Source: Magnetococcales bacterium
GTDB taxonomy: Bacteria; Pseudomonadota; Magnetococcia; Magnetococcales; UBA8363
Direction of reading: 5' to 3'
Assembly (NCBI GenBank): GCA_002753515.1
Contig: PEAK01000025.1
Span: 1-55,254 of the forward strand
DNA: 55,254 bases
Positions 1 through 55,254 of this stretch are shown one piece after another. Positions within the stretch are counted from its first letter, which is position 1; the number at the start of each line of letters is the position of its first letter. Under the pieces are notes generated by a model. That model was given only the letters and a program-made list of their open reading frames with translations. It was not told the origin of the DNA and ran no database searches. A program made the position numbers and the translations under genes.

Positions 1-117
1 GCGGCTTCCTTCAGATCCCACCTCACGGTGGACACCCTTGCCGTCCGGCTAACAGTTCCCCTTGCCGGGCCTGTAGGGGACTTTCACCCCCAAGTAAGTG
101 CGCCCTGCCGGGCGCAC
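1..117 (-). mobile_element. 5' end of a group II intron (probably class IIC), cut by window edge
   Basis: Read leftward from 117, the sequence starts GTGCG, the conserved 5' end of bacterial group II introns. It then folds immediately into a short hairpin (GTGCGCCC..GGGCGCAC) and continues with blocks typical of domain I: GGGGGTGAAAGTCCCC, GGCAAGGGGAAC, and the GTGAGGTGG..TCTGAAGGAAGC stretch common in introns carrying LtrA-type reverse transcriptases. The rest of domain I, any reverse transcriptase/maturase and domains V-VI lie left of position 1. The intron starts directly after the T tract of a Rho-independent terminator, which is the known target preference of class IIC introns. Group II identity rests on recalled consensus; class C is inferred from the insertion site. 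Confidence 0.8.
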
Positions 118-149
118 AAAAAAACGGGTGCCCAACCCTATGGCACCCG
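118..149 (-). terminator. Rho-independent terminator of the ankyrin gene, used as intron target
   Basis: On the minus strand an 8-bp perfect stem (CGGGTGCC at 149-142 with GGCACCCG at 132-125) closes a 9-nt loop and is followed by seven T (124-118). It lies about 65 bp after the stop of the leftward ankyrin gene. The intron begins at the next base. Confidence 0.85.
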
Positions 150-214
150 ATCAAAAACCCGGTGAAGTCGATTCGTCCTTCACATCGGGCAGGCAGCTTG
201 CGTGCGGTCATTGG

Positions 215-1189
215 TCAAATCATCGCCCCGACCTTGGCCAGCAGTTTACCCATCGCCGTTTTTTCGCTGACTTTACCGGCGTGACGCATGGCTGTTCTTC
301 CACCACCATCCTTGAGTCCGGGGTCGGCCCCATGGGCCAATAAAACCCTGGCGACATCATACCGGTCGTTGGCGGTGGCAACCATCAAGGGGGACTCGCC
401 CCGATCATCGATGGCATTCACCTCGGCTCCATGGGTCAAAAGCAGTTGCACAACACCGACATAGCCTTTTTCAGCCGCCAGATGCAACGCCATGCAACCG
501 CATCCCTTCAGCCTGGAATCCACGGCGCCCTTGTTCAACAAGGCCTCCACCACCGCGTCGTGACCATTCATGGCCGCCAACATCAATCCGGTATACCCGG
601 CTCGATCCTCGAGATCGATGCGGGCACCTGCCGCCAGGGTTAACCCCACACTCTTCGTTGATCCCCATTCCGCCGCGATCATCAGTGCCGAACGCCCCTG
701 GTTATCGATTTTCCCCACATCAGCCCCATGGTCAATGATGATCCGCACCAGGTTATCAAAATCGTACTGTACCGCTTTCATGAGCGCTGTCGAACCGTTG
801 GTGGAGACCTGATCCACGTCAGCACCATGATCCAGCAACATGCGAACAATGTCCTCATTGCCCCATTGGGCCGCCAGGATTAACGCCGTCTGCCCCCAAC
901 GATTGGCCGCATTCACATCCGCGCCTGCTGCGAGCAGGCTCCGCACCACCTTGGTTTGCCCGTATTCCGCCGCCCACATGAGGGCCGTATTGCCCAATTT
1001 CCCCCCATGATTCACATCCAATCCGGCCCGCAGCAACCGATTCACATCATTCACATTGCCGTCCATGGCCGCCAACGCCATCTCTCCCGTGGGAACCGAT
1101 GACGATTCCGTTACTTTACCCAGCATCAGCGCCACCCCTCCGGCCAACACCAGTGCCGAAACCATCCTTTTGATCATTTTGGTGTTCAT
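215..1189 (-). CDS. Exported ankyrin-repeat protein
   Basis: About 324 residues. The N-terminus ([20 protein letters not shown]) looks like a signal peptide or membrane anchor, and the rest is a run of about nine ankyrin repeats of 33 residues with the usual G-x-TALM-A-x-x-G and LL-x-x-GADV-N signatures. Repeats seven to nine are degenerate, one containing a CGC motif. Ankyrin repeats bind proteins; the partner cannot be read from sequence. The frame is open further upstream to 1306, but ATG at 1189 (or 1192) follows GAGGAG by about 7 nt and gives the signal peptide directly. Transcribed alone and leftward, ending at the terminator 118-149. Ankyrin identity is certain; export is likely; function is unknown. 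Confidence 0.9.
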
Positions 1190-1192
1190 CAT

Positions 1193-1826
1193 CCCACTCC
1201 TCACTCTTTCTTGTACTTTTTTATTTTTTCTACACCCGGGCGTTGCAATGATCGAAGTGTGTGTTGTGCCCGACATCATTCCCATCGCACCCATCATGCC
1301 AGGCATCTATTATTTTCAACAATTTATTATATCATTGTTTTACAAATAGTTACATTATATACATTTTTATTTTGTTTTATAATATCCAAACTACAGATTC
1401 AAATTTGAACCGTGTATGCCCGGAATTCCCGAGGGAAACCGGGGAATAAAGCGATTAATATATTGATTTTATTAACTTTATTCCAATGAGACATTTTGTA
1501 TCGAGACATATTGTCCCACGACACACCGTGAGACAGCGCAACATGAGGGGAAGTAACGAGGGGGGCCATTAATTAATGAAAATTATACTGACCCCATCTG
1601 ACCTCTTAACGTAACTTTACGCGGAAAAGGAAAGGAAGTTTTAGCGATTGCAAGGAAATCGGGTTGCCTTTTTCGCTCCAATCCAATACTCTTGGCGAAA
1701 CACATTACCGTAAAGATCAGATCGATAGTTAACCATGTTCCATCAGGCACGACACAAACAGTCCACCCGGGTCACAATCCCCAGGTCCATAAGGACGCTA
1801 TTTCAACCTTAGGAGAGGCTTAACAA
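1193..1826. other. Divergent intergenic region, AT-rich
   Basis: No gene is supported between the leftward ankyrin gene and the rightward gene at 1827. It is AT-rich from about 1310 to 1500 and must hold promoters for both sides. Two near-direct repeats GAGACAT(T/A)TTGT lie at about 1488 and 1503, followed by related TGTCCCACGACA and GTGAGACAG, possibly an operator cluster; this is weak. No convincing -35/-10 pair can be assigned by eye. Confidence 0.4.
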
Positions 1827-2354
1827 ATGAAGAAGACTTCAATTCTTGGAACCATCTGCGCTTCCGCCATGCTCATGTTCGCAGGCTCCGCCCTCGCCCA
1901 TGACATGGCCAAAGTCGTTCCCTGCGACAGCAATAACGTCATTTTCCCCGCAGGTGGTTGCGACTCGCATCCCCACTACTACTCCCATCCCGGCAATGGC
2001 CCTCATTCCCATGCGGGAATCCTCCAACTCACACCGCAGGAAGCCGCCGTTCGTGCCGTTCCCGTAGTGTTGGTTGATGCCCCCAAGCCCGCTCCTGAAG
2101 CCGCTCCGGCTGCTGCCGCTCCGGCCGCCCCTGCGGAACCCGCCAAAGTCGCGGCTCCTGCCGTTAAGAGTGACAAGACCAAGCCGGATGGCAAAAAGGC
2201 CGCCAAGAAAGCCGCTAAAAAAGCGAACAAACCCGCCGCTGAGAAAAAAGCTGCCAAGCCCGCCGCCGAGAAAAAGGCTGCCAAGCCCGCCGCCGAGAAA
2301 AAGGCTGCCAAGCCCGCCGCTGAGAAAAAAGACGCTGCCAAGCCGGCTCAATAA
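1827..2354 (+). CDS. Secreted His-rich protein with Lys/Ala/Pro repeat tail
   Basis: 175 residues. Signal peptide at 1-24 ending SALA-HD. Residues about 25-75 contain two Cys and a His/Tyr cluster (SHPHYYSHPGNGPHSHAG) suggestive of metal binding. The remainder is low complexity: an Ala/Pro linker and then a histone H1-like basic tail built on AAEKKAAKP units. Start is clear: AGGAGAGG lies 9-10 nt before ATG. Monocistronic, with a terminator just after. The basic tail might bind polyanions such as LPS, exopolysaccharide or DNA outside the cytoplasm, but that is inference. I do not recognise a named family. Confidence 0.8.
   Translation: MKKTSILGTICASAMLMFAGSALAHDMAKVVPCDSNNVIFPAGGCDSHPHYYSHPGNGPHSHAGILQLTPQEAAVRAVPVVLVDAPKPAPEAAPAAAAPAAPAEPAKVAAPAVKSDKTKPDGKKAAKKAAKKANKPAAEKKAAKPAAEKKAAKPAAEKKAAKPAAEKKDAAKPAQ
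2230..2346 (+). repeat. 27-bp in-frame tandem repeat (about four units)
   Basis: Units close to AAGCCCGCCGCCGAGAAAAA + GGCTGCC, each encoding KPAAEKKAA, are repeated about four times with few synonymous changes. The last unit has an inserted Asp codon. The 27-bp period keeps frame, so slippage would change tail length without disrupting the gene. Confidence 0.85.
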
Positions 2355-2377
2355 ACTTTCCGAGTTGGTTGACGAAG

Positions 2378-2405
2378 AAAAACCGGGGGGTGACTTCCGG
2401 TTTTT
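2378..2405 (+). terminator. Rho-independent terminator
   Basis: AAAAACCGG (2378-2386) pairs with CCGGTTTTT (2397-2405) around a 10-nt loop, and the T run continues to 2408. It lies 24 bp after the stop of the His/Lys-rich gene. Confidence 0.85.
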
Positions 2406-2412
2406 TTTATTT

Positions 2413-2561
2413 GTCCCGCCACCAGCGCGAGATACGTAGTTTTCTAGCGTCATCCCCGCGAAAGCGGGGATCCAGGGAGTCTACACACCTTTCCCTGACT
2501 TTCTGGATCCCCGCTTTCGCGGGGATGACAAGAACTGCGCATCCCAAGATAGCTGCGGTTT
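2413..2561. repeat. Palindromic MITE-like element, copy 1
   Basis: Same family as the elements at 10810, 10948, 48811 and 52662. The core inverted repeat runs from GTCATCCCCGCGAAAGCGGG at 2449 to its complement ending at 2529. The right end is TGCGGTTT. The left end is diverged (CCGCCACCAGCGCGAGATACG instead of AAACCGCAACCAACACGGGA). A direct repeat TTTATTTGTCCCGCCACCA occurs on both sides (2406-2424 and about 2559-2577); it could be a target duplication or the start of a second, truncated copy. Confidence 0.8.
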
Positions 2562-2894
2562 ATTTGTCCCGCCACCACAAAAAAAGATTCCGTTTTCCGT
2601 CACCTCGGCATAATGTGGTTCCGGACGTTCCAGCATGACCCGGGTACCGGCTTGCACAACTCTCACTCCACAACCGGCAGCTTTTGCCGCACGTCGGGGC
2701 GGACCTGATACAATTTTTGCCCCCATACCGGGAAAAAAGGCATGAAAACACCCCGCCTTGGAAGGCATTTCATATTCATTTCAATATTTTATATGGTCGG
2801 CATGGATTTTGATAACATCTAAGACAACACCCGAGACAGGGTATCATAAAAAAAAGGCCGTCCCGCTACCGGCTCATGAGAGAGGAGAACAGGA
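2562..2894. other. Intergenic region without a supported gene
   Basis: The stretch between the palindromic element and the gene at 2895 has open frames on the minus strand (about 2562-2768) that run into the repeat. They have no recognisable domain and I do not call them. It becomes AT-rich at 2765-2830, the likely promoter region for the next gene. Confidence 0.4.
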
Positions 2895-3512
2895 ATGAAC
2901 GTATCCACAATGGAAATCACCCTGATTCAGGCACGGATGACCTGTGGCACCGAGGGTTCGTCATCGTGTAATGGGTTCATGTCGATGCTGGACCAGGTGA
3001 TGAGCGCAACCGATAATGCCAGCACGGAACAAGCCGGAACCAACCAGGGGAGCAGCACAGAGATCCTGCTGGCCCTGCTGCAACAACGCAGTCCCTCCTT
3101 TTTTGATCCCACAGCACTAACCGGCCAGGGGAACGACACGACCTTTGGCAGCCTGCTGAACGCGATATCCCCCACATCCCAGTCATCGACCGATGCCTCG
3201 CACAACAACAGCGCCATCGCAGACCTGCTGGCACAATTGTTCCAGTTGCTCGACCAGGCATCCAGTCTGGTTGCCGATTTGTACAAGCAATTGCCTGATG
3301 ACTCGGTTTCATCACCCTGGCCACGCCAGACAGACCGGGCAACACCGTCCGTCGTGGACGAAGCCAAAAACGATAACGCTCAGACGACAGCGTCTCCGAC
3401 CGCTTCGAGCAGCGAAACCACGGCCAGTACCGCCGTAACCGATCCCGCCGCTACGGCGACAGGGACACCGGATCCGGTCGTCAGCCAACAACCGCTGGCC
3501 ATCGCCGCCTGA
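2895..3512 (+). CDS. Hypothetical Ser/Thr/Ala-rich protein
   Basis: 205 residues, no recognised domain. There is no signal peptide. The central part (about 100-130) has a hydrophobic leucine-rich helix (AIADLLAQLFQLLDQASSLV) and the C-terminal third is a disordered T/A/S/P tail. The composition (acidic, Q/S/T-rich, amphipathic helices) resembles exported axial or hook-length-like flagellar proteins, but there is no sequence evidence for that. Start chosen because GAGAGGAG lies 9-12 nt upstream of ATG. Converges on the hybrid kinase gene with only 20 bp between stops. Confidence 0.7.
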   Translation: MNVSTMEITLIQARMTCGTEGSSSCNGFMSMLDQVMSATDNASTEQAGTNQGSSTEILLALLQQRSPSFFDPTALTGQGNDTTFGSLLNAISPTSQSSTDASHNNSAIADLLAQLFQLLDQASSLVADLYKQLPDDSVSSPWPRQTDRATPSVVDEAKNDNAQTTASPTASSSETTASTAVTDPAATATGTPDPVVSQQPLAIAA

Positions 3513-3532
3513 ACACATCAAGGCCGTGATCC

Positions 3533-5518
3533 TTAATGCTCCAGGTCGATGTTCAACTGTTTGGCGTACTGCCTCAACGTGTCGATCGCGCCTTCAAAAT
3601 CGTATTGCAGCATTTGTCGGGTCATTTTTTCCATGCCCGACACCATGGCATCTGGCAACGGAACCTGCTTGAGATCCATCAAGGTGGACTCACCATCGGC
3701 ATTGTAGGTGGAGAGTTCCTGCAACAATTTGCGCAGCAAGGCATCCCGTCGCGAAATGGAATTGTCGGTTTCGCTGACGTCAGGGGTGAACGCATGCGGC
3801 TTATGCATGGACAGATAGATATCCACCTCGCGACAAATCTTGGCCAACTCCCGAGCCATTTCGGCCAGTAAAGGTTGCAACACCGCCATTTCGGAACGCA
3901 CCTTGATGGCCGATTCCAATACCCTGGCCTCTTCCGACAATGGAAAAGCCCCGATCATGGCCGACACCCCCTTCAAGGTATGCACCAAACGTTGTGCCGT
4001 ACCCATGTCGTCTGCGTCCAGGGCTTCGCGAATCTTTTTCTCGGCCCCCCCCTGATTGACCAAAAATTTGGCCAGGACCGAATGATACAGTTCTTCATTG
4101 TTCTCCAGGCGTTCCAGGGCTGTCGCCACGTCGATGCTGACGATGGGCTGGGGCGTGTCGTGGTCAACCCGGCTGCAAGCCTTGGCCAGGGCGGGGAGCA
4201 GTTGACCGGGCAGGAATGGTTTCAAAAGCGAAGCATGGACATCGGCATAGCGCACCGCCTTGGTGAGAACGGCTTCATCACCGACGGAAGAGGTCAGGAT
4301 GATCCGGGGTTGGGAATGGAGTCGTCCCTCCTGCCGAATGCGTGCTGCCAAGGTCAGACCGTTGATTTCCGGCATGGTCAGATCGATCACCATCAGGATA
4401 AAGGGATCCCCTTCGGCCTGGGCTCTTAATAGGGTGTCCACAGCAGCATCACCACCTTCCGCTGCTGCAACACGAAAGTGACTCGCCATCACATGTCGGA
4501 TGAGTACGTCACGGGCCAAGGCGTTGTCCTCAACCACCAGGACACGACCACCGTGGAGATTCAGGGCGTGCCAATCGGTGGGCAAGGTGTCCGATTCCAT
4601 GTTCGTGTGTTCCCGGGAGGTGATGCCAACGGAAACATCAAAACTGAATCGCGTCCCCTGCCCGGGATGACTGCGGCAGCGCAGGGTGCCATCCATCCTT
4701 TGGATCAACCTTTGCGATAACGCCAAGCCAAAGCCATGGCCACTCAGCCTGTGGGAAATGGTGGCGTCGAACTGGGAGAACGATTGAAACAGTTTCTCTT
4801 GCTCTTCCCCCGTCATGCCGATTCCCGTGTCTTCCACAAAAAATTCCAGGCGCATCGATGGGTGTTCGCGGCTCATGACCCGGACGCCAATGACAACGCT
4901 GCCCTGTTCGGTAAATTTGATGGCGTTGTGGCACAGGTTGACGACAATCTGACTCAAACGCCGGGGATCCCCCACCAGCCCGGCTGGGATGCCTGGATCG
5001 CAGTCCACAATGAATTCCAAATCTTTTTCATAAGCTTTCAAACCAATGGCAGCGATAACCGGTTGCAACACAGTGTCCAGACTGAAATCGACCGACTCCC
5101 GATCCATTTGCCCCGCCTCAATCCTGGCCAGGTCCAAAAGGTCGGAGAGGGTACGCAGCGTAGTTTTGGCAGAATCGTGTATTTTTTGAATGAAATCACT
5201 TTGGCGTCCGGTCAACTGGGTTTCCAGGCACAGGTGACTCAAACCGATAATGGTATTCATGGGGGTACGGATTTCCTGACTGATGGCAGCCAGGAATTCG
5301 CTTTGCAGATGCCCGGTCGCCGTGGAAATCTCCGGGTTTTGGGGTAGCCGATCCCCCGAATGGTGAGGTACTGCCCTTTCGTGCCGCTGCCGGCAGACAT
5401 GGCAACGACCAACGATCCGCCAAAGACAGATCAGTATCAGGGGAACCGCCACGAATGCGGCGACAATCAGGACCATATCCCGGGACAGGATCAGATGTTC
5501 CAACAAATACACCCCCAT
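3533..5518 (-). CDS. Hybrid histidine kinase (TM-HisKA-HATPase-REC-HPt) lacking the H-box His
   Basis: 661 residues, BarA/ArcB-like order. One membrane helix at about 15-37, no periplasmic sensor. HisKA at about 70-135, HATPase at about 180-300 with N box (NLCHNAIKFT), G1 (VEDTGIGM) and a G2-like GHGFGLALS. Receiver at about 322-440 with the acidic pair (VVEDN), phospho-Asp in VIDLTMPE and Lys in LLKPF. HPt at about 480-560 with an intact LVHTLKG histidine. The notable point is the H box: instead of S-H-E-I-R-T-P the protein reads S-Q-E-I-R-T-P (residue 81), so the normal phosphoacceptor is Gln. ATP-binding, receiver and HPt motifs look intact. It may act as a phosphatase, a phosphorelay middle, or a regulated scaffold. 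No cognate response regulator gene is adjacent. Confidence 0.92.
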   Translation of the reverse strand: MGVYLLEHLILSRDMVLIVAAFVAVPLILICLWRIVGRCHVCRQRHERAVPHHSGDRLPQNPEISTATGHLQSEFLAAISQEIRTPMNTIIGLSHLCLETQLTGRQSDFIQKIHDSAKTTLRTLSDLLDLARIEAGQMDRESVDFSLDTVLQPVIAAIGLKAYEKDLEFIVDCDPGIPAGLVGDPRRLSQIVVNLCHNAIKFTEQGSVVIGVRVMSREHPSMRLEFFVEDTGIGMTGEEQEKLFQSFSQFDATISHRLSGHGFGLALSQRLIQRMDGTLRCRSHPGQGTRFSFDVSVGITSREHTNMESDTLPTDWHALNLHGGRVLVVEDNALARDVLIRHVMASHFRVAAAEGGDAAVDTLLRAQAEGDPFILMVIDLTMPEINGLTLAARIRQEGRLHSQPRIILTSSVGDEAVLTKAVRYADVHASLLKPFLPGQLLPALAKACSRVDHDTPQPIVSIDVATALERLENNEELYHSVLAKFLVNQGGAEKKIREALDADDMGTAQRLVHTLKGVSAMIGAFPLSEEARVLESAIKVRSEMAVLQPLLAEMARELAKICREVDIYLSMHKPHAFTPDVSETDNSISRRDALLRKLLQELSTYNADGESTLMDLKQVPLPDAMVSGMEKMTRQMLQYDFEGAIDTLRQYAKQLNIDLEH

Positions 5519-5685
5519 TCCTGTTTACATTGCGAGCTTGTTGTCGGTATACTTTTGAGGACGGTATTTCGGTGCAATCGCTCGTTTCATTCTATCACCG
5601 ATTCCCCGGGCTACCAACGGGTGCCTCGCCATGGCACCCTGCGGAACGGATAGCCCCCAATAACGAAACGGTACTGCCCCCTTGA

Positions 5686-7389
5686 ATGACTACGCTCAGG
5701 TATCCCGGTTGGTCAACGGCGACATCAATCCCCTCTGGCAATGACGGACTGGAGTTGGCGTTCCAGCACCATGCCTCCGGGCACTGGGATGAAGCGCGCA
5801 CGCTTTACACAACACGACTCAATCAGCCACCCCATCAGGCCCTGGCCCGGATTCATCTGGCACTGCTGGAGCAACAGGCGGGGAACAATCAGGAAGCCAT
5901 CGCCCATCTGCTCGCGGGACTGCCCCGGGTCCGGGAAATCGATTGCGACACCCTGCTGCGCGTAGCGGCCAAACAGCCATCTATCTTCTGTAATTTTATG
6001 GGTATAGCCTGTCACCAACTGGGACGGATGCCCGAAGCCCTGGCATGCTACCAAAAAGCTTTGAGCCTGCAACCCGACTATCCCGCCGCCCTTTCCAATT
6101 ATGGTTTCGCGCTGATGGCCCTGGAACGATGGGCCGAGGCGCGGGAACAATTCTCCGCCGCCCTGGCGTTGCAACCCGACTTTCCCGAAGCCCATGCCAA
6201 TTTGGGGGCCGTGCTACAGGAGATGGGGCGCTACCGGGAGGCGGAACACTGTTTTCGAACGGCGATTGGCTTGAACAACGAGTTCACCAATGCCTGGTAC
6301 AATCTCGGTCTGGCATTGCAAGCCCAGGGACGCCATGCCGAAGCCCGCCCCCCTTTGGAACGCGCAATCCAACTGGAGCCGCAATTTGCCGAAGGGCATC
6401 TCGCCCTGGGGTTGCTGTTGTTGCGCCTGGGCGACCATCCCACGGGTTGGGCCGAGCATGAATGGCGTTGGCGAACAGCGGGATTTCACCATCATGGCAA
6501 AAAACAGCCGTTATGGAACGGAACCCGGTTGCCCGGGCAAACCATCCTGCTGCACGGCGAACAAGGTTTTGGCGATAGCATCCAATTCATCCGCTATGCG
6601 CCGTTGGTCAAAGCCATGGGGGCCACCGTACTGGTCCAATGTCCCGGGGCGTTGGTCCCATTGTTTCAAACCGCCCCGGGGATTGACAAGGTGTTCGCAA
6701 CCGAGCAAACGGTACCCCCCTGTACGGCCCAGGCCCCCCTCATGAGCCTGCCGCATCTGTTGCGGACCACCGTGGACACCATCCCCGCATCCCTGCCCTA
6801 TCTGGCCGTCGATCCCGAACGATCCGCTTTTTTTTCCCAACGTGCCCAATCTTTAACCGGATTCAAGATTGGCGTGGCGTGGCGCGGCAATCCCAAACAT
6901 AAAAATGATCGTCATCGTTCCATGTCCCCACACCATTGGGCACCCTTGGGGCACCTCTCCGGTTTGACCCTGATCGGCTTGCAAAAACCCTTGCTGGATG
7001 AAGATCGGGAGATTTTCAGTCAATTCAATAATTTTGTTGACTGGAGCCCCTGGCTCGATGATTTTTCCGCCACGGCAGCCGCCATTGCCCAGACCGATCT
7101 GGTGATCGCGGTGGACAGTGCCGTGATTCACCTGGCCGGAGCCCTGAATCACCCCGCATGGATCCTCCTTCCCATGGTTCCCGATTGGCGTTGGGGCCTG
7201 GATGAGCGGACGACGCCCTGGTATCCCGGAATGCGGCAATTTCGCCAAACTCACGACGATTCCTGGGATCAGGTCATGGCGCGAATCCGGGAAAATTTGT
7301 TTTCTGGCAACTATCTTGCTAAAACCAATCGGGAAAGGCTTGTACCTCAGTCGGTTCCAGTTGCAAGAAAAAAAAACGAACCACTCTGA
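5686..7389 (+). CDS. TPR protein with C-terminal glycosyltransferase (GT-B/GT9-like) domain
   Basis: 567 residues. TPR units fill about 20-265, with repeated A-x-x-x-Y/F-x-x-A-L-x-L-x-P signatures. The C-terminal half carries the glycosyltransferase features usual in TPR-glycosyltransferases: ILLHGEQGFGDSIQFIRYAP, IGVAWRGNPKHKND, and the nucleotide-sugar end DLVIAVDSAVIHLAGAL followed by W-x-WG and W-Y-P. Such proteins are cytoplasmic and have been linked to glycosylation of surface structures or flagellins, but acceptor and sugar cannot be predicted. Start at ATG 5686; no clear Shine-Dalgarno is visible. Single gene, divergent from the hybrid kinase. Confidence 0.9.
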   Translation: MTTLRYPGWSTATSIPSGNDGLELAFQHHASGHWDEARTLYTTRLNQPPHQALARIHLALLEQQAGNNQEAIAHLLAGLPRVREIDCDTLLRVAAKQPSIFCNFMGIACHQLGRMPEALACYQKALSLQPDYPAALSNYGFALMALERWAEAREQFSAALALQPDFPEAHANLGAVLQEMGRYREAEHCFRTAIGLNNEFTNAWYNLGLALQAQGRHAEARPPLERAIQLEPQFAEGHLALGLLLLRLGDHPTGWAEHEWRWRTAGFHHHGKKQPLWNGTRLPGQTILLHGEQGFGDSIQFIRYAPLVKAMGATVLVQCPGALVPLFQTAPGIDKVFATEQTVPPCTAQAPLMSLPHLLRTTVDTIPASLPYLAVDPERSAFFSQRAQSLTGFKIGVAWRGNPKHKNDRHRSMSPHHWAPLGHLSGLTLIGLQKPLLDEDREIFSQFNNFVDWSPWLDDFSATAAAIAQTDLVIAVDSAVIHLAGALNHPAWILLPMVPDWRWGLDERTTPWYPGMRQFRQTHDDSWDQVMARIRENLFSGNYLAKTNRERLVPQSVPVARKKNEPL

Positions 7390-7474
7390 CGCAGCCCGCC
7401 TTGATATGGTAAGATTTGCGGCAGGGTAGACAAAGGATAACACCCTGCCAGAGTCGCTATGGAAATGGGGATTT

Positions 7475-9451
7475 GTGACTGAAACAGCCGAAAGAAAGTT
7501 GCAAAAGGGGGAATATCTGATTTCCGACCCAGCCCTTTTGGACAACATGAGAACCTCCCAGGCTGTCAAAGCTCCCGGCCTGCCGACCATCTTTGCCCCG
7601 CGCTATACCCCGATCACCGTGCAGTTGCTCCAACGCCTCGAACGCCGTGGCATTTTTACGGTGTTCGCCGAAACCATCCAGGAAAAAACGGTGGTGACGA
7701 CGGTGGCACAGATGGAAAAAATGTTTTCCGTCATCGAAAACATCGTCGCCAAAGCGCTGGTGGGCATGGATGACATCAGCCAAACGGTGCAAAACCAGCT
7801 ACAATTGCACACCTTGGAACAAATGATGCGGGACAATTTGGCCGATATTGAAAGTTTGTTCGCCAGCGATCCCACGGAAAAATTGTTGGCGTTGACGCAG
7901 CACCATGGCGGTACAGCGCGTCACAGTATCGTCGCCAGTTTTCACCTGATGGCCATCGGACGCGAGCTGGGTTGGAGCGATGACAAAATTGTCCGTGGCG
8001 CGGTCGCTGTCTTCAACCATGACGTGGGCAAGACAAAAATCAAACTGGAAACCCTCGATTGGCCCGGAAAACTCGACGCCGCCCAGTGGAAAGAGATGCA
8101 ATCCCATCCCCTCCAGGGGGGACGCATGCTGTATCGCCCCGGTCAAAAACCCGATTTGTCCATGTTGACAGCCCTGTTGCACCACGAATGGTACGCTAGC
8201 GTCAAAGGGAAAGGTTATGGTGGTTTGACCACCTTTGCCGAATTCTTGAAAGAGGCCATCAACGAAGATATTCCAAAAATTGTATCGGAATTGGATCAAA
8301 ACGATCTCGATATCATCCTCGCCTCCTCATTGGTGGACATGGTATCCGCCCTGGAGGAAAGCCGCGCCTACAAACGGCAGTTGGATTCCTTCAAAGTATT
8401 GATCATCATGAATTCCGATGCCTTGATGGGGCATTTCCATCCCCAGCACTACACCGCCTGGCACCGCATCTACATGCGGCAAAACACCGATCTCTTGCCC
8501 AAAGGCAAACGCTTCGCCCTGCCGCGGGAAAAGGAACGGCGGCAGTTCTTGCCCAACAAACCAAAAAAAGTTCCCTCCATGGAACTCCTGACCTACAAGG
8601 AGTTGGAACGTCTCGGTTTCATGCCGGTATTGCGCAATGTTGGCATGGATACGGAACGGATCCGGCGGCGCGGTGGCTTGCTCCTCAAGGTCATCAACCA
8701 GATTAAACTGGACAAAAATCTTGACTTCGACACCTCCCCTGAGGCCATCAAAAAGGCGGGGATCAAGCTGCTCAAAGATGAGGTCGTCACCGAACAAGAG
8801 TTCATCGAATTGGACGCTTGGCGCGAATGGTTGACCTGGGATGAGTTGGAACGGAGTGAACTGCTACCCAAGCTGCAATTCAATCGCCTGGATTTGCCCA
8901 CCATTCGCAGTGAAGGGGGCATCGCCGTCGAAAAATTATTCAAACGCAAAATCTTGACCAGTACCAAAAAATTGGAACAAGCCGGGATCAAAACTCTCAA
9001 GGAATGGGTGGTTAAACTGCCCGGAAGTGAAAATCGCCTGACCCCGGAAGATTTGAAAAAATTGGGGATCACGGACGTGCAACTGCAAAAAGCGGGCTGT
9101 TTGGAACGGGTCAAGAAGGTCAAGAGTGGTGTACCGCAAGCATGGCTCCTTGCCAAGGGGATCGCAATCAAAGGGGCTGATTTGTCCAAAAATGGCATCG
9201 ACCCGGTACGCAAAGTGTTTTACGACATTCAAGTGGTGGAAACGATCAACAATACCCGGGCAAAATTTATTTTGCTTAAGGAAGGGGATGATTTAAAGGA
9301 ATTGAACGAAGCCAATGATCGCAATGAATTGGAACCGATCCAGGACTTGTTGCTGAATAAAGTTGGGGAAATTGTGCTGGATTTTTCCGATCTCCTGGCG
9401 TTGCCCGATCTGAGCGGCATCACCATGGGCGAGCATTGGCATCGATCATAG
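7475..9451 (+). CDS. HD-GYP-like metal-dependent phosphohydrolase with long C-terminal extension
   Basis: 658 residues, GTG start at 7475. An HD domain lies at about 135-340: H150, HD at 182-183 in NHDVGK, H211 in SHPLQGG, HHE at 236-238. This is the HD-GYP subgroup pattern, in which the family hydrolyses cyclic di-GMP or related dinucleotides, but the signature reads G-Y-G-G (247-250) instead of G-Y-P, so substrate is uncertain. The 300-residue C-terminal region is Lys-rich and holds loosely repeated units of the form (S/T)xxxLxxAGIKxLK (about 425-560); no known domain is recognised there. No membrane segment, so cytoplasmic. Converges on the PHP gene with 33 bp between. Confidence 0.85.
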   Translation: MTETAERKLQKGEYLISDPALLDNMRTSQAVKAPGLPTIFAPRYTPITVQLLQRLERRGIFTVFAETIQEKTVVTTVAQMEKMFSVIENIVAKALVGMDDISQTVQNQLQLHTLEQMMRDNLADIESLFASDPTEKLLALTQHHGGTARHSIVASFHLMAIGRELGWSDDKIVRGAVAVFNHDVGKTKIKLETLDWPGKLDAAQWKEMQSHPLQGGRMLYRPGQKPDLSMLTALLHHEWYASVKGKGYGGLTTFAEFLKEAINEDIPKIVSELDQNDLDIILASSLVDMVSALEESRAYKRQLDSFKVLIIMNSDALMGHFHPQHYTAWHRIYMRQNTDLLPKGKRFALPREKERRQFLPNKPKKVPSMELLTYKELERLGFMPVLRNVGMDTERIRRRGGLLLKVINQIKLDKNLDFDTSPEAIKKAGIKLLKDEVVTEQEFIELDAWREWLTWDELERSELLPKLQFNRLDLPTIRSEGGIAVEKLFKRKILTSTKKLEQAGIKTLKEWVVKLPGSENRLTPEDLKKLGITDVQLQKAGCLERVKKVKSGVPQAWLLAKGIAIKGADLSKNGIDPVRKVFYDIQVVETINNTRAKFILLKEGDDLKELNEANDRNELEPIQDLLLNKVGEIVLDFSDLLALPDLSGITMGEHWHRS

Positions 9452-9484
9452 GTGTTTTTGCGCCCTGGTACGGCAAAGAGTCCG

Positions 9485-10750
9485 CTAAAGCCGTTCCCCC
9501 GGACGAAACAGTCGGATAACCCCGAACTCACCATCGAAGCCCCCTTGACGAATCACTTCCCCACGCCGTAGCCGGGCAATAGCTTCCGCGAAACGCTCCG
9601 AACCATGGCGGCGAATGTCCTCCAGCGGGGCATTGCGCAGGATGTGCAACTCCGGTCCCAAATGAGCCAGTGCTGAATCCAAGGCCCTCTGGACACGGCG
9701 ACTGTTCGCGGCCACACCCTCCAGTTCCGCCAGGATCTCCTCCAACGGTACCAATGAAAAAAACGGATCCCTGCCTGCTGGAATCGCCTCGGGATCACGG
9801 TCCGACAGCGCCTCGACCCGATTTTGCACCCCCACCGTGACCTCTTTGCCGCAGACCGGACAGAGTCCATGCAATGCACGGGTTTCCATGGGCGTGAGGC
9901 GCACACCGCATTTCCGGTGTCCATCCAGATGGTATTTGCCCTCGTCAGGAAAAAACTCCAGAGTACCTGCAAAACCTTGTCCGCTTTTCAGGGCCTCTAA
10001 AATGGAAAAATAGTCCAGGTCGGTATCATACAGGGTCGCCTCCCGGCCCAACTTGTTTGCGGAATGGGCATCGGAATGGGAAACCAGTCGAAAACGATCC
10101 AGGCTGGAAATGCGCCAGTTCATGGCGGGATCCGAGGAAAGGCCGGTCTCCAGGGCGAAAATGTGTCCGGCGAGGTCGCCATAGCACGCTTCCACCGAAT
10201 CAAAGCCTGACTTGGATCCCAGCATGGAATACCAGGGTGTCCAGATATGGGCCGGAATCAGATAACACCCCTCTCCCGCCTCCAGGGTGATTTCCAGAAG
10301 ATCCCGGGAGTCCAGCCCGAGGATGGGCCGGCCATCGGCATGCAGATTGCCGATCCCTTCGAGCCGGGTCACCACTTTTTCGGCCTCCGCAAAGCCGGGT
10401 ACACAGATGAGATGATGTACCTTGCGGGTTTTATCCCCTTTTTTGTAGACGGTGGCGATTTCCACCGTGAGCTGAAAGCGGGTGGGCAATGTGGGCAGGT
10501 CCGGTGCCGCCAGGGAGAGTCGTTTGGCAACCGCGCACGCCCATTCCGGCCTTAGCCTGAAAAGCCCCTCCTCGGCTGGAACCAAATGGTCACGAATCTC
10601 TGCCCGCCACGCTGGATAAGTGAAATCCCCGGTTCCCACAAGGGTGATCCCTTTCCTTTGCGCCCAATAGGAAAGGGTCTCCAGGTCCAGGTTTTTGCTC
10701 GTGGCCCGTGAATATTTGGAGTGGACGTGCAGATCGGCGATAAAGTGCAT
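9485..10750 (-). CDS. Endonuclease Q-like PHP-domain protein
   Basis: About 421 residues. The N-terminus starts straight into a PHP metal site (FIADLHVHSKYSRATS), followed by LVGTGDFTYPAW, the HLICVPG strand, PAHIWTPW, and SHSDAHS. A zinc-ribbon-like segment follows (CGVRL... CPVCGKEV) and then a conserved NRVEALSDRD. This arrangement is that of endonuclease Q, known from archaea and scattered bacteria, which nicks DNA 5' of deaminated bases such as uracil, hypoxanthine and xanthine. Activity here is inferred from family. The frame continues to a TTG at 10771, but ATG at 10750 puts the PHP motif at the N-terminus as usual. Monocistronic. Confidence 0.85.
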   Translation of the reverse strand: MHFIADLHVHSKYSRATSKNLDLETLSYWAQRKGITLVGTGDFTYPAWRAEIRDHLVPAEEGLFRLRPEWACAVAKRLSLAAPDLPTLPTRFQLTVEIATVYKKGDKTRKVHHLICVPGFAEAEKVVTRLEGIGNLHADGRPILGLDSRDLLEITLEAGEGCYLIPAHIWTPWYSMLGSKSGFDSVEACYGDLAGHIFALETGLSSDPAMNWRISSLDRFRLVSHSDAHSANKLGREATLYDTDLDYFSILEALKSGQGFAGTLEFFPDEGKYHLDGHRKCGVRLTPMETRALHGLCPVCGKEVTVGVQNRVEALSDRDPEAIPAGRDPFFSLVPLEEILAELEGVAANSRRVQRALDSALAHLGPELHILRNAPLEDIRRHGSERFAEAIARLRRGEVIRQGGFDGEFGVIRLFRPGERL

Positions 10751-10809
10751 GGTGTGGCTTCGGGTTGACAATGCGGAACCGCCGCACTTTACGGTCTGTT
10801 ATTTTTATT

Positions 10810-10947
10810 AAACCGCAACCAACACGGGACACGTAGTTTTCTAGCGTCATCCCCGCGAAAGCGGGGATCCAAGGAGTCTACACACCTTTCTCTAACTTTC
10901 TGGATCCCCGCTTTCGCGGGGATGACAATAACTGCATATTCCAAGAT
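10810..10947. repeat. Palindromic MITE-like element, copy 2 (tandem, right end missing)
   Basis: Begins AAACCGCAACCAACACGGGA, contains the inverted GTCATCCCCGCGAAAGCGGG arms, and stops at CCAAGAT where the next copy begins. The terminal AGCTGCGGTTT of the family is missing, as expected if a second copy recombined into or replaced this end. Confidence 0.9.
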
Positions 10948-11096
10948 AAACCGCAACCAACACGGGACACGTAGTTTTCTAGCGTCATCCCCGCGAAAGC
11001 GGGGATCCAAGGAGTCTACACACCTTTCTCTAACTTTCTGGATCCCCGCTTTCGCGGGGATGACAATAACTGCATATTCCAAGATAGCTGCGGTTT
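10948..11096. repeat. Palindromic MITE-like element, copy 3 (tandem, complete)
   Basis: A second copy, virtually identical to the one before it over its length, complete from AAACCGCA to TGCGGTTT. The period is 138 bp. Its right terminus overlaps the stop codon of the FliB-like gene: the TAA (11097-11095, minus strand) is at the element boundary. Confidence 0.9.
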
Positions 11097-12411
11097 AGAA
11101 TTGCAGCAGAAAAAACATGTGGGGCAAGGTGGTGATCCCTTGTTCGTCCAATTTTCTCTCGACTTGGCCAAGAAGTGCCGGGGTGTGATAGATGGCCTTG
11201 GAAAATTTTTGTACGGTGTCAACCATGGTTTCTTCCAATCTTTTTTTTCGTTCTTCCCGGGTAGGGGGCACACTGGTCGGATCACACCCCAACAACCCGA
11301 ACAGGATGAACTTGATGACCGCCAAAGCAATCAGAACACCACGCAGGTAGACCAGGGTATTGGCGTTGTGCAGGTAGGGGACACCCATGATATGGTTCAA
11401 AAAATAATGGGATTGGTATTGATCCAGTTCCTGACCGAACTCCTGCTGCCAAAATTCTTTAATCTTGAAATAGTGTTCAACGATCCTTTCCAAGGGAACG
11501 GAACATACCCCTTGGTGCATCGTGGCACCGTAAGTCCGCATGGCCCTGGCCAGCATTTCCGAGTAGTCGCGGCTGGCGGAATGGGAATAACCACTGTTCA
11601 TAATGATCGCAACGAATTCAAAGCATTTCTGCTGCGGAACCTGGATGGCCATGAACTGCTCATGGATTTGCTGGCGAATGGTGGGACTGCTGATCATGGC
11701 GATTTCTCGTTCCAGCAGGTGATCCATGGGATCTTCCTGGTTGGCATGAAAAAAAGACCCGATGTGGCTGGCGAAATAACAGGCCATGAAAAGTTTGCTG
11801 GCCATGGGGAAACGATCCAGGCTCCCCAAGACGAACAAAACCCCACGTACTTTGTCAAAATGGGCGAAATAGGGCCTGGAATGGTGGATATCGATACGGG
11901 TGCAATGGGAAGGGTCGTCACAGGCCGGTTGATCCGGGAGATCCGGGAGATCGACAATGTTCATCGCATGCGGATCCAAAAGACACAGCCGTGCCGTTTC
12001 CGGACAGGCCAACGAGGCCATGACCTCCCAACGCTGCCCGACCAAAAAGCGTATTTTGGGGAAATGGTAGCACACCTGCGGTAAAATTTGCGCCCCGAAG
12101 CGGGCATGCAACGAACACAAACGATCCCCTCGCAAAAACTGACAGGATCCCGTGCCGGTCAAGCGGATGGCATGACGCTTTCGCCCATCCGGATGGACGG
12201 TGGTACTCACCTTTTCCGACAATTCCGACAAACCACCCGGAACGCCCACCATCACCTGAGATAATGCGAGAAATTTATCTTCATTCACCCCGATACCCCA
12301 GCCTTGGCAACAGGTATCGGGACAGGCCGCCGCAATGCACCGGAAATCCCGTAAATATTTGAAGGTAATTTTTTCGATGAGCATGAAACTGACCTCGGAA
12401 CTCAAGTTCAT
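11095..12411 (-). CDS. fliB: FliB family protein (flagellin lysine N-methylase)
   Basis: 438 residues. The FliB cysteine pattern is clear: C25, C30, C34-C35 (ACPDTCCQGW), C90, C99, C114 and C136 (LACPETARL), spaced as in the family. Known family role: methylation of surface lysines of flagellin, with a cysteine-bound iron-sulfur cluster reported for the Salmonella enzyme. FliB usually sits beside flagellin genes; here its ATG overlaps the stop of the giant FecR gene by four bases, so the two are translationally coupled. Another possible start is M10 (12384), preceded by GAGG. The C-terminus ends exactly where a palindromic element begins, so the last residues may have been altered by the insertion. 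The substrate could be flagellin elsewhere or the FecR partner. Confidence 0.85.
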   Translation of the reverse strand: MNLSSEVSFMLIEKITFKYLRDFRCIAAACPDTCCQGWGIGVNEDKFLALSQVMVGVPGGLSELSEKVSTTVHPDGRKRHAIRLTGTGSCQFLRGDRLCSLHARFGAQILPQVCYHFPKIRFLVGQRWEVMASLACPETARLCLLDPHAMNIVDLPDLPDQPACDDPSHCTRIDIHHSRPYFAHFDKVRGVLFVLGSLDRFPMASKLFMACYFASHIGSFFHANQEDPMDHLLEREIAMISSPTIRQQIHEQFMAIQVPQQKCFEFVAIIMNSGYSHSASRDYSEMLARAMRTYGATMHQGVCSVPLERIVEHYFKIKEFWQQEFGQELDQYQSHYFLNHIMGVPYLHNANTLVYLRGVLIALAVIKFILFGLLGCDPTSVPPTREERKKRLEETMVDTVQKFSKAIYHTPALLGQVERKLDEQGITTLPHMFFLLQF

Positions 12412-15400
12412 GGCGTCAAAACTGGAGGCGTGCGATGTTGGGACGCGTTCGCGGCTCCCTTTAAAACGATACCATCCAAGCCAACCCGTATTTCCCCGAT
12501 CAAACCGGGAAAAAATTGGTCAAAAGAGTATACGGCCGGGATGGGCTGGCTCACTCGGGAATCGGCGGAGCGGCCGGTGAACAAGCCCAAGCCACGGGCT
12601 TGCAATGAGGGCAGATTGGCATTGTAATGCAGGTCGATGACCTCTTTCAGAGGCCATTGGGTGTAGGGCACGGCATGGGAACCCTCGGTGATCAGGTCCA
12701 CAAAAGAGCCCGCCTGATCGTAGGCAATCGTTCGGGCGGTGTTGTCGATGATCGGTTTGAAACGCAAACGCACCGTGGTTGCCCCATCGGCAGCAGCATT
12801 GAGAAGGGGTACCACCATTCCATCCGAACGATCCATGATGGATTGGGGTATGACGCTCCGCACCGCGTCAACCATCCCAACTTCCATGACCATGGTTATC
12901 ATGTTTGGGGTGATGCTGGCACCCAATTTTTTGATCAGATCGGTGATTTGCACCTGGCTCAACACACCTCCGGGTGACAACTGTTGATCCATCTTACCCA
13001 AGGTCAATAGCAATAATTGATCCTGATCCAGGATCCATTGTCCCTGATTTTGCAATCCGGCCACCATGTTGCTGACCAATTGCCGTGATGCCTGGCGAAT
13101 GATGGCCACCTCGGCAGGGGCACTGACAGGCAACGGTTTCAACGTCAGGGGGACGATGGGGGGCAGGCGGATATCGGCAACACCCCCCAAACCGCCATGA
13201 TTCATACCCTCGACAGTCAGTGTCAAAGAGACCGGCCCGGGGGCATTGGGGGACAAAAGTGTCGCCAGGGCGCTACTGTCCCGAATGATGATCTGATAAC
13301 CATTGGCGATGCCAAAAGCCCCATGCATCTGTCTTTGACCGTCCGGAAAGGAGAAATGAATCGTATCAGCCGCATTGAAATCGTTGGTTGACAGGTTCCC
13401 GACCACGGTACCTTGGGGTTCATCCAGATGAATGATTTTCAGCGCAGCGTCAAAAATCAACTGCGTAAATGGCGCGGCACCACTCGGGGTATCGGCAGTC
13501 GGTTGTTTTCCCGGGTTGCTGGGAGGGATGGGTTTGTCAACGGTCTCCCTGGCGGCTTCCACTCTCTTCGTAGCATCGGTTGTCCCCTGGTGTTCACTGC
13601 TGCCCTTGGATGCTGGATGCTGCTCCGACGACCAGACATCCACAGGGGAGGCCGTCGGCTTTGAATCAAAAAAATGTTGCAATTCAGAAATGTTCTGTTG
13701 AATCAGCATCTGTTGGGACATGTTTTGTTGCAACATTTGGTTGTTCTCAACCGCCTGATGGGTTGCCCGGGTAATCGTTTCGACCGTTGCGGTCGCTTGG
13801 CTGATTTTAACCAGGATGGCCTCCATGGTTCCCGCATAGTCGGCGACCAACCTGTTGCTGGCCAGCGCCTTGTCAATATCCTGTGTTGCCTGTGCCACCT
13901 GGTTCTGGATACGATTGACCAGCGGCCCCAGGGTCTTGATCACGCCATCGACCCTCCCCGAGGCCACGGCCTCGTTCATGGCTTCCTTGAGGGCTCCCAT
14001 CCCCTCCCCCGTTGCCAGGGCTGCAGCCTGCGTCACTTCCGCCGTTTTGCGCCACCCTGTCATCTGGTCGATCACCGCCAGGATCACCCCTCGGTCGGCA
14101 GCCCCGGCCCCCGCCATCAGGGCGCGGACGATATCCGCAATCGGCGTGGAACCGGATAGCCGGGTCAACATGCCACCGAGTTGCGCCACCCTGTCCGAGC
14201 CCGCCAAACCTGCCAATGCCCGGGCCATTTCCACAACGGCACTCTCGCCCATGACCTGAACCACGGTGCCCGCCACCACCACAGCCGTCTCTGTGCCCGC
14301 CTGACGCACCACTTCCCGCGCCACTCCGGTCGCCACGTCGCTACCCGCCACCCCAATGACCGCAGTGGCAATTGCCGCCGCGCTGTCAGGAGCCAAGGAA
14401 CTTAACGCTCCCGCCACCCGGGCGGCAACCTCCGGCCCCGCACTTTTGACCACGGAGGCGGCAATTTCACCGGCAACCTGATGACCCGCGATTTCGGTCA
14501 CCCCCCGAGCCACCGCGACCGGATCGGTTCCCGGGACCTTGAGGATTGCCGCCGCAATCTCACCGCCGACGCCGCCCCCCGCCGCTTCGGTCACCGCACG
14601 AGCAATGGCAACCGCCTGCGCCGCTCCTGCCACCTGCGTCGCCATCATGGCAATGGCGCTGGCCTGCCACGGACCCGAGGCCTCGGTCGTCGCCTTGGCG
14701 ATCGCGGCGGCTTGATCGCCGTTCACGGTGCGAATGACCCCGGCGCAAATTTCCGCCGCGCTCGCGGCACCGGCAATTTTCGTCACCGCCCCTGCGATCT
14801 CAACGGCAGCCGATGGCGCTTCGTGGGTAGCGGCGATGGCTACCCATGGCGCGGCATCCCGCCGTGCCACATCGGGCAATTGCCCCATGGCCGCCGCCGC
14901 GACAACCCCGGCCACTTCCCGATCCGCAGCGGCACCGGCGGCTACGACCGCTGCGGCAATGGTGGCGTTGTCGCTCCGGCCGGCAACACCCACCGCCCCG
15001 GCAACAATGGCTTCGGCCATCGCCTTATCCCCCTTGGGGGATGCCTGAATCGCCATCCCCACCGCTCCGGCCAATTCGCGACCGTTGTGTGCAACCTTAG
15101 CCACCCCCTTGAAGATGGCCCGTGCCCCGGATGCGCTGTTTTCCCGATTGTGCCGCTTGATGCGATCCTGGCGTTGTTTCACCTGCTCCATCGCCTGGGG
15201 ATACTGACGTTTCGCCTGCGCCAAAAACACCTTTTGTTGCGCAAGCAGTATCGGTGACGGCGGCTGTTCCGGGGGACTTAACAACTCCAACCGCGCCGCT
15301 CCAACCAACAGCGAAAGACTTTGAAGCAACCGATCCGCCGCTGCCCGGGCGGATCGAATCAGCTCAAAGGACGTATTCCCGATCCGGGTGCTTTGCAACC

Positions 15401-16430
15401 ATTCCCGCACACCTCGCCACCAATGTGTCACACCATCCCACAACTCTTGCCAAATGCCGCGTAACCAATGCCATACATCCCGGTTATCCGGTTGCAAAAG
15501 TTTTTCGACGGATTGCTTGCCCTTTTGCAGATCCGTTCCGGGTGGTGTGGCCTGGGTTTGCGTTGTTGTGGGCGTTGGCGCAGGGGCCAATGCAATCCCG
15601 AGTTGTTCCTCGACGCCGCGTTGGCTGGCCCTGGCATCCTCCAACATGTGTTCTTCGCTTAAGGGAACCTGGGACGCGTGTTCCCTGATATCGGCATCCA
15701 GATGGAGAAGCGTTTGCCAGGCGACTTCCAAGGGGAAATCCCGGGGGTGAGCGGGCACTCGTTTGTTCGCTTCCACCGCCGAAAATTCCCCTTCCCCCAT
15801 CCGTTGGGCGGTCCCTTGGTGCAACAACACCCCTTCCCCTTTGGGAATACTGTAAAAAGAGGGCAATTCCTCAGCCACCAATCCTTCCAGGACGGTACCC
15901 CGAACGCCAACCACAGCCATGGGCGTTTTCAGTACCATGCGGGAATGACTGGTGGGCAGACCGGAAATGTAGCGATAAGAACCTTGGACCACCTCCACGG
16001 TATTTTCCATAAAACTGGCTGCGGGACTGAAGGCGAATTGACTCAAATGCACGGTGGCTTCGGCTCCCAGTTTGAACAAGGAACCATCGAGGAAACGGAT
16101 GCTGACCGATGAATCGGGACCGGTGTGGATCGTTTGTTGATTGAACAATGGTTGGTTCACTGCGAGGCGTTGCAGGCGAACGGTACCGTTTTCTGGCGTT
16201 CCGGCAACGACTTGATTGCGGATGGAAGCCACTCGGGCGATATGGATGGGTGCATCGGTTCTCTTGGGAGCCGCCGTGGCACTCATGTCCAGGGGGGTGT
16301 TCGGGTGATCTTCGGCCAGGGAGGGGTGCAGGACCATGAAGAGCGCCAGGACAGAGAGCAATCCCCACCATACCCGAAAGGGGCGGGTGTCGTGGTGACA
16401 GGTGTGGCCATGGTTCTTCAGCATCGGCAT
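12408..16430 (-). CDS. Giant exported FecR-domain protein with 16-residue Ala/Gly repeats
   Basis: 1340 residues. Signal peptide at about 19-40 (ending PSLA-ED). FecR domain at about 55-185 (QQTIHTGPDSSVSIRFLDGS, VVQGSYRYISG, KTPMAVVGVRGT). A Gln/Pro/Trp linker follows. From about 457 to 793 it has some 21 consecutive repeats of 15-17 residues, consensus xxxAxxIAxAVxxxAG, in most cases ending AG. Then comes a helical coiled-coil segment (about 800-930, Q/N-rich), and a beta-rich C-terminus (about 990-1340) including a cadherin-like stretch with TIHFSFPDG. No TonB or sigma factor gene is adjacent, so this is not a classical FecR regulator; more likely it is a periplasmic or surface structural protein. 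Upstream of and coupled to the FliB-like gene. Confidence 0.85.
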   Translation of the reverse strand: MPMLKNHGHTCHHDTRPFRVWWGLLSVLALFMVLHPSLAEDHPNTPLDMSATAAPKRTDAPIHIARVASIRNQVVAGTPENGTVRLQRLAVNQPLFNQQTIHTGPDSSVSIRFLDGSLFKLGAEATVHLSQFAFSPAASFMENTVEVVQGSYRYISGLPTSHSRMVLKTPMAVVGVRGTVLEGLVAEELPSFYSIPKGEGVLLHQGTAQRMGEGEFSAVEANKRVPAHPRDFPLEVAWQTLLHLDADIREHASQVPLSEEHMLEDARASQRGVEEQLGIALAPAPTPTTTQTQATPPGTDLQKGKQSVEKLLQPDNRDVWHWLRGIWQELWDGVTHWWRGVREWLQSTRIGNTSFELIRSARAAADRLLQSLSLLVGAARLELLSPPEQPPSPILLAQQKVFLAQAKRQYPQAMEQVKQRQDRIKRHNRENSASGARAIFKGVAKVAHNGRELAGAVGMAIQASPKGDKAMAEAIVAGAVGVAGRSDNATIAAAVVAAGAAADREVAGVVAAAAMGQLPDVARRDAAPWVAIAATHEAPSAAVEIAGAVTKIAGAASAAEICAGVIRTVNGDQAAAIAKATTEASGPWQASAIAMMATQVAGAAQAVAIARAVTEAAGGGVGGEIAAAILKVPGTDPVAVARGVTEIAGHQVAGEIAASVVKSAGPEVAARVAGALSSLAPDSAAAIATAVIGVAGSDVATGVAREVVRQAGTETAVVVAGTVVQVMGESAVVEMARALAGLAGSDRVAQLGGMLTRLSGSTPIADIVRALMAGAGAADRGVILAVIDQMTGWRKTAEVTQAAALATGEGMGALKEAMNEAVASGRVDGVIKTLGPLVNRIQNQVAQATQDIDKALASNRLVADYAGTMEAILVKISQATATVETITRATHQAVENNQMLQQNMSQQMLIQQNISELQHFFDSKPTASPVDVWSSEQHPASKGSSEHQGTTDATKRVEAARETVDKPIPPSNPGKQPTADTPSGAAPFTQLIFDAALKIIHLDEPQGTVVGNLSTNDFNAADTIHFSFPDGQRQMHGAFGIANGYQIIIRDSSALATLLSPNAPGPVSLTLTVEGMNHGGLGGVADIRLPPIVPLTLKPLPVSAPAEVAIIRQASRQLVSNMVAGLQNQGQWILDQDQLLLLTLGKMDQQLSPGGVLSQVQITDLIKKLGASITPNMITMVMEVGMVDAVRSVIPQSIMDRSDGMVVPLLNAAADGATTVRLRFKPIIDNTARTIAYDQAGSFVDLITEGSHAVPYTQWPLKEVIDLHYNANLPSLQARGLGLFTGRSADSRVSQPIPAVYSFDQFFPGLIGEIRVGLDGIVLKGAANASQHRTPPVLTP

Positions 16431-16509
16431 GTTACCACGACTCGGTCAGATCAAGGCGTTGAGAAGCCGCCCACCTCCACAATGCTCCGGCTAGGATGAT
16501 ATTCCCATA

Positions 16510-16906
16510 TTATTTCAGATTTTCACACCTATTTTTGGAACCGAGCAACTGTTTCATCCCATGGATGTAGGCTTGATAGGTCGGAGAGGGATAACGGCCT
16601 TTCCATTCCATATCATAACCCGGGCAATCCCGGGCCGGGGTTTCCCAGACGTAGGGACTGACGTGCAGAAACACTCCCCCTGCTCCACGCGGAATGGATG
16701 GCGCGGTCCCATTCGATGCCCTTCAAGCGGTGCAAGTATTGTGATTGATTATTAATATGAAACGGCATGGTACATGCTAAGGGGAATCCCGACCATTCGG
16801 TCTTTGTATAGGGCGTAGCGACTCTCATGGCAACCCGTGCATGAGAAGAGGGGCGGCACAGCTCACCATACACACAAGACCGGCAGCCGATGCGCACCAG
16901 GCGCAT
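16510..16906 (-). pseudogene. Small unknown gene interrupted by a +1 frameshift in a C5/G5 run
   Basis: Two minus-strand frames read like one protein. The upstream frame (from about 16906) gives MRLVRIGCRSCVYGELC and later KGIEWDRAIHSAW. The downstream frame, ending TAA at 16510, gives VFLHVSPYVWETPARDCPGY and then KGRYPSPTYQAYIHGMKQLL. They join at the homopolymer 16676-16680; deleting one base there gives an open frame of about 130 residues. Both parts have coding-like amino-acid content (W, Y, H, C). Family not recognised; the CxxC..C near the N-terminus may bind metal. It could be a real frameshift, a phase-variable tract, or an assembly error. Its 5' end abuts the divergent ATPase gene. 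Confidence 0.5.
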
Positions 16907-16922
16907 ACTTTCGGGGTACACC

Positions 16923-17960
16923 ATGTATCTGGAACATTTTTCCATCAAGCGTTTTCCGTTTCCCAGCGCCCCCGATTTTTCACTTTTCTACTCCGGCGGC
17001 AACCGGAGTACCATTGTCGATGCCATGGCCTTCGCCATCGAAAGCGGTGAAGCCATCCTCAAGGTGGTCGGTGATGTGGGCAGCGGCAAGACGACATTGT
17101 GCAACGCCCTCGCCAAAAAATTGTCACCCCATTACGAATGCGTACTGCTGCAAAATCCCAATTATTCCCCAGAAGATATTCTCCTGGCCATTGCCGCGGA
17201 ACTGGGGATGGATACCCGGGAGCATGTCAGTCGCGTGGCGATGACGGCATTTTTGAGCGCCTATCTGGAGCGATGCCATGCCAAAGGCCGTGGGGTGGTC
17301 CTGCTCATCGACGAGGCGCAAGGGATGCCCCGGGAAACCTTGGAAGAGGTACGCCTGCTCAGCAACCTTGAGGTCGGCGATTCGGTTTTTTACCAAATCG
17401 TCCTCTTTGGCCAACCCGAGCTGGATCAACACATCAATCAACACGCCATGCGGCAACTTCGGGAGCGAATCAACCACGGATTCACCCTGGAACCACTCAC
17501 CCGGAAAGAAACCGCACGCTACCTGGAACGGCGACTCAATCACGCCGGGCATCGTGGTCCACCGCTATTTTCCCCCACAGCCATTCGTCTCATCCACCTG
17601 GCATCGCGGGGAGGTTTTCGCCGCATCAACATGTTGGCCCACAAAGCCTTGATGGCCGCCTTTGCCGATCGGCAGAGCCGCGTGCGCCCCCGGGATGTGC
17701 TGCGCGCCATTCGCGATTGCCATTTCCCCATCGCCCTGTTCCGCCACGCACAAGAGATGCGCCCCATCCTCGTAAAAGCTGCGATTCTCCTCCTGGTAAC
17801 GCTCGGCCTGGCCCTGATGGTCCGCCACGTTCTGACCCCCAGCCCCGGACCCATGATCGCCCAATCCCTGGTCCAGTCCCAAGACAGGGTCTCCCCAGAG
17901 ATTCGCTATACCCATCCCCTAGAAGTCGTTCAGCCAAACCCGCAAAGGAAGCCCCAATGA
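16923..17960 (+). CDS. mshM: ExeA/MshM-type AAA ATPase
   Basis: 345 residues from ATG 16923, which gives the canonical start MYLEHFSIKRFPF seen in ExeA/MshM proteins; a longer frame opens at 16890 but adds no conserved residues. Walker A GDVGSGKTT (about 51-59), Walker B VVLLIDEAQ, sensor region LFGQPELD, then the conserved RI-x-H-x-F-x-L-x-PL segment. A membrane helix lies near residue 290-308. Members of the family energise assembly or peptidoglycan passage of secretin complexes in type II secretion and MSHA pili. First gene of a four-gene operon joined by ATGA overlaps. Confidence 0.88.
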   Translation: MYLEHFSIKRFPFPSAPDFSLFYSGGNRSTIVDAMAFAIESGEAILKVVGDVGSGKTTLCNALAKKLSPHYECVLLQNPNYSPEDILLAIAAELGMDTREHVSRVAMTAFLSAYLERCHAKGRGVVLLIDEAQGMPRETLEEVRLLSNLEVGDSVFYQIVLFGQPELDQHINQHAMRQLRERINHGFTLEPLTRKETARYLERRLNHAGHRGPPLFSPTAIRLIHLASRGGFRRINMLAHKALMAAFADRQSRVRPRDVLRAIRDCHFPIALFRHAQEMRPILVKAAILLLVTLGLALMVRHVLTPSPGPMIAQSLVQSQDRVSPEIRYTHPLEVVQPNPQRKPQ

Positions 17961-19765
17961 CGATCCCGGAACCGGTAACCCGAAGGGGGTGGTTGCTGGC
18001 ACTGACGATTGTTGTCACACTTGGCGGGTGTGCCGGCGAAAGCAAAAATCCGTTTCCCCCCAAAGAGGGGCACATCGAAGCCAAAGCCGCCACAACCGGA
18101 ACCATACCCGAACCGGTGGCCGTCTCGCCGTTTTTCAACGAGGCGCGTCCCGAAGACAACGCCGTGGATCGGACAGCACTCTATTCCATCGCCGTCGAGG
18201 AGATGAAGGTCAAAAACCTGCTGGCCACCTTGGCCCGCGATGCCCATATCAACCTGGATGTCCACCCCGATGTCCAAGGGACCGTCAACCTGAACGTCAT
18301 CGATCAAACCTTGCCGCAAATTTTGGAACGGATCAGCAAACAGGTGAACGTCCGCTTCCGCCAGGATGGCAAAACCTTGTTCGCCACCCCCGACTGGCCC
18401 TACCTGCAAACCTATCGCATCAATTATCTCAACCTGGATCGGAGTTCCGTCAGCGACCTGCGGCTCTCCAGCCAGATTTCCGTTTCCGAAACCCATACCA
18501 ACGCCTCCAGCACCAAGGGGACCGAGGTTGTAGAAGGATCGCGTGGCGACTCGACGTTGCACGCCTCGAACAATTCCAGCAACAATTTTTGGAAAATTTT
18601 GGAACAAAACATACTGGCCATCCTCGAACAATCGGAAGACACTTCCGACAAAACACCCCTGCCCCCGGGAAGTGCGCAGGCCAAGGATTCCATTCCGGGT
18701 GTTGTGCCCAGGGCACTGGACGATTCGGCCCTGGGCCTCCTGCCCGGCAGCATTCCCAAGGCCATAACGCCCCCCGAGCAGACGGCAAAAACCAAAAAGG
18801 TGATTGTCAACCCCCAAAGCGGCTTGTTGTCGGTACGGGCCACCTCCAAACAACACAAGGAGGTCCAGGAATACCTGGACCAGGTCATGAACGGTGCCCA
18901 GCGCCAGGTGCGCATCGAGGCCACCATCGTCGAAATACGCTTGAACGACGAATTCCAGGCCGGTGTTGACTGGAACGCCTTTCGCGATGTCCAGAGCAAC
19001 CGCCAGGTGTCCCGCACCGTGATTCACAACACCGATGCCACAGGCGGGTCCACCGTTTTTCAGGATGAGGCGTCGATGTTCAATTTAAGTTTGAGCAACG
19101 CCGCCGCCGGAATCAATACGCTGACCGGGACCATTCATAACGTGACGGCAGCAGTGCGTCTGTTGCACCAATTTGGCGATGTCAAAGTTCTCTCCACCCC
19201 CAAACTGGTTGCCATGAACAATCAGGTGGCCGTCCTCAAGGTGGTGGACAACGAGGTTTATTTCACCGTGGAGAAAAATGAGAAATCGGTCAACGGTGAA
19301 CAAATGACAACCTACACCTCCAAGGTTCACACCGTGCCCATCGGTCTGGTCATGCATGTCATACCGCAAATCAGCCCCGAAGACGACGTTTCCCTCATCG
19401 TCCGTCCCACCATTACCCGTATCGTCGATTATGCACAGGATCCCAATCCCGATCTGTCCAAAACCGATGTGGTCAGTCGCGTTCCGAAAATCCAGGTGCG
19501 CGAATTGGAATCGATGTTGACACTCCACAGCGGCCAGGTTGCGGTGATCGGTGGCTTGATGACCAACGTCGCCAATCAGAATGATAAAGACATGCCGGGA
19601 TTCAAGGAACTCCCCGTGTTGGGAGGGCTGTTTGAAAATCGTACAAAAACTTTCAGCAAAACCGAATTGGTATTATTTTTACGTCCCTCGGTGCTGCACG
19701 CCGAGGGGGATCTGGTGCGGGGTCGGGAAGCTGAAATGCTGAAAGATACCGGTCAAAAACCATGA
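17957..19765 (+). CDS. mshL: MshL-like outer-membrane secretin (lipoprotein)
   Basis: 602 residues from ATG 17957, which overlaps the upstream stop (ATGA) and follows AAGGAAG. Lipoprotein signal VVTLGGC. An STN domain (about 60-130: MKVKNLLATLARDAHINLDV), an N0/N1-type region, a disordered linker at about 180-280, then the secretin domain (about 290-590): VRIEATIVEIRLNDEFQAGV, KVLSTPKLVAMNNQ, GLVMHVIPQIS and the C-terminal VRELESMLTLHSGQVAVIGG with LPVLGGLF. Secretins form the outer-membrane gated channel of MSHA/type IV pili or type II secretion. The MSHA assignment follows the neighbouring ATPase and TPR genes. No pilin, prepilin peptidase or assembly ATPase gene is in this locus. Confidence 0.9.
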   Translation: MTIPEPVTRRGWLLALTIVVTLGGCAGESKNPFPPKEGHIEAKAATTGTIPEPVAVSPFFNEARPEDNAVDRTALYSIAVEEMKVKNLLATLARDAHINLDVHPDVQGTVNLNVIDQTLPQILERISKQVNVRFRQDGKTLFATPDWPYLQTYRINYLNLDRSSVSDLRLSSQISVSETHTNASSTKGTEVVEGSRGDSTLHASNNSSNNFWKILEQNILAILEQSEDTSDKTPLPPGSAQAKDSIPGVVPRALDDSALGLLPGSIPKAITPPEQTAKTKKVIVNPQSGLLSVRATSKQHKEVQEYLDQVMNGAQRQVRIEATIVEIRLNDEFQAGVDWNAFRDVQSNRQVSRTVIHNTDATGGSTVFQDEASMFNLSLSNAAAGINTLTGTIHNVTAAVRLLHQFGDVKVLSTPKLVAMNNQVAVLKVVDNEVYFTVEKNEKSVNGEQMTTYTSKVHTVPIGLVMHVIPQISPEDDVSLIVRPTITRIVDYAQDPNPDLSKTDVVSRVPKIQVRELESMLTLHSGQVAVIGGLMTNVANQNDKDMPGFKELPVLGGLFENRTKTFSKTELVLFLRPSVLHAEGDLVRGREAEMLKDTGQKP

Positions 19766-21345
19766 ACCTGCTCCTGGACACCTTCATGAAGGCGGAAAAG
19801 CGGCGCCACGAACGCCTGCGCCGCCGTCAGGAGGAGTCGCATCAGGATCCCGCACCCATTCTGCACAATTCCATATTTGACGGGCATGAACACCCATCCC
19901 TGACGGAATCACCCGAGGAATCAACACCCGGATCCCTCCCCCTCGAATCGGTGTCAGAGACCGCTATCAACCACCCCGGCCATCGGAGAAGCCGCAAACG
20001 TCGCCGGCAAACGCCACCAGCACCTTTTGATCGCTCCGCCAAATCCGTTTCCAGCCAGGCAGATCGCGATTCCAGTTGGAAAACACTTCGCGATCCAGCT
20101 TGGCTCATCATTCTGGACCGTGTTGCAAACAAAATTTTTTCCCGGTACGGCGTGTTGGCCGTGGCGGCGCTCGCCGCATTGATCTGGTGGCCGAACCACG
20201 CTTCCAACAAAAAATTGGCGGATTCCGTACCGAAGAAAGAGACGCTTGATCATTTTTTGCAGCGCCAGGTGGTACCGGTGACCCCGGCGAAAAAGGAGAT
20301 TGTTGTACCCGAGCCAACGGTTGCCAACCCCCCCGTGATACGGGAAGAGGCGACAAAGGCGACCCCGCCACCGGATAAGTCCAACACCGTTCCCGAGACC
20401 GATACCCGGCTGGTCCCACCGGAAGCGGAAACCAGGACCACCGAGAAATCGACTCCCCGAATGTTGGAACCAGAGATCATTGACGTTAACCGCAATGCCG
20501 TTTCCAAGGAATCCCCACGTGGGGTAACGAATGAGAAAAAGGAAGCACTCGCAACAGTTCGATGGGAGGGGAAGCTGCCACCGCATCGCCCCGCAGCACC
20601 CTCGATAACACCCTCTGCCTCTGCGACGACCCCGATAGAGGGCGGTTCCGTGGCACCTGATCGCAACAAAAGACCAGCCGTGGCTTTGATGGATCAGGAA
20701 CAACCATTCCGTCTGTCCCACCTGCCCGCCCGGAAAAAATCGGAATCGAGCCTGCAAAAAGCCCGTCTGGCAGTCAAATCGGGCCAACTGGATCAGGCCC
20801 AAAAAGGGTACGAACAAGTTCTGACCCTGGAACCCGACAACAAGGAAGCGTTGATGGGACTCGCTTCACTGGCGATTCAAAACAACCGTTACGAAAATGC
20901 GAAAGGTTACTACGATCGTATCCTGGAAAAAGTACCCAACGACACCGATGCCTTGGTGGGACGGATTGGTGTAACCAAATCGGCATCACCGCTGCAACGC
21001 ATCTCCCAGATCAAGCAACTCCTGGTACGCACCCCCGATAACGCCCAACTTTATTTCATCCTGGGCTCCACTTACGCCTCACAGCAGCAGTGGAATCTGG
21101 CGCAACCGGCGTTGCAAAGCGCCTATCGGCTCAATCCCGGCAATCCCGACATTCCGTTTAACCTGGGCGTGGCCCTGGATCATTTGGGAAGGATCGATGA
21201 AGCCTTGAATTATTATCGTCTGGCCCTACAGGCCGCGGGCAGCCGCACAGTGGGATTTGATCGTGCGGCGTTGCAGCGCCGTATTCACGAACTTGGCACC
21301 CGGTTTGAGAGTGCCATTACCCATAACAACAGGTCAGTCCCATGA
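19762..21345 (+). CDS. mshN: MshN-like membrane-anchored TPR protein
   Basis: 527 residues, ATGA overlap with the secretin gene. Basic N-terminus with an Arg-rich cytoplasmic segment (RRHERLRRRQEE), one membrane helix at about 128-145 (VLAVAALAALIWW), a long Pro/Thr/Glu disordered periplasmic linker (about 150-325), and C-terminal TPR repeats at about 328-505 (SGQLDQAQKGYEQVLTLEPD, then three or four more). This matches the layout of MshN in MSHA loci, which is thought to connect secretin and inner-membrane parts. N-terminal sequence is not conserved enough to be certain. Confidence 0.75.
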   Translation: MNLLLDTFMKAEKRRHERLRRRQEESHQDPAPILHNSIFDGHEHPSLTESPEESTPGSLPLESVSETAINHPGHRRSRKRRRQTPPAPFDRSAKSVSSQADRDSSWKTLRDPAWLIILDRVANKIFSRYGVLAVAALAALIWWPNHASNKKLADSVPKKETLDHFLQRQVVPVTPAKKEIVVPEPTVANPPVIREEATKATPPPDKSNTVPETDTRLVPPEAETRTTEKSTPRMLEPEIIDVNRNAVSKESPRGVTNEKKEALATVRWEGKLPPHRPAAPSITPSASATTPIEGGSVAPDRNKRPAVALMDQEQPFRLSHLPARKKSESSLQKARLAVKSGQLDQAQKGYEQVLTLEPDNKEALMGLASLAIQNNRYENAKGYYDRILEKVPNDTDALVGRIGVTKSASPLQRISQIKQLLVRTPDNAQLYFILGSTYASQQQWNLAQPALQSAYRLNPGNPDIPFNLGVALDHLGRIDEALNYYRLALQAAGSRTVGFDRAALQRRIHELGTRFESAITHNNRSVP

Positions 21346-21854
21346 ATGACGCATTTGACTCCGCCAAAGCATCGATTGTGCCCGCCACACCCGCCCGGCA
21401 GGCCATGATCGCCATCCGACACCATCTCGGGACCGGATTTGTATTGATCATGCTGTTGGGCCTGGGGAATCTGGCCCTGATTCCCTGGCAGGATCCGCGC
21501 TTGACCATTCGCACCCAGCCTGAAGATGCCCATGTCACCCTGCACAACATCGACCAAGCCTATACGCCGGGCATGCGTCTGCCCCCCGGACGCTACCATG
21601 TCGCCATTTTCCGTCCCGGCTACGTCACCAAGACCGGGTACATCGACCTGACCCACGCGGATTGGTCACAGTGGGTGGTCCTGGAGCCGGAACGCCTTAG
21701 CCAACCCTTGCTATCTCTGCAAGGGGAAAAGGAGGCATTCCCCTCAGACTTCAAAACCTCCCCGGTCGCGCAAGAGAATACGGGGGAGCATCCGTTCCAT
21801 ACCGTCACAGCCAAGTTACACTGCAAAAAGATCAACTTTTGCGCCCGGGAATAG
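21342..21854 (+). CDS. Small membrane protein with PEGA-like domain
   Basis: 170 residues, ATGA overlap with the TPR gene, last gene of the MSHA-like operon. One membrane helix at about 27-47 (GFVLIMLLGLGNLALIPW), then a PEGA-type beta domain (about 50-105) with RLTIRTQPEDAHVTLHNID, MRLPPGRYHVAIFRPGY and a following beta strand. PEGA domains are small surface or periplasmic beta folds often joined to secretion and S-layer systems. The tail (about 110-170) is low complexity. It occupies the place where MSHA loci usually continue with the assembly ATPase and pilins, so it may be a lineage-specific component of this secretin complex. Confidence 0.7.
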   Translation: MNDAFDSAKASIVPATPARQAMIAIRHHLGTGFVLIMLLGLGNLALIPWQDPRLTIRTQPEDAHVTLHNIDQAYTPGMRLPPGRYHVAIFRPGYVTKTGYIDLTHADWSQWVVLEPERLSQPLLSLQGEKEAFPSDFKTSPVAQENTGEHPFHTVTAKLHCKKINFCARE

Positions 21855-21871
21855 TGCGGTCCCACGTCCCA

Positions 21872-23503
21872 TCAGGTTTTAAAAAAGGCAACCGCTTGCA
21901 GCAACACATTGGATTGTTCCGACAAATCGTGGGCCGTTGCACTCATCTCTTCGGAAGCACCGGCATTTTGTTGAATCACCTGATCCAATTGTTGCACGGC
22001 GGAATTGATCTGCTCCGCCCCCTGGTTTTGCTCCCTGGAACTGGCTGAGATTTCATTAACCAATTCCGCTGTTTTCTCAATGTCCGGGACCAAGCGGCTC
22101 AACAAATCGCCCGCCGTCTCAGCAACCAGGACACTGGAATTGGACAGGTGGGTGATTTCACCCGCAGCCCCCTGGCTGCGTTCCGCCAGCTTGCGCACCT
22201 CCGCAGCAACGACCGCAAATCCTTTTCCATGCTCACCGGCACGAGCCGCTTCAATGGCGGCGTTCAAAGCCAGCAGGTTGGTTTGTCTGGCGATCTCTTC
22301 GATGATGGTGATTTTGCCGGCAATTTCCTTCATGGCCCGCACTGCCTCGGTGACCGCAACACCACTTTCCTTGGCATCCTTGGCGGCTTTGCCGGCGATA
22401 CTCTCAGTCTGGGAAGCATTCTCGGTGTTTTGGGAAATATTGGCGCGCATTTGCTCCATGGCAGAGCTGGTTTGTTCAATGTTAGCAGCTTGCCGCGTCG
22501 CCCCATCGGCGATTTGCGACGAACTGGCAGAGAGTTCCTCACTGCCGCTGGCTACATTTTGCGACGAAACCACCACTTTTTGGATGACCTCCGCAAGGGT
22601 ACGTGCGGCATCGTTCAATGCCAAACCCGCCTGACCGACCTCGTCCTTGGAAAGCACCTGGACCTTTACCGAAAGATCCCCCTTGGACAAACGCACCAAC
22701 CCCTTGGAAATATCTTCCACCGGCTTTTGCACAAACCGGGTGATCATGGTGGTGAAAATGCCACCCCCCAGGAGAAGGGCAACCGATACCAGTCCCACCA
22801 CCTTGATAGTTGCCTCGTGTTTGGCTTTGTTGAGTTCGGCCAGTGGCGCACTGAGGGTCAGCACGCCGACCTGCTCGTCCACTTGCCAATTTTCCATTTC
22901 AAAACCGAAGACATCCTTATTGTCGCCAATGGGGTTGGTCTTACTGTCGCCATGACAGACGAGACACCCTTTCTCCACCTTGATTTCCTTGGCGAAGAGA
23001 AACACGCCAGCCTCTTTATCCTCCATGGCCAGTTCTGATTTTCCAGTTTGTTTCATCTGGTCCATGGTACGGATTTCGGCGGGGGTCGCCTGGGCATTAG
23101 GATCGCGGGGACGGGTGCGTTTGGCAGCACGGACGGTGAATCCGGCGCTTTTGGCGGCGCTTTCGCTCGAACGCAACATGGCAATGACCGGGATCATCGC
23201 ATGCAGATTGGTTTTTCGGGCACACTCAAGGCGTGCCTGGGATGATGTTTCCTGGCGGCACTTTTGGGCATCGGTCCACAAGTCATCCTTGAACAATTTT
23301 TTGTTCCAGGCTTCCCCCATGTTTCGGCGGATGCTGTCACCCTGGCTCAGGATGGTTTGGGAGATGACCGTTTTTTCATGGCTGTAATCTTCGACAACCC
23401 GATCCAGCAAGATGCCTCCAATGATGCTCATGGCCAGGAGGAACACGATCGTGAAGACACCAATAATTTTTTTTGAAAAGCCCAAATTAAGAAACCAGTT
23501 CAT
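21872..23503 (-). CDS. Methyl-accepting chemotaxis protein with heme-type (CXXCH) periplasmic sensor
   Basis: 543 residues. Membrane helix 1 at about 12-34; periplasmic sensor at about 35-232; helix 2 at about 233-257; HAMP at about 258-310; signalling domain with the conserved hairpin tip ([21 protein letters not shown]) and a C-terminal helix. The sensor belongs to the DUF3365/Tll0287-like type and carries CLVCHGD (180-184), a c-type heme attachment site with Cys also at 82 and 94. Members are believed to sense redox state, oxygen or NO through the bound heme; ligand here is inferred. Single gene, converging on the MSHA-like operon with 17 bp between. Output is to CheA/CheW, not encoded in this window. 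Confidence 0.92.
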
Positions 23504-23651
23504 CGGACATCTCCCCGAGCGGCCAAGCAGACCACCTGATCAAGACATTTGGAAGTTAACCACCCTTGCCCTTGCGGTCGAAACGGCGCTGAAGATGCGT
23601 GACAAGCGACGTCCCCTACCTGTTCCCCCCCCCCTGTTCATCAGACCGAAG

Positions 23652-23820
23652 GGCCTTGATCATCGTTTCGTCCGTGCCGACTCATTCTGGATTCCCACTT
23701 TCGCGGGAATGACGAAAAAATCTCCTGAGATTGCAGTCGTTTGTCATTCCCGCGAAAGCGGGAATCCAGACGGAGCCGAAGCATCTTCCATGCGCTTTGG
23801 CCGAAACGATGATCAAGGCC
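23652..23820. repeat. Nested palindrome (two-tier inverted repeat), possible MITE
   Basis: The outer arms, GGCCTTGATCATCGTTTCG (23652-23670) and its complement (23802-23820), are a perfect 19-bp inverted repeat. Inside is a second inverted repeat of about 28 bp, TCTGGATTCCCACTTTCGCG at 23686 versus its complement ending at 23770 (one mismatch). The inner arms share GTCATTCCCGCGAAAGCGGG with the palindromic family elsewhere, but the AAACCGCA/TGCGGTTT ends are missing, so this is a different element or a chimera. Confidence 0.8.
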
Positions 23821-24645
23821 GACCGAGGGTACACCACGCTTCTGAAAAAGGAAATGGTTTCACTAAGAAATCCCTATTTTCCCCACCGCATGCGTGAATA
23901 ATTAATGAAAATCAATTTCATCTATTATAGTTTGTCAGCAAGGAAAAAACGCAAAAATGTAAAAAATTGGATTAATTGCGCCCCAGATTCAACCGACAAA
24001 TGACCCTGTTGGAAGGAACTGTTCTGGATACCATGGGAATGAACGATTGGTTCACTTTCTTTAATACATTCCCTCCTTTATTGAAATCCAGACAGAGATA
24101 TTTATTGCTTAGACAGTGTAAAAACAGTGTCAGATCATTTCTCCCTTGACACGCTGCCGGGAAACTGTTTGAGTGGATAATCTGGTTGTGGTAGCCTTAA
24201 TGTTATTGAAAATTAGCAGAAAATTTTATCCTGATGGTGCATTTTTTATTTACAAAGGTACCCTTTTTTGAGTATTAATTCCGGGTATTGGTAAAAGGTT
24301 CTTCCAAACTTCTTTTAATTTTTTTTATTGCATTACAGAGTCCTGTTACAAAGATAATAGAGAATAAATTGCATAAAGGCTCAAGTTTACCGGGAAAAAG
24401 TTCGAGAATTACTCTCAAGATTATAAAGGGCAGGTCCTTCAAAGCAGATTACGGTAATATGGCGGGTTTCGCCAAGAGCAGCCCTTATCCAAGCCCTAAG
24501 TATTCTTTAAGCATCGGATGAGGCAAATAAAGGTCACGCACTCCAAGCAGCGAAAGTTAAGGTTGTAAGAAGGTAAATCGGCAGAGATCCCCAGGTGGAT
24601 CGCAAACGCACACATGCAGTAGATCATTCTAAACGGGAGAGAAGT
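23821..24645. other. Long AT-rich intergenic region
   Basis: No gene is supported. There are short open frames (for example 24288-24521 on the plus strand) without recognisable domains or ribosome sites. The last 60 bases before 24646 include GGGAGAGAAGT, the ribosome site of the next gene. The region must hold the promoters of the SPOR lipoprotein gene. No riboswitch or tRNA could be recognised. Confidence 0.4.
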
Positions 24646-26214
24646 ATGAAACGACCAGTGAAATCTGTACTCAAGAAAATGGCTGCTTTGCCATTGCTTT
24701 TTCTTGCAGCCTGCGCACCACCGCCTTACGATGGGGTCTACGGCACCGCCGACCCCGTAGTCGACACCATTGTCGCTACCAAAATGGATACGGCCCTCCT
24801 GATTAAACAGGATGTCGGTTCCTACTGCCGGGCGGGGGAAATTTGGGGTGGCCGTCTGCGTGACATGCAGGGCGCACTCTATGGAGCCAAACAAACTGAC
24901 CCTGAATTCGTATCGTTCCTCAGGACCGGCGAAGCGCCGAGCATGAACCTGCGCTCCCCCGTTGGACGCTTCTACTTCGGTGTCACCACCGAACTGAAGA
25001 ACAAGTTCAACTCCTGCTTCACCACCTCTTTTGATCGTATGGACGCCGAGAAGGTTCTCGGAATGCACATTGCTAAGGCGGCGCACGACATCGGTGCCGA
25101 AGTGGGTGCTGACTTTGCACAATGGCCGCTGGAATTCTTCAAAACCAATATTCCCCGGGCCACCGAGAGCAATGGCAAGTTTGTCAGCTTTGCCAAAGAA
25201 ATGAACGACCATGCCTTGTTGCAGTTGGAATATTTCAACGAGCTGTTGACTGTGGGTTCCCCTGCGGATCGTCAGGCATTCAAAGTCGGTTTTGTTTGCC
25301 ATTACAACAAAACCATGGTCGACGTTTATGCCAAGCTCGCCACGATGGGTGTGAGCAAGAAACCCACCAAGCCCGCGGATGCGCTGACCGACAAGATCAA
25401 CTGCGACACCCCCAGCATGGAAAGTGTCGAGTTGGTGTACACCCACGCAGAGAATTTGGCCAACCTTGAGATCCCTGCCCTGATCTATGCCAACCACCCC
25501 TTGTTCGCCAAGGACGCCAATGAATTGGGCTTCCGTGTGTTCACCGGCGAAGAACTGTACATGCGCTTTTATCGTCGGGCGCTGCACGAAGCGGGTGTCA
25601 CCCTGGGCAAAAAATTGTACCATGGCCTGATGAGCCGCAACGATGGCATGGAATACCTGCGTAATCTGGCCCTGGCCATCGAAGCCCCGGACGATATGAA
25701 GAAGTTTTTCGACCCCGGCTTCCTGCAATCGTTTGACCACCAAGGGAATGTTTACCTGGCCGATATGATGTGCGGTATCGACAAGAGCGCCTGCCCCGTG
25801 GTGTCGATTCAAAAACAAAAGCCGGAAGTAACTATGCATCACAAGGCCAGCAAGCCCGCCAAAGCCAGCAAAGCAGCCCCTGCGGCCAAGCCGGCTGCGG
25901 CCAAACCCGCGAACTCTTCGGCTATCGAAGGCAGTTCTCAGGTTTCCCAAAATGCGGGTGGTCCCTGTTTCGTCCATGTTGGCGTCTACACCAACCAGGA
26001 GAACACCCTGGTGGCCAAGGAACAACTGGAAAAGGCTGACGTGTTGAATGTCCTGATGCGTGAAGTCTCCATGAGCGGTGGCAAGACGGCCACTCAGGTG
26101 CGTGTCGGGCCTTTCGCCAGCCGTGAAGATGCCAATTCGGTTCGGGATCGCTTGAGCAAATCGTTTCCCGAACGCCTTGGCGACACCGCCTGCATGACGG
26201 CGGATGCGAAGTAA
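24646..26214 (+). CDS. Lipoprotein with C-terminal SPOR domain
   Basis: 522 residues from ATG 24646, preceded by GGGAGAG. Signal peptide with lipobox LFLAAC, giving a mature Cys followed by APPPYDG. The body (about 40-375) has no recognised domain and is rich in helices, with scattered Cys (CRAGE, CMTAD). Ala/Lys/Pro linker at about 390-420. SPOR domain at about 440-515 (CFVHVGVYTNQENTLVAKEQL, TQVRVGPFASREDANSVRDRL), the module that binds denuded peptidoglycan glycan strands. Likely an outer-membrane lipoprotein acting at septa or poles. A longer minus-strand frame overlaps but is not coding. Confidence 0.85.
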   Translation: MKRPVKSVLKKMAALPLLFLAACAPPPYDGVYGTADPVVDTIVATKMDTALLIKQDVGSYCRAGEIWGGRLRDMQGALYGAKQTDPEFVSFLRTGEAPSMNLRSPVGRFYFGVTTELKNKFNSCFTTSFDRMDAEKVLGMHIAKAAHDIGAEVGADFAQWPLEFFKTNIPRATESNGKFVSFAKEMNDHALLQLEYFNELLTVGSPADRQAFKVGFVCHYNKTMVDVYAKLATMGVSKKPTKPADALTDKINCDTPSMESVELVYTHAENLANLEIPALIYANHPLFAKDANELGFRVFTGEELYMRFYRRALHEAGVTLGKKLYHGLMSRNDGMEYLRNLALAIEAPDDMKKFFDPGFLQSFDHQGNVYLADMMCGIDKSACPVVSIQKQKPEVTMHHKASKPAKASKAAPAAKPAAAKPANSSAIEGSSQVSQNAGGPCFVHVGVYTNQENTLVAKEQLEKADVLNVLMREVSMSGGKTATQVRVGPFASREDANSVRDRLSKSFPERLGDTACMTADAK

Positions 26215-26243
26215 CTCGGTTACCCCTGTTGGATGATCCATAA

Positions 26244-26282
26244 CCTGCCGGAATGACTGTCAACGTGCAGTCCTCCGGCAGG
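26244..26282 (+). terminator. Strong hairpin after the SPOR gene
   Basis: CCTGCCGGA (26244-26252) pairs with TCCGGCAGG (26274-26282), with an inner stem GACTG/CAGTC. There is no T tract, so it could be a terminator aided by Rho, or an RNA-stabilising hairpin. Confidence 0.5.
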
Positions 26283-26409
26283 TGGCATCCAGGGGGATTC
26301 ATAACGAGATAAAGACAAAACCTTGTACTGGTATAACCCGGTCTAATAAGATTCCCAGACGAACCATTGAGGGTCGGATCTGGAATCTCGGAGAGAAGGG
26401 AGAGGTAAA

Positions 26410-27180
26410 TTGAAAAATATGAAAAAAGCTCTGTTAGGCGGAGCGTTGGCGGTTCTTCTGAGCACCCCGGCCTATGCCCATGATTTTTGGGGCGGTTATT
26501 ACGGAACCTATCCGTATGTCGGGCACGATTCCGATGGAGATCGTATCCCCGATGGGTTGGATCATTGCCCTGGAACCTCGGCGCTCGCCTCGGTCAACAA
26601 CCTGGGATGCCCCGTTGACAGCGATATGGACGGTGTTCCCGATTTTCGTGATGATTGCAAATATACGCCCCCCGGGGTCAAAGTGGATAGCCGCGGCTGC
26701 CGTATCGACAGCGACATCGACGGCGTTCCCGATGACATGGACAAATGCCCCAACACCCCCTGGGGTGACAAGGTGGACAGCACCGGTTGCACCATTGCCC
26801 CCAAAGTGGTCCTTTACTTCGGCACCAACAGCGCCAAAGTATCCTCCGAAGGGGTCAAGATCCTCGCTGAGCTCGCCAAAGAACTGGCCGCCAATCGTGG
26901 TTCCCGGATCGAAATCGAAGGCCATGCCGATGCACGCGCCACCAGTTCTTACAATGGCAACCTGGGTGCCAAACGGGCAGCGGCTGTCAAAGCGATCCTG
27001 CTGAAAAACAAAGTGGCCCCGAAACAGTTGGTCACCGTCAGCTATGGCGAGGAGCGCCCCCGTTATTACAATGCGTTCCCCGAAGGTCGTGACAAAAATC
27101 GCCGTGTCGAAATTTTCCAGGTCCGTGAACTGGATCAAGGTGATGGTCCGACGTCACGTCAGATTGATTCGATCCGCTGA
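26410..27180 (+). CDS. OmpA-family protein with thrombospondin type 3 calcium repeats
   Basis: 256 residues if TTG 26410 is the start (AGAGG 4 nt before); ATG 26419 is the alternative. Signal peptide ends PAYA-HD. Residues about 40-125 hold four TSP3-like units, each with D-S/x-D-x-D-G-V/I-P-D followed by a Cys pair segment, a calcium-binding pattern. The OmpA C-terminal domain is at about 135-245: YFGTNSAKVSSEGVKILAEL, IEIEGHADARATSSYN, NRRVEIFQ, which binds diaminopimelate in peptidoglycan non-covalently. It lacks the OmpA beta-barrel, so it is a peptidoglycan-associated linker protein. Independent of the SPOR lipoprotein gene by a 195-bp gap. Confidence 0.9.
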   Translation: MKNMKKALLGGALAVLLSTPAYAHDFWGGYYGTYPYVGHDSDGDRIPDGLDHCPGTSALASVNNLGCPVDSDMDGVPDFRDDCKYTPPGVKVDSRGCRIDSDIDGVPDDMDKCPNTPWGDKVDSTGCTIAPKVVLYFGTNSAKVSSEGVKILAELAKELAANRGSRIEIEGHADARATSSYNGNLGAKRAAAVKAILLKNKVAPKQLVTVSYGEERPRYYNAFPEGRDKNRRVEIFQVRELDQGDGPTSRQIDSIR

Positions 27181-27217
27181 TCTGGCGGTACTATAACAAT
27201 AAATTGTTTGTATCGTG

Positions 27218-27250
27218 AAAAAGCTTGCGGCGTTGTCGCAAGCTTTTTTT
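27218..27250 (+). terminator. Rho-independent terminator
   Basis: AAAAAGCTTGCG (27218-27229) pairs with CGCAAGCTTTTT (27237-27248), a 12-bp perfect stem with a 7-nt loop, followed by more T. Terminates the OmpA/TSP3 gene. Confidence 0.9.
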
Positions 27251-27364
27251 TTAAAAGCATTCAAAAATACCCTGTGTCGCAAGGAAAATATGTATGGGCG
27301 GTTTCATTGTTCCACCTCTCCCGAAGAGGTGGCTCACAGTGACTTTCTTTGAATCCACGGTCAC

Positions 27365-29425
27365 ATGACAAACCATCCTAACGCCCCACTGTTGCAAAAA
27401 ATCCTCGATCAACTCGAAGCCATGGAAAACCGCTTTGGGGAAATGCGGCACTCCAGCGAAGAGGAAATCCGGGTTCTTCGTCAACAGGTATCGCAACTCC
27501 TGGAGCAAACCGATCCGCCCAAAGAGGAGCTGAAAAGCCCTCCTCAAGAGAATCATTTGCTGTCCGTCACCGCAGGGGATGCGCCGGAAAAACCGCTTTC
27601 CACGGTACCCGATTTTTCCACCCCCTTACCCGAGGCAACCCGGACCAACCCCAAAAAACCCGGACGGTCCTATTTCATGGGCTGCCTCCTGGTACTCCTG
27701 ACTACCGCTTTGATCGTTATCGGCTTGTTCCTGGGACGGCAAACCTTTGAGCAAATGTGGGACGCCCTACCCAGTCGGGAGCAAATTGAAACTACCAGCC
27801 GGGCCATGCAATTCATCCTGGGCAAGGAAAAGGGCAACATTGAGGAAATTGCCGTTGTCAATACTGTGCATGTCTCCCTCGACCAGATGCCACCACATCT
27901 GCCACAAGCCTTTATCGCCATTGAAGATCAACGTTTTTACCAACACTGGGGATTGGATCCGCTGGGAATGTTGTCCAGCCTGGGACGTTCCATTGTACAG
28001 GGCAAACGCCTGGGGGGGGGCAGTACCATCAGCCAGCAGACCGTCAAAAATTTATTTTTCAATTCGTCACGCAGCCTGTACCGCAAAATAAAAGAATCGG
28101 TCCTGGCACTGAAACTGGAATATTATTTTTCAAAAAATGATATTTTATACATGTACCTCAACAATGCCTACTTTGGGGAAACCATCTACGGCATCGAAGC
28201 CGCTGCGCTCAGCTATTTTGCAAAACACGCATCTGAACTCAATCTGATGGAATCGGCCATGTTGGCCGCAGCGGTCAAAGGTCCCAACTATTATCACCCG
28301 CAAAAGCATCCGGATCGCAGCCGAATTCGTGCCCGTCTGGTGTTGCAAAAAATGCAGGAACTGGGTTTCATCAGCGCCAACGACATGGCCCAAGCCCTGT
28401 CCACGGGCATTCAGATGGGCAAAGCAACCTGGCAACCAGTCCAGCATCAATTCTTGCGTGATTGGATCGTGCCCGACCTCCTCGCCATCCTCGGCAAGTA
28501 TGAAGGTCGCTTTCGTGTACTGACCACCTTGGATCCCAAAATACAGCATGATGCCCACGTGGCTTTGCAGACACAACTACGCAAAGCCAAGTCGCGTCAA
28601 GTGGAACAGGGGGCCATCCTCTCCTTGGGCAAGGATGGAGCCGTGTTGGCCATGCAAGGTGGCGTCGACTTTGCGGAAAGCCAGTTGAACCGTTGTACTC
28701 AGGCGGTTCGTTCACCCGGATCCGCCCTGAAAACCTTTTTATATTTAACCGCCCTGGAACATGGCATGAATCGCAATACCACACTGGAAGATGCCCCGGT
28801 GGAAATTGACGATTGGACCCCCAATAATTTTGATAATGACTATCTGGGGGAAATCTCACTGGAAAAGGCGTTCATTCTTTCACGCAACACGGTGGCCGTC
28901 TCGGTTTTGCAACAGATTGGCCTGGATACTTACCTGGATCGCTTGCGCCGATTGGGGTTGGAGCGTTCCATGCCGGCCAATTTCACCCTGGCCCTGGGTA
29001 CGGGTGAAATGACCATGCTGGAGCTGGCCACCTTGTACGCCGTGTTGGCCAACGATGGCATCAAGGTGGTTCCTTATGCCATTTCCGGAATTCTCGATAT
29101 GCAGGGGGAATTGCTTTACTGGCACAAGCCGGTGCCCGTCAAACGGTTGGTCGATGCGGGACCTTTGAAGCAGATCAAAGAATTGTTATCCAAGGTTGTC
29201 AAAGCGGGAACGGGGCAAAAAGCCGCCCTGGCTCATCAGACGGTGTATGGCAAGACGGGAACCAGCCAGGGGTTCAGGGATGCTTGGTTCGTCGGGTTCA
29301 CCGATCAGATGACCACTGCGGTATGGTTGGGTAACGATGACAACACCCCGATGGACGATGTAACCGGTGGCAGTTTACCCGCCACCATTTGGAAAAAATA
29401 TATGGAAAAAGTTGCTGTCCCATAA
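27365..29425 (+). CDS. Class A penicillin-binding protein (bifunctional peptidoglycan synthase)
   Basis: 686 residues. A cytoplasmic N-terminal coiled-coil (about 5-55) and Pro-rich linker precede one membrane helix (about 103-125). GT51 glycosyltransferase: IEDQRFYQHWG (E187) and GGGSTISQQTVKN (217-229). Transpeptidase: SALK (catalytic Ser 453), SRN near 506, and KTGTSQGF near 630 with the following AWFVGFT. Polymerises lipid II and cross-links peptidoglycan in the periplasm. The coiled-coil extension is unusual and could dock a cytoplasmic partner. No SD is obvious before ATG 27365. Class A PBP is certain; subtype (1a, 1b or 1c) is not. Confidence 0.93.
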   Translation: MTNHPNAPLLQKILDQLEAMENRFGEMRHSSEEEIRVLRQQVSQLLEQTDPPKEELKSPPQENHLLSVTAGDAPEKPLSTVPDFSTPLPEATRTNPKKPGRSYFMGCLLVLLTTALIVIGLFLGRQTFEQMWDALPSREQIETTSRAMQFILGKEKGNIEEIAVVNTVHVSLDQMPPHLPQAFIAIEDQRFYQHWGLDPLGMLSSLGRSIVQGKRLGGGSTISQQTVKNLFFNSSRSLYRKIKESVLALKLEYYFSKNDILYMYLNNAYFGETIYGIEAAALSYFAKHASELNLMESAMLAAAVKGPNYYHPQKHPDRSRIRARLVLQKMQELGFISANDMAQALSTGIQMGKATWQPVQHQFLRDWIVPDLLAILGKYEGRFRVLTTLDPKIQHDAHVALQTQLRKAKSRQVEQGAILSLGKDGAVLAMQGGVDFAESQLNRCTQAVRSPGSALKTFLYLTALEHGMNRNTTLEDAPVEIDDWTPNNFDNDYLGEISLEKAFILSRNTVAVSVLQQIGLDTYLDRLRRLGLERSMPANFTLALGTGEMTMLELATLYAVLANDGIKVVPYAISGILDMQGELLYWHKPVPVKRLVDAGPLKQIKELLSKVVKAGTGQKAALAHQTVYGKTGTSQGFRDAWFVGFTDQMTTAVWLGNDDNTPMDDVTGGSLPATIWKKYMEKVAVP

Positions 29426-29762
29426 TATAACGCAAATGATTCATAGACAAACGACCCCATCTCGCCCAAAACAACGCCACCACTCGTGCCAACAAATATT
29501 TCATTTTTCGCCGCCCTCGAGGTGCATTGAAACCGGCGGGTTAACAGAAAGTCTTGTCCCCGTCCGCATTCATCCAAAACGTAGCACCTTTCCGACTCAT
29601 AAAACACAGTTCTGCTTTGCTGTTACCCTGAAATTGGGTTAGAGTGCCGGAAATTTGCGGGGATCATGTATAAAGAAAGTGTAAAGTCGCTTGGATACCG
29701 GAATCCATCAGCTCAAAATCGGGTTGTAATGGATCCCATCATTTTTTGAAAGGCAAACAAAG
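29426..29762. other. Intergenic region before the FHA-cNMP gene
   Basis: No gene or RNA recognised in 337 bp. It is composition-wise a transition from GC-rich to AT-rich. AAAGGCAAACAAAG before 29763 may be the ribosome site. Promoter not assigned. Confidence 0.35.
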
Positions 29763-31376
29763 ATGACAACTATTGACCAATTGAATCAATTCCTCGCCAA
29801 TATAAACCATCTCGGATTTGCCAAATTGACCGTATTCAAGGAAATCTTTCCCAAAATACCCGACAGTTCCTTTTTTCAAGTTTTCGATTATCCCTCACTA
29901 TGCGGCGAAAGTATCGCCCATATGGAATCCGTCAAGGTGGGAGATAAAGAATCCTCCCAATTCGATTTTGACATCAATTCAACAAACAGGACGCCGCTGA
30001 ACTGCCTGTACCCCTTGACCAAGAAAGAAAAAAACAAAAAACCTGAACATTTTACCATAGGCTCCGATCCTGACAATCATTTGGTTATCCCCGATTTCAC
30101 CGTTTCCAGGCAACACGCCGTCATCAATAAAAAAGCCCATCGCTATTATTTACAGGATTTGGGAAGCGAATTCGGCTCCTATATCAATGGCGTCTCCTTC
30201 GACAATGAGGAAATATTGCTTAACGATGGCGACCAACTCTCCTTCGGCAGATATCAATTCCTGTTCATGGAACCCGATACCCTGTTTGAATTCGTCCACA
30301 AAAACAAGAAAAAAGAACCTCAACTCCGCGAAGAGATCTCGCCCAAAGAAGGCGAACAGTTGAAACAACGCGTTTATGAAAATTACCACGTGGTTTCCCG
30401 GAACATTACCGAGAAAAAATTTGAAAATGTCACTGAAAAAATATTATCCATCATATCATTCATCCCGTTTTTCAATGCCTTTTCCATCTACGAACGCAAT
30501 CAATTGGTTGCCGATTCACACCGACTGCTTGTGGCCCGAACAGGGGAAACCATCATCAAGGAAAATGATGCCAGTAATAATTTTTATATCGTTCTCAAGG
30601 GAAAGGTCAGTGTTGTCAAAAAGGGGAGCAAACACCAGTTCAGCAGCTTCGGGCCGGGCAATTGTTTTGGGGAAATCGCCTTTTTAACGGGTATTCCACG
30701 CTCCGCCGATGTCGTCGCCAACGAATCAACCATTTTGTTTACCATTGATCGCGACCTGTACGAAAATATTGGCGTTGAAATTCGCGAAAAAATGAAAGAT
30801 CAAATCATTCGCCAAGTCTCTTCCAATATCATCAGGCAAAATCGCGATGTCAAAGATATCCGACAAGGTCATACCTCGGCAAAAATCAAGGTTTCCAAAG
30901 TAAAAGCCATGCATGCCGAACTGGAAAAACAAAAAGCCAGAAAAATGATCGATCAATTTGTCCGGGAATCCCCCGTGTTCGCCAACTTTACCACCTACCA
31001 AAAAATTGGCCTGACCGCTTTCCTGGAAAATGTCAAATTTTACAAAGCAGGCGAGGTGATCATCGAAGAAAATACCTTGAATGATGAAGTCAGATTCATT
31101 ATCGATGGGTCGGCCTATATCACGACAACCGAAAATGATGTGGTTCTATCCGAGATTCATGCCGGCGACCTGTTCGGTGAAGTCTCCGCGTTTGGCAAAA
31201 AAAAGGTGTCCGCCAACGTAATCGCCAAGGAAAAAACCCACGTTGTCAGTATTACCGGGGACCACATGCGGTCATTGCCCATCGAAATCAGGGAAAAAAT
31301 GAAGGATATCGCCTTGGGGCAATTGCTGCGCCGGATCACCGCCCAAAACGTCACAATCGTTACAGGACGGGTCTGA
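29763..31376 (+). CDS. FHA domain protein with two cyclic nucleotide-binding domains
   Basis: 537 residues. FHA at about 97-170: HFTIGSDPDNHLVIPDFTVS followed by RQH, and SYINGV, which binds phospho-Thr. Two cNMP-binding domains follow, about 235-350 (FGPGNCFGEIAFLTGIPRSA, the phosphate-binding cassette) and about 410-520 (GDLFGEVSAFGKKKVSANV, less canonical with no Arg in the expected place). No DNA-binding or catalytic domain is present, so it integrates cAMP/cGMP with protein phosphorylation as an adapter. Codon use is more AT-rich than neighbours. N-terminal 95 residues are unrecognised. Monocistronic. Confidence 0.88.
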   Translation: MTTIDQLNQFLANINHLGFAKLTVFKEIFPKIPDSSFFQVFDYPSLCGESIAHMESVKVGDKESSQFDFDINSTNRTPLNCLYPLTKKEKNKKPEHFTIGSDPDNHLVIPDFTVSRQHAVINKKAHRYYLQDLGSEFGSYINGVSFDNEEILLNDGDQLSFGRYQFLFMEPDTLFEFVHKNKKKEPQLREEISPKEGEQLKQRVYENYHVVSRNITEKKFENVTEKILSIISFIPFFNAFSIYERNQLVADSHRLLVARTGETIIKENDASNNFYIVLKGKVSVVKKGSKHQFSSFGPGNCFGEIAFLTGIPRSADVVANESTILFTIDRDLYENIGVEIREKMKDQIIRQVSSNIIRQNRDVKDIRQGHTSAKIKVSKVKAMHAELEKQKARKMIDQFVRESPVFANFTTYQKIGLTAFLENVKFYKAGEVIIEENTLNDEVRFIIDGSAYITTTENDVVLSEIHAGDLFGEVSAFGKKKVSANVIAKEKTHVVSITGDHMRSLPIEIREKMKDIALGQLLRRITAQNVTIVTGRV

Positions 31377-31458
31377 ACCATAGCTGGAACTATTCAAACA
31401 GGGATATTCCAGGTCGATTGTCCCAAGCCCCAGACCCTGAAAGACGCAAAACAGTCCT

Positions 31459-32682
31459 TCAGACGTTCTTGGAATATCCCATGATGAAATTCATTCCGGT
31501 GCCGGCGGAACCACGAAAGAGATGCTTGGTCGAACGAATCAACTTTTCAACGTCCTCCAGTTTTTTCTCCCGGATTGTGAACAGGAGATCCCCGATTTCT
31601 TGCAGCAGTTCACGCATTCGCTGACGATCATCATGGAAAATATCCAAGCGATCCAGCGCCCTGCTCAATCGGTCAGCGCCAACCTGTAACCCTTCCAAAT
31701 CAACTTTGGATTCTGGAACAATACTGGCGATTGGATCAAAGAAACGCTTTTCAAGTTCCTTCAGTTGCCGCGAAGATTCCATATAAGAGGCGGTTTGCTC
31801 AAGATCAGAACTCCCATGCGCCATCCATAAAAGTTCCGGGAGTGCCGAAATCCCCTCTGACATGAGCATCCCCTCCAGGTTTCCCTTGGCAGGCACATCC
31901 ACCAGCGCCAACGGCGTGATCCCCGGCCAGCTGGAATAATACTGAATGTTGTTGGCACGGAACCAACTCAGTATCTCCTCCATGGAGGTGGTGTCGATTT
32001 GGGGATTGACGAAAGTATCGTAGATGATGGCCGTGCGCGAACGACTCCCATAGCGTTCGGCACGATCCAGATGTTCGGGAAAGAAACGCTCCGCCAGTTG
32101 CACGATATCCGCCTCACTTTTGGCATAATGAAACAAAATGAGCCTTTGCAGATTGCGCTGCACGTTCCCCCCCTTGGTGCCGAGACCAAGGAAAACAAAG
32201 CCACCCGGTTTGAGAAAAGAAACCAGACGATCAAACCCTTGCCTCTTGGCTGCCGTATGGTGCAGCACCCCATCTGAGGCGACGATATCGAAACTCCCCT
32301 GAAGTGCGACGTCAAACAGCGAACCTTCTACAAACTCATATTCCAGACCTGGAATCGCATATTGGGTAAAGATTTTTTTTGCCCGCTCGACCGCGAGTGG
32401 ATTCATTTCCACCATGGTCATCCGTGCCCCCCAACGATTATAAAAAATGGCACGTTCCCCGGTACCACTGCCAAAATCCAACATTCTCGCCCCTTGAAAC
32501 ATTTTCAGGGGAAACTTCAGGTAATCCTGAAATAAACGCTGCCGTTTCCCCCCCTCCAACTCAAAATCGGCTGGACTCCTGTCGAGAAAGCGCGTCGACG
32601 GATTGACCTTTTGATAAACCGCCAGTACATCATTCTCAACGCGTTGCCGCTGTGACAAATCGGGATCGGAAAAAATGTCCAT
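31459..32682 (-). CDS. Class I SAM-dependent methyltransferase (unknown substrate)
   Basis: 407 residues from ATG 32682, which follows GAAGGA; the frame is open up to 32781. Methyltransferase core at about 65-220: motif I MLDFGSGTGERA, acidic MTMVEMNPLAVERA, then DIVASDGVLHHT and FLKPGGFVFLGLG, as in class I enzymes. The C-terminal 170 residues are helical and unrecognised (LELLWMAHG, coiled-coil-like, rich in Arg/Glu). Converges on the FHA-cNMP gene with an 82-bp gap. The substrate could be a small molecule, lipid or protein; nothing in the sequence decides it. Confidence 0.85.
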   Translation of the reverse strand: MDIFSDPDLSQRQRVENDVLAVYQKVNPSTRFLDRSPADFELEGGKRQRLFQDYLKFPLKMFQGARMLDFGSGTGERAIFYNRWGARMTMVEMNPLAVERAKKIFTQYAIPGLEYEFVEGSLFDVALQGSFDIVASDGVLHHTAAKRQGFDRLVSFLKPGGFVFLGLGTKGGNVQRNLQRLILFHYAKSEADIVQLAERFFPEHLDRAERYGSRSRTAIIYDTFVNPQIDTTSMEEILSWFRANNIQYYSSWPGITPLALVDVPAKGNLEGMLMSEGISALPELLWMAHGSSDLEQTASYMESSRQLKELEKRFFDPIASIVPESKVDLEGLQVGADRLSRALDRLDIFHDDRQRMRELLQEIGDLLFTIREKKLEDVEKLIRSTKHLFRGSAGTGMNFIMGYSKNV

Positions 32683-32925
32683 GGTATCCTTCAGAAAAGT
32701 GGGCGGTAATGATATGCCCTGCGAAAGAAAGCGTGAGCGAAAAGAGAGAAGGAATGGTCCAGGTCTGCTCCTTCCCCTCAATTTTTACGATTCTCTCCAT
32801 GATGCCCCATCGTCACAAGGAATCAAAGGCAAAAACGTTTTCCAATAATATGAAAACCATTGACATTTTAATCAATTCCGAGGAGGGTGCATACGACCTA
32901 TTGCGAATTTCCACCGAACCTGTCC

Positions 32926-33897
32926 ATGAAAAAATACCGCTCACTCATCACCTTCGACTGGGCCTTGAAGCGTCTTTTGCGCAGTAAGGCAAACTTTGAA
33001 GTTTTGGAAGGTCTCCTGAGCGAACTGCTCCGGACCGATGTATCCATTGTCGAAATCCTCGAAAGCGAGGGCAATAAAGAGGACAAACTCGACAAATACA
33101 ACCGGGTTGATCTCAAAGTCAAAAATGGCCAGGGGGAATGGCTCATCATCGAACTGCAATACGAACGTGAATACGACTACCTGCAACGCATCCTCTACGG
33201 AGTGGCCAAGACGATCACAGAACACATGCGTGAAAGTGATCCCTATTCCGAAGTTCCCAAGGTGATTTCCATCAGCATTCTTTATTTCGACCTCGGCCAG
33301 GGCAACGATTATATTTACCATGGCACCACATCCTTCAGGGGATTGCATACCCGGGACGAATTGCTCCTGAACGAAGGACAGAAGGATCTGTTCCGCCACC
33401 AGACCATTCGGGACATCTTTCCGGAAATCTATCTCATCAAAGTCAATCGCTTCAACGATATCGCACGCGATACACTGGACGAATGGATCTATTTCCTCAA
33501 AAATGGCGAAATTCGCGATGAATTCACCGCCCGTGGCTTGGCCAAAGCCAAAGAAATTTTAAACATATTGAAACTCCCAGAGGCGGAACGACGAGCTTAC
33601 GAACGCTATAAAGAAGATCTGCACTTCCAGGCAAGCATGGTGCAGTCCACCTATGTGGCTGGCAAACTGGAGGGTGAAAAAATTGGCAAATTGGAGGGTG
33701 AAAAAATTGGCGAACAAAGAGGCAAGCTCTCAGGTAAGATCGAAATGCTGACCCACCTGCTGCAACACCGTTTTGGCCATTTGCCCCCATGGGTCCATGA
33801 CACCATCGCCCAAGCCGATTTGCCATCCTTGGAAGCATGGAGCCAGCGCTTCATGGATGCCCAGTCCCTGGAAGAAGTGTTCGCAGAACGAACATGA
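32926..33897 (+). CDS. Rpn/PD-(D/E)XK nuclease family protein, copy A
   Basis: 323 residues. Rpn-family (recombination-promoting nuclease / PDDEXK transposase-like) fold: KYRSLITFDWALKRLLRSKA, D62, then IIELQ (E76, Q78), the D..ExQ active site. It ends in a Gly/Lys/Glu-rich helical tail with a 24-bp in-frame repeat (KLEGEKIG twice). ATG 32926 chosen; a GTG at 32887 extends the N-terminus. Rpn proteins are DNA nucleases linked to recA-independent recombination and phage-defence toxicity. Identical to copy B over 624 bp. Its stop overlaps an ATG of copy B (ATGA). Confidence 0.85.
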   Translation: MKKYRSLITFDWALKRLLRSKANFEVLEGLLSELLRTDVSIVEILESEGNKEDKLDKYNRVDLKVKNGQGEWLIIELQYEREYDYLQRILYGVAKTITEHMRESDPYSEVPKVISISILYFDLGQGNDYIYHGTTSFRGLHTRDELLLNEGQKDLFRHQTIRDIFPEIYLIKVNRFNDIARDTLDEWIYFLKNGEIRDEFTARGLAKAKEILNILKLPEAERRAYERYKEDLHFQASMVQSTYVAGKLEGEKIGKLEGEKIGEQRGKLSGKIEMLTHLLQHRFGHLPPWVHDTIAQADLPSLEAWSQRFMDAQSLEEVFAERT

Positions 33898-34573
33898 CAA
33901 CAACAGTCGAATCCACACAAACACCCTACCTGCCCATGAATAAATACCGATCACTCATCACCTTCGACTGGGCCTTGAAGCGTCTTTTGCGCAGTAAGGC
34001 AAACTTTGAAGTTTTGGAAGGTCTCCTGAGCGAACTGCTCCGGACCGATGTATCCATTGTCGAAATCCTCGAAAGCGAGGGCAATAAAGAGGACAAACTC
34101 GACAAATACAACCGGGTTGATCTCAAAGTCAAAAATGGCCAGGGGGAATGGCTCATCATCGAACTGCAATACGAACGTGAATACGACTACCTGCAACGCA
34201 TCCTCTACGGAGTGGCCAAGACGATCACAGAACACATGCGTGAAAGTGATCCCTATTCCGAAGTTCCCAAGGTGATTTCCATCAGCATTCTTTATTTCGA
34301 CCTCGGCCAGGGCAACGATTATATTTACCATGGCACCACATCCTTCAGGGGATTGCATACCCGGGACGAATTGCTCCTGAACGAAGGACAGAAGGATCTG
34401 TTCCGCCACCAGACCATTCGGGACATCTTTCCGGAAATCTATCTCATCAAAGTCAATCGCTTCAACGATATCGCACGCGATACACTGGACGAATGGATCT
34501 ATTTCCTCAAAAATGGCGAAATTCGCGATGAATTCACCGCCCGTGGCTTGGCCAAAGCCAAAGAAATTTTAAA
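32940..34573 (+). repeat. Tandem gene duplication, 1010-bp period
   Basis: 32940-33563 and 33950-34573 are the same at every base I compared. Outside this stretch the copies differ: just before it by scattered changes, and after it by synonymous changes, a 30-odd base length difference in the tail and different last codons. The sharp border between identical and diverged parts suggests recent duplication or gene conversion. Confidence 0.85.
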
Positions 34574-34886
34574 TATTTTAAAACTCCCAGAGGCGGAACG
34601 ACGAGCCTACGAACGCTACAAAGAGGATCTGCACTTCCAGGCGAGCATGGTGCAGTCCACCTATGTGGCTGGCAAATTGGAGGGTGAAAAAATTGGCAAA
34701 CAGGCCGGTAAGGTCGAAATGCTGACCCACCTGCTGCAACACCGCTTTGGCCATTTGCCCGCCTGGGTCCATGACACCATCGCCCAAGCCGATTTGCCAT
34801 CCTTGGAAGCATGGAGCCAGCGCTTCATGGATGCCCAGTCCTTGGAAAAGGTGTTCAAAACTAAGGATGCGTGCAACTCGGGTTAG
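33894..34886 (+). CDS. Rpn/PD-(D/E)XK nuclease family protein, copy B
   Basis: 330 residues from ATG 33894, which overlaps the stop of copy A; ATG 33936 (MNKYRSLITF) is equally possible and matches the start of the conserved domain. Same active-site residues as copy A. The tail is shorter: only one KLEGEKIG unit, and the last ten residues differ (KVFKTKDACNSG versus EVFAERT). Functional if copy A is. The pair arises from a tandem duplication with a 1010-bp period. Confidence 0.85.
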   Translation: MTTTVESTQTPYLPMNKYRSLITFDWALKRLLRSKANFEVLEGLLSELLRTDVSIVEILESEGNKEDKLDKYNRVDLKVKNGQGEWLIIELQYEREYDYLQRILYGVAKTITEHMRESDPYSEVPKVISISILYFDLGQGNDYIYHGTTSFRGLHTRDELLLNEGQKDLFRHQTIRDIFPEIYLIKVNRFNDIARDTLDEWIYFLKNGEIRDEFTARGLAKAKEILNILKLPEAERRAYERYKEDLHFQASMVQSTYVAGKLEGEKIGKQAGKVEMLTHLLQHRFGHLPAWVHDTIAQADLPSLEAWSQRFMDAQSLEKVFKTKDACNSG

Positions 34887-34894
34887 CCACCCGG

Positions 34895-35197
34895 CTACGG
34901 CGATGTATGTAGTGAAACCTTTTTGTTGATACGGTAGACGTAGGCCAACACCTCGGCAACCGCACGATACAAAGGGGGGGGAATGGTCTGACCCACCGGG
35001 ATCTTTCCCAGAACCGAGACCAGGTCAGGATCCTCCATCAGAGTCACCCCCGCCTCTTCAGCCTTCTTCATGATGATTTCCGCAATACGCCCCTTTCCCG
35101 ATGCCGTCACCCGGGGAGAGGAATCCTTGCCACGCTGATACCGTAATGCGACCGCTTGGCGACGTTTGATGTTCTGCGGTGAATCCTCTTTGGACAT
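34895..35197 (-). CDS. Stand-alone FlhB C-terminal-domain-like protein
   Basis: 100 residues, soluble. It matches the cytoplasmic domain of FlhB (RRQAVALRYQRGKDSSPRVT, ADPD-like EDPDLVSVL, and IPPPLYRAVAEVLAYVYRIN), but with no membrane part and no NPTH autocleavage motif. Such small FlhB-like proteins occur in some flagellar operons and can substitute for, or compete with, the FlhB C-terminal domain in export switching. It starts 5 bp after the stop of the FliK-like gene, at the downstream end of the flagellar operon. Confidence 0.85.
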   Translation of the reverse strand: MSKEDSPQNIKRRQAVALRYQRGKDSSPRVTASGKGRIAEIIMKKAEEAGVTLMEDPDLVSVLGKIPVGQTIPPPLYRAVAEVLAYVYRINKKVSLHTSP

Positions 35198-35202
35198 GAG
35201 AT

Positions 35203-36399
35203 TCAGACCTCGACGGAAAATCCTGAGCCCAACTCCAGGATGGCAAGCCGCTCCTCCTGTACCTTGGCCCGCGTCATACGCGACAGTTCCAAGGAACGTA
35301 ACGGCAACTCGGCACCAAGTAATGCTTGACGCAAATCCCGAATATCCTCACGCAAAGCATTCAGTGAAATGTCCTCTTCCGCACCCAGGGCAATCTGGAG
35401 GGTATTGCTGGCGTAGGACAGATGCGCCTGCACCGTCCCCAAACGGGACAAATTAAGGGTAACAAGCACGGATGTGGCCTGGTTTTCCTCCCCATCCCCC
35501 CCTGAGCGACCACCCCCACCTTGCTGCTGCTTGCGCCAAATCAACTCCCCCAACCCGCGTTCATCCAGCCAAAACAGCCGGTAACCCAAATAAGGATCCC
35601 CGGCGGGATTGGATGACAGATGGGTCTGCGGCAGAATGTCCTGCATGGCCAAAAGGTCACCAATTCTGTGCAGCAACTGCCGGGCAGCGCTTAAATCCTG
35701 GTCGGTGATGGGTTGTTGACCTGGAAGGGGTTGGAAATCGGTGTTGGGGCGCAGATCGTTGGCAGCCAGACGCAATTCCCGCAACATCTCCTGGATCTGA
35801 CCACGGCCACCACTCATAAGACGCAACAACCCGGTCAAATCCCCTTGCTGCAACGATTGCAAAGAAAGATTGGGCAACACCCGCTGCAACACCGCCGCCA
35901 TGCTTTCACCCTTACCGGTGACAAACAAGGGGTGCTGGACAAAACCGGGTGCCGATTGACGAACAGCCGCCAAAAAAGAGAACAATCCTTCGAAAAGCGG
36001 TCCCTCCGCCTGGAAAGGCGATGCGGTACCGGCAGTCCCCGCTCCCAATCCCGACATATCCATCAATCGGGAAAAGATATCCGGCGAGCGCATGAGACTC
36101 TGTTCCACATCGCCCGCCAAACGCTGGGCCGCCCCCGACTCGCTGGCCAAGAGCCTCAAGGTGATCTGGGGCTTCATGCCGACCACTTCCAGACGCACCT
36201 GTTCCCCCTCTTTGAGGGCCTGGCCACCAGAAAAGGAAAAACTGCTCCCATCCGCGAGCCGCAACACCCCCTCGCCGCGCCCATTGACCATGCCAACGCG
36301 ACCAGCGATCACCTCACCTTGGACCAGTTCCCGCCCGGAAACAACCGGCTTGTCCTGGGATTGGCCAACGGCTCGGACAAGATTTCCAAATATTTCCAT
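35203..36399 (-). CDS. FliK-like flagellar hook-length control protein (divergent)
   Basis: 398 residues from ATG 36399; the frame extends three codons to a TTG. The N-terminal segment has beta-strands (VIAGRVGMVNGRGEGVLRLADGSSF) as in OB-like domains of some FliK relatives. The C-terminal 90 residues carry the FliK-C pattern: VLVTLNLSRLGTVQAHLSYA, LRQALLGAELPLRSLELSRM. No Pro/Thr-rich ruler domain. FliK measures hook length and triggers FlhB substrate switching; its placement next to the FlhB-like domain fits. Assignment rests on C-terminal motif and context. Confidence 0.75.
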   Translation of the reverse strand: MEIFGNLVRAVGQSQDKPVVSGRELVQGEVIAGRVGMVNGRGEGVLRLADGSSFSFSGGQALKEGEQVRLEVVGMKPQITLRLLASESGAAQRLAGDVEQSLMRSPDIFSRLMDMSGLGAGTAGTASPFQAEGPLFEGLFSFLAAVRQSAPGFVQHPLFVTGKGESMAAVLQRVLPNLSLQSLQQGDLTGLLRLMSGGRGQIQEMLRELRLAANDLRPNTDFQPLPGQQPITDQDLSAARQLLHRIGDLLAMQDILPQTHLSSNPAGDPYLGYRLFWLDERGLGELIWRKQQQGGGGRSGGDGEENQATSVLVTLNLSRLGTVQAHLSYASNTLQIALGAEEDISLNALREDIRDLRQALLGAELPLRSLELSRMTRAKVQEERLAILELGSGFSVEV

Positions 36400-36459
36400 G
36401 GGCAAAGCCCCGCAGCCCCTTCAAACCATGGGCCGCTGTTATAAATGCCCCTGACCGCG

Positions 36460-36984
36460 TCACCCCGCAGTGGGACCACCATCCGTAGACTTGTTGGCCA
36501 TACGTTTGAGCAGGCTCACCTCTTCGACAGTCAAACCGGTCTCGACAATCACCCGTTCTTCATCGACATTATTGGCCAGAAGCAAGCGAGCTTCACGGTA
36601 GGCGTTGGTTTTATTGCCCTCATCAACCTCCGCGCCACGTCCGGCACCCATACCCAGGTTCATGTTCATGGGGGTCATGGAGCGACCCAGGAGGCGGATC
36701 TCACCCTGGATGGCATCCAGCTCCTCGTGCATGGTTTTGGGGAGTCGGTCCATGGCATTGAGCAACTCAACGCCCAGTTGTTGCAGGCGCCGCTGCAACT
36801 CGACAATCCCCCGATCAACAGCCCCCTCGCCTTCGTCCTCCTCGACCGGACTCCGGGATGCCGCCACCTCCCTGGTCAATCGCGCCAAATCTTCGCGTAA
36901 ACCGCGCAACTGGCCAAACACCAGGGCCAGACCCATGTACAGGACGAAAAAACACAGGATGATCAGGATATTCCAATAATTCAT
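36460..36984 (-). CDS. DUF2802 family membrane-anchored flagellar-cluster protein
   Basis: 174 residues. N-terminal membrane helix (about 5-25), then a long coiled-coil (about 28-95), a Met/Gly linker, and a C-terminal helical motif (AYREARLLLANNVDEERVIV, then TGLTVEEVSLLKRM) resembling the DUF2802 helix-turn-helix-like end. Members sit in fliA/cheA regions of polar-flagellated proteobacteria; function is not established. Separated by 2 bp from the fliA stop, so co-transcribed. Confidence 0.7.
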   Translation of the reverse strand: MNYWNILIILCFFVLYMGLALVFGQLRGLREDLARLTREVAASRSPVEEDEGEGAVDRGIVELQRRLQQLGVELLNAMDRLPKTMHEELDAIQGEIRLLGRSMTPMNMNLGMGAGRGAEVDEGNKTNAYREARLLLANNVDEERVIVETGLTVEEVSLLKRMANKSTDGGPTAG

Positions 36985-36986
36985 AG

Positions 36987-37757
36987 CTACTTTTTGCCCA
37001 ATACCCGGCGCATTTTAGCCCGCATCCTCAAGGCCGCTTTGGAGTGCAATTGGGAAATTCGCGACTCGGTCAGTCCCAGAACTTCGCCAATTTCACACAT
37101 GGTCAACTCTTCATAATAGTAGAGCGTCAACACCAACCGCTCTTTTTCCGGCAGGCTATCAATGGCTTCACTCATTGCCAACCGCATCTCCTGCAGACCG
37201 ATGGACTCCAGAGGATCTTCAACATCGGGATCGGCCAATATTTCAAGAATATCCCATTCCTCCTCCTCAAGAGAAGGCCTGATGTCTTCAAAAGAGAGGA
37301 TAGAAATGCCCCGTACCGAATCGAGCTGCTCGTAGAACTCGTTCAAGGTGATTTGCAGACGATTGGCAACCTCTTCATCCTCGGCGGGCCTGCCCAATTC
37401 CCCTTCAAGCTGCTGGTAAACGGATTGAATGTGCCCTGAGACCTGGCGCACCGCCCGGGGAACCCAATCCATGGCCCTGAGTTCATCCAATATGGCACCG
37501 CGAACGCGAAATTCCGCGTAGGTCTGGAATTTGATACCCCGGTTGGGATCAAACTTGGCCACGGCATCGATCAATCCCAAAACACCTACCTGGATCAGAT
37601 CGTCGATGTCCACCGATTGCGGCAGTTTCATGGAAATCCTGCTGGCGACATACTTGACCATCGGCGCATATTTGATAATCACATCGTCCCGGGACATTCC
37701 CTCCCAGGATTCCACGTTCTCGCGAATGCGGCCGGCATCCATCGTCGGCATGGCCAT
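36987..37757 (-). CDS. fliA: Flagellar sigma factor FliA (sigma-28)
   Basis: 256 residues. Sigma-70 region 2 (YVASRISMKLPQSVDIDDLI, then QVGVLGLIDAVAKFDP and RGAILDELRAMDWVPRAVR), region 3 and region 4 (LPEKERLVLTLYYYEELTMC, EIGEVLGLTESRISQLHSKA). Directs RNA polymerase to late flagellar and chemotaxis promoters. Two or three ATGs lie close together at the start (MAMPTM). No flgM anti-sigma gene lies near. Between flhG upstream and the DUF2802 gene. Confidence 0.97.
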   Translation of the reverse strand: MAMPTMDAGRIRENVESWEGMSRDDVIIKYAPMVKYVASRISMKLPQSVDIDDLIQVGVLGLIDAVAKFDPNRGIKFQTYAEFRVRGAILDELRAMDWVPRAVRQVSGHIQSVYQQLEGELGRPAEDEEVANRLQITLNEFYEQLDSVRGISILSFEDIRPSLEEEEWDILEILADPDVEDPLESIGLQEMRLAMSEAIDSLPEKERLVLTLYYYEELTMCEIGEVLGLTESRISQLHSKAALRMRAKMRRVLGKK

Positions 37758-37774
37758 AGCTGGTTTCCTTACAA

Positions 37775-38719
37775 TTATGATGAGTGTTGCAACCGCCCCT
37801 CATCGAGAAGACGGCGCCAAAAAAAGATCATGCGTCCATCATCTTGACGCTGACTCTGCCACAGGCGACTGATATTGGCAGAAAGTTCTTGAAACGATTG
37901 CGAGGCCGGAGCCTCGGGAAACCGTTCCGAAACCTGTTCCCCATTACGTACCGATTGGGCGAGCAGGGGGTCATGCGGAATAAATCCTGCAAATGTCAAG
38001 CCAATATTAAGGTGTGTTTCGGCCACGGATGAAATTCGCCGATACACATCCCGTGCTTCATTGGCTGTCCGCACCTGATTGACAACCAGGTCAAAATGAT
38101 TGACGCGATGATTGTTGAACATGACCTTCATCAAGGCGTAGGCATCCGCAATACTGGCCGGGTCCGGCGTCGCCACCACCATGATACGCTCCACAGCCAG
38201 GACGAAAAACCGCACATTGGGGGAAATCCCCGCCCCGGTGTCCACCAATACCACGTCAAAATCGGCATTCCAATTATCGATATGATCCATCAGAGCCAGT
38301 TTTTGGGCCTCGCTCATGGTACTCAATTCCGCCAATCCCGAAGCCGCCGGCAATACAGTGATCCCGAACGGACCCGTTACCGCCACCTCATCCAGGGTCA
38401 ATTGGCCCAGCAACACATCCTGAATGGTATGCTTGGGCGACAAACGCAACACCACATCAATATTGGCCAATCCCATGTCCGCATCGATAATCAACACTTT
38501 GAAACCCTGCCGGGCGTATTGGATAGCCAGGTTGACCGTCAACAACGTTTTACCGACACCACCCTTGCCACTCGTCACCGCCAAAGTATGGGGTACCTTG
38601 CGCTCGGACGGGGCGCGGTCCATGGCCGTGCGCTTGGAAGGCCCCTTCGAGCGATCACCCGATTTCTTCTTTCTGGCCAGTTCCTGAAGCGTTGCAACCT
38701 GATTATCCATTTCTTCCAT
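37775..38719 (-). CDS. flhG: FlhG (MinD-like ATPase, flagellar number regulator)
   Basis: 314 residues. The N-terminus has a short motif (DNQVATLQELARKK) like the FlhF-activating helix (DQAxxLR) of FlhG. MinD-type deviant Walker A GKGGVGKT (51-58), then LIIDADMGLANIDV, VLVDTGAGISPNVRFF and VATPDPASIADAYALMK. FlhG counters FlhF to limit polar flagella and stimulates its GTPase. 17 bp before fliA. Confidence 0.95.
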   Translation of the reverse strand: MEEMDNQVATLQELARKKKSGDRSKGPSKRTAMDRAPSERKVPHTLAVTSGKGGVGKTLLTVNLAIQYARQGFKVLIIDADMGLANIDVVLRLSPKHTIQDVLLGQLTLDEVAVTGPFGITVLPAASGLAELSTMSEAQKLALMDHIDNWNADFDVVLVDTGAGISPNVRFFVLAVERIMVVATPDPASIADAYALMKVMFNNHRVNHFDLVVNQVRTANEARDVYRRISSVAETHLNIGLTFAGFIPHDPLLAQSVRNGEQVSERFPEAPASQSFQELSANISRLWQSQRQDDGRMIFFWRRLLDEGRLQHSS

Positions 38720-38792
38720 AAAAAATTACCTGCACCCTTTCACATGGCGGTAGTTGCTTTCCAAAAACCTTAAAGGAGCAAACTGCATCGCC

Positions 38793-39992
38793 CTATTCGT
38801 TCATGGTCTGTTCCCGGGTAAACCAGGTTGCCAAAGTTTTGGGCGACATCCAACCCAAATTCTCCGGGACCCGCTGCCCATCGGTATACATCGTCAACGG
38901 CAATCCCGACTTCATCGCCACGTTCAAGATACCACCATAGGTCACCGTTTCATCCAACTTGGTAAAAATCAAGCCAGAGGGATTCAATACGGAAAATCGC
39001 CTGTGAATCGCATGTTGCTCCGACTCGCGCACGTTGGCGGCCATGCACAGGATCACCTCTCGATCCTCCCCCATCACCGGCAACAATCCCGCCGTCGAAT
39101 TCACCTGACGTCGATTATACGGACTCGAACCCACCGTATCCACCAACACGAAATCACACCGATTCAGGGAGTGCAGGCCCGCTTTGACCTCGGACAGGGA
39201 TCGCGCCACCACCAGGCGAACCTGCAACAGTTTCGCATACGTTTCCAACTGCGCCACGGCTCCCACACGGAACGTATCCAGGGTCACCAAACCCACCGAG
39301 CGTTGCCGGTTCAGCATCAAATCGGCGGCAATTTTCGCCAAAGTCGTCGTCTTGCCCACCCCGGTTGGACCCACCAGGGCCACGACCCGAGCCTTGCCGC
39401 TCAAGGGATCGCGAAATTGCAGACTGACCTTCAACGCATTTTCCATGCTGTTGCCCGACTCCCGCGAACTGACGATAATTTTGCGGGCCAAAGGCTCTTC
39501 CACCCCATGCATCAACAACCAACTGTAATTGCGCTTGCTCTCGCTATCCAAGCCCGCGACCTCATCCGAACCGGGTCCCATCGGCATGGAAGGCACCTGT
39601 TTTTCCAGGTTGCGCAATCCCTCCTTGATGGCATGGACATCATTTCCACCACGACGTCCCGGTGCCGGCGAACCTTCATCTCGCTGTCCCTGACCATAGC
39701 CACCCGGTAACCGCCTCTTATGGGCGATTTCCACCGGATCATCCACAACTGCCGAAAACCGCCCTGGCGGACTCATCTCCTGGGGCCGGGACCCGGGATC
39801 CACATGCCCTCCACCCCCTCCCTCGTTCGGGCACGCTGTCACCTCAATAAAGGTTTCACCCAAGGCCGAACCACCTTTAACCTTGTCGCGGACGCTGCGG
39901 GTGGTGAGAATCACCGCATCCTCACCCAACTCATCCTTGACCATGTTCAAGGCTTCGCGCATGTCCCGCGCTTTGAAGGTCGAAATTTTCAT
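38793..39992 (-). CDS. flhF: FlhF (SRP-type GTPase placing polar flagella)
   Basis: 399 residues. Conserved basic N-terminus (MKISTFKARDMREALNMVKD) with DAVILTTR, a Gly/Pro-rich linker at about 55-120, and the NG domain: Walker A VGPTGVGKTTT (207-217), LVTLDTFRVGAVAQL, VLVDTVGSSPY, TKLDE. With FlhG it decides the site and number of polar flagella. Gap of 39 bp to flhA upstream and 73 bp to flhG. Confidence 0.95.
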   Translation of the reverse strand: MKISTFKARDMREALNMVKDELGEDAVILTTRSVRDKVKGGSALGETFIEVTACPNEGGGGGHVDPGSRPQEMSPPGRFSAVVDDPVEIAHKRRLPGGYGQGQRDEGSPAPGRRGGNDVHAIKEGLRNLEKQVPSMPMGPGSDEVAGLDSESKRNYSWLLMHGVEEPLARKIIVSSRESGNSMENALKVSLQFRDPLSGKARVVALVGPTGVGKTTTLAKIAADLMLNRQRSVGLVTLDTFRVGAVAQLETYAKLLQVRLVVARSLSEVKAGLHSLNRCDFVLVDTVGSSPYNRRQVNSTAGLLPVMGEDREVILCMAANVRESEQHAIHRRFSVLNPSGLIFTKLDETVTYGGILNVAMKSGLPLTMYTDGQRVPENLGWMSPKTLATWFTREQTMNE

Positions 39993-40031
39993 CGCAATTC
40001 CATGATCGATTTTAGATTATTTTCTCGGTTA

Positions 40032-42116
40032 TTAGGAAAATGCCACTGTCCCCAGTGAAAAGATCTGGATGTTGGACGGGATTTCATTTTGCGACAGCAC
40101 GACCAAATGGGGCATGGTCGATTCCGTTGCCTGTTTGACAAAGGGACGCGCCCGGGCACCGGTAATGATCACCGGCTGTACCACCTGAGTGGCCACCTTT
40201 TCCACCTGCGCACGCAGTTGATTGAGGAACAACCCCGCCGAACGGGGTGCCAACGACAGGTACGAACCATATTCCCCATCAACAATGGCCTCATTGATCA
40301 TATTTTCCGCATCCGCCCCCAGCACCAACGCCCGCAAAGAACCATCATCCTCCAAGTACCGGTTCACCAGGGAACGCGACAGCGATTGCCGTACCAATTC
40401 CACCAACTGCTGCGGTTGTTTGACCACCTTGGCGAAATCGGCCATGGTCTCCAATATGGTCGTCATATCGCGAATGGAAACCCGCTCCCGCAACAATCCC
40501 TGCAACACCTTCTGCACCCCACCCAGGTTGACAACGTTGGGAATCAGCTCATCCACCAGCTTGGGCTGGGTCTTGGAAACCATATCCAACAGACTTTGCA
40601 CCTCTTGCCGATTCAACATTTCATGGGCATGGGCATGTATCAATTCGGTGATGTGCGTTGCCAGGACCGTTGACGCATCCACTACCGTATAACCCAACAT
40701 TTCCGCCCTTTCCCGATCATGGGCCGTAATCCACACCGCCGGCAAACCAAACGCAGGCTCCTTGGTGGGCGTTCCTTCAATCTGACCCGTTACCGCACCC
40801 CCCTCCATGGCCAAGAATTGTCCCGCTTTCAATTCGCCCCGCCCCACTTCCACTCCCTTGATGTAGAAAGCATATTCCCCGGGCCGAAACTGCAAATTGT
40901 CCTTGATGTGAATGGGGGGTACCACAAATCCCATATCGACGGCAAATTGTTTACGAATGGACCGTATCTTGTCGAGCAGCGTGCCATGCTGGCTTTCATC
41001 CACCAGCGATATCAGACCATAACCCACATCCAAACGTAACAAATCCAATGCCAGGAACGTCTCGATGGGTTCTTCCTGCTGCGCCTCTTCCTGGGCATGC
41101 ACCGCCTGTTCACGCACCGTGGCCTGATCCTTGGCTTCCACCCGTTTGAACAAAAAGTAGGCCCAGGTTCCAAGCGAAATGGCCAGCACCGAAAAAGGGA
41201 TCGTCGGCATGCCCGGAATGATGGCGAACAATCCCAGCACCCCGGAACTCAACAGAATAACCCGGGGATTGGCGGTGATCTGCCCACCCACATGTTCGGC
41301 CAGATTCTGGTCGCTTGAGGCTCGGGTGACCAGGAAACCCGCTGCTGACGATATCACCAAAGCCGGTATTTGGTTCACCAGGCCGTCACCCACCGTCAGG
41401 ATCGTGTAAATATTGGCCGCCTGCGACGCCGTCAATCCCTTGCTGACCACTCCGATGACAAACCCACCAACAATATTGATGATGGTGATGATAATGCCCG
41501 CAACCGCATCCCCGCGCACAAACTTGGAAGCACCATCCATGGCCCCGAAAAATTCCGACTCCGCTTCGATCTCCCGCCGCCGTGCCTTGGCTTCAGACTC
41601 GGAAATCAAACCGGAGTTCAAATCAGCATCCACCGCCATCTGCTTACCAGGCATTTTGTCCAAGGTGAACCGGGCCGCAACCTCGGCGATACGCCCCGCA
41701 CCTTTGGTGATGACGACAAAGTTGATGATGACCAGAATGGAAAAGATGATAATCCCCACCACCGTGTTGCCACCAACCACAAACTGTCCAAATGACCGGA
41801 TCACTTCCCCCGCCGCCGATTCACCCTGAGAACCATGCAACAGGATGATACGGGTCGTGGCAATGTTCAGGGCCAGACGAAACATGGTGGTAATGAGCAA
41901 TATGCTCGGGAATGACGAAAAATCAAGCGGTTTGTGGATGTAGACCGTTGTCAGAAGAATGACGATCCCTATGGAAATGTTGACGGAAAGAAACATGTCC
42001 AACAGTTGCGGCGGCAAAGGGATGATCATCACCATCAACACGGCGATGATACCCACAGCCATGGCGATATCGCCCAAACCCTTGATGCGTCTCAGTGCCA
42101 GTGGTATGGAAGCCAA
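40032..42116 (-). CDS. flhA: FlhA (flagellar export gate)
   Basis: 694 residues from a TTG start at 42116, preceded by GGAGAG. Eight membrane helices in the first half, including the FHIPEP signature region (FTLDKMPGKQMAVDADLNSG), then the large cytoplasmic ring domain (VPPIHIKDNLQFRPGEYAFY, GYTVVDASTVLATHITELI). Forms the export-gate nonamer that recruits chaperone-substrate complexes. First gene of the leftward flagellar operon. Confidence 0.97.
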   Translation of the reverse strand: MASIPLALRRIKGLGDIAMAVGIIAVLMVMIIPLPPQLLDMFLSVNISIGIVILLTTVYIHKPLDFSSFPSILLITTMFRLALNIATTRIILLHGSQGESAAGEVIRSFGQFVVGGNTVVGIIIFSILVIINFVVITKGAGRIAEVAARFTLDKMPGKQMAVDADLNSGLISESEAKARRREIEAESEFFGAMDGASKFVRGDAVAGIIITIINIVGGFVIGVVSKGLTASQAANIYTILTVGDGLVNQIPALVISSAAGFLVTRASSDQNLAEHVGGQITANPRVILLSSGVLGLFAIIPGMPTIPFSVLAISLGTWAYFLFKRVEAKDQATVREQAVHAQEEAQQEEPIETFLALDLLRLDVGYGLISLVDESQHGTLLDKIRSIRKQFAVDMGFVVPPIHIKDNLQFRPGEYAFYIKGVEVGRGELKAGQFLAMEGGAVTGQIEGTPTKEPAFGLPAVWITAHDRERAEMLGYTVVDASTVLATHITELIHAHAHEMLNRQEVQSLLDMVSKTQPKLVDELIPNVVNLGGVQKVLQGLLRERVSIRDMTTILETMADFAKVVKQPQQLVELVRQSLSRSLVNRYLEDDGSLRALVLGADAENMINEAIVDGEYGSYLSLAPRSAGLFLNQLRAQVEKVATQVVQPVIITGARARPFVKQATESTMPHLVVLSQNEIPSNIQIFSLGTVAFS

Positions 42117-42320
42117 TGGACTCTCCGTAGTTCTTTCGACAAAGACAAAAAATACCCCCCGAAACCTTGCCGCTACTCAACCCGAACAAGTGACGTGTTT
42201 CCGGCGGATACACACGTTAAGGCAAGAACCATGCCTTCATATTTTTCCTTGCATCCGACCCACCAACTTCGTCATCCTGTCCCACATTTCACACCCCAAC
42301 CTGTGAAATGATGTCATCCC

Positions 42321-42524
42321 GTGCCCAAAACCTCCCCCAAAACAAGCGAAGAAATTATCGACCAGGTCCGCAAGGCCAGGCAACTGCTTGAGGAATTGGA
42401 ACAATCACCCATCCATCCCCGTGATGGATTCAAAGAGGGTGCCCGGGTGCGCGCCCAACTGAACGCCGCCAAAGCGCATATCTTGCGCGCCCTGGAAAAG
42501 GCCCAAACCCTCACCACGGGATAA
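42321..42524 (+). CDS. Small hypothetical helical protein
   Basis: 67 residues from GTG 42321, no clear ribosome site. Predicted as two helices (SEEIIDQVRKARQLLEELEQ; ARVRAQLNAAKAHILRALEK) with a His/Pro loop, charged and soluble. Family not recognised. It lies between flhA and the MEMO1-AMMECR1 gene in a gap otherwise without genes (42117-42320, 42525-42673). Confidence 0.4.
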   Translation: MPKTSPKTSEEIIDQVRKARQLLEELEQSPIHPRDGFKEGARVRAQLNAAKAHILRALEKAQTLTTG

Positions 42525-42673
42525 ACCTTCACCATGACGCGACACGCGTTGCATCCCCTTTCGTTGCCACGCAAACCCGGATCCAAAACAGGTACCGTAA
42601 GTATGCAAGCGGATGAAACACTTGATGACACCCCTTTAATCGTCCCCATCACCGTGCCATCAGGGGATCCATC

Positions 42674-44227
42674 GTGAACCCATGGCATGGAATTCTGACC
42701 TGCTTCGGAGTCGCCATAATGGTCTTATTTTTCAATAAACAGGCCCAAAGCTCTGACACCATCGTCCGTCCCCCGGCCCTGGCGGGAACCTGGTATCCCA
42801 AACAAGCCGATGCCCTATCCAAGCAGATCAGCGACCTGCTGACGCAAATACCCTCGACCACCGCGCAACAACAAACGCCCCCGGTGCGTGCCGTCCTCAT
42901 CCCCCACGCCGGCTACAGTTACAGCGGTCGCACAGCCTTAACGGCCTTGAAAATACTCACCGGGGCCTCCTTCAAAAGAGTCGTGATCATCGCTCCCGCG
43001 CATCGGGTCAGTTTTACCGGCGTGGCCCTCCCCCAAGCCACTCACTTTCGCACCCCCCTGGGCGAAATTCCCCTCGACACAGATGCCATGACTTCATTAA
43101 CCGATCATCCCCTAATCCGCACCATCCCGGGCGCCCACGATCAGGAACACAGCATCGAGATTGAACTCCCCCTGCTGCAAACAATATTGGCAAACGGATG
43201 GCAACTCCTCCCCCTCCTGGTCGGACAGATGGATTATCCCAGTTATTCCAAAATAGCCGAAACCTTGCGACCCTTCCTGGACGAACAAACCTTGCTCGTC
43301 ATCTCAGGAGATTTCACCCATTTGGGCAGCCATTTCGACTTCCAACCCTTCGCACTGGACGCCAACATTGCCGAAAATCTGCAACAACTCGATATGGGTG
43401 CCGTCGATCACATCATTGCCCGCAATCCCAAAGGATTTCTGGACTACCGTGAAAAGACCGGTATCACCGCCTGCGCCTTTGGCCCGGTCATGGTGTTGCT
43501 CAACCTGATCACCGACCAAGTGGAACCCCGCTTGATCCAATACCATACCAGCGGCAGTGACAACGGTGATTTCTCGCATTCGGTCAGCTACGTCTCCATG
43601 ACCTTTCGCGCCAGCAAACCACTGGCCGCACTACAAAAGGATCCCTCGCCGCTGGTAGACGAAGAGATGAAGCAATTGCACGCCCTGGCCGTGGCCACCA
43701 TCCGCAAAGCCGTACAACACGACGAGACCATCACCCCCGCCAACGTAAACGATATCAAACGCCATTTTCAAAACAAGGCCGGTGCCTTCGTCACCCTCAA
43801 ACGTTCCGGGACATTACGTGGTTGCATCGGCCAACTCATGCCCGTTGCTCCCCTTTATCAAGCGGTTGCGGACAATGCTGTCAACGCCGCCCTCCACGAC
43901 AACCGTTTTCAACCGGTCACCCCCGACGAACTCAACGACATGGAAGTCACCATCAGTGTGTTGAGTCCCATGCGCCCCATCCCATCCTGGGAAGCCTTCG
44001 AAGTTGGCAAACAGGGAATTGTCCTCAGCAAAAATGGTCGTCGCGCCGTTTTTCTCCCGGAAGTCGCCGGCGAACAGGGATGGAATCGTGAACAAACCTT
44101 GACCGAACTGTCGCAAAAGGCGGGACTGCCCAAAGACGCCTGGAAAAGCGGTGCCTCGTTCGAGGTCTTCACCTCCCAGGTTTATTCGGCTCCCATCCCA
44201 TCCCCCGCCAAGCCGTCCCATCCATGA
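42674..44227 (+). CDS. MEMO1-AMMECR1 fusion protein (AmmeMemoRadiSam B+A) with signal peptide
   Basis: 517 residues from GTG 42674 (AGGGGA upstream). An N-terminal hydrophobic stretch (about 5-22) looks like a signal peptide or anchor. MEMO1-like domain at about 30-310: AGTWYPKQAD, LIPHAGYSYSGRTAL, VIIAPAHRVSF, ISGDFTHLG, with the His/Asp/Cys site of the dioxygenase-like fold. AMMECR1 domain at about 350-510: GAFVTLKRSGTLRGCIGQLM, DNRFQPVTPDEL. In many bacteria these are separate proteins next to a radical SAM enzyme (AmmeMemoRadiSam system); here they are fused and no radical SAM gene is present in the window. Stop overlaps the SpmAB gene (ATGA). Confidence 0.9.
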   Translation: MNPWHGILTCFGVAIMVLFFNKQAQSSDTIVRPPALAGTWYPKQADALSKQISDLLTQIPSTTAQQQTPPVRAVLIPHAGYSYSGRTALTALKILTGASFKRVVIIAPAHRVSFTGVALPQATHFRTPLGEIPLDTDAMTSLTDHPLIRTIPGAHDQEHSIEIELPLLQTILANGWQLLPLLVGQMDYPSYSKIAETLRPFLDEQTLLVISGDFTHLGSHFDFQPFALDANIAENLQQLDMGAVDHIIARNPKGFLDYREKTGITACAFGPVMVLLNLITDQVEPRLIQYHTSGSDNGDFSHSVSYVSMTFRASKPLAALQKDPSPLVDEEMKQLHALAVATIRKAVQHDETITPANVNDIKRHFQNKAGAFVTLKRSGTLRGCIGQLMPVAPLYQAVADNAVNAALHDNRFQPVTPDELNDMEVTISVLSPMRPIPSWEAFEVGKQGIVLSKNGRRAVFLPEVAGEQGWNREQTLTELSQKAGLPKDAWKSGASFEVFTSQVYSAPIPSPAKPSHP

Positions 44228-45528
44228 ACACGCTCTTTTCCGCCCTGGTTATCCTGGCCTTCGTCACTGCCGGCTATCGCCAATGGCATTGGGTCGCTGG
44301 ACCCGGTAAATCCCCCATGGAACTCATGACCAGTGCCATGGTGGATTCGGCTGCCGCCTCAGTCACCCTGGCCCTGGGCCTTATCGGGGTCATGGCACTG
44401 TTTTTGGGATTGATGAAAGTTGCGGAAAAAGGGGGCGTCTTGCTCATGCTGGCGCGGCTGATTCGACCACTCATGGTGCGACTCTTTCCCGATGTCCCCC
44501 CGGATCACCCCGCCATGGGGGCCATGATCATGAATATTTCGGCCAATATCCTCGGACTCGGCAATGCCGCCACACCCTTTGGCATCCGCGCCATGCAGGA
44601 ATTGGATCGCCTGAACACTTGCAAAGGGACCGCCACCAACGCCATGGCCCTGTTTTTGGCCATCAACACCACCTCCATCACCCTGTTGCCCACCAACGTC
44701 ATCGCCCTCAGAGCTTCGGTGCATTCCCTCGACCCGGCAGCCATCCTCCCAACCACCCTGCTCGCCACCCTCCTATCCACCGTCGTTGCCATCACGTCGG
44801 TCAAGCTGCTGCAACGTTTTTTCCCCATCCCAGGACAAAACGTCACCAACCAGCCCCATCAATCCAGCACACCACCCGAATCCACCACCACCCTGGAGGA
44901 TGCCGGCCCGCCCTACCCCATCTGGGTCGTTCTCCTCGCCCTGTTGGGATTCTTGAGCATCATCCCCTTGACCATTTTCTTTGGCCGCACCTTCTCACCC
45001 TGGATCATCCCCGGTTTGATGACCACTCTGCTGCTCTTTGGGATCATACGAAAAATCAAAGTCTATGAAGCCTTCATCGAAGGGGCACGCGAAGGCTTTG
45101 AGGTCGCCACCCGCATCATCCCCTACCTGGTTGCCATTCTGGTTGCCGTCAGCATGTTTCGCGCAAGTTCCGCCATGGATGCCCTGGTCACGTTCATCGC
45201 CCCATGGACCTCCCCCCTCGGACTCCCCGCTGAGGCCCTCCCCATGGCCCTCTTACGACCGCTCTCCGGTTCCGGTGCTTACGGCTTGCTCGCCTCCTTG
45301 ATGCAAGACCCCCATATCGGACCGGACAGCTATACCGGCCTCCTGGTCTCCACCATCATGGGCTCCTCCGAAACCACTTTTTATGTCCTGGCCGTCTATT
45401 TTGGCGCGGTCGGCGTCAGCACCATGCGTCATACCCTGGCTGCTGCCCTGCTGGCCGAATTCGCCGCCGTCAGTGGATCGGTGGCAGCCTGTCTCTGGCT
45501 CTTCCCCCACGGACTTTCATCAGGATAA
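44224..45528 (+). CDS. SpmA-SpmB fusion (Gate/nucleoside-recognition membrane protein)
   Basis: 434 residues, about ten membrane helices. The N-terminal half is SpmA-like (GLIGVMALFLGLMKVAEKGG, NISANILGLGNAATPFGIRA), the C-terminal half SpmB-like (YEAFIEGAREGFEVATRIIP, TIMGSSETTFYVLAVYFGAVG). In sporulating Firmicutes SpmA and SpmB affect spore core dehydration; in Gram-negatives the fused form is common and its role, perhaps transport of a nucleoside-like or ionic solute, is unknown. ATGA-coupled to the MEMO1-AMMECR1 gene. Confidence 0.88.
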   Translation: MNTLFSALVILAFVTAGYRQWHWVAGPGKSPMELMTSAMVDSAAASVTLALGLIGVMALFLGLMKVAEKGGVLLMLARLIRPLMVRLFPDVPPDHPAMGAMIMNISANILGLGNAATPFGIRAMQELDRLNTCKGTATNAMALFLAINTTSITLLPTNVIALRASVHSLDPAAILPTTLLATLLSTVVAITSVKLLQRFFPIPGQNVTNQPHQSSTPPESTTTLEDAGPPYPIWVVLLALLGFLSIIPLTIFFGRTFSPWIIPGLMTTLLLFGIIRKIKVYEAFIEGAREGFEVATRIIPYLVAILVAVSMFRASSAMDALVTFIAPWTSPLGLPAEALPMALLRPLSGSGAYGLLASLMQDPHIGPDSYTGLLVSTIMGSSETTFYVLAVYFGAVGVSTMRHTLAAALLAEFAAVSGSVAACLWLFPHGLSSG

Positions 45529-45533
45529 CATCC

Positions 45534-46148
45534 ATGGAATTTTCCTCCGACACCGAAGAATCCCTGGCCCTAGAACAAATCTGGTATCGTAACAGCCAGC
45601 CCCCTGCCCCCGCCCCCAAAAAGGCACTTATCCAGGAAATCGCCCGGTCGCTGCTCTATTTCCCCGAAGAAATGGCCGACCCCCTGTTGCACATTCCACC
45701 AATCGCCTGGAAAAAGCGCCAGCTTTTTCGGCGCTACCGTGCTGCCATCCATGCCTTGTTGTGGCTCTGGGCCCTGCAGGAAATCGTCCCCGACCGAGCC
45801 TATGCGCTGCTGCAAGCGGTGGAACCCCTCTACACCGCCCCAGGTACCACCCCCCCGGCGGAATGGCGTCAGGTCATGGCCGATATCGATTTTTTCCGCA
45901 CCATCCTCGATAATTATCGCGAAGAAGGTTTTTTAAGCATCGCTCAGCACGTCACATGGCGCGTCCATGGCGATTTTGTGCAAAACCCCGAACTTTTGGA
46001 AGTCACCGTGGCTTTGTCCTTTCATATCGACCAAAAATTTGATGAATTGCGCGCCTGGGTCTACCGTTGGGCCGGGCGTCCATCAACACCCGCCATCGAT
46101 CGCGTCACCAGCCTGCTTGAAACCGAGGCCTTCTCCGGTAACTTTTAA
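45534..46148 (+). CDS. Hypothetical helical protein
   Basis: 204 residues, ATG 5 bp after the stop of the SpmAB gene, so probably the third gene of that operon. Rich in Trp, Tyr and Leu (AIHALLWLWALQEIVPDRAY), predicted as a helical bundle without membrane helices. No family recognised and no motifs that suggest an active site. Converges on the MBL-cNMP-hemerythrin gene. Confidence 0.7.
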   Translation: MEFSSDTEESLALEQIWYRNSQPPAPAPKKALIQEIARSLLYFPEEMADPLLHIPPIAWKKRQLFRRYRAAIHALLWLWALQEIVPDRAYALLQAVEPLYTAPGTTPPAEWRQVMADIDFFRTILDNYREEGFLSIAQHVTWRVHGDFVQNPELLEVTVALSFHIDQKFDELRAWVYRWAGRPSTPAIDRVTSLLETEAFSGNF

Positions 46149-46169
46149 CCATGACGCTGCTACGTCCCA

Positions 46170-48785
46170 TCAAAAAACACATTGATCGTTCAGAAAAATG
46201 GAATACTTTCTATCCTCGTTCAAAATGTGGCCCACGATCCAATCAAAGAAAAATTTTTCAAATACCACCCCCCCCAGGGAATCCAGTTTGGTCATTTTTT
46301 CCCGGTAATCCATCACCTGCGCCACCAATACGTGGTGAATCCGCTGGTGTCGTTCCAGATCCGGATATTGGTATTGTCGCATCAAGTTTTCCTCGGCGGC
46401 AAAATGATATTTTGTATAATCCACCAATCCCTCGAAAGCCCGTTCCAACGAATGCCGATCCTGGGTGGAACGAAGAATTTCTATGATGCTGTTGGCAATT
46501 TCCACCAATTTTTTATGATGCACATCCATCTGCGCATTGTTGATGCCAAATTCTTCCCGCCAGGAGAGTACCCCCAAGGTACTCCCGGAATAGACAATCT
46601 TTTGTGTACGTTTTAAATAGGATTCAAATAATTTCCAGCGAACGATGGGTATTTCCTTGAGCAACTCGCCGGGGATCTGCAACGTCTCCGAGGGTTGCGT
46701 CGCCTGGACCCTGAACAGGCAGGGAATATCAAAAACCGCCCCCTCCTCCCCAAAGAAATCACGTTCACCCAGGCAATCCAGCGCTTCTTGGCCAACCAAT
46801 CGCACAAACTGGCCCGACTTGACGATGTTCAACGATCCCAAATCGCGACAGGAGATAATGTCTCCGGTCTGATAATAATGATGGTGCAAAGCATCACAAA
46901 TCCTGCTGAATACCGGGTGCGAAACCCCTTCACCAAACAATCGCGTGGATTGCAAAAAGATTCTTATTCTCCAATTCTGTTCAATCTTTGCAGCCAAATC
47001 GTTCTTCTTGATCAGTTCGTGGTAGAGCCCTACCGGTATGACCAGTGCATGCATAAAACTGGAACTGCGATACGTGGCATCAGTAGGCACGTGTTGGATT
47101 CCCGCAATTTCCCCGATCAAGGTGCCCGCAAACAATTGCCCAGAAACGCCATCATTCGCATGAATACTTTCCACCATCCCTGAAAGAACCAACAAAAGAT
47201 GATCGGGAACAACACCCTCTTTGAGAATGATTTCACCTGGATTGAAAGAGCGCAAAGGACAATTGAGCAATATACGAATATGATGGACCGGAGCGTTGGG
47301 AAGATACGATTGCAAGTATGCAAAGGCACTGCGGCGTGAATAATCCGACTCCGCTGGAATCAATATATCGGTAACACCATAAGGGGCACTGGAACCAATT
47401 TTTTTCTCCGCCAGGGTCAACTCCTGGGACGTATGGGACAGCAACAATTTATCCGACCGATCATCGCGAAAATCATCCGCCATGCCATGAATGGCACCAC
47501 CACCAATATCCAATTTTTTTAGATTCGCCGGTTGAAGATACGCCTCCCGGATACGATCAAAAAAAGCCTGTGTCACCCCTGGTTTTGCAGCATCGTCGGT
47601 CACCATCCGTTGCAATACCTGAAACGCGACAATATCGGCGAAATGGGCATAGGTCTTGTACCCCCCGGCCCAAAGGGTACGAAACATGAAAATACTCGTC
47701 TCCAACGGATGGGGGGAAAAAACAGGCTTGACCTCCAAGCCGTCCACGTCATTCCAAACATCAAATGCCAAATCGTGAATGGCAAAATAATCCTGGAAAT
47801 TCTCCTCTTCCATGGACAAAAGGGCAGCCAGTTTTTTTTGCACCGTGGCCCGGACCACCGGCGTGGCAAAGAATTTTATCTTATGTCCCGCACGCATCAA
47901 GGTGGTTATGCCCGCGCAATGATCATCGTGGGCATGGGTTTGAAAAATCCCCTCAATTTCCTCCAGGCCAATACCCAATGCCGTCAGGTTGTAGAAAAGA
48001 TTCGGTCCGCAATCTATTAAAAAAATTTTCCCCTGAAAGCTTATGATACTGGCCATACTTGGACGATTGATGTCCCATCCATCCCCTTCACCCGAGTGGA
48101 TGACCGCAAAATATTCCCGTTTCAACTTTTGGAAGCCCAACGGATACGGGGACACATACCGCTCACCCGGTTTCAAGTTCAAGTCAACCGTAACACGTTC
48201 CCCCTCATAGGAAATTTCAAAAATATTGGTCGCCGTCCTTTGGATAAACACGCCATTCCTGATCCCCACCTTTTCGCTACCCACCTGGATCGTGTCCAAA
48301 AAGGCATTGGAAGAAGAAATTTTGCCGTAGGCAAAGTGCAGCTTCATCCGCATCATTTCCGATGCGGTGTGGGCATCCATGCCCGTCTCCATCACCTCTT
48401 CCTTAGAGACCAACCCATAGTTGCCACGATAAATGTACTGCATCTGCGCGTTGACCTGCTCCGACTGGCCGATCAACAACGGTTTCACCCCGGTATTGTT
48501 GGGATGCTTGGGGATGATCATCCCTTGTTTGTAGAGCATATGTAACACTGGAAATTCCGCCAGATTGGCGAAATCACCGTTCTGCACCATGGTATCCGAC
48601 AATAATATGGCATTGGGGCCGCTTTCATACGCCACCCCCTGTTTCTCCTGTGGTACCACGAGGCCCCGCTTGATCAAATGTTTGATACTGTCCCCCGGGC
48701 AACCGCAGAGAATCCGCAACCCCGCCTCGGCCACCTCAATCCAATAAATACCGACAGAAACCGTTGTTTTTATGATTTTATCCAT
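46170..48785 (-). CDS. Metallo-beta-lactamase fold protein with two cNMP domains and C-terminal hemerythrin
   Basis: 871 residues. N-terminal region of unknown fold (about 1-210), then an MBL-fold domain (about 225-460) with HAHDDH (284-289) and LIDCGPN, and a second-shell His in LLLSHTSQE. Two cNMP-binding-like domains at about 505-605 (FNPGEIILKEGVVPDHLLLV) and about 620-720 (FFGEEGAVFDIP). C-terminal bacteriohemerythrin at about 745-865: H756/757, H794, E798, H813, H817, H853 and D858 in the pattern that binds a di-iron-oxo centre and O2. The order suggests O2 or redox input (hemerythrin) plus a nucleotide signal controlling a hydrolase-like or nuclease-like MBL domain. No membrane segment. 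Single gene. Confidence 0.88.
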   Translation of the reverse strand: MDKIIKTTVSVGIYWIEVAEAGLRILCGCPGDSIKHLIKRGLVVPQEKQGVAYESGPNAILLSDTMVQNGDFANLAEFPVLHMLYKQGMIIPKHPNNTGVKPLLIGQSEQVNAQMQYIYRGNYGLVSKEEVMETGMDAHTASEMMRMKLHFAYGKISSSNAFLDTIQVGSEKVGIRNGVFIQRTATNIFEISYEGERVTVDLNLKPGERYVSPYPLGFQKLKREYFAVIHSGEGDGWDINRPSMASIISFQGKIFLIDCGPNLFYNLTALGIGLEEIEGIFQTHAHDDHCAGITTLMRAGHKIKFFATPVVRATVQKKLAALLSMEEENFQDYFAIHDLAFDVWNDVDGLEVKPVFSPHPLETSIFMFRTLWAGGYKTYAHFADIVAFQVLQRMVTDDAAKPGVTQAFFDRIREAYLQPANLKKLDIGGGAIHGMADDFRDDRSDKLLLSHTSQELTLAEKKIGSSAPYGVTDILIPAESDYSRRSAFAYLQSYLPNAPVHHIRILLNCPLRSFNPGEIILKEGVVPDHLLLVLSGMVESIHANDGVSGQLFAGTLIGEIAGIQHVPTDATYRSSSFMHALVIPVGLYHELIKKNDLAAKIEQNWRIRIFLQSTRLFGEGVSHPVFSRICDALHHHYYQTGDIISCRDLGSLNIVKSGQFVRLVGQEALDCLGERDFFGEEGAVFDIPCLFRVQATQPSETLQIPGELLKEIPIVRWKLFESYLKRTQKIVYSGSTLGVLSWREEFGINNAQMDVHHKKLVEIANSIIEILRSTQDRHSLERAFEGLVDYTKYHFAAEENLMRQYQYPDLERHQRIHHVLVAQVMDYREKMTKLDSLGGVVFEKFFFDWIVGHILNEDRKYSIFLNDQCVF

Positions 48786-48810
48786 GACCTATTTCACAAG
48801 AAGTTATATT

Positions 48811-48998
48811 AAACCGCAACCAGTACGGGATATGTAGTTGGATATGTAGTTTTTCAGCGTCATTCCCGCCCCCGATTAAAGCATTCGGGGGCAGGCTTCA
48901 GCGGGAATCCAAAAAGCTAGGGAATGGTGTGTAGGTTTCCTGAATCCCCGCTTTCGCGGGGATGACAATAACTACACATTCCAAGATGGCTGCGGTTT
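48811..48998. repeat. Palindromic MITE-like element, copy 4
   Basis: Begins AAACCGCAACCAGTACGGGA and ends TGCGGTTT. The left arm carries an internal insert (CCCCCGATTAAAGCATTCGG, continuing GGGCAGGC) seen also in copy 5 in inverted orientation. It lies 26 bp upstream of the start of the MBL-cNMP-hemerythrin gene, where it might affect its promoter. Confidence 0.9.
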
Positions 48999-49049
48999 AA
49001 TAATATGGCAAGGAACCATCTCATAGCCAGCTTTGAAAGTAGCTGGTAT

Positions 49050-49379
49050 CTACACCGCCGCAGAATGGGGACCGGTTTCCAGAACAACAACTTCCTCCTC
49101 CAGTCGATTCCCGAGAGCAGTGCGTGCAACTTCCACATCGTAGTCAGCCTGAAGCCCCATCCAAAAACCAACCGATGTCCCAAAATATTTGCTGAGTCGC
49201 AACGCAGTTTCCGCTGTAATACTGCGTTTTCCATGGATAATCTGGTTGATACGGATCGGTTGAACGCCAATATCCCTGGCCAATCTATTTTGGCTCATTC
49301 CCAAGGGTTGCATGAACTCTTCAAACAGCACTTCACCTGGATGAACGTTAGCTAGATTCTCCACGTCGGTCTCCGTCAA
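49050..49379 (-). CDS. higA: HigA-type antitoxin (XRE family)
   Basis: 109 residues. HTH_3/HigA pattern: HPGEVLFEEFMQPLGMSQNR, LARDIGVQPIRINQIIHGKR, SITAETALRLSKYFG, FWMGLQ. The start codon is TTG at 49379, overlapping the toxin stop (TTGA); an internal GTG is an alternative. Binds its toxin and represses the operon promoter. Toxin-first order is typical of higBA. Confidence 0.92.
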   Translation of the reverse strand: MTETDVENLANVHPGEVLFEEFMQPLGMSQNRLARDIGVQPIRINQIIHGKRSITAETALRLSKYFGTSVGFWMGLQADYDVEVARTALGNRLEEEVVVLETGPHSAAV

Positions 49380-49630
49380 TGGTAATCTGTTATTTCAACA
49401 TCGTTGACATCGCCCTCATTCCAGACAAGACAAATACGCCATTGGTCGTTTATTCTGATGCTGTGTTGCCCAACACGGTTGTGCTTCAACGTTTCCAGCC
49501 GGTTTCCCGGTGGTACCCGAAGATCGTCCAATATCTGAGCATTGTTCAACATACGCTGTTTGCGCCTCGCTATTTTCTGAATGTGTATCCATATCCCTTT
49601 AGCCTCGTGGCACTTGAAGGTTTTGATCAT
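49376..49630 (-). CDS. higB: HigB-type toxin (RelE/ParE superfamily)
   Basis: 84 residues. The conserved LDDLRVPPGNRLETLK, HSIRINDQWRICLVW and VEITDYH of HigB, a ribosome-dependent mRNA endonuclease. Family members I recall are about 90-95 residues; this one looks about eight residues short between the first strand and the first helix, so activity is uncertain. First gene of higBA; promoter expected in the AT-rich stretch at 49631-49877, which holds no other gene. Confidence 0.88.
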   Translation of the reverse strand: MIKTFKCHEAKGIWIHIQKIARRKQRMLNNAQILDDLRVPPGNRLETLKHNRVGQHSIRINDQWRICLVWNEGDVNDVEITDYH

Positions 49631-49877
49631 ACGTCAGCATATCACAATGCAATATATATCGTCAATAGATATATTTTGGTGGCTGTGGGATGCCTCGTGC
49701 CTGATCCGGCGTCGGAAAGTGGTCATGATGATGATAACTGCGCGGCAACAAATGACAAGAATGTATAAAATTCTTGAAGTTATTCTAATCCAGAGTTGAT
49801 AATAGAAATCTTGCGAGCAACAAATCCCCGGATAGCCTATAATATAGCCTTGAGGTACCTGTTAGTGTCTTTTGCTT

Positions 49878-51476
49878 TCATTTTTTTTTGCCATCATCTC
49901 CCTTACTTTTATCTTTACTGGATTCCAAATTTGATTTGACTATTTCGGGAATTATCTTTACCAGCTCATTGATAACGTTGCCCCAGGGTGCCGATGCGTC
50001 TGCAGGCATTTCTCCAAAAGCATTTTTAAAGGATAGGTTCCAATTAAAGGCTTTTTCCATTTCATCAATTGACAATTTACCATCATTCAAATGCACAAAG
50101 AGTCGCCCTTGTCGAAGAGCATGTCTTTTTTCAAACAGGCGTTCCGCTTGGTCGAGCATGGCCCTTCCAAATCTCCACATCCCAACTGAAACCAAAACAA
50201 TCATACCATACATGGTAAAACCACGAATGAACGAGGCAACCAAGTCAATCCACATCTGTGACCTGACAAACGCCAAATCGTTAGAATCTTCATTGTTCTT
50301 AACATATTTTTCATCTTTTTCCGAATTATCTATTTTATTTATGACCCACTTTTTATTGTCTGGCATTTTACAATTCGGCTCAGGATTATTTTTATCTTTT
50401 TTTGTAAATTCACCACCCTTATAAATACATACTAACATGGCCACATTATTTTTATGATCATCAACTTTTAAATAACTCGAGTCTATGAAGGAATAAATTG
50501 ATATGCCTGTGCCTCCTAATACAATAATTAGGGCAAATAAATAAAGAGATATTCCTAATTTTCTATATGCATTTGCATGTTTCTCTAAATAAGCTATAGC
50601 TTTTTCAACAAACAAATCAGTGACGGCCAAATGGTAAGCATATCTCACATCAGTCTCAGGATTGGTCGCCTTATCACTATTATTGGTCTCACCTCCTAAG
50701 ATTGACCCGCAGGATCCACATTTATTTATTATACTAATTAATTTACTGGACGGGGCAGTGACAGGAGGAGTTTTGGTTTGGCCGGAAGATTGAAAACTAT
50801 TCCAAATTGATTCAATTTGCTTCATCGTTTGTACAAGGACTGCATGCCGCAAATTTAACCTAAAATTAACGTCACTGGAAAGCTTTGCATGATCATTGTT
50901 GGCGAATGTGTGAGCATCCCTTGTAAATTCACCATATGTATTGCTGTCAAGGAGAGCTTTTACTCTGTCTTGATTATCACATCCAGATTTCGCGAAAATA
51001 ATTCTAATGCTATAAATTGCATCTATGATCTCATTTTTTGTAGGTTCAGAGGAAAGAGAATCTGCTATCCTCTCGATAGTTAATAAAATACTATCTATTA
51101 TACAATAATCAACTTTAAGATTATTAATATGCTTATATAGCTCAATTAGCTCACTTTTTATTTTATTTATTTTTTCGCTGTCTTCACCGTTAAGATCATC
51201 TCTAGCAATCTTGGAAGCTATTTTATTTATATACTGCTCAACATGCCAAGTTATATCAAAATCTTTATCATAACTCTTGCTATATATATTTATTTTATTA
51301 ATAATATCATGTATTATTCTTGAATTCTTTATTATATATTTATTAATGAACCATGCAAGCCAATACAACACAATGATCAAAATTATAATTACAAATATAA
51401 ATATCTCAATATAAACCCATTCTTCTAGAATGCCGTGAAGTAAATTATATAAATAATTTTTAATATATTGCATCAT
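49878..51476 (-). CDS. AT-rich three-helix membrane protein, unknown family
   Basis: 532 residues from ATG 51476 (GGAG 8 nt upstream). One membrane helix near the N-terminus (IFIFVIIILIIVLYWLAWFI), a long soluble helical region (about 60-310), two more helices at about 318-340 (LGISLYLFALIIVLGGTGIS) and about 445-465 (MYGMIVLVSVGMWRFG), and a Lys-rich C-terminus. Two Cys pairs (KCGSCG, about 255) may bind metal. The N-terminal half uses rare AT-rich codons (many ATA), while the C-terminal end is closer to the local average, suggesting horizontal acquisition. I do not recognise the family; membrane proteins of this sort are common in defence-type islands but nothing shows such a role here. Confidence 0.7.
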   Translation of the reverse strand: MMQYIKNYLYNLLHGILEEWVYIEIFIFVIIILIIVLYWLAWFINKYIIKNSRIIHDIINKINIYSKSYDKDFDITWHVEQYINKIASKIARDDLNGEDSEKINKIKSELIELYKHINNLKVDYCIIDSILLTIERIADSLSSEPTKNEIIDAIYSIRIIFAKSGCDNQDRVKALLDSNTYGEFTRDAHTFANNDHAKLSSDVNFRLNLRHAVLVQTMKQIESIWNSFQSSGQTKTPPVTAPSSKLISIINKCGSCGSILGGETNNSDKATNPETDVRYAYHLAVTDLFVEKAIAYLEKHANAYRKLGISLYLFALIIVLGGTGISIYSFIDSSYLKVDDHKNNVAMLVCIYKGGEFTKKDKNNPEPNCKMPDNKKWVINKIDNSEKDEKYVKNNEDSNDLAFVRSQMWIDLVASFIRGFTMYGMIVLVSVGMWRFGRAMLDQAERLFEKRHALRQGRLFVHLNDGKLSIDEMEKAFNWNLSFKNAFGEMPADASAPWGNVINELVKIIPEIVKSNLESSKDKSKGDDGKKK

Positions 51477-51594
51477 TTCAAACACTCCATTAATCAATTT
51501 AATATATTACGAAATAACAGCCAACTCCAACGATGGCGACAAGATAATAGTGCCAAGGAGCCACTACCAAAACAGGGATCGGATAATACTTTAT

Positions 51595-52075
51595 GTTTCA
51601 TACCATTTAGCTAGTTGAATCAGAATCGCATCCCAATCCCATCTACACCCGATGGATTCCAAGCGAACACACTCATGACGCCACCCTCGATTCAGGAAAC
51701 ATGGAAAAGACTCTCCCACACCAAATATCCGTGGACCATCAAGTGGCATAGCTCGGAAATTCCATGGTGGGAATCTCCAGAAACCACCCATCCTCGACCC
51801 CCAACGTTGCTCACGCAATAAATTTTCCAAATGAAGGAAAATCTTCCGAAAATACTCAGCGTCCGCCCTCGTCATCATGTAGGGAGATTTTTTTTGCCTG
51901 CACGATACACAGTGTCGCATTGTGGGAAACAAGATTCAGTGGGGGGGGCAAATCATTGGCCAATCATTAGGAAAATGCACGCATCCATTCCTGAGATTAT
52001 AGTTGTCAATTTTGTTCAGTTCAGAGATAGTGCAGCCTCCAGGCAATCAAGTCAACGCTTTGCGGCAACCATATC
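51595..52075 (-). pseudogene. Decayed copy of the 165-aa/ImmA two-gene module
   Basis: Minus-strand sequence here aligns base by base with 54600-55090. Shared landmarks include GTGCACTATC / GGCTGCACTATC, AAATTTATTGC, GGAAATTTCC-like blocks and the start of the second gene (ATGAGTGTGTTCGCTTGGAA against ATGAGCATGTTCACTTGGAA). Frameshifts, stops and an internal deletion of about 100 bp destroy the first gene, and the second gene is cut off after about ten codons. So this is a relic of a second copy of the module intact at 52868-55126. The similarity is seen by eye and should be aligned. Confidence 0.7.
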
Positions 52076-52248
52076 TGATAAAAATATACCTATAACTAAT
52101 ATATATAAATTTTTATCAATAAATCGCCAAACACCAACAAACGCAGGAAAGATATATTCCAAACGTCATTCCCACAATGTTTTAAACTGCAAATCCAAGA
52201 TAGATGTCGATTTATTCCAAATCATCTGGAGAGTGTGGTAACCTACCT

Positions 52249-52425
52249 ATGGATAATGAATCGCTGCGGAAGGTCGATGGACAGATCGTTCAAAAAAAAC
52301 TGATCACCGATGAAGATCATCGCCCTATCGCTGTTCAAATCGGATACAACGGGTGGCTAGAAATTGCACACAATTCGCGAAGTCTGACAGCATCTTATCC
52401 AATTTCCCCAATAACAAACCATTGA
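52249..52425 (+). CDS. Small Phd/StbD-like antitoxin candidate
   Basis: 58 residues from ATG 52249, no SD. KKLITDEDHRPIAVQIGYNG with WLEI resembles the core of Phd/YefM-type antitoxins, where the next residues are usually ERxL; here the frame drifts after WLEIA, so the C-terminus may be frameshifted. It lies 15 bp before hicB. Could be a remnant or a true small gene. Confidence 0.4.
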   Translation: MDNESLRKVDGQIVQKKLITDEDHRPIAVQIGYNGWLEIAHNSRSLTASYPISPITNH

Positions 52426-52440
52426 AAGAAAATTAATAGC

Positions 52441-52644
52441 ATGCAAATCTCGGTCATACTGGAGCCAAGTGATGAAAGCGGGTACACGGCCACAGTACCT
52501 TCCCTTCCAGGTTGCATCAGCGAGGGTAACTCCCGGGAGGATGCACTGCTCAATATTCGCGAAGCCATCCTGCTTTACCTGGATCCAGTAGATGACAACG
52601 CAGCTTATGCACCAGAATCTGAGGTCTTGGAAACCGCCGTATGA
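52441..52644 (+). CDS. hicB: HicB-type antitoxin
   Basis: 67 residues. Typical HicB N-terminal half: ISVILEPSDESGYTATVPSL, PGCISEGNSREDAL, NIREAILLYLDP. Antitoxin domain without the C-terminal DNA-binding part found in longer HicB. Its stop overlaps the ATG of hicA (ATGA), the usual arrangement of short HicB-type pairs where the toxin follows. The partner is broken by an insertion. Confidence 0.88.
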   Translation: MQISVILEPSDESGYTATVPSLPGCISEGNSREDALLNIREAILLYLDPVDDNAAYAPESEVLETAV

Positions 52645-52688
52645 CCAATATTCCCAGCCTTAAACCGCAACCAACACGGGACACATAG
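52641..52688 (+). pseudogene. hicA: hicA remnant: toxin gene cut off by the palindromic element
   Basis: ATG 52641 overlaps the hicB stop. The first codons read MTNIPSLKP, the usual start of YcfA/HicA toxins, then the sequence changes to that of the palindromic element (AAACCGCAACCAACACGGGA) and stops within it (PTRDT, TAG). No further hicA sequence is seen on the right of the element; the leftward ImmA gene ends there. So the toxin is destroyed and the antitoxin is left alone. Confidence 0.7.
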
Positions 52689-52865
52689 TTTTCTAGCGTC
52701 ATTCCCGCGAAAGCGGGAATCCAGAAAGTCAGGGAAAGGTGTGTAGATCCCCCCCGATCCAGGCATTCGGGGGTAAGCTCTGGATCCCCGCTGAAGCCTG
52801 CCCTCGAATGCTTTAATCGGGGGCGGGGATGACAAGAACTACGCATCCCAAGGTAGCTGCGGTTT
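52662..52865. repeat. Palindromic MITE-like element, copy 5 (inserted at hicA)
   Basis: From AAACCGCAACCAACACGGGA to TGCGGTTT, 204 bp. The inner arms are extended by copies of the CCCCCGATCCAGGCATTCGG and GAATGCTTTAATCGGGGGCG blocks seen in copy 4. The left end lies inside hicA and the right end is 2 bp from the stop codon of the leftward ImmA gene. Confidence 0.9.
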
Positions 52866-52867
52866 AA

Positions 52868-54613
52868 TTAACAATAAGGAAAATTAATGGAATTCAATTT
52901 TCGATTGAAGCAGACAACCTGCTTGTCATCAAAAAAATCGGTATGCTTGATCTTCCACGCAACAAGCTCATAGCTGGCATCAAAATGTTCCGCAATCAAG
53001 CCGTGCAAGCGCTGTTTTTCACCATCATCATTCTTCCAATTGCTGTCGGGATTCTCCCTGTCAAAGACCTCCAGATATTCCCGGACAGCCGCCTCAGGTA
53101 CAATAAACTCCGCAGCAAAAACGTTGGCTCTTCTTTCGGCACCCTCGCGCTCTCCGGGAAAATTATACGCACGTGGAGCAAAAACATCACCAACGGGACG
53201 GAAACCATCCGCATCAATGAGCAAATGCGCCATTTCGTGGGCTAGAGTGAATTTTCTCCCTCTGGGAAGGCTGGCCCTGGGGCCAGATCGATTCAACAGG
53301 ATAGCAGGACCAATTTTCCTCCCCCAAACAGAAATGGCATCAACACCACAATCCGAGTTGTACTCCTCAAGCTCCAAACCCCAGCCCTTTAACACATCAT
53401 CAAGATCCACTTTCCCATATTGTGGAATCCCCAAGTAACCCCTGAGGGCGCTTGCTGCATCTATTCCTTGTTGACGAAAATCATCGGTCTGGAAAGCAAC
53501 GACCCTCTGCAGTCGCTTGCGTGCACTGGCAATCTTCCGAATTGTTTTGGGCTCTGCCTGCCTGATCTTAGCAATACGCTCCAGCAGGTAGGAAAGTTGT
53601 TCGTCATCCAAAAAACCACCCACCATCCGAGCCGCCATACAGAATTGTGCTTCCATTCCGTCATTAGCCGCTGAGCCAGTATTCGGCCACACCCGAGCAA
53701 TTCTTTCCATGTTTAGCGAAGACGACAACACACGGTACTGCTGATAAGCACGTTCATGACGGGAGTCCCACTCCGACAAAACATCATGCACAGTCAGGTC
53801 GGAGGAAGCGCGCATGCGTTCGGCAAGTCCGTTGCCGAACGCTTCAAGGGTAGCCACGGTCTCTCCATGATCCCAGAAAGCTTGATATCCCTGTGATCGG
53901 ACCGCAAATACATGACCCTTTTTAACCAGGGTCACGGAAGTCTTTCTGTTACCATCCAGACCACCAGCAAGATCGTGATCCACATTTTCCTGATGAAGGA
54001 GTTTTGGCCACATCTCACCGAGAAAGTGGAGGAAACTGACGGTGTTAATGCGCAGAGGCTGGAGCCTTACACCATCATAAGTTCCCCATACCAACGTTTT
54101 TTCCGCCCAGAGCAGCAACTCAGCAGCACTTTTCACATCCCCAAGCCAGCGGCACTGGACACGTAACCCATGCCCATCGCCGTAAGAAGCGTCCGAAGCC
54201 AACCCATTTTGCGTTTCGTCACTATCCGGGTAAAGATTGACCCCTTCCACAGGCAATACATCATCGGGAAGGTTTCCGATGACATCACCTAGCCGGCCCA
54301 CATTCCATACGTTCTTGAATTGACCAACCCCGTCCATATCGGCAATCCACGCACTGGCCTCCTGGACCAGGGCCGCACGCACCGGGCAGCGTCCTTCCTT
54401 GAGCTGATAAATCATTCTGTCGGAAGTTGGAACGACGATGTGACGAAAAGATCCCTGGGTTTCGTCGCAAAGGTAAGCCAAGTAAAGACCTGTCTGCGTT
54501 GCAAAGGTAAACAGACGTGGCCCGTCAAACTCATAAAGAACTTCCCTGGGCACTACTCGGCCAAACGGATCAGGGATGCTATGCCCAGGTGGATTCCAAG
54601 TGAACATGCTCAT
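52868..54613 (-). CDS. ImmA/IrrE-type metallopeptidase with long N-terminal domain
   Basis: 581 residues. C-terminal ImmA/IrrE (DUF955) zinc protease: LAHEMAH (H459, E460, H463) and ERRANVFAAEFIVP (E493 as third ligand), followed by a helical end. The N-terminal half (about 1-250) has beta-rich EFDGPRLFTFATQTGLYLAY resembling small uncharacterised domains seen fused or next to such peptidases; not identified. No HTH is present, unlike phage-type HTH-ImmA pairs. ImmA-type proteases cleave repressors or toxin-neutralising proteins. Next to the 165-aa gene, 15 bp upstream, and duplicated as relic at 51.6-52.1 kb. Confidence 0.85.
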   Translation of the reverse strand: MSMFTWNPPGHSIPDPFGRVVPREVLYEFDGPRLFTFATQTGLYLAYLCDETQGSFRHIVVPTSDRMIYQLKEGRCPVRAALVQEASAWIADMDGVGQFKNVWNVGRLGDVIGNLPDDVLPVEGVNLYPDSDETQNGLASDASYGDGHGLRVQCRWLGDVKSAAELLLWAEKTLVWGTYDGVRLQPLRINTVSFLHFLGEMWPKLLHQENVDHDLAGGLDGNRKTSVTLVKKGHVFAVRSQGYQAFWDHGETVATLEAFGNGLAERMRASSDLTVHDVLSEWDSRHERAYQQYRVLSSSLNMERIARVWPNTGSAANDGMEAQFCMAARMVGGFLDDEQLSYLLERIAKIRQAEPKTIRKIASARKRLQRVVAFQTDDFRQQGIDAASALRGYLGIPQYGKVDLDDVLKGWGLELEEYNSDCGVDAISVWGRKIGPAILLNRSGPRASLPRGRKFTLAHEMAHLLIDADGFRPVGDVFAPRAYNFPGEREGAERRANVFAAEFIVPEAAVREYLEVFDRENPDSNWKNDDGEKQRLHGLIAEHFDASYELVAWKIKHTDFFDDKQVVCFNRKLNSINFPYC

Positions 54614-54628
54614 GGCACCACTCTCGCT

Positions 54629-55126
54629 TTAAACAACACGGAAAAGGCTCTCCCTTTTTAAACCTTGCGGGGGCCACCAAGTGACATGCTCTGGAAATTT
54701 CTCTGTGGGAGTATCCAAAACTCGCCCATCATCGACCTTCAACATAGCACATGCAATAAATTTGCCTGATGGAAAAAGCTTCCGGTGATGCTCCGCGCCC
54801 GCCCATGTTTTTAATACAGAGACCCCAACCCTCAAGCAAGGATCCGCAGTAGGCATTTTACCAAGCTCTGCCATACTTTGAAAGTCTTTGTTGGATGGAG
54901 GATCTTTTTTGACGACACGGTACACAGATTCATTTTGTGGTAGGCGAGATTTACCTGGTGGACAATCTTTTGGCCAATCTTTTGGGATATTCATACAACC
55001 GTTCTTGGAATCAAGAATGTCAATATCATTTGGTGCGGGGATAGTGCACCCATCAGAGAACCAAGTCAATCCCTGGCGACTATTTTTTATATGCCAAGTA
55101 TTGACAACTAGGGAATAATTCGCCAA
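54629..55126 (-). CDS. Unknown 165-residue partner of the ImmA-type gene
   Basis: 165 residues from TTG 55126 (no SD, start uncertain). Features: three Cys in the first half (GCTIPAP, NGCMNIPK, CPPGK), an acidic/Trp-rich C-terminus (FPEHVTWWPPQGLKRESLF). No family recognised. Stop lies 15 bp before the ImmA ATG, so the two form an operon. A decayed copy of the same pair occurs at 51595-52075, which supports that they move or function as a unit; this gene may be an antitoxin or substrate of the protease (inference). Confidence 0.65.
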   Translation of the reverse strand: MANYSLVVNTWHIKNSRQGLTWFSDGCTIPAPNDIDILDSKNGCMNIPKDWPKDCPPGKSRLPQNESVYRVVKKDPPSNKDFQSMAELGKMPTADPCLRVGVSVLKTWAGAEHHRKLFPSGKFIACAMLKVDDGRVLDTPTEKFPEHVTWWPPQGLKRESLFRVV

Positions 55127-55152
55127 TGATTATTTCTACTTTGTCACATTCA

Positions 55153-55254
55153 TTAACCAGATGCAGATTCCTGTGTAACTCTTTGTTTAATATAGGCTAA
55201 ATCAATTGAGATCTGGCGCTTTCTGTGACGCTCTTCCAGTTGACGGACTACCTC
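55153..55254 (-). CDS. C-terminal end of a gene that continues past the window
   Basis: An open minus-strand frame from the window edge to TAA at 55155-55153, reading 33 residues (VVRQLEERHRKRQISIDLAY then IKQRVTQESASG). Basic, helical, coding-like; it ends about 27 bp before the 165-aa gene, possibly the same operon. Too short to identify. Confidence 0.4.
   Translation of the reverse strand, partial: EVVRQLEERHRKRQISIDLAYIKQRVTQESASG

Follow-up and report, generated by a model that had tools for sequence, protein, structure and literature searches.

The window analysed here, a 55,254-nt stretch of DNA from a member of the Magnetococcales, carries on its minus strand an uninterrupted gene, opening with an ATG codon, for a protein of 871 aa (Table 1). 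An earlier note on this DNA had placed an MBL domain, two cNMP (CNB) domains and a hemerythrin on one chain, and this arrangement was confirmed by the intact open reading frame, by Pfam and NCBIfam matches, and by an AlphaFold2 model. All of the Pfam matches exceeded their gathering scores: Lactamase_B_2 (36.1 bits versus 27), Lactamase_B (35 bits versus 22.7), cNMP_binding in two stretches (61.3 bits versus 27.5), and Hemerythrin at residues 752-861 (48.6 bits versus 25.3). With 109 bits, the NCBIfam bacteriohemerythrin model, NF033749, passed its cut-off of 84. The AlphaFold2 model, made with 79 aligned homologues, is compact and multidomain, with the hemerythrin fused C-terminally to the functional domains in a single chain. 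The note's inventory of domains was incomplete in one respect: a fourth conserved module, at the N terminus, had been overlooked. A chance fusion or misassembly is ruled out, as dozens of genomes carry full-length homologues and the source genome has a paralog (described later).

Table 1. Positions of the 871-aa protein's gene, domains and metal ligands in the window.
Feature	Position	Strand	Remarks
Whole gene, 871 aa + stop	46170-48785	-	ORF; AlphaFold2 pLDDT 92.1, pTM 0.93
N-terminal module, residues 1-200	48186-48785	-	No Pfam or NCBIfam model; always attached to MBL core
MBL-fold hydrolase domain, residues 226-477	47355-48110	-	Top fold match Apyc1, Z 25.0
HAHDDH metal motif, residues 284-289 (H284, H286, D288, H289)	47919-47936	-	Invariant, 100/100
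MBL metal ligand H359	47709-47711	-	Invariant
MBL metal ligand D384	47634-47636	-	Invariant
MBL metal ligand H451	47433-47435	-	Invariant
CNB domain 1 (CNB1), residues 505-615	46941-47273	-	Phosphate-binding-cassette Arg replaced (T568)
CNB domain 2 (CNB2), residues 618-731	46593-46934	-	Phosphate-binding-cassette Arg replaced (C689)
Bacteriohemerythrin domain, residues 740-868	46182-46568	-	Ligands H757, H794, E798, H813, H817, H853, D858

Directly upstream of the gene, at 48830-48990, lie short GC-rich inverted repeats (ccccgcgaaagcgggg; gcccccgattaaagcattcgggggc) that look like dispersed REP-type elements, and beyond them a gene for a HigA-like HTH protein (49050-49379, minus strand). On the other side, a 517-aa chain fusing Memo-like and AMMECR1 domains (42674-44227, plus strand) overlaps by 4 bases the gene for a 434-aa membrane protein that matches 'Gate' (nucleoside recognition) twice (44224-45528, plus strand). 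Rfam yielded no match anywhere in the window. The loci compared share no single conserved operon partner, no conserved cyclase neighbor, and no common metabolic neighbor. Response-regulator-type proteins do recur nearby, forming a 46-member cluster among 308 neighboring ORFs; because the source genome has at least 150 receiver-domain matches, we give this recurrence little weight. The same genome has seven matches to class III nucleotidyl cyclases, which could supply a cyclic nucleotide.

The MBL domain and the N-terminal module

The HxHxDH motif of the hydrolase-like domain that the earlier note had proposed reads HAHDDH, and among 100 homologues all seven metal-ligand positions proved invariant (100/100). 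The MBL fold, the HxHxDH motif and the dinuclear ligand set that characterize class II cNMP phosphodiesterases are all present. In a profile search against solved structures, Apyc1 proteins were the best matches (E 8.6e-8 and 1e-6); they also headed the fold search (Z 25.0, 24.9 and 24.4; rmsd 2.6 over 221 residues for the best) and came out on top again in a second fold comparison. They were followed by Brucella MBL proteins with bound GMP/AMP (Z 23.3 and 22.9), and then by the PhnP family, YhfI, PqqB and RNase Z (Z about 22). Because the lead of Apyc1 over PhnP, PqqB and RNase Z is no more than two to three Z units, this ranking does not fix the substrate class. With 23.5 bits for the Apyc1 Pfam model PF23023, under its curated cut-off of 50, the domain is best taken as a relative of Apyc1 and not as a member of that family.

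All cyclic mononucleotides are substrates of Apyc1, and YhfI has a preference for cAMP/cGMP (PMC9117128). Both share with the 871-aa protein the MBL fold and the HxHxDH motif with its additional His, Asp and His ligands, but they are stand-alone homodimers of ~245 aa, whereas the protein described here has the makeup of a multidomain sensor with an N-terminal module in cis.

That module is as well conserved as the MBL domain itself. Over 79 aligned rows, the mean majority fraction was 0.71 for each, with 37/200 and 44/252 positions invariant, respectively; CNB1 (0.52), CNB2 (0.48) and the hemerythrin (0.48) fell well below, a contrast that would be as expected of catalytic versus regulatory parts. 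The invariant residues of the module include H94, N97, Q114, R120, N122 and Y123. We rejected the idea that residues 1-200 are a known stand-alone domain: neither Pfam nor NCBIfam matched them, and among 299 genomes searched at E≤0.001 the module never occurred outside the MBL core, except as fragments. One such fragment, on contig C36 of the source genome (L005, 270-476), is a 68-aa remnant, 63% identical over 62 residues, that directly follows a GGDEF-EAL-like gene and looks like a decayed copy.

In the model, residues 1-477 superpose on the long-form RNase Z, ELAC2 (370-381 residues aligned, Z 18.7-20.7, rmsd 3.9-4.3). ELAC2 pairs an inactive MBL half with an active one, and its catalytic MBL, like that of the 871-aa protein, is the C-terminal of the two parts; the N-terminal part here, however, is only 200 aa long, and a profile-profile comparison of the module with the MBL domain, made with few effective sequences, detected no relation. 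Catalytic residues of Apyc1 are supplied by the opposing protomer of its homodimer, and YhfI is likewise a homodimer (PMC9117128). For these two reasons, the Apyc1 residues supplied across the dimer and the ELAC2 alignment, we suspect that the module is a cis stand-in for the second protomer, a suspicion that sequence does not support.

The CNB pair and the hemerythrin

The two CNB domains, which hhalign relates to one another at 96%, both have the CNB fold, and as a pair they match the tandem CNBs of PKA-R and PKG (E 9.4e-15 for 3of1). The claim of two nucleotide-binding domains, and with it cAMP/cGMP binding, is doubtful, as the Arg that grips the phosphate has been lost from both. This residue of the phosphate-binding cassette was kept in 0/100 homologues in CNB1 and in 1/100 in CNB2. 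At the ribose position most retain the Glu (E559, 72%; E680, 96%). The alignment register was confirmed by a second CNB signaling protein within the window, a 537-aa protein with an FHA and two CNB domains (29763-31376, plus strand), the first CNB of which has the cassette Arg intact (GEIAFLTGIPRSA). Feedback by a cyclic nucleotide through these CNBs appears unlikely, since neither has the canonical Arg.

The tandem arrangement is common to PKA-R and PKG proteins, including the PKAR of Trypanosoma, in which this Arg is likewise replaced and the ligands are purine nucleosides (PMC10959531). The likeness to the kinetoplastid protein ends there: its nucleoside-binding Glu, which contacts the ribose (the A202 position), is not conserved in the family, position 561 being S/A/T/P and 682 variable. 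With the Arg lost and the kinetoplastid Glu absent, the CNBs may be either ligand-free relays or binders of another ligand. They also differ from those of PKA-R in what they are joined to, an MBL domain instead of a kinase inhibitor segment.

The C-terminal domain has the features predicted for a canonical diiron hemerythrin, as the earlier note had it: the seven iron ligands are all present, and the fold matches that of DcrH-Hr (Z 19.8, rmsd 1.7 Å, 29% identity). DcrH, the MCP-hemerythrin of Desulfovibrio vulgaris, also carries its hemerythrin C-terminally, but unlike the 871-aa protein it drives chemotaxis signaling. The ligands are less constant among homologues than those of the MBL domain; 82/95 keep all seven, and in 13/95 they are altered, mainly in Campylobacterota and in Desulfobacterales with H853D. 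From these alterations, it would appear that not all of the homologues can be O2 sensors. In five Desulfobacterales loci (L051, L057, L062, L068 and L073), His 853 is replaced by Asp while all MBL ligands are kept, possibly giving an altered or iron-only site in these anaerobes.

Hemerythrin sensors are known to act on MCP, GGDEF and HD-GYP outputs, and one of them, Bhr-HD-GYP, is a hemerythrin-gated phosphodiesterase that is active when reduced (PMC9388753; PMC8846402). Bhr-HD-GYP of Ferrovum sp. PN-J185 and VcBhr-DGC, like the protein described here, place a canonical diiron hemerythrin on a signaling enzyme, and the former comes, like some members of the present family, from an iron-oxidizing host. 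Their outputs are HD-GYP or GGDEF domains acting on c-di-GMP, whereas the 871-aa protein has a two-metal MBL domain, an N-terminal module, tandem CNBs and a C-terminal hemerythrin.

Distribution and modular inputs

Three further copies of the core are encoded in the source genome: (i) a full-length paralog on contig C50 (871 aa, 55% identity), which has the hemerythrin; (ii) one on C25 (732 aa), which does not; and (iii) one on C107 (1046 aa), also without it, in which, to judge from its homologue L126, the core would be preceded by an SBP_bac_3 sensor at the N terminus and a transmembrane stretch. The family was found in 55/299 genomes of the phylum, and the core in all 48 of the Magnetococcales genomes sampled (17 genera), often in several copies. 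The full architecture was met again, with 47-69% identity, in Magnetococcales, Magnetospirillum-type bacteria, Gallionellales, Desulfobacterales and others. Among GTDB contigs, 333 loci were confirmed, and most of the best 80 of these 333, which were kept, have the same architecture; the best 80 come from Magnetococcales, Magnetospirillum and relatives, Gallionella and other Nitrosomonadales, and Desulfobacterales, as well as from Nitrospirota, Nitrospinota, Campylobacterota, Planctomycetota and others. The architecture, which the earlier note had called unusual, is so when set against characterized proteins, but it is common in Magnetococcales and scattered over several phyla. It was undescribed in the literature searched, in which one survey (PMC4919030) presents its 56 hemerythrin architectures in figures only and may include it there, and no MBL output of a hemerythrin sensor was found in that literature. 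The family is, apparently, undescribed though widespread.

A C-terminal hemerythrin is present in 122 of the 149 core proteins collected, a set in which some loci overlap and whose proportions, having been gathered by similarity to the window protein, are not natural frequencies. The remaining proteins have an N-terminal SBP_bac_3 domain with a membrane segment, an N-terminal receiver domain, or neither. The arrangements seen were receiver-core, SBP_bac_3-core, core-hemerythrin and, all in one protein (L010), receiver-core-hemerythrin; at L137 the hemerythrin is encoded on its own, by an ORF that lies 51 bases downstream. Apparent N-terminal extensions at four loci (L132, L071, L151 and L153) were rejected as domains, as they look like upstream read-through in ORF calling. 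On a quick tree of 124 rows, the hemerythrin form requires at least eight gains or losses, and it clusters far more than shuffled labels do. Because the same core occurs under hemerythrin, receiver and SBP_bac_3 domains, this pattern argues that the core is the output module and that the hemerythrin is one interchangeable input.

Proposed function and alternatives

From the layout, ligands and fold kinship described above, we infer, tentatively and with somewhat less than even confidence, that the 871-aa protein is a cytoplasmic, O2- or redox-gated MBL phosphodiesterase whose substrate would be a second messenger, a small phosphodiester for which a cyclic nucleotide is the likeliest candidate. 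The N-terminal module and the MBL domain would together form a catalytic unit with a two-metal site of the class II (Apyc1/YhfI) type, which would hydrolyze the messenger. O2 or oxidation would alter the diiron site of the hemerythrin, and the hemerythrin bundle, which a short linker connects to the final helix of the CNBs (713-731), would shift the CNB pair. The PKA-R-like tandem, with a noncanonical ligand or none, would act as an allosteric relay, its shift opening or closing the MBL site; in paralogs a receiver domain, or else a periplasmic SBP_bac_3-transmembrane sensor, takes the place of the hemerythrin input. The predicted placement of the hemerythrin relative to the core comes from one single-chain model with a softer linker. 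The proposed gating parallels that of Bhr-HD-GYP, and by that analogy activity probably belongs to the reduced form, a direction in which our confidence is low. The protein is not a proven cNMP sensor, and is best filed with the bacterial hemerythrin sensors, with a phosphodiesterase-like MBL output.

Two alternatives keep the oxygen gating and change the substrate. The MBL domain might hydrolyze a non-nucleotide compound, such as a lactone or ester, in the manner of PhnP, PqqB or arylsulfatase, and these proteins, including the PhnP-family diphosphatase, resemble it in fold (Z about 20.8-22.8); fusions to receiver, SBP, CNB and hemerythrin domains favor signaling over metabolism, however, as does the lack of a shared metabolic neighbor in the loci compared, and we regard this as a minor possibility. 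An O2- or redox-gated ribonuclease, in which residues 1-477 would be a miniature long-form RNase Z (a pseudo-MBL plus a catalytic MBL) acting on RNA, is suggested by the ELAC2 entries, which are the ones among the listed fold matches to span those residues, and by RNase Z being the top NCBIfam model over the MBL region. That match, however, reaches 41.4 bits where the cut-off is 292.95 and covers only residues 240-298; the MBL domain alone is nearer to Apyc1 than to RNase Z in both fold and profile; sequence profiles do not link the N-terminal module to it; and fusions to receiver domains and periplasmic sensors would better suit a second messenger. We therefore consider an RNA substrate unlikely.

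Other alternatives concern what the metal sites do. The note's suggestion of an ODP-type oxygen sensor is excluded by the ligand pattern: ODP and flavodiiron MBL domains carry HxExD, and the position of that Glu is occupied by His (residue 286) in 100/100 homologues, with the nearest profiles and folds being those of Apyc1-type phosphodiesterases. More broadly, the MBL domain could be an O2-reactive diiron site, either ODP/flavodiiron-like or that of a CmlA-like oxygenase, with the hemerythrin storing or delivering O2, as two potential dimetal sites on one chain and the many magnetotactic or iron-oxidizing hosts might suggest. In CmlA, Glu occupies the position of the third ligand, where His 359 is invariant here, and the fold matches listed are those of hydrolases and phosphodiesterases; we consider this reading very improbable. 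Finally, the hemerythrin could sense iron or redox state generally, or simply bind iron, with the rest of the protein functioning as in the favored explanation. Neither Bhr-HD-GYP nor Bhr-DGC has shown an O2 adduct, and both are termed oxygen and/or redox sensors (PMC9388753). The canonical ligands and DcrH-like fold of the present domain are compatible with O2 binding, and sequence cannot separate O2 sensing from this alternative; we judge the latter quite unlikely.

If the protein is, as we favor, a gated phosphodiesterase, it would add an MBL phosphodiesterase output to hemerythrin sensors, those characterized so far being coupled to chemotaxis or to c-di-GMP enzymes, and would have three unrelated kinds of input feeding a common output. 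Given its presence in every Magnetococcales genome sampled, often in multiple copies, and in Gallionella, Magnetospirillum-type bacteria and Desulfobacteria, the core is a strong candidate for turning oxygen into an internal signal in bacteria of the oxic-anoxic boundary. A bolder proposal, to which we give only a small chance, is that across this multicopy family, universal in the Magnetococcales sampled and scattered over phyla, a single phosphodiesterase core is driven by O2, phosphorylation or a periplasmic ligand, its CNBs having switched from cyclic nucleotides to a nucleoside, its own product or another small molecule. Such a family would constitute an unrecognized signaling layer in bacteria of the oxic-anoxic interface and might feed into magneto-aerotaxis. 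On contig C31 of the source genome, a 307-aa protein (L154, 1231-2154) apparently joins one CNB domain directly to a hemerythrin, without the MBL core.
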